Source of the DNA: Elusimicrobiota bacterium
GTDB lineage: Bacteria; Elusimicrobiota; Elusimicrobia; UBA1565; UBA9628
Length of the DNA: 18,454 bases
Direction of reading: 5' to 3'
Assembly: GCA_028871595.1 (NCBI GenBank)
Contig: JAGWMT010000035.1
Span: forward strand, 1-18,454
Below, piece after piece: positions 1 through 18,454 of the stretch. The notes under the pieces are model-generated. The model was not told the origin of the DNA and did not search any database. It was given only the letters and a program-made list of their open reading frames with translations. The translations under genes and the position numbers were made by a program. Position 1 is the stretch's first letter; each line of letters opens with the position of its first letter.

Positions 1-356
1 GGCCCCGCCGACACGGTCGCCACGCCCACGGCCTTTCCCGCGAACAACTTCGGGTGAACGGAGTCGATGAAGGTCTTGAACGCGGGGGCGTAGCCGCCGT
101 TGTACTCGGGAGACAGGAAGACGAACGCCTCGCAGGAGGCCAGGCGGGCGGCCAGCGGTTCGTACAGCGCCTTCTGGTCGGGACGCAGGAACAGCCTCTC
201 GGAGAAGATGGGTAGTTCCGGGTGCTCGCGGTCGAAGACGTCCACGGTCAGGCCCGGCCGCGCGGACAGCGCCGCGGCAAGCACGCGGGCGACCTTCTGG
301 GTGTTGCCGCCGACGCGCGCGCCGGCGGAGAGCAGGCCGATTCGGAGAGGTTCCAT
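1..356 (-). CDS. NADPH-dependent FMN reductase family protein (C-terminus cut by window edge)
   Basis: Reading leftwards from ATG at 356 gives 118 residues beginning MEPLRIGLLSAGARVGGNTQ, open to the window edge. The N-terminal beta strand followed by a G-x-x-x-G-G-N-T phosphate-binding loop (residues 11-19) and the SPEYNGGYAPAFK motif (82-94) are the flavodoxin-like signature of the NADPH-dependent FMN reductase / azoreductase family. Members bind FMN and reduce flavins, quinones or azo compounds with NAD(P)H in the cytoplasm. The family is usually about 180-200 residues, so roughly one third is missing here. The gene diverges from a remnant flavin oxidoreductase at 422. It has a good sigma-70 promoter ending 6 nt before its ATG, which suggests a leaderless transcript. 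The physiological substrate cannot be told. Confidence 0.88.
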   Translation of the reverse strand, partial: MEPLRIGLLSAGARVGGNTQKVARVLAAALSARPGLTVDVFDREHPELPIFSERLFLRPDQKALYEPLAARLASCEAFVFLSPEYNGGYAPAFKTFIDSVHPKLFAGKAVGVATVSAG

Positions 357-362
357 GCCCCC

Positions 363-391
363 AGTCTATCCGTCCGGGGGCCGTCCGTCAA
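363..391 (-). promoter_or_regulatory. Sigma-70 promoter of the FMN reductase gene, leaderless type
   Basis: On the minus strand TTGACG (391-386) is followed by a 17-nt spacer and TAGACT (368-363). The ATG starts only 6 nt further on at 356. Transcription would begin at or within a base or two of the start codon. The G-run between the -10 and the ATG is too close to the predicted start of transcription to act as a Shine-Dalgarno sequence. Confidence 0.65.
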
Positions 392-403
392 TCGCAGCCT
401 TGA

Positions 404-803
<400 letters not shown>

Positions 804-804
<1 letters not shown>

Positions 805-1256
805 TGACCGCGGAGGACTTGGCCGCGCGGCTGAACCTGGCGCCGCATCCGGAAGGCGGTTTCTATCGGGAGACCTACCGCGCCGCCGACGGCGCCTGCA
901 CGGCCATCTTCTACCTGCTTCCGGCGGGGGCGAAGTCCAACCTGCACCGCATCAAGTCCGACGAGCTCTGGCACCACCATCTGGGCGGGGCGCTCGAGAT
1001 CGTGGAGATCGGTTCGGGGGGCCGCGTCGAGACGACGGTGCTCGGTCCCGACCTGGAGAAGGGCGAGGTCCTGCAGAAGGTCGTGGCGGCCGGGCGCTGG
1101 TTCGGCGCGCGCCCGCGCCCCGGCACGGAGTGGGCCTTGGCCGGCTGCACCGTGGCGCCCGCGTTCCGATTCGCCGATTTCGAGTTGGCGCGCCGCGCGG
1201 AGCTTCTGAAGACTTATCCCGCCGCGGCCGCCGAAATACTCGCCTTGACCGACTGA
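804..1256 (+). CDS. Cupin-domain protein of the DUF985 family
   Basis: The product is 150 residues from ATG 804; an in-frame GTG at 774 is an alternative start. I prefer 804 because family members begin near MTAEDLAARLNLAPHPEGGF and because TGA (802-804) overlaps the ATG, the usual sign of translational coupling. Signature segments of the family are HPEGGFYRETYR, then TAIFYLL, the HRIKSDELWHHHLGG strand with clustered histidines that could bind metal, and GTEWALAGCTVAPAFRFADFEL. DUF985 proteins are small single-domain cupins of unproven function, likely metal-dependent. The spacing suggests co-transcription with the broken OYE gene upstream, so its expression may depend on that promoter. Confidence 0.88.
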
Positions 1257-1273
1257 CGTTCCTCCGCTACACT
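1245..1273 (+). promoter_or_regulatory. Sigma-70 promoter for the zinc-ribbon gene
   Basis: TTGACC (1245-1250), a 17-nt spacer and TACACT (1268-1273) form a near-consensus promoter lying in the 3' end of the cupin gene. A first ATG lies 6 nt downstream at 1280, the same spacing as the other leaderless promoters here. It opens only a five-codon frame, MRAVS, whose TGA (1295-1297) overlaps the TTG (1294) that starts the real protein. Confidence 0.6.
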
Positions 1274-1293
1274 CCGCGCATGAGGGCGGTCTC

Positions 1294-2022
1294 TTGAACG
1301 AAGCGGCGGTGTATCGCTGTCCGTCGTGCGGCGCCCCGGCCGATCCGAAAGCGGCGGCGTGCGCGTACTGCCGGGCGCCGCTTTCTCCGGTGCGCTGCCC
1401 GTGGTGCTTCGCCTGGATCGACGCGAAGACCCGCGGCTGCGCGACGTGCGGCGCCGTGGCGCTGGCGGCACCCGCGGAGGAAGGTCCTCTCAAGTGCCCT
1501 TCGTGCGCGGCGCGGCCGCCGCTGTCCACGCGGGAGCTGGGGGGCGCGCGTCTGGCCGGCTGCGCCGTCTGCGGAGGCGTGTGGGCCGACACGGCCTCCT
1601 TCAAGCTTTTGTGCGAGGACCGCGCCGCCCAGGCGGCGTACCTGGGGCCGGGCTCGGCCCTACCCCGGCCCGCGCCCACGGATCCGTCGCGCATGGAAAT
1701 CCGCTATCGGCCCTGCGCCGCGTGCGGCGAATTGATGAACCGCTTCAACTTCGCGGGCTGTTCGGGGGTGATCCTGGACGCCTGCAAGCCCCACGGGGTT
1801 TGGTTCGACGCCGACGAATTGCGGAGCATCGTCGCCTTCATCCGGGACGGGGGGATGGACATGGCCCGCGAGCATGAAATGCGCGATCTGGCGCTGGAGC
1901 GCGAGCGCCTGGGCACTTACACGGCGGACCTTCATCCGCTCACGGGCGACTCGGTATCGAGCGTGGAGAATATCGCGACGGCGCGCGGCCTCCTGGCGCA
2001 CCTGGTCGACCCCGAAGACTGA
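1294..2022 (+). CDS. Multi-zinc-ribbon protein with zf-TFIIB-like C-terminal domain
   Basis: The 242-residue protein is rich in CxxC knuckles: C9/C12 with C23/C26, C35/C38 with C49/C52, C68/C71 with C90/C93, and C141/C144 with C156/C164. That makes about four treble- or ribbon-type zinc sites. The last two pairs belong to zf-TFIIB-like modules; the second carries the typical C-x-x-HGVWFDADEL ending (164-176). Such proteins are common, cytoplasmic and of unknown role, probably protein- or nucleic-acid-binding scaffolds. No signal peptide or membrane span is visible. The apparent start is TTG, preceded by AGGGCGG at 1283-1289, but it may instead be reached by re-initiation from the upstream mini-ORF at 1280, or reflect a one-base error. 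It converges on the SGNH gene with a 3-nt gap. Confidence 0.8.
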   Translation: MNEAAVYRCPSCGAPADPKAAACAYCRAPLSPVRCPWCFAWIDAKTRGCATCGAVALAAPAEEGPLKCPSCAARPPLSTRELGGARLAGCAVCGGVWADTASFKLLCEDRAAQAAYLGPGSALPRPAPTDPSRMEIRYRPCAACGELMNRFNFAGCSGVILDACKPHGVWFDADELRSIVAFIRDGGMDMAREHEMRDLALERERLGTYTADLHPLTGDSVSSVENIATARGLLAHLVDPED

Positions 2023-2025
2023 TTC

Positions 2026-2625
2026 TCAGCGCGCGTTTTCCAAGGTCTTCGCGAACGCCTCGCCCAAGGCGCGGTAACCGGCCACGTCGGGATGGAGGCC
2101 GTCGGGCGAGCCTTTGAGCCGTCGGGGGTCCTTCGGGTCGCCGACGGCCCGGGCCGAATCGCAGAAGGGAATCTTCTCGCGGGCGGCGGCGTCCCTGATC
2201 CAGGCGTTGAGTTCCGCCAAGCGGCGGTTTTGCGCCGGCGTCGCGCGCGTGAAGGGGAGGACCGAAGCCGCGACGGGGATGATCCCAAGCGCCTTCGCCC
2301 GGCGGTACATCCACAAGAGGTCGCCTTCGGCGTCGGCCAACGGCCGATCCTGGTACACGTCGTTGACGCCGGCCAGAATGAGGACGAAACGGGGGTGAAC
2401 GGCCTCGACGTCGCGGGGGAAGCGCGCCCGGATTTCGTCGGCGCGCATGAGCCAATAGGCGTACTGACTTTGAGCGTCTCCGCGTCCGTCCGGAGGTGCT
2501 TCCAGCGGGGACCGGAACGCGGGTGTTCCCGCCGTGGTCGAGTCGCCGAGGGCGACGACGAGCGCCGGCGCGGGGGCCGCGCTCAGCGGTAAGGACGCGG
2601 CCATGAGCAAGAGAACGATCTTCAC
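2026..2625 (-). CDS. SGNH/GDSL-family hydrolase, secreted, lacking block II
   Basis: This 199-residue protein starts at GTG 2625, 6 nt after a perfect TATAAT. Residues 1-18 form a signal peptide. Block I is GDSTTAG (27-33, nucleophile S29), block III is AGVNDVY with N88, and block V is DGLHPD with D175 and H178, so the Ser-Asp-His triad is present. SGNH enzymes are esterases or lipases acting on acyl or acetyl esters. Between QYAYWLM (54-60) and DEIRARFPRDV the usual segment of roughly 15-20 residues carrying block II, whose glycine helps form the oxyanion hole, is absent; only R-A remains. The frame is kept. The enzyme may be inactive, or the gap may be an assembly deletion. It is convergent with the zinc-ribbon gene. 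Confidence 0.8.
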   Translation of the reverse strand: MKIVLLLMAASLPLSAAPAPALVVALGDSTTAGTPAFRSPLEAPPDGRGDAQSQYAYWLMRADEIRARFPRDVEAVHPRFVLILAGVNDVYQDRPLADAEGDLLWMYRRAKALGIIPVAASVLPFTRATPAQNRRLAELNAWIRDAAAREKIPFCDSARAVGDPKDPRRLKGSPDGLHPDVAGYRALGEAFAKTLENAR

Positions 2626-2631
2626 GAACGT

Positions 2632-2637
2632 ATTATA
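2632..2637 (-). promoter_or_regulatory. -10 element of the SGNH hydrolase gene (leaderless type)
   Basis: A perfect TATAAT on the minus strand (2637-2632) is followed by 6 nt and then GTG 2625. No -35 hexamer is obvious because the terminator stem occupies that region. There is no Shine-Dalgarno sequence. Confidence 0.5.
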
Positions 2638-2650
2638 CCGGTGAAAGAAG

Positions 2651-2682
2651 AAGCCGCCCCGGCCTTTCGGCCGGGGCGGCTT
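2651..2682. terminator. Strong rho-independent-like hairpin, possibly bidirectional
   Basis: A perfect 14-bp stem (2651-2664 pairs with 2669-2682, core GCCGCCCCGGCC) closes a TTTC loop. Read on the minus strand it is followed by TTCTTCTTTC; on the plus strand by TTGTTTGATT. Its natural client is the minus-strand remnant ending at 2700. It also insulates the SGNH promoter immediately downstream. Confidence 0.75.
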
Positions 2683-2699
2683 GTTTGATTCCGGATGAA

Positions 2700-2990
2700 T
2701 TACTGCCAGTCGAAGCCGGCGCTCAGTGCCTTCAGCGTCTGGGACGCCTCAACGTTCTTCTGCAACCGGCGGCTAGCCGCAGCGGCGTTCCGTCGCCTCC
2801 CGTTTTCTCGTCGGCGCCGGAGGGGTCCGCCACGGTGAGGTCGTACAGGTAAGGGTCCTTGGCGGCTCCGACGATCTGCACCGAGCGGGTGCCGTCGATG
2901 CTGTAGAACATCGTCTGATCCGGCGCCGGGGCCGGAGCGTCCGGCTCGGCCTCCGACCGTCTTACATCCCTCGGCGGTGACGTCCGCGAG
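2700..2990 (-). pseudogene. Headless, frameshifted remnant of a small unknown gene
   Basis: The minus strand from about 2953 encodes a protein-like stretch beginning EAEPDAPAPAPDQTMFYSID, then RSVQIVGAAKDPYLYDLTV and ADPSGADEKTGGDGTP. It stops at 2732 after out-of-frame-looking sequence. A second protein-like stretch, LQKNVEASQTLKALSAGFDW followed by Q, ends at TAA 2700-2702 in a different frame. No start codon, ribosome site or signal peptide precedes the first piece, and the Ala/Pro-rich start looks like the region just after a lost signal peptide. I recognise no family. It reads as the two ends of one small exported protein with its head deleted and at least one frame change. A single sequencing error could explain the frame change, but not the missing start. 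Confidence 0.5.
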
Positions 2991-2994
2991 AAAT

Positions 2995-3024
2995 AAAAAA
3001 ACCAAGAGAGCGGATCGCGGCTCC
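2995..3024 (-). terminator. Probable terminator of the methyltransferase/NmrA operon
   Basis: On the minus strand, just past the stop at 3062, AGCGGA (3024-3019) can pair with TCCGCT (3011-3006) across a 7-nt loop. A T-run (TTTTTT, 3000-2995) follows after a few bases. The stem is short and separated from the T-run, so this is plausible rather than strong. Confidence 0.45.
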
Positions 3025-3061
3025 GCTTTCCTGGCGCCCGGGTTCGGCCCAGATCGCGCGC

Positions 3062-3910
3062 TTAGGCGAACGCGCGCAGATGGTCGTCGAGGAAACGCTC
3101 GATGGAGATCGGCGCCCGGCCCGTCGCGCGGCGGACGTCGTCCGTGGATAAATCCGCGCCGCCGGAACGAAATTCCTCGGCGAGCTCCAGGATCGCCTCG
3201 GTCATCCACGCGGGCATGCCCGCGGACAGCATGCCGCGGCGCGCGTCGCCGGGAGCGACGTCGGAGTATGACACCGGGCGGCCCAGGAGCCGCGCCAGGG
3301 CGGCGGCGATCTCGGCGTAGGCCAGGGGCGCGGGGCCGGTGAGCACCGGCGCGGCTCCGTCCAAGGCCCGCGTCGTCAGCGCCGCGGCCGCCGCGGCGGC
3401 GACGTCGCGCGCGTCCACCATGGCCAGTCGCGCGGAACCCATGGGCGCGGCCAAGGTCCCGCGCCGGACGGAGTCGGCGTTGTTGAGGATGTTCTGGTAG
3501 AAGGCCGCCGGCCGCAGCAGGACGCACGGCAGGCCGACGCGGCGCACCTCCTCCTCGGCTTCCCCGTGCCAGCGGGCAACGGCCCGTTTCGACCGGGGAT
3601 CGGCGCCCAGCGCCGACAGCTTGACCAGGCGCTTCACCCCGGCTTTGGCCGCGGCGCGCGCGAAGCCCGCCTCCCAGGCCGCGAGCGCGGGATCCAGCGG
3701 CGAGAGGATGAACGCCGACTCGACGCCGTGGAGCGCGGCGGGGAAGGTCTCGGGGCGAGAGAGATCGCCGATGGAGAACTCGGCCGGGCCCAGGAGGGCG
3801 TGCGCCCTGGCGGGGTCGCGCGTGAGGACGCGGAACGGGACGCCGGACGTTTTGAATTCAAGCACCAGGTGGCGGCCCACGGTTCCGGTGGCGCCGGTGA
3901 GCAGGATCAT
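3062..3910 (-). CDS. NmrA-like NAD(P)-binding atypical short-chain dehydrogenase
   Basis: The 282-residue protein opens MILLTGATGTVGRHLV, the G-x-x-G-x-x-G dinucleotide-binding loop (residues 6-12) of an N-terminal Rossmann fold. It continues with FRVLTRDPARA, which carries the Arg that favours NADP(H), then KRLVKLSALGAD and LRPAAFYQNIL. This order is that of the NmrA/HSCARG and YtfG (QOR2)-like atypical SDRs. Such proteins either reduce quinones with NADPH or serve as redox sensors. The canonical Tyr-x-x-x-Lys catalytic pair is not visible, as is common in this group. Length is normal and the gene looks intact. It lies 13 nt after the rRNA methyltransferase, almost certainly in one operon, without a clear ribosome-binding site. 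Confidence 0.85.
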   Translation of the reverse strand: MILLTGATGTVGRHLVLEFKTSGVPFRVLTRDPARAHALLGPAEFSIGDLSRPETFPAALHGVESAFILSPLDPALAAWEAGFARAAAKAGVKRLVKLSALGADPRSKRAVARWHGEAEEEVRRVGLPCVLLRPAAFYQNILNNADSVRRGTLAAPMGSARLAMVDARDVAAAAAAALTTRALDGAAPVLTGPAPLAYAEIAAALARLLGRPVSYSDVAPGDARRGMLSAGMPAWMTEAILELAEEFRSGGADLSTDDVRRATGRAPISIERFLDDHLRAFA

Positions 3911-3923
3911 CGCGCTGGAGAGG

Positions 3924-5174
3924 TCACAGGACGCGGCACCAGAGCACCTTCAGGTACTCGCCCTCGGGGTGGTCGGCGGCGAACGGATGGTCCGCGCCGG
4001 CGCCGCTCTTGCGGAAGATCTGCACGCGCCGCCCCGCGGAGCCGGCGGCCGTGCGCACGAACTGCATGAACTCCTCCCACGGCAGCATTCCGGAGCACGA
4101 GCAGGTGACCAGTATTCCGCCCGGCTCCATCAGGGAGATGCCCAGCCGGTTGAGATCGATGTACTTCTGGCGACCCAGCGCCCAGCCTTCCTGGTTGGCG
4201 ATCAGCTTATAGGGGTCCAGGATCATCAAGCCGTAGCGCCGCGCGTTCGTTCCCGCCTGCCTGAGATACGGGAAGGCGTCGGCGGTGACGGAGTCGATGC
4301 GGACGTTGTTGGCGTTGGCGTTCTTCTTCATCAGCTCGCCCGCCTCGGGGTCCAGCTCCACGGCGGTGACCTCGTCGGCGCCTCCCAGCTTCTTCGCGTA
4401 CAGGGCGAAGCCGCCGGTGTACGAGCACACGTCCAGCACCTTCTTGCCGCGGGCGAACGGCGCGACGGCCAGGCGGTTGTCGCGCTGGTCCGTGAAGAAG
4501 CCGGTCTTATAGCCGCTGGATGGGTCGATCAGGAAGGTGACGCCGTTCTCCTTGATGCGCGTTCCATTGCCCATGTTCGGCTTCAGCGCGAAGCCCTCCA
4601 TGCTCTGCGTGTGCGGGGACGCGCGGTGGAAGAAACGGGCGCTGGGATACAGGGCCTTCAGCGCCTTCTCGATGCGGGCGGCCGCCTTGTACATGCCCAG
4701 CGAGTAGAACTCAAGGACGATGCAGTCTCCGTAGCGGTCCACCACCAGCCCCGGAAGGCCGTCGCCGTGGTCGTGGACCAGGCGGTAGGCGTCGGCGACG
4801 GCGTCGAGGCCCAGGGCGCCGCGGCGGAATTCGACGGCCGAGCCCAGGCGCTCGGCGAAGAACGCGTCCGGGTCGAACTTGCCGATGCCGCGGGTGAGCA
4901 GGCGCAGGGCGATCAGACTGCGCGGATTGTACAACGCCACGCCGTAGGGGGCGTCGTTCCGGTCGTACACGGCGACCATGTCGCCGGGACGGGCCTTCGG
5001 GTCCACCTCGCCGAGCATGCGCTTGAAGAGCTGATGCCCGGAGGCGGCGGAGCGCACCCGCACCCAGGGGATGGGGAGGTCGTGCGCCGCGGGGCGCCCC
5101 TTCGGCTTGGGCGGGGGAACGTAGACGGATTCGTCGTCGCCGGCGGGCTTGAGAGGCTCTTCCACGGTGGACAT
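3924..5174 (-). CDS. Class I SAM-dependent rRNA methyltransferase, RlmI-like (23S rRNA m5C)
   Basis: The ORF is 416 residues long. An N-terminal PUA-like RNA-binding region (about 35-105) and a central segment with DGLPGLVVDRYGD (138-150) precede a Rossmann methyltransferase domain. Family landmarks are GYKTGFFTDQRDNR (221-234), the SAM loop LDVCSYTGGFALYA (247-260), and TCSCSGM (357-363) with its cysteines. Family members methylate C5 of a cytosine in 23S rRNA (C1962 in E. coli). Motif IV, normally D-P-P-K, reads DPYK (320-323) here. ATG 5174 is embedded in a -10-like TACAAT. The in-frame GTG at 5165 lies 7 nt after that hexamer, so a leaderless start at 5165 (413 residues) is equally likely. 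It leads an operon with the NmrA-like gene. Confidence 0.85.
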   Translation of the reverse strand: MSTVEEPLKPAGDDESVYVPPPKPKGRPAAHDLPIPWVRVRSAASGHQLFKRMLGEVDPKARPGDMVAVYDRNDAPYGVALYNPRSLIALRLLTRGIGKFDPDAFFAERLGSAVEFRRGALGLDAVADAYRLVHDHGDGLPGLVVDRYGDCIVLEFYSLGMYKAAARIEKALKALYPSARFFHRASPHTQSMEGFALKPNMGNGTRIKENGVTFLIDPSSGYKTGFFTDQRDNRLAVAPFARGKKVLDVCSYTGGFALYAKKLGGADEVTAVELDPEAGELMKKNANANNVRIDSVTADAFPYLRQAGTNARRYGLMILDPYKLIANQEGWALGRQKYIDLNRLGISLMEPGGILVTCSCSGMLPWEEFMQFVRTAAGSAGRRVQIFRKSGAGADHPFAADHPEGEYLKVLWCRVL

Positions 5175-5178
5175 TGTA
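5173..5178 (-). promoter_or_regulatory. -10-like element overlapping the annotated methyltransferase ATG
   Basis: The minus strand has TACAAT (5178-5173) preceded by TTGG. The ATG at 5174 begins inside the hexamer, and GTG 5165 begins 7 nt after it. If the element is real, the mRNA starts too late to include the ATG and translation would begin at GTG 5165. Confidence 0.4.
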
Positions 5179-5190
5179 CCAAGGATGGCG

Positions 5191-5218
5191 TTGACGCGGG
5201 CGCGATTCCTGGTATCCT
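5191..5218 (+). promoter_or_regulatory. Sigma-70 promoter of the metallophosphatase gene, leaderless type
   Basis: TTGACG (5191-5196), a 16-nt spacer and TATCCT (5213-5218) are followed by 7 nt and then ATG 5226. Transcription should begin at or next to the start codon. The promoter diverges from that of the methyltransferase operon inside about 50 bp. Confidence 0.65.
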
Positions 5219-5225
5219 AGTGGGC

Positions 5226-6161
5226 ATGAAACATTTTTCGCCCTTCGCCGCTTTGGCGCTCATCCTCGTGGCCGTGCCGTGGGCCCGCGCCGCCGCCCCC
5301 GGCGTCGTCGAGATCCCCGACGCCTCGGTCTATTCCCAGGTGCTGGCCGTCAGCGACGTGCACGGCATGCGCCCCGCGCTGGACGCCCTGCTCAAGGGCG
5401 CCGGCGTGATCGGCGACGACGGGCGTTGGGCCGCTGGGAACACCTTGCTCATCGTGGTCGGCGACTCGATCGACAAGGGCCCGCAGAGCCTGGAAGTGCT
5501 GGACGAATGGATCGACCTGCAGCCCCAGGCGGCGGCGGCCGGCGGGCGCGTCGTGCACCTGCTGGGCAATCACGAGGCCGAATTCCTGGCGTCGCCCGGA
5601 CACTCGCGCAAGGCCGCCGAGCTGTACGCCGAACTCCAGGCGCGCGGCATTCCCGTCGGCGACCTGACCGATCCGGCGAAACGCTACGGGCGGTTCCTGC
5701 TGTCCGAGCCCTTGGCCGCTCGCGTCGGCCGCTGGCTGTTCTGCCACGCCGGCCTTTACCCCGGCCCGAACTGGGCTTCCTTCAAGTCGGCCGCGTCGGC
5801 GGCGCTCGGTTCCGGCGCGTACGGCGACGATCTGCTCCAGGCCGACGACTCCATCCTGGAGGCGAAGGACTGGTGGAAGGACCCGTCCGCCCGCGCCGCG
5901 TTGGAGGCGAAGCTGACGGCCGACGGGATGTACGGGCTCGTCCAGGGGCACCAGCCGAAGGCGTACGGATTTCCGAACCGGATCGGGGCGCTCGACGGCG
6001 GGCGCCTGGTCAAGATCGACGGCGGGATGGCGCCCGAGGCGGGCTCCCACCCGGGCGGGATGCTCCGCTTTTCGAACCCGTCCCAGATGAACGCCGCCGC
6101 CCCGGCGGACCTGCAGGCCGTCGGTCCGGACGGTTCGGCTTCCCCCGTGCCGGCGCGCTGA
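5226..6161 (+). CDS. Secreted calcineurin-like metallophosphatase
   Basis: The 311-residue product starts with a signal peptide (residues 1 to about 22, ending WARAAA). All five metallophosphoesterase metal-site motifs are present: SDVHG (43-47), GDSIDKG (79-85), GNHE (114-117), CHAGL (173-177) and QGHQP (240-244). GDxxDKG followed by GNHE is typical of PPP-type phosphatases, and the layout resembles bacterial Shewanella-like (Shelph) phosphatases. They hydrolyse phosphomonoesters with two bound metals. The signal peptide puts it in the periplasm or outside the cell. The tail after about 265 (Ala/Pro-rich) looks disordered. ATG 5226 is chosen because it starts the signal peptide and lies 7 nt from a strong -10. 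The same frame is open far upstream, but only as a shadow of the opposite-strand gene. Confidence 0.88.
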   Translation: MKHFSPFAALALILVAVPWARAAAPGVVEIPDASVYSQVLAVSDVHGMRPALDALLKGAGVIGDDGRWAAGNTLLIVVGDSIDKGPQSLEVLDEWIDLQPQAAAAGGRVVHLLGNHEAEFLASPGHSRKAAELYAELQARGIPVGDLTDPAKRYGRFLLSEPLAARVGRWLFCHAGLYPGPNWASFKSAASAALGSGAYGDDLLQADDSILEAKDWWKDPSARAALEAKLTADGMYGLVQGHQPKAYGFPNRIGALDGGRLVKIDGGMAPEAGSHPGGMLRFSNPSQMNAAAPADLQAVGPDGSASPVPAR

Positions 6162-6164
6162 CGT

Positions 6165-6194
6165 AAAAAAAGCGCCCCCGCGAACGGGGGCGCT
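6165..6194 (-). terminator. Canonical rho-independent terminator for the small secreted-protein operon
   Basis: A perfect 10-bp stem (AGCGCCCCCG 6171-6180 with CGGGGGCGCT 6185-6194) closes a 4-nt loop. On the minus strand it is followed immediately by seven T (6171-6165), giving textbook intrinsic termination for the gene ending at 6215. It can also stop plus-strand transcripts from the phosphatase, which ends 10 nt away, but without a T-run on that side. Confidence 0.88.
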
Positions 6195-6214
6195 CGTGCG
6201 TCGGACGTCGCGAC

Positions 6215-6607
6215 TTACTTCGCGGGCGGTGCGGCGGGGGCGGGCGCCCCGGCCTCGTCCTTCTTGATGCGGCGGTTGATCCGGTTCTCCCGGCGGTTCA
6301 GCTTGCGCTGATCGGCCTTCGAGATGCGGCCGCCGTCCTTGGCCGCCATCGCGCGCTCTTCCTTTCTCACGCCGCGGTCTTCCTTGTGGATTTTGGCGGC
6401 CTGCTGCTTGGTCAACTTGCCGTCCTCGACGCCTTCCTTGGCGCGCTTGTTCTGATGGTTGAGGCGCTTGTTGACCTCATGACGGCGGGGATGCTCCTTG
6501 TTCCAAGCCTTCTTCGGCGCGGGGGCGGCCTCCTGGGCCAGCGCCGGGACGGCGAACGCGGCGGCGAGGACCAGCGAGCACAGCAACTTCCATTTGTTCG
6601 AGTTCAT
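6215..6607 (-). CDS. Small secreted, highly basic helical protein
   Basis: The product is 130 residues. It starts at ATG 6607 with a GGGAGA ribosome-binding site 6 nt upstream and a signal peptide cleaved after about residue 24 (PALAQ). The mature part is strongly charged and helical: EHPRRHEVNKRLNHQNKRAK, EDGKLTKQQAAKIHKEDRGV, RKEERAMAAKDGGRISKADQ, RKLNRRENRINRRIKKD. It ends in an Ala/Pro-rich tail. I recognise the pattern (HPRR-x-x-VN-x-R, DGK-L-T-x-x-QAAKIH, DGG-x-I-x-K-x-DQ) as that of an uncharacterised periplasmic family in environmental bacteria. The KDGGRISKADQ loop faintly recalls an EF-hand. Function is unknown; a periplasmic stress or metal-buffering role is only a guess. It is the second gene of a two-gene operon and sits before a strong terminator. 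Confidence 0.8.
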   Translation of the reverse strand: MNSNKWKLLCSLVLAAAFAVPALAQEAAPAPKKAWNKEHPRRHEVNKRLNHQNKRAKEGVEDGKLTKQQAAKIHKEDRGVRKEERAMAAKDGGRISKADQRKLNRRENRINRRIKKDEAGAPAPAAPPAK

Positions 6608-6671
6608 GCGAAGTCTCCCGGCGCCGGAGGCGCCACAACACGTCGGCTCACGATGAATCGTCTGATCCCGG

Positions 6672-7109
6672 CTACTTCGAGCGTTCCTTGGCCGCCGTCT
6701 TGGCGGGGAGGTTCGCGCCGATGTCCTTGCGCGCCTTGAGAATGTCGGCCCGCTTGGATTCTCGGTCGGCCCTCAGTTGCGCCCGCACGGCGTCCTTCTT
6801 GGCCTTGAAGTCCACGCGGACTTTCTTGATGGCCGCGGTCTTGTCGGCGGCCGACTTCGCGGCGTCGGCTTTGACCGCGTTCGTGGCGGTCTTCTCCTGG
6901 GAGTCGAGGTCCTGGATCTGGGATTTTTGGGACGCCCAGTCCTTTTGGATGGCCGCCCGGTCCGCGGCGATTTCCTGACGGTCGGCTTTGACGGCGGCCT
7001 TCGCCGCGGCGGGATCCGCGGATTTTGACGGCGGGGCGGGGGGCGCGTCGGCGCGGGCGAGGGATAATCCGGCGGCGATCAGCAGGACGGCGGCGAGGAC
7101 GGTCTTCAT
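6672..7109 (-). CDS. Small secreted coiled-coil protein of unknown function
   Basis: I place the start at ATG 7109 rather than an upstream in-frame candidate at 7133. A GGAGA Shine-Dalgarno sequence lies 6 nt before it, and it begins the signal peptide MKTVLAAVLLIAAGLSLARA. The 145-residue product then has an Ala/Pro linker and one long charged helix (about residues 38-140) dense in Ala, Lys, Asp and Gln, very likely coiled coil. Repeating K-A-D/R-x-x-x units such as AAVKADRQEIAADRAAIQKD are visible. It has no cysteine and no lipobox. Low-complexity composition makes homology calls unreliable. It precedes a second small charged secreted protein 64 nt downstream, probably in the same transcript. 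Together they suggest an envelope role. Confidence 0.75.
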   Translation of the reverse strand: MKTVLAAVLLIAAGLSLARADAPPAPPSKSADPAAAKAAVKADRQEIAADRAAIQKDWASQKSQIQDLDSQEKTATNAVKADAAKSAADKTAAIKKVRVDFKAKKDAVRAQLRADRESKRADILKARKDIGANLPAKTAAKERSK

Positions 7110-7156
7110 CTTCGATCTCCTAGGCCGGACCAAGGGGCGTCCGGTCGGCCTTGGAA

Positions 7157-7162
7157 ATCATA
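7157..7162 (-). promoter_or_regulatory. Candidate -10 element for the two-gene secreted-protein operon
   Basis: TATGAT lies on the minus strand (7162-7157), 47 nt upstream of ATG 7109. There is no clear -35. Here the leader is long enough for the visible GGAGA ribosome site, unlike at the leaderless promoters. Confidence 0.35.
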
Positions 7163-7200
7163 CGGTTCGCGGGCGGAAAAGTGCGCGGCCGGCCGGCTTG

Positions 7201-7938
7201 CTAGCCGCCGCGCCCGGAGGCCCAGGCCTCGGCGGCGGCCAGTTTTTCCGCCGTGCCGATGTCGTGCCAGGCCCAACGGTCGCCCCGGAAGGCGCGGATG
7301 TCGGCGCCACCCGCCGCCAGTCGGAGGTAGGTCTTCGTGATCGAGAAAATGCCGCTCTCCGTCATTTGATCGAGCAAAGCGGGAGAGACCACGTGGACGC
7401 CGTCGAACGGGAGACGCTTCGCGCCGGTGACGGCGCCCTTGGCCCAGGTGGTCCGTCCGGACTTGCGGTCGTCGTGGCCGACGAAGCGGCCTTTCGCGTC
7501 GAAAAGATAGGAACGGCCGCTCTCCCGCTCGCGCACGGCCAACGTCGCCAGCGCCTTCGATTCCAGATGCGCGGCGTACAACGCCTCGAGATCCAGATCG
7601 CTGAGCACGTCCGCGTTGTGCACGAAAAACGGCTCCCGGCCGCGGAGCAGGGCGGCGGCCTTCTTGAGCGCCCCGCCGGTGTCGAGGAGTAAATCATCCT
7701 CGCGCGAGACGGAGACGGGAACGCCGTGCCGCCGAGACAGTTCCGAGCAGAAGTCCGCGACTTTTTGCGCGTGATGGTGGGCGTTGACCACGAACGACTT
7801 CACGCCCGCGCCCTTGAGGCGGACCAAATTTCGTTCGAGCATGGGAACGCCGCCGACGGGAATGAGCGCCTTGGGAATCTCATCCGTCAGGGACCCCAGC
7901 CGGGAGCCGACTCCGGCGGCCAGAATCAGGGCCTTCAT
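7201..7938 (-). CDS. murU: MurU-like sugar-1-phosphate nucleotidyltransferase
   Basis: The 245-residue product begins MKALILAAGVGSRLGSLTDE then IPKALIPV, the G-x-G-x-R...P-K nucleotidyltransferase signature with R13 and K23. LDTGGALKKA (85-94) is the GTG-type loop seen in MurU, HNADV (107-111) supplies the metal-binding Asp, and HDIGT lies near the C-terminus. MurU (N-acetylmuramate-1-phosphate uridylyltransferase) makes UDP-MurNAc from UTP in peptidoglycan recycling. The length matches MurU (about 220-240) rather than the longer GlmU or RmlA. Its ATG overlaps the stop of the upstream kinase fusion as ATGA (7935-7938), indicating translational coupling. This mirrors the amgK-murU gene pair of Pseudomonas. 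The sugar specificity (MurNAc, GlcNAc or another) is inferred from context, not read from the sequence. Confidence 0.78.
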   Translation of the reverse strand: MKALILAAGVGSRLGSLTDEIPKALIPVGGVPMLERNLVRLKGAGVKSFVVNAHHHAQKVADFCSELSRRHGVPVSVSREDDLLLDTGGALKKAAALLRGREPFFVHNADVLSDLDLEALYAAHLESKALATLAVRERESGRSYLFDAKGRFVGHDDRKSGRTTWAKGAVTGAKRLPFDGVHVVSPALLDQMTESGIFSITKTYLRLAAGGADIRAFRGDRWAWHDIGTAEKLAAAEAWASGRGG

Positions 7939-9359
7939 TTCGCGGGCCAGGCCTTCTTCTCCCGGTGTGACACCGTCACGGCGACGCCCTGGTCGAGCAG
8001 ATGCTTGGCCAGCCGCTCGGCGCAGTACACCGACCGGTGCTGTCCGCCCGTGCAGCCGAACGCGACGAACAGGTGGGTGAAATTGCGCCGGCCGTAGTCC
8101 TGGACGGCCTGATCCACCAAAGCGAAGGCCGAGCGCGTCCAGCGGTCCACCGGCTCCTCCTTGGAGAGGTAGGCGATCACGTCCGGGTCCTGGCCGGTGG
8201 ATTCGGCGAACTCGGTCTTTCGGCCCGGGTTGGGCAGGCAACGGCAATCGAAGACGTAGCCGCCGCCGTGGCCCTTGTCGTCGCGCGGCATGCCTCCCTT
8301 GTAGGAGAAGCTCTGGATCCGGACCGTCAGCTTGAGCTTCGCCGCGCCGAATTGGCGCAGCGCCGAGGAGCCGACCAGGCGCTTGAACACGCCGGAGAGT
8401 TCCGGGACTTCGACGGGCAGGGTGGAGGTCAGCAGCACGTGCTCGATGTTGCGGATCGCGTAGGGGATGCTCTGCAGGAACAGGGGCTTCTTCTCATGGA
8501 AGCCCCGCAGGCCGTAGGCGCCCATGGCCTGCATGATGCGGATGAGGACGAAGCCGGGAAAGAATTTCTTGAACTCGGCCTTGTCCACCTTGGCGTGCTT
8601 GCCGGCCTCGCGGATGTAGAGGTCCAGGAGTTCGTCCCGAAGATCGAACGGGACGTCGGCCTTCGCGTCATAAAGGAGGGAGGCGATGTCGTACTGCAGC
8701 GCTCCGCGGCGGCCGCCCTGGTAGTCGATGAAATAGGGCTTGCCGTCCTTGAGCATCACGTTGCGCGATTGGAAGTCGCGGCACAGGAAATAGGTCCGCT
8801 CCGCGGCCAGGAGGTAGTCGGAGAAGACCTGGAAGTCCTCCTCCAACCGCTCCTCGTGGAAGACGACGCCGCCGAGGGTGAGGAAGTAGTACTTGAAGTA
8901 GTTGAGGTCCCACAGCATGGACTGCTTGTCGAAGCTCTTGCGCGGGTAGCACCAGCGGTCGTCGATGGTGCGTCCGGCCACGATCTGGATCTTCGGCAGC
9001 CAGCGCACGACGTCGCGGTAGGCGGAGACGACGTCCTCCGGAAAGCCGGCCGCGCGCCGCTTCTTCCCGAGAAACTGAAAAAGCGTGGTGTCGCCGAGGT
9101 CTTCCTCCAGGTACGCGGTCCCGGTCGAGTCTTCCGCGTAGAATTCGGGAACCGGGATGCCCTCCCGGCGGAAGTGCTTGGAGAACTCGATGAAGGCCCG
9201 GTTCTCCTTGACGTCCGCGTTGACCACCCCGACCGCCGTCGTGCCGCCGCCGGAGAGGCGGTAGATCTTCCGGTTGGAGCCTTCCGCCCTCACGGGAGTC
9301 AGCGTCTCGGCCGCGCGGCCGAAGCGGTTCCGGAACAGAGTCATCAAGGGATCGGTCAC
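7935..9359 (-). CDS. AmgK-like sugar kinase fused to a RapZ C-terminal domain
   Basis: The product is 474 residues in two parts. Residues 1 to about 330 are an aminoglycoside-phosphotransferase-fold kinase like AmgK: a nucleotide-binding N-lobe, a CRDFQSRN catalytic loop (193-200; D195, N200; Cys replaces the usual His) and IDYQGGRRG (211-219) with metal-binding D212. Residues about 342-474 match the C-terminal domain of RapZ: VRIQSFSYKGGMP, VFDCRCLPNP, TGQDPDVIAYL, and GCTGGQHRSVYCAERLA (435-451). In E. coli RapZ this domain binds glucosamine-6-phosphate. The P-loop domain of RapZ is absent. The likely role is ATP-dependent phosphorylation of recovered MurNAc/GlcNAc for the coupled MurU-like enzyme, with the RapZ part sensing an amino-sugar phosphate. 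GTG 9359 lies 6 nt after a TAAGAT -10; ATG 9344 is an alternative. Confidence 0.85.
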   Translation of the reverse strand: MTDPLMTLFRNRFGRAAETLTPVRAEGSNRKIYRLSGGGTTAVGVVNADVKENRAFIEFSKHFRREGIPVPEFYAEDSTGTAYLEEDLGDTTLFQFLGKKRRAAGFPEDVVSAYRDVVRWLPKIQIVAGRTIDDRWCYPRKSFDKQSMLWDLNYFKYYFLTLGGVVFHEERLEEDFQVFSDYLLAAERTYFLCRDFQSRNVMLKDGKPYFIDYQGGRRGALQYDIASLLYDAKADVPFDLRDELLDLYIREAGKHAKVDKAEFKKFFPGFVLIRIMQAMGAYGLRGFHEKKPLFLQSIPYAIRNIEHVLLTSTLPVEVPELSGVFKRLVGSSALRQFGAAKLKLTVRIQSFSYKGGMPRDDKGHGGGYVFDCRCLPNPGRKTEFAESTGQDPDVIAYLSKEEPVDRWTRSAFALVDQAVQDYGRRNFTHLFVAFGCTGGQHRSVYCAERLAKHLLDQGVAVTVSHREKKAWPAK

Positions 9360-9365
9360 CGGCGC

Positions 9366-9395
9366 ATCTTAGCGCTTCGCGCCCCCGCGCGTCCA
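9366..9395 (-). promoter_or_regulatory. Promoter of the kinase-MurU operon, leaderless type
   Basis: The minus strand has TGGACG (9395-9390), an 18-nt spacer and TAAGAT (9371-9366). Six nucleotides then lead to GTG 9359. No Shine-Dalgarno sequence is present, so the mRNA probably starts at the GTG. Confidence 0.5.
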
Positions 9396-9409
9396 TGCGC
9401 CCGCGCGCG

Positions 9410-9439
9410 TTGCGCGCCGCGCGACGGCCGTGCTATACT
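9410..9439 (+). promoter_or_regulatory. Sigma-70 promoter of the efflux operon
   Basis: TTGCGC (9410-9415), an 18-nt spacer and TATACT (9434-9439) lie upstream of ATG 9473. A short leader then carries an AGGAG ribosome site (9464-9468). Unlike most promoters in the window, this one yields a leadered mRNA with room for an operator. Confidence 0.6.
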
Positions 9440-9441
9440 AA

Positions 9442-9459
9442 TGACTGAACAGTCAGTCA
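9442..9459 (+). promoter_or_regulatory. TetR-type operator overlapping the transcription start
   Basis: TGACTG-AA-CAGTCA (9442-9455) is a perfect 6-bp inverted repeat with a 2-nt centre, extended by a further GTCA (9456-9459). Such TGACTGaaCAGTCA palindromes are typical of TetR-family repressors of RND pumps. It starts 2 nt after the -10 and so covers the expected start of transcription, where a bound repressor would block initiation. No tetR-like gene lies in the window. Confidence 0.6.
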
Positions 9460-9472
9460 ATTCAGGAGAATC

Positions 9473-10738
9473 ATGATTTTCTCGACCCTTGCCGCGGCCT
9501 TGCTGGCCGCTTCCGGCTCCCCCGCCGCGGCCGCCGACGCCAAGATCCTTACGCTCGACGACGCTTACGCCGCCGCCTTGGTCCGCAGCGAGACGATCGC
9601 GGAGAAGGGCGAGACCTACGCCCAGGTGCTGGCGCAGATCGACGAGATCTGGGCCGCCGTTCAGCCGCGCTTGAACCTGAACGCGAACCATGTCTGGCAG
9701 GACACGCCGGGACAGGGGGTGAACTTCCCGCTCCCCGCCAACCAGGACACCGTCGCGATCAACGGCCACCAGCCGATCTTCGCCGGATTGCGCGATTTTC
9801 TGGCGGTGCGCGCGACCAAGGTGGAAAGCGAGTCCGCCGAACTGGCGCTGACGCGCGCCAAGCAGCTCCTGTATCAGGACGTCGCGGGCGCTTATCTCAA
9901 TGAGCTTCAGAACCGCCGCCAGATCTCCACGCTGGAAGCGCAGGTCAAGCTCACCGACGACCGCATCAAGGAGTTGAAGAACTTCGTGGACATCGGACGT
10001 TCCCGCAAGAGCGAGATTTTGGCGGCCCAGTCCCAACTGGCGCAGGATCAGGCCGATCTCGCAGCGGCCCGGGGCGGCGAGCGTCTGTCCCAGGAAACCC
10101 TCCAGTTCCTCACCGGCTTGAGCGGCGAACTGGCGCCGCAGGAGGTCGAAACGCCGGCCGCCGCGGACGACATCCAGTCCTTCCTGGACCGCGCCCAGAC
10201 CCGGCCCGACGTGGAGGCGGCGCGCAAGGACTTCGAGTACGCGGACATCTACGTGACCATGCAGGGGCGCCAGCACCTTCCGACGGTCTTCCTCGACGGA
10301 AATTACTACCTGCGCCGTCCGAACAATTTTTCCAAGAACGTGCATTGGGACGCCACGTTGACCGGGCAGCTCCCGATCTACTACGGAGGTCAGATCGCCG
10401 CGCAGGTCCGGGAGGCGAAGGCCGCCCGCGGGATCAAGGAGGCCGCGTTGTCCCTGGCGTCGCGCCAGGCGGCGCTCGAGGTCCGTTCCGCGCACAGCGA
10501 CCTGGAATCAGACCTCTCCGTCGTGAAGGCGCTGCAGAACGCGATGAACCTGGCGGAGGCCAACGCCAAGGCCCAGGCCGAGGACTACCGCCACGGAATG
10601 GTCACCAACATCGACGTGCTGACCAGCCTGACCGTCGTCCAGAACACGCGCCTGCGGCTGGACCAGGCGGAGATCCAGGCGTACGACGCGCGCGTCAGAC
10701 TTGAAGTGGCCGCCGGCGGCCCCCGGAGCGTGAAATGA
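9473..10738 (+). CDS. TolC-family outer-membrane efflux channel
   Basis: The product is 421 residues. A signal peptide (1 to about 20, SPAAAADA) is followed by the internal duplication typical of TolC: LTLDDAYAAALVRSETIAEK at the start of repeat one, and a second half beginning about residue 245 (TRPDVEAARKDFEYADIYVT). Both contain long Ala/Gln/Glu-rich helices that form the periplasmic tunnel. LPTVFLDGNYYLRRPN and ATLTGQLPIYYGGQIAAQV are the beta-barrel strands. HGMVTNIDVLTSLTVVQNTR is the characteristic near-C-terminal helix. It forms the trimeric exit duct through the outer membrane for an RND pump. ATG 9473 has an AGGAG site 4 nt upstream. Its stop overlaps the pump's ATG as ATGA (10735-10738), showing tight coupling. 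Confidence 0.92.
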   Translation: MIFSTLAAALLAASGSPAAAADAKILTLDDAYAAALVRSETIAEKGETYAQVLAQIDEIWAAVQPRLNLNANHVWQDTPGQGVNFPLPANQDTVAINGHQPIFAGLRDFLAVRATKVESESAELALTRAKQLLYQDVAGAYLNELQNRRQISTLEAQVKLTDDRIKELKNFVDIGRSRKSEILAAQSQLAQDQADLAAARGGERLSQETLQFLTGLSGELAPQEVETPAAADDIQSFLDRAQTRPDVEAARKDFEYADIYVTMQGRQHLPTVFLDGNYYLRRPNNFSKNVHWDATLTGQLPIYYGGQIAAQVREAKAARGIKEAALSLASRQAALEVRSAHSDLESDLSVVKALQNAMNLAEANAKAQAEDYRHGMVTNIDVLTSLTVVQNTRLRLDQAEIQAYDARVRLEVAAGGPRSVK

Positions 10739-13700
10739 GCCTTTCCGACCTTTCGATCCGCAACCCCGTCTTCGCCTGGATGCTGATGCTGGGACTGATG
10801 GTCTTCGGCTGGATCGGCTTCCACCGGATGGGCGTCAGTCAGCTCCCCGACGTGGATTTCCCTATCGTCAACATCACCGCGAACTGGGAGAACGCTTCGC
10901 CCGACGTGATGGAGACCCAGGTCGCCTCCATCATCGAGGACTCGGTCGCCAGCGTCGAGGGGATCACGAACATCACCTCCTCGTCCCGCCTGGGCTCCAC
11001 GACGGTCACCATCGAGTTCGCGCTGAACCGCAAGATCGACGCCGCGGTCCAGGACGTGCAGAGCCACCTGTCGCAGGCCCAGAAGGACCTTCCCAAGGAC
11101 ATGGACCCGCCGATCATCCAGAAGGTCAACCCCGAGGACCAGCCGATCATGTGGCTGGCGCTCAGCGCCAAGCCGGGCTCCGACGTCACTTTGTCCGATA
11201 TCTGCCGTTACATCAACGAGCACCTGAAGGACGAGCTCTCGATGATCCCGGGCGTGGGCAACATCAACCTGGGCGGCTACGTGGACCCGAACCTGCGCGT
11301 CTGGCTGGACGCCGACAAGATGGCGGCCAAGGAGATCACCGTCGAGGACGTGCTCGACGCCATCAACGCCCAGCACGCCGACGTTCCCGCCGGCTGGATC
11401 GACACCGCCGACAAGGAGTTCAACGTCCGCGTGTACGGAGAAGCGGCGACTCCCGCTGAATTCGCCAATCTGCTCATCCCGACGCGCCGCCGCGGCGGCG
11501 CCGTGTACCGCAAGATCCGCATCTCCGATATCGGCACGGTCGAGGACGGGCTCAACGACATCCGTCGCATCTCCCGCTACCAGGGCGACCGCGCGGTCGG
11601 TCTGGGCATCATCAAGCAGCGCGGGACCAACGCGGTCGCGGTGGCCGACGCCGTGGACGCGAAGGTCAAGGCGCTGGAGCCGCTGCTTCCCAAGGGCATG
11701 CAGCTGCGCAAAGTGTTCAGCTCCACTCAGTTCATCAAGGACTCGGTGCGCGAGCTGGACGGCGAGCTGATCCGGTCCGTGATCCTGACGTCCTTGGTCT
11801 GCCTCTTGTTCCTGGGCTCCTGGTCCGCGACGCTCAACGTCCTGCTGGCCATCCCGACGTCGATCCTGGGCACCTTCATCATCCTGTACTTCTGCGGCTT
11901 CACCATCAACAGCTTCACCATGCTGGGCCTCTCGCTGGTGGTCGGCATCATCGTGGACGACGCGATCATGGTGCTGGAGAATATCGCCCGCTACCGCGAG
12001 GAGGGCTATTCCAAGATGAAGGCGGCCATCGTCGGCGCGCGGGAGATCACCTCGGCCGCGTTCGCGGCCTCCCTGGCCATCCTGGCCATCTTCATGCCCG
12101 TCGTCTTGATGGACGGCATCGTCGGCAAGTTCTTCTTCCAGTTCGGCGTGACGATCTCCGTCGCCGTCGTCATCTCCCTGCTGGAGGCGTTGACCATCGC
12201 CCCGATGCGCTGCTCCCAGTTCCTCGAAGTCGGCGCGTCGAACGTCGTCACCCGCTTCGTGGACCGCGGGATGGACCGGGTCCGCTCGGGCTACCGCCGG
12301 ACGCTGGAGAAGTTCCTGGATCATCCCGGGAAGGTCGTGACCGTGTCGGTGGTGTTGTTCGCGCTGTCCCTGTCGATGGTGCGCTTTCTTAAAAAGGAGT
12401 TCATTCCGTCGCAGGACCAGAGCATCTTCCTGGTGAACGTGACCCTGCCCCTGGGCGTCTCGCTGGAGCACACCGACAACCTGTTCAAGGAAGAACTCGA
12501 GCCCTGGATGAAAGCGCGCCCCGAGTTGGACCATTATTACTGCGCCATCGGCGGCTTCCAAGGCGGCCAGGTCAACACCGGCATCTTCTTCGTGACGATG
12601 AAACCGCGGGGAGACCGGCCGATGTACCACGGCCATCGCGAGACGCAGGGGGACTTCATGGCCCTGGTCCGCTCGGAGTTCTCGAAAGCGCCGGGCATGG
12701 ACCGCGTGTCCATCCTGGACATGTCGCAGGCGGGCTTCTCCGCCCAGCGCGGTTACCCGATCCAATTCATGATCCAGGGTCCCGAGTGGGGGAAGCTGGC
12801 CGAGTACGGAGCGGAGTTCCGCAAGCGCATGAAGGCGACCGGGCTGATGACCGACGTGGACACGGACTACAACCCGGGCATGCCCGAGATCCAGATCCAT
12901 CCCGATCGGCAGAAGGCCGCCGAGCACGGCATCACCGCCCGCTCGATCGGCGACACCATCAACGCCATGATCGGCGGCGTCAAATACGGCAAGTTCACCC
13001 AGCGCGGCAAGCGCTACGACGTGCGCGTGCGCCTGGTGGACAAGGACCGCAACAGCCCCAAGGACATCGACCGCATCTGGGTGCGCGACCAGTTCGGCAA
13101 CGTGGTGCGCTTGCCCGAGGTCATCACGCAGAAGGTGGAGCCTTCCCTGTTCGCGATCTCGCGCTACAACCGGGAGCGCTCGGTCTCCGTGTTCGCGAAC
13201 CCGGCGGCGGGCAAGTCCCAGGGCGAGGGCCTGGAGGCCGTGCAGGCGATGGCCAAGGACATCCTCCCCGAGGGCTACCACATCGTGATGTCGGGCAACG
13301 CCCAGCTCTTCAAGGAATCGCAGATGAACATGCTGTTCGTGATGATCATGGGCGTCTTCGTCGCCTACATGATCCTGGCGACGCAGTACAACAGCTTCAT
13401 CCACCCGGTCACCGTCCTGATGGCCCTGCCGTTCAGCGTCACCGGGGCCTTCCTGGGTTTGGCGCTCACGCACCAAAGCCTGAACATCTACAGCATGATC
13501 GGGCTGGTCCTGCTGATGGGCATCGTGAAGAAGAACTCGATCCTGCTGGTGGACTTCACCAACGAGCGCCGCAAGCACGGCCTGGGCGTCCGCGCGGCCC
13601 TGCTCGACGCGTGCCCCGTCCGCCTGCGTCCCATCCTGATGACGTCCGCGGCCACCATCGCGGGCGCCACGCCGCAGGCGTTCGCCACCGGGCCGGGCTC

Positions 13701-13893
13701 CGAGCTGATGGTCCCGATGGCCGTGACCGTCATCGGCGGCGTCCTGGTCTCCACGGCGCTGACCTTGCTGGTGGTCCCGTGCTTCTACATCCTGATGAGC
13801 CGCTTCGAGAGCACGAAGTCCGACACGGAGCTCAAGGAGGCGCTCGGCGAACTGGGCGAGCTTCCCGCCGAGAAGACTCTCGTTCACGCCTGA
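10735..13893 (+). CDS. RND efflux transporter, AcrB/HAE-1-like
   Basis: The 1052-residue length is that of the AcrB/MexB class. It opens with LSIRNPVFAWMLMLGLMVFG (TM1) and has two periplasmic porter/docking loops. The first large TM block carries VGIIVDDAIMVLENIARYRE with D408-D409, equivalent to the AcrB proton-relay aspartates. TM10 has GIVKKNSILLVDF, whose K933 matches AcrB K940. The proton pathway is intact and the protein should be a proton-motive-force-driven exporter of drugs, dyes, detergents or lipids. Heavy-metal (CusA) features are not seen, but the substrate cannot be told. Normally a periplasmic adaptor joins pump and TolC. None is encoded beside this pair, so one must come from elsewhere. 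It is controlled by the operator at 9442 together with the channel gene. Confidence 0.93.
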   Translation: MSLSDLSIRNPVFAWMLMLGLMVFGWIGFHRMGVSQLPDVDFPIVNITANWENASPDVMETQVASIIEDSVASVEGITNITSSSRLGSTTVTIEFALNRKIDAAVQDVQSHLSQAQKDLPKDMDPPIIQKVNPEDQPIMWLALSAKPGSDVTLSDICRYINEHLKDELSMIPGVGNINLGGYVDPNLRVWLDADKMAAKEITVEDVLDAINAQHADVPAGWIDTADKEFNVRVYGEAATPAEFANLLIPTRRRGGAVYRKIRISDIGTVEDGLNDIRRISRYQGDRAVGLGIIKQRGTNAVAVADAVDAKVKALEPLLPKGMQLRKVFSSTQFIKDSVRELDGELIRSVILTSLVCLLFLGSWSATLNVLLAIPTSILGTFIILYFCGFTINSFTMLGLSLVVGIIVDDAIMVLENIARYREEGYSKMKAAIVGAREITSAAFAASLAILAIFMPVVLMDGIVGKFFFQFGVTISVAVVISLLEALTIAPMRCSQFLEVGASNVVTRFVDRGMDRVRSGYRRTLEKFLDHPGKVVTVSVVLFALSLSMVRFLKKEFIPSQDQSIFLVNVTLPLGVSLEHTDNLFKEELEPWMKARPELDHYYCAIGGFQGGQVNTGIFFVTMKPRGDRPMYHGHRETQGDFMALVRSEFSKAPGMDRVSILDMSQAGFSAQRGYPIQFMIQGPEWGKLAEYGAEFRKRMKATGLMTDVDTDYNPGMPEIQIHPDRQKAAEHGITARSIGDTINAMIGGVKYGKFTQRGKRYDVRVRLVDKDRNSPKDIDRIWVRDQFGNVVRLPEVITQKVEPSLFAISRYNRERSVSVFANPAAGKSQGEGLEAVQAMAKDILPEGYHIVMSGNAQLFKESQMNMLFVMIMGVFVAYMILATQYNSFIHPVTVLMALPFSVTGAFLGLALTHQSLNIYSMIGLVLLMGIVKKNSILLVDFTNERRKHGLGVRAALLDACPVRLRPILMTSAATIAGATPQAFATGPGSELMVPMAVTVIGGVLVSTALTLLVVPCFYILMSRFESTKSDTELKEALGELGELPAEKTLVHA

Positions 13894-13926
13894 CGCGCGC
13901 GCTGGACGCCGCGGCGGACGATGGTC

Positions 13927-13932
13927 TATGAT
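13927..13932 (+). promoter_or_regulatory. -10-like element upstream of the cupredoxin gene
   Basis: TATGAT at 13927-13932 has no good -35. Two starts are compatible with it. GTG 13939 lies 6 nt on and is in frame, giving a leaderless form with ten extra residues. ATG 13969 lies further on behind a GGGAGGA ribosome site. The second is preferred because it begins the signal peptide. Confidence 0.4.
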
Positions 13933-13968
13933 CGGGTCGTGCCGCGCCCTCGCGGCCGGGAGGATTTA

Positions 13969-14355
13969 ATGAAGAGCATTCTGATCGCCGTTCTCGCCGT
14001 CGCCGCCGCCGTCGCCGTTCAGGCCGCTCCGGCCAAGCCCGCCGCTCCGGCCAAGGCCGCCGGCGCGGTCCGGGAATTCAAGACGGTCAACATCGAGGTC
14101 AAGGGCGAAAAAATCTGGTCGCCCTCCTTCTTCGTCGTGAAAAAGGGCGACAAGGTCAAGATCACCTTGGTCAACACGGCGTCGGGCATCCACGCGTTCG
14201 CCATCGACGGCTATCCCGTCAACGTCCAGGTCAACAACGCCGAGGGAGACAACTCGAAGGTCGTCGAATTCACGGCGAACAAGGCCGGAATCTTCCGCAT
14301 CTACTGCTCGATGCACGCCGGCCACGTCGGCGGCCAGCTGCTGGTTCTCCCCTAA
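13969..14355 (+). CDS. Periplasmic cupredoxin-domain protein
   Basis: The product is 128 residues from ATG 13969 with GGGAGGA 4 nt upstream. Residues 1-20 form a signal peptide, followed by an Ala/Pro/Lys linker (about 20-34). The rest is a beta-sandwich with IWSPSFFVVKKGDKVKITLVN, the early ligand H75 in GIHAFAIDGY, and the C-terminal copper loop YCSMHAGHVGGQL with C113, H116, H119 and M115. This is the ligand pattern of a mononuclear type-1 copper or Cox2/N2OR-derived cupredoxin fold. CSMHAGH has only one Cys, so a binuclear CuA site is unlikely. Roles in such families are electron transfer or copper carriage in the periplasm. It lies downstream of the RND pump but has its own -10. A methyltransferase gene starts 22 nt after its stop. 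Confidence 0.85.
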   Translation: MKSILIAVLAVAAAVAVQAAPAKPAAPAKAAGAVREFKTVNIEVKGEKIWSPSFFVVKKGDKVKITLVNTASGIHAFAIDGYPVNVQVNNAEGDNSKVVEFTANKAGIFRIYCSMHAGHVGGQLLVLP

Positions 14356-14377
14356 TCGTCCGGACGGATCGGACGGC

Positions 14378-15043
14378 GTGAACCCGGAATCGTGCCCCTT
14401 GTGCGGCGGCGCCTCGCGCGCCTTTTTCGCCGCCGAGGGGCGCGATTTTTTCCGGTGCGCGAGCTGTCTCCTGACTTTCGTGCCCCCGTCGCAGCATTCG
14501 GTTCCGGCGCGGGAGCGGGCGCGCTACGCGGAACATAACAACGATCCCGGAGATCCGGGCTACCGTGAGTTTCTTGACCGTCTGCTCGCGCCGCTGGGCG
14601 CCGCCCTCCGTCCCGGCGCCGAAGGATTGGATTACGGCTGCGGCCCCGGTCCGGCGGCGTCGCGGATGATGGGCGAGCGCGGATTCCCGACGAACGACTA
14701 CGATCCGTTTTTCTTCCCGGACCGCGGCGCGCTGGCGCGCGTTTACGATTTCATCGTCTGCACCGAGGTCCTGGAGCACCTGCGCCGTCCGGCCGACGAT
14801 CTGGCGCGGCTGGACGGACTGCTGAAGCCCGGCGGCGCGTTGGGCGTCATGACCGGAATCTTGGAGGACGACGCGGCCTTCGGGACCTGGTGGTACCGCA
14901 ACGATTTCACCCACATCGCGTTCTACCGCCCGGAGACGCTGGAGTGGATCGCGAGGCGTTTCGGCTGGACGCTGGAGCGGCCCTCCCGAGACGTCGCGCT
15001 GTTCCGGAAACCCGCGGTCAGCGCAGGCGGAGAAGCGTCGTGA
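14378..15043 (+). CDS. Class I SAM-dependent methyltransferase with N-terminal zinc ribbon
   Basis: The product is 221 residues from GTG 14378; no strong ribosome site is seen. A zinc ribbon with CPLC (6-9) and CASC (27-30) heads the protein. A Methyltransf_23-type Rossmann domain follows: LDYGCGPGP (84-92) binds SAM, TEVLEHL (129-135) is the post-II acidic/His motif, and LLKPGGALGVMTG (148-160) is the motif IV-V region. HIAFYRPETLEWIARRFGW near the end is typical of this annotation group, often called UbiG-like though they are not ubiquinone enzymes. The zinc-ribbon plus methyltransferase form is frequent among natural-product and polysaccharide-tailoring enzymes, but the substrate is unknown. 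It overlaps the convergent TauE/SafE gene by 26 bp (15018-15043). Confidence 0.85.
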   Translation: MNPESCPLCGGASRAFFAAEGRDFFRCASCLLTFVPPSQHSVPARERARYAEHNNDPGDPGYREFLDRLLAPLGAALRPGAEGLDYGCGPGPAASRMMGERGFPTNDYDPFFFPDRGALARVYDFIVCTEVLEHLRRPADDLARLDGLLKPGGALGVMTGILEDDAAFGTWWYRNDFTHIAFYRPETLEWIARRFGWTLERPSRDVALFRKPAVSAGGEAS

Positions 15044-15818
15044 CGTGCTCGGTGAAGAACAGGTCGTAGAAGCCGAACGCCGTGAGGAGGGCGCCGTAGA
15101 CCCGGATCAAGGTGCGGCTGCGCAGACGGATGGCCAACTGGGCGCCCAGATAGGAACAAGGGATCGCTCCCAGCGACAGCAGCACGACGATCCGCCAGTC
15201 GATGTGGCCCAGCCACCAGTGGGTCAGCGTCCCGGGGATCGCCAGCACCGCCGAGATGATGAGGGAGCTGGCCAGGGCGCGCTTGGGGGGCATCTTCACC
15301 CACTGAATGAAAAGCGGGGCGTAAAGAATGCCCCCGGTGTTCGCCAGGAGTCCGGAGAACAGTCCGACGGCGAGGGCGATGACCGTCAGCCGGAAGTTCG
15401 CGTTCGGAACGGGGGGCGCGTCGCCGTCCGGTCCGCCGGGCATCGCGTGTCCGTGTATCGAGAGGGAGACGCCCAGGGAGATCACGAACAAAGCGGTCAG
15501 GATCATCAGCGGCGGTCCGCCGACCCAGCGGCTCAAGAGAGAGCCGAGCACGGTCGCGGGAATGCCCCATAGGACGCTGGTCTTCACCGCCTCCACGTCC
15601 ACCATGCCGCGGCCGCGGTAGGCCCATGAGGCCGAGAGGGCCGTGGGCAGCGCCGAGGGCAGGGGGGAGGCCAGCGCCGCGAACTCCGGGACGCCGAGAA
15701 ACACGCGCAGGACCGGCGTGGTCACGGCGCTGCCGCCCTTGCCCAGCAGGCCGGACAGGAAGCCGACGGCCGCGCCGACCTCGGTCACGTGGACGTCGAA
15801 AGACGTGGTGGTCATCAT
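15018..15818 (-). CDS. TauE/SafE-family membrane permease (full size)
   Basis: The 266-residue membrane protein has about eight hydrophobic segments in two homologous halves. The first half carries AAVGFLSGLLGKGGSAVTTP and the second VGLFSGLLANTGGILYAPLF, the paired G-x-x-G-x-x-G signatures of the TauE/SafE (DUF81) family. These inner-membrane proteins export or import small anions, including sulfite, sulfoacetate and other organosulfur compounds. Substrate specificity cannot be read from the sequence. A His/Asp-rich loop (about residues 120-140) joins the halves. It starts with two adjacent Met codons at 15818/15815, 8 nt after a TAGAAT. It diverges from a half-size relative at 15869 and overlaps the methyltransferase 3' end. 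Confidence 0.88.
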   Translation of the reverse strand: MMTTTSFDVHVTEVGAAVGFLSGLLGKGGSAVTTPVLRVFLGVPEFAALASPLPSALPTALSASWAYRGRGMVDVEAVKTSVLWGIPATVLGSLLSRWVGGPPLMILTALFVISLGVSLSIHGHAMPGGPDGDAPPVPNANFRLTVIALAVGLFSGLLANTGGILYAPLFIQWVKMPPKRALASSLIISAVLAIPGTLTHWWLGHIDWRIVVLLSLGAIPCSYLGAQLAIRLRSRTLIRVYGALLTAFGFYDLFFTEHVTTLLRLR

Positions 15819-15826
15819 ACGGCTCG

Positions 15827-15832
15827 ATTCTA
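15827..15832 (-). promoter_or_regulatory. -10 element of the full-size TauE/SafE gene (leaderless type)
   Basis: TAGAAT on the minus strand (15832-15827) is followed by 8 nt and ATG 15818. No -35 match and no Shine-Dalgarno sequence are seen. It faces away from the TATAAT of the half-size gene about 25 bp away. Confidence 0.4.
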
Positions 15833-15856
15833 CAAAACCGGACGCGCCCCATGCGG

Positions 15857-15862
15857 TATAAT
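15857..15862 (+). promoter_or_regulatory. -10 element of the half-size TauE/SafE gene (leaderless type)
   Basis: A perfect TATAAT (15857-15862) is followed by GCCCGC and then GTG 15869. No Shine-Dalgarno sequence fits in 6 nt, so the transcript is expected to begin at the GTG. No convincing -35 is found 15-18 nt upstream. Confidence 0.55.
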
Positions 15863-15868
15863 GCCCGC

Positions 15869-16231
15869 GTGAACGACACCTTTCTCTACCTGCTTCTGGG
15901 GCTGGTCGTGGGCGTGATCAGCGGCATGATCGGCGTCGGAGGCGGCATCCTGATCGTGCCCGCCCTGGTGTTCTTCTTCGGCTTCACCCAGCTTGCCGCG
16001 CAGGGAACCTCCACCGCCATGCTCCTCCCGCCGATCGGCATTCTGGCGGTCTACACGTATTGGAAAGCCGGCTGCGTGGATGTGCGCGTGGCCGCGCTGC
16101 TTTGCGCCGGATTCGTTCTGGGCGGCCTTTTCGGCGCGAAGCTGGCCGTCGCGCTGCCCCGCGAAGTCCTGCGCCGCGTCTTCGGCGGCTTCCTTCTCAT
16201 CGTCTCCGTGAAGATGCTCTCCGGGCGCTGA
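15869..16231 (+). CDS. Half-size TauE/SafE-family permease
   Basis: The product is 120 residues from GTG 15869, chosen for its spacing to TATAAT and because the first membrane helix begins straight after. It has about four hydrophobic segments and one copy of the family signature, VVGVISGMIGVGGGILIVPA (about 14-33), then QGTSTAMLLPPIGILAVYTY and GFVLGGLFGAKLAVALP. Typical TauE/SafE proteins have two such halves (about 250 residues). A single half is thought to work as a dimer. It is not a truncation by frameshift: the C-terminus (GGFLLIVSVKMLSGR) is a normal half-domain end. It diverges from the full-size paralogue at 15818 across 50 bp, so the two may be co-regulated or act on related anions. 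Confidence 0.82.
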   Translation: MNDTFLYLLLGLVVGVISGMIGVGGGILIVPALVFFFGFTQLAAQGTSTAMLLPPIGILAVYTYWKAGCVDVRVAALLCAGFVLGGLFGAKLAVALPREVLRRVFGGFLLIVSVKMLSGR

Positions 16232-16248
16232 ACAGCCCGCGCCTTGTG

Positions 16249-16254
16249 TATAAT
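16249..16254 (+). promoter_or_regulatory. -10 element of the M13 peptidase gene
   Basis: A perfect TATAAT (16249-16254) lies 18 nt before ATG 16273. GGAGG (16262-16266) between them gives a normal Shine-Dalgarno-led start. The upstream -35 is weak. The element sits just after the TauE stop at 16231. Confidence 0.5.
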
Positions 16255-16272
16255 CCGGACCGGAGGACTTCC

Positions 16273-18288
16273 ATGACCATCATCGCCCTGCTCGCGCTTC
16301 TCGCCGCCCCGCTCCGCGCCTCGGACGTTCCGGCGCCGATTCCCTCGTTCGACCTGAGCGCCCTGGACCGGACGGCGTCCCCGTGCTCCGATTTCTATCA
16401 ATTCGCCTGCGGCGGCTGGCTGAAGTCCCACCCGATCCCCGCCGATCAGTCGCGCTGGGGCCGCTTCAACGAGTTGGCCGAGCGCAACAAGGCCGTCCTG
16501 CGCGACATTTTGGAGAAGGAGGCCGCCGGTCCGAAGTCCGATCCGACGGACCGCCGCCTGGGCAACCTCTACACCGCCTGCATGGACGAGGACGCCGCGG
16601 AAAAGCGCGGCGCCGGCCCTCTGAAGCCGGATCTGGACGCGATCGACGCGATGAAGACGACCGCCGACCTGCCCGCCGTCCTGGCGCGTCTCCACGCGCA
16701 GCAAATGAACGCCGCGTTCTCGTTCGATTCCGATCAGGATTATAAGGATTCCACGAAGGTGATCGGAGAGGTGGACCAAAGCGGCTTGAGCCTGCCCGAC
16801 CGCGATTATTACTTCAAGACCGACGAGAAATCCGCCCGAATCCGCCGCCAGTTCCTCTGGCATGCGACGAAGATGTTCGGCCTGTTGGGCGACGACCCGA
16901 AGACCGCCGCCGCCGAGGCCGGCACCGTGATGCGGATGGAGACGGAGCTGGCGCGCGTGTCCCAGGACCGCGTTTCGCGGCGCGACCCGGAGAACGTGTA
17001 CCACAAGATGTCGGCCAAGGAGCTGGCGAAGATCTCGCCCAATTTCGACTGGAACCGCTACTTCGTCCTCACCGGCGCCCCGGCCTCTCCCTGGCTGAAC
17101 GTCGTCTCCACCGGCTTCGCCTCCGGCTTCTCCCAGGAACTCGCCTCGGAGCCGCTGGCGGACTGGAAGGTCTACCTGCGCCTGCACGTCGCGCGTTCGT
17201 ACGCCTCCTGGCTGTCGAAGGACTTCGTCGACGAGGCCTTCGACTTCGGCGGGCGCAAGCTGACCGGCGCCAAGGAGCTCAAGCCGCGCTGGAAGCGCTG
17301 CGTCGAGCTCGCGGACTACAGCCTGGGTCACGACCTGGGCCGGCGCTACGTGGAGGAAACCTTCGGCGCGGAAGGGCAGAAGCGCACCGACCAGCTGATC
17401 AGCGCCATCCAGAAGTCCCTGAAGACCGACCTGGAGGGTCTGGACTGGATGACGGCCAAGACCCGCGCCAAGGCGCTGGAAAAATTCGCCGCGATCACGG
17501 ACAAGATCGGCGGTCCCCGCAAGTGGCGCGACTACAAGGGCGTGGTGATCGACCCGACCGACCTGATCGCGTCCCTGCGCAGCGCGCAGGAGTACGAGAC
17601 GCGCCGCCGCCTGAACAAGATCGGCAAGCCGGTGGACAAGCAGGAGTGGGACATGACCCCGCCCACCGTCAACGCGTACTACAACCCCCAGCTCAACGAG
17701 ATCGTGTTCCCGGCCGGCATCCTGCAGTCGCCGTTCTTCGACCGCGACGGAGACCAGGCCATCAACCTGGGCGCCATCGGCGTGGTCATCGGCCACGAGC
17801 TGACGCACGGCTTCGACGACGAGGGCCGCAAGTTCGACGCGAAGGGCAACCTCTCCGACTGGTGGACGCCCGAGGACGTGAAGAAGTTCGACGCGAAGAC
17901 CGCCTGCGTGGTGGACCAGTACGGCGCCTACGAGCCGCTGCCCGGGGTGCATCTCAACGGAAAACTGACTCTCGGCGAGAACACCGCCGACAACGGCGGC
18001 GTGCGCCTGGCGTCCATGGCCTTGGAGGAGCTTAAAAAAACGGGCTCCGTTCCGGCCGAGGTCAACGGCTTCACGCCCGAGCAGCGCCTGTACCTGGGCT
18101 TCGCCCAGGTCTGGTGCCAGAACTCCACGGAAGAAAGCCTGCGCATGCTGGCCGCGGTGGACCCGCATTCGGCGGCGCGGTTCCGCGTCATCGGACCCCT
18201 GTCCAACTCGGAAGGCTTCGCCAAGGCGTTCTCGTGCAAGCCCACGGATCCCATGGTGCTGGGCGCGAAAGCCTGCCGTGTCTGGTAG
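16273..18288 (+). CDS. M13-family (neprilysin/PepO-like) zinc metallopeptidase, secreted
   Basis: The product is 671 residues from ATG 16273 with GGAGG 6 nt upstream. A signal peptide (1 to about 17) leads into the M13 N-terminal domain (PCSDFYQFACGGWLKSHPIP). The catalytic domain shows NAYYN (467-471), the zinc motif HELTH (508-512; H508, E509, H512), then GFDDEGRKFDAKGN, and the third ligand E569 in GENTADNGG with D573. The C-terminal CRVW is the conserved M13 end. All catalytic residues are present and the length is typical. M13 enzymes cleave small peptides on the amino side of hydrophobic residues. No lipobox Cys follows the signal peptide, so a soluble periplasmic or extracellular location is likely. 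A further secreted-protein gene begins 3 nt after its stop. Confidence 0.94.
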   Translation: MTIIALLALLAAPLRASDVPAPIPSFDLSALDRTASPCSDFYQFACGGWLKSHPIPADQSRWGRFNELAERNKAVLRDILEKEAAGPKSDPTDRRLGNLYTACMDEDAAEKRGAGPLKPDLDAIDAMKTTADLPAVLARLHAQQMNAAFSFDSDQDYKDSTKVIGEVDQSGLSLPDRDYYFKTDEKSARIRRQFLWHATKMFGLLGDDPKTAAAEAGTVMRMETELARVSQDRVSRRDPENVYHKMSAKELAKISPNFDWNRYFVLTGAPASPWLNVVSTGFASGFSQELASEPLADWKVYLRLHVARSYASWLSKDFVDEAFDFGGRKLTGAKELKPRWKRCVELADYSLGHDLGRRYVEETFGAEGQKRTDQLISAIQKSLKTDLEGLDWMTAKTRAKALEKFAAITDKIGGPRKWRDYKGVVIDPTDLIASLRSAQEYETRRRLNKIGKPVDKQEWDMTPPTVNAYYNPQLNEIVFPAGILQSPFFDRDGDQAINLGAIGVVIGHELTHGFDDEGRKFDAKGNLSDWWTPEDVKKFDAKTACVVDQYGAYEPLPGVHLNGKLTLGENTADNGGVRLASMALEELKKTGSVPAEVNGFTPEQRLYLGFAQVWCQNSTEESLRMLAAVDPHSAARFRVIGPLSNSEGFAKAFSCKPTDPMVLGAKACRVW

Positions 18289-18290
18289 GA

Positions 18291-18454
18291 ATGGTTTTCC
18301 TGGCGCGGCTGCTGCTGCTCGCGCTTCCCTTGAGCGCCGCGCCCGCTGACTCGTCCTGGACCGTCCCGGTCGAGGCGAACTTCGCCCGGCTGATCGTCGA
18401 GGACGACAAGGACGGCGACCGGAAGATCACGGTGGAGGACGCGCCGTCGCGGCC
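18291..18454 (+). CDS. N-terminus of a secreted protein with EF-hand-like loop (cut by window edge)
   Basis: ATG 18291 lies 2 nt after the M13 stop, with GGTAGGA directly before it, and opens a frame to the window end (54 residues plus). Residues 1-18 form a signal peptide (MVFLARLLLLALPLSAAPAD). EANFARLIVEDD is followed by DKDGDRKITVED (39-50), a 12-residue loop with acids at positions 1, 3, 5 and 12 and Thr at 9, as in EF-hand calcium-binding loops. Similar loops occur in dockerins and in the calcium-binding region of some neutral trehalases; with so little sequence I do not choose. It is probably translationally coupled to the M13 peptidase, so both products would be secreted together. Confidence 0.6.
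   Translation, partial: MVFLARLLLLALPLSAAPADSSWTVPVEANFARLIVEDDKDGDRKITVEDAPSR

Follow-up and report, generated by a model that had tools for sequence, protein, structure and literature searches.

What is the C-terminal domain of the riboregulator RapZ doing on a bacterial sugar kinase? The question is raised by one gene in a stretch of 18,454 nucleotides from an Elusimicrobiota contig, referred to below as the window. The initial annotation had described the gene product as an amino-sugar kinase joined to a complete RapZ C-terminal domain (RapZ_C) and lacking the RapZ P-loop domain. A Pfam domain search bore out the junction, with matches to APH (1.2e-12) and RapZ_C (PF22740, 4.8e-35), and the P-loop N-terminal domain was absent in the Pfam and NCBIfam searches alike. 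The catalytic residues D195, N200 and D212 and the RapZ_C loop motif were found at the positions that had been given for them. The reading frame starts with GTG, with an ATG in frame at residue 6 as the alternative. NCBIfam names the protein both AmgK and RapZ, each at a score far under the respective equivalog cut-off; unlike MupP, it matched no HAD family in Pfam or NCBIfam. One scan of genome contigs returned at least 582 relatives, and in all of the best 80, which were kept, the fusion is full-length; therefore, chance joining or misassembly was rejected. The coordinates are collected in Table 1.

Table 1. Features of the fusion gene, its MurU partner and the rest of the window
Feature	Position	Strand	Remarks
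Fusion gene, 474 aa	7935..9359	(-)	N-terminal AmgK/APH-like sugar kinase and C-terminal RapZ_C
Kinase part, residues 1-336	8352..9359	(-)	APH fold; closest solved fold 3csv; N-acetylhexosamine 1-kinase also matches
Catalytic loop D195-F-Q-S-R-N200	8760..8777	(-)	D195, F196, Q197, S198 and N200 invariant (63/63); R199 90% or more
D212	8724..8726	(-)	Invariant (63/63); presumably the metal-binding Asp, a role we assume from the APH family
RapZ C-terminal domain, residues 344-468	7956..8330	(-)	NPG[RK] subfamily
Glycine-rich insert GHGGG, residues 363-367	8259..8273	(-)	No insert in E. coli RapZ (alignments); G363, G366 and G367 invariant
N377-P-G379-R380	8220..8231	(-)	NPHW in E. coli; Gly379 in place of His190
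C436-T-G-G-Q-H-R442-S443, CX5R(S) phosphate-binding loop	8031..8054	(-)	Between strand and helix
MurU-like MurNAc-1-phosphate uridylyltransferase gene, 245 aa	7201..7938	(-)	Directly downstream of the fusion; NF045761, 1.9e-32
ATGA overlap	7935..7938	(-)	Fusion stop codon and MurU start codon
Small Ala/Lys-rich ORFs	6215-6607, 6672-7133	(-)	Signal-peptide-like start by eye; no Pfam match
Outer-membrane efflux protein and RND (AcrB-like) transporter genes	9473-13893	(+)	Divergent from the fusion
Cupredoxin-like protein	13921-14355		Gene after the RND transporter
TauE/SafE permease	15018-15818	(-)	
Second, shorter TauE-like segment	15626-16231	(+)	Resemblance of the translation, by eye

The setting is that of cell-wall sugar salvage, as had been proposed from the letters: the fusion's stop codon overlaps the start of a MurU homologue. 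This homologue scores 113 bits against NF045761, under the equivalog cut-off of 250, and that family is still its top NCBIfam match. Of the 80 loci, 57 have a MurU homologue immediately downstream and in the same orientation; four loci end too early, and the 19 without one are titled as Bacteroidota groups (18) or unclassified (1). The genomes of seven of these 19 loci were searched, and each carries a MurU homologue elsewhere; taken over all fusion genomes searched, 36/36 have one somewhere. The pairing of kinase and MurU points to UDP-MurNAc salvage, and a two-domain protein of cell-wall sugar recycling is the best explanation of the fusion. We also surveyed 176 ORFs from 45 of the 80 loci, 133 of which lie next to the fusion or two after it; 105 of the 133 were scanned, and 28 were excluded by eye, most of them ORFs that overlap the MurU region or run antisense to it, along with five of more than 900 aa. 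Nucleotidyltransferases were the only strongly recurring neighbors (22 of the 105 proteins); the DUF218 and YebC families occurred five times each.

The N-terminal part is an APH-fold kinase with the catalytic Asp, Asn and Asp of AmgK, and its AmgK NCBIfam score of 45.4 bits, against an equivalog cut-off of 550, marks it as a relative rather than a certified AmgK. We infer that it is an AmgK that acts on MurNAc. The low scores (45.4 versus 550, and 113 versus 250 for the partner) would also fit some other APH-fold kinase, which is not an anomeric MurNAc/GlcNAc kinase, next to some other nucleotidyltransferase. We consider this very unlikely because AmgK and MurU head the NCBIfam matches of the kinase part and the transferase, respectively, the kinase fold matches N-acetylhexosamine 1-kinase, and the two genes are not only adjacent in 57/80 loci but fused in some Verrucomicrobiota. 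There, MurU and an AmgK-like kinase form one protein of 640-666 aa (L163, L164, L165, L170, L172, L174), in six of 11 fetched kinase loci, which were drawn from 61 kinase-only genomes and picked partly for long ORFs. Thus, this kinase family does fuse with its pathway neighbors.

In RapZ_C, the loop residues C, T, G439, H, R and S are invariant in 81/81 fusions and G438 is present in 80/81; the CX5R(S) loop is also kept in 3/3 domains encoded by separate genes, and in the predicted structure model it is flanked by the strand 429-436 and the helix 442-456. No protein-tyrosine-phosphatase-fold chain was among the matches listed (50 each) in four structural searches, so the resemblance that we claim is one of the loop only. 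The polar residues S350, D360, D371, R373, N377, D391, H441 and H465 are invariant as well. Feedback control by GlcN6P had been suggested for this protein, and the pocket fits that suggestion in part. Five of six E. coli pocket or adjacent residues are kept, namely Cys247, Thr248, Gly249 (in 80/81), His252 and Arg253; a check for lost GlcN6P-contacting residues found loss at one only, His190, which is Gly in 81/81 fusions and in 3/3 stand-alone domains. His190 is among the named pocket residues of E. coli RapZ (PMC5737377, PMC9841335), and the full anion pocket (H190, T248, G249, H252, R253) is therefore represented by four of its residues in the fusions. In canonical RapZ proteins of the same genomes (n=18), this position is occupied by His (11), Tyr (3), Asn (3) or Phe (1), i.e., 7/18 are not His.

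The three nearest relatives, 82-83% identical, come from Elusimicrobia metagenome bins. Relatives of the protein also occur in cultured species (Draconibacterium orientale, Mariniphaga anaerophila). Going by record titles, the best 80 of at least 582 relatives also include Acidobacteria, Bacteroidota, Calditrichota, Neomarinimicrobia, Verrucomicrobia, Ignavibacteria and others. In sampled genomes, the fusion was present in 23/149 Elusimicrobiota, 4/149 Acidobacteriota and 1/145 Verrucomicrobiota. The occurrence in Bacteroidota, which the initial annotation mentioned, was confirmed: the domain was found in 20/148 sampled genomes, in 17 fused and in three as a separate gene. Half of the fusion genomes (18/36) have a second RapZ_C match, and when fetched, all 18 stretches proved to hold a canonical RapZ with 39-43% identity to the E. 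coli protein; in the other 18 the fusion is the sole match.

In the three Bacteroidota genomes with a separate gene for the domain (G067, G048 and G131), this gene lies with the kinase gene on one side and a MurU gene on the other, and its product is 133-135 aa long. In a kinase tree of 66 rows, these split forms nest within fusions at two separate places, and the domain was apparently split off twice and retained; G048 and G131 sit together on a long branch (2.12), which makes their exact place less sure. In each genome, the break falls within the linker. The parts are separated in G048 by a 66-nt gap with further in-frame stops inside, and in G067 and G131 by a single in-frame stop, one codon and 14 codons ahead of the new ATG, respectively; sequencing errors are an unlikely cause. 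Three short database proteins that start with Met at the domain edge (P0059, P0074, P0103) were seen among nine that were read out of 120 listed from 5821 matches; many of these are on short contigs, so the matches give no count of stand-alone genes. Retention after fission makes purely tethered allostery less likely, whereas an enzyme or a trans-acting partner would survive the split. A stand-alone gene of the NPG type, 168 aa, also lies in a Verrucomicrobiota genome without AmgK-like or AnmK match (L169:3130-3636, minus strand). Among the 120 short proteins listed, JGI often gives the label ‘RNase adaptor protein for sRNA GlmZ degradation’, a name that probably misleads where the fusion is concerned.

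In the published route, AnmK yields MurNAc-6P, MupP dephosphorylates it in Pseudomonas, and AmgK and MurU lead to UDP-MurNAc (PMC5371407, PMC5371409). A published reconstitution of the MurU pathway depends on mupP or on a supply of MurNAc (PMC5371409). We found AnmK in 33/36 fusion genomes (in two as contig-end fragments) and a MurQ match of at least 290 bits in 29/36, with 23 passing the curated cut-off. Six of the 36 have AnmK, the fusion and a MurU homologue with no MurQ match of at least 290 bits, and in these MurNAc-6P would need a phosphatase. Kinases with the domain were compared to kinases alone, many of the genomes being incomplete assemblies: AnmK is present in 15/20 versus 0/30 genomes in Bacteroidota, 4/4 versus 7/62 in Acidobacteriota (62 kinases among the matches listed, E to 2.9e-13, including G392 with two internal stops) and 0/1 versus 0/61 in Verrucomicrobiota, where the base rate is 4/145. 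Of the 30 domain-less Bacteroidota kinases, 29 adjoin a MurU homologue and the thirtieth lies at a contig end. The association has a stratified P of about 3e-12 with phylogeny ignored. However, AnmK is also frequent in genomes with no kinase listed, and domain genomes are not richer in it (15/20 versus 89/98 in Bacteroidota; 4/4 versus 47/83 in Acidobacteriota); thus, the contrast arises because kinase-only genomes lack AnmK. On the 66-row kinase tree, the domain-bearing kinases have a single origin (the place of G045 being flagged as unsure), which leaves one independent pair, and the AnmK link was therefore rejected as independent evidence; for eight of 36 domain-bearing rows, the genome shows no AnmK match. 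Caulobacter vibrioides, our control, has AnmK and no RapZ_C match, and Caulobacter crescentus is reported to have MupP, AmgK and MurU (PMC13046382). For Tannerella forsythia, AmgK and MurU are described and the AnmK orthologue is reported absent (PMC7670621). The pattern is as expected if the domain handles AnmK-made MurNAc-6P, and a MurNAc-6P sensor predicts the same; this is a suggestion, not proof.

The reading that we prefer, tentatively and at somewhat less than an even chance, is that RapZ_C is a MurNAc-6P phosphatase that replaces MupP and feeds the kinase; we infer both its activity and its substrate. AnmK would supply MurNAc-6P, and the CX5R loop would strip the 6-phosphate, with Cys436 as putative nucleophile and with Arg442 and backbone amides holding the phosphate. 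Free MurNAc would pass to the fused kinase, which would phosphorylate it (or perhaps GlcNAc) at C1, and the MurU homologue would convert the product into UDP-MurNAc. Gly379 and Arg380 may fit the lactyl group of MurNAc-6P. More tentative still is the wider proposal that RapZ_C, fused or stand-alone, represents a new CX5R sugar-phosphate phosphatase and, in Bacteroidota, Elusimicrobiota, Acidobacteriota and others, the MurNAc-6P phosphatase missing from the AmgK-MurU route, that Gly379 and Arg380 accommodate and pair with the lactyl carboxylate, and that RapZ is a riboregulator derived from such a recycling enzyme.

Dephosphorylation would explain the invariance of the loop in fused and stand-alone domains and its position between strand and helix, the persistence of the domain as a gene of its own, at two positions in the kinase tree, in three genomes of Bacteroidota, and the AnmK counts, including the six genomes without a strong MurQ match; the Caulobacter data and the Verrucomicrobiota MurU fusions are in line with it. 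Published work on E. coli RapZ adds chemistry: the C247S variant is inactive, Islam et al. suggested a catalytic SH, and their crystal of the C-terminal domain with GlcN6P shows density of a likely transformed product; the same paper terms the GlcN6P site of RapZ ‘yet uncharacterized’ (PMC9841335). Khan and Gorke, in a review, likened the pocket to the loop found in Cys-dependent tyrosine phosphatases and speculated that GlcN6P might be hydrolyzed there (PMC7199280). Against dephosphorylation of MurNAc-6P stand the collapse of the AnmK link to a single independent pair, the finding that domain genomes are not richer in AnmK than kinase-free ones, the eight tree rows without AnmK and seven Acidobacteriota, among the matches listed, with AnmK and a kinase devoid of the domain. 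No support comes from Verrucomicrobiota (the sole fusion genome lacks AnmK, kinase-only genomes score 0/61, and G233 has the domain with neither kinase nor AnmK match), MurQ, which also consumes MurNAc-6P, has a strong match in 29/36 fusion genomes, and E. coli uses these residues for RNA binding. An enzyme that acts on GlcNAc-6P, GlcN6P or the C1 product of the kinase, or one that transfers phosphate, would account for the active-site-like set of invariant polar residues and for the chemistry on GlcN6P suggested by the E. coli crystal (PMC9841335), but the pattern of kinase and AnmK points weakly to MurNAc-6P and we regard such an enzyme as improbable.

An allosteric sensor of an amino-sugar 6-phosphate, GlcN6P or more likely MurNAc-6P, that tunes the kinase up or down ranks second to the phosphatase and is itself rather unlikely. 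Most pocket residues are kept, a covalent tether suits allostery, a sensor of MurNAc-6P fits the AnmK pattern equally well, and the E. coli domain binds GlcN6P with a KD of 10 nM by SPR (PMC7073468). On the other hand, His190 is Gly in every fusion and the domain also occurs as a separate gene. Since almost all bacteria make GlcN6P, a sensor of this compound would not be expected to track AnmK. The fissions and the AnmK pattern together suggest activity on MurNAc-6P no less readily than a switch operated by GlcN6P. Less probable than any of these is a structural or nucleic-acid-binding role, in which the domain dimerizes the kinase or binds RNA and the pocket holds an anion. The C-terminal domain of RapZ does dimerize, and this pocket is where it binds sRNA (PMC5737377, PMC9841335); D182, at which an Ala substitution abolishes contacts that need proper oligomerization (PMC7073468), is invariant as D371; and among seven RNA-contact basic residues, K170 (basic in 80/81), R184 (81) and R196 (50) are mostly kept. 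However, R238 is Phe in 81/81, K251, K194 and R211 are basic in only 11, 23 and 31 of 81, and a mere dimerizer need not retain CTGGxHRS.

The idea of a RapZ phosphatase has thus been published, and what would be new here is its application to the fusion and to MurNAc-6P. We found no paper on a RapZ-AmgK fusion and none linking RapZ with MurU in the open-access literature, which leaves out most subscription journals, so that prior mention is possible; RapZ and peptidoglycan recycling come together there in one E. coli GlmY/GlmZ paper. In this case, a RapZ-type pocket is part of a metabolic protein whose pathway is defined (AnmK, kinase, MurU). Its occasional existence as a free 133-aa protein offers a simple test system for the chemistry of that pocket. 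Should the domain prove to be a phosphatase, it would account for the MurNAc-6P step of recycling in bacteria other than proteobacteria and hint at the origin of RapZ; if it is a sensor, RapZ-type control acts directly on an enzyme, without RNA.

Compared to known systems, the C-terminal domain shares with RapZ (E. coli, YvcJ-type) the fold (1.4-1.6 A) and the CTGGxHRS loop, but it comes without the P-loop N-terminal domain, has NPG[RK] for NPHW and an extra GHGGG insert, and four of the seven basic RNA-contact positions are mostly not basic. With Cys-dependent phosphatases (protein tyrosine phosphatases) it shares the C-x2-G-x2-R-S signature between strand and helix. The kinase part resembles AmgK of Pseudomonas and Caulobacter in APH fold, catalytic residues, MurU-homologue partner and salvage context, and differs in bearing RapZ_C and in scoring well under the AmgK equivalog cut-off. 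The related kinase of Verrucomicrobiota is likewise fused to a pathway partner, which is MurU instead of RapZ_C. The proteobacterial AmgK route relies on a separate HAD phosphatase, MupP, whereas the fusion has RapZ_C attached; the proposed step, MurNAc-6P to MurNAc, would be the same, carried out by a CX5R cysteine loop unrelated to MupP.
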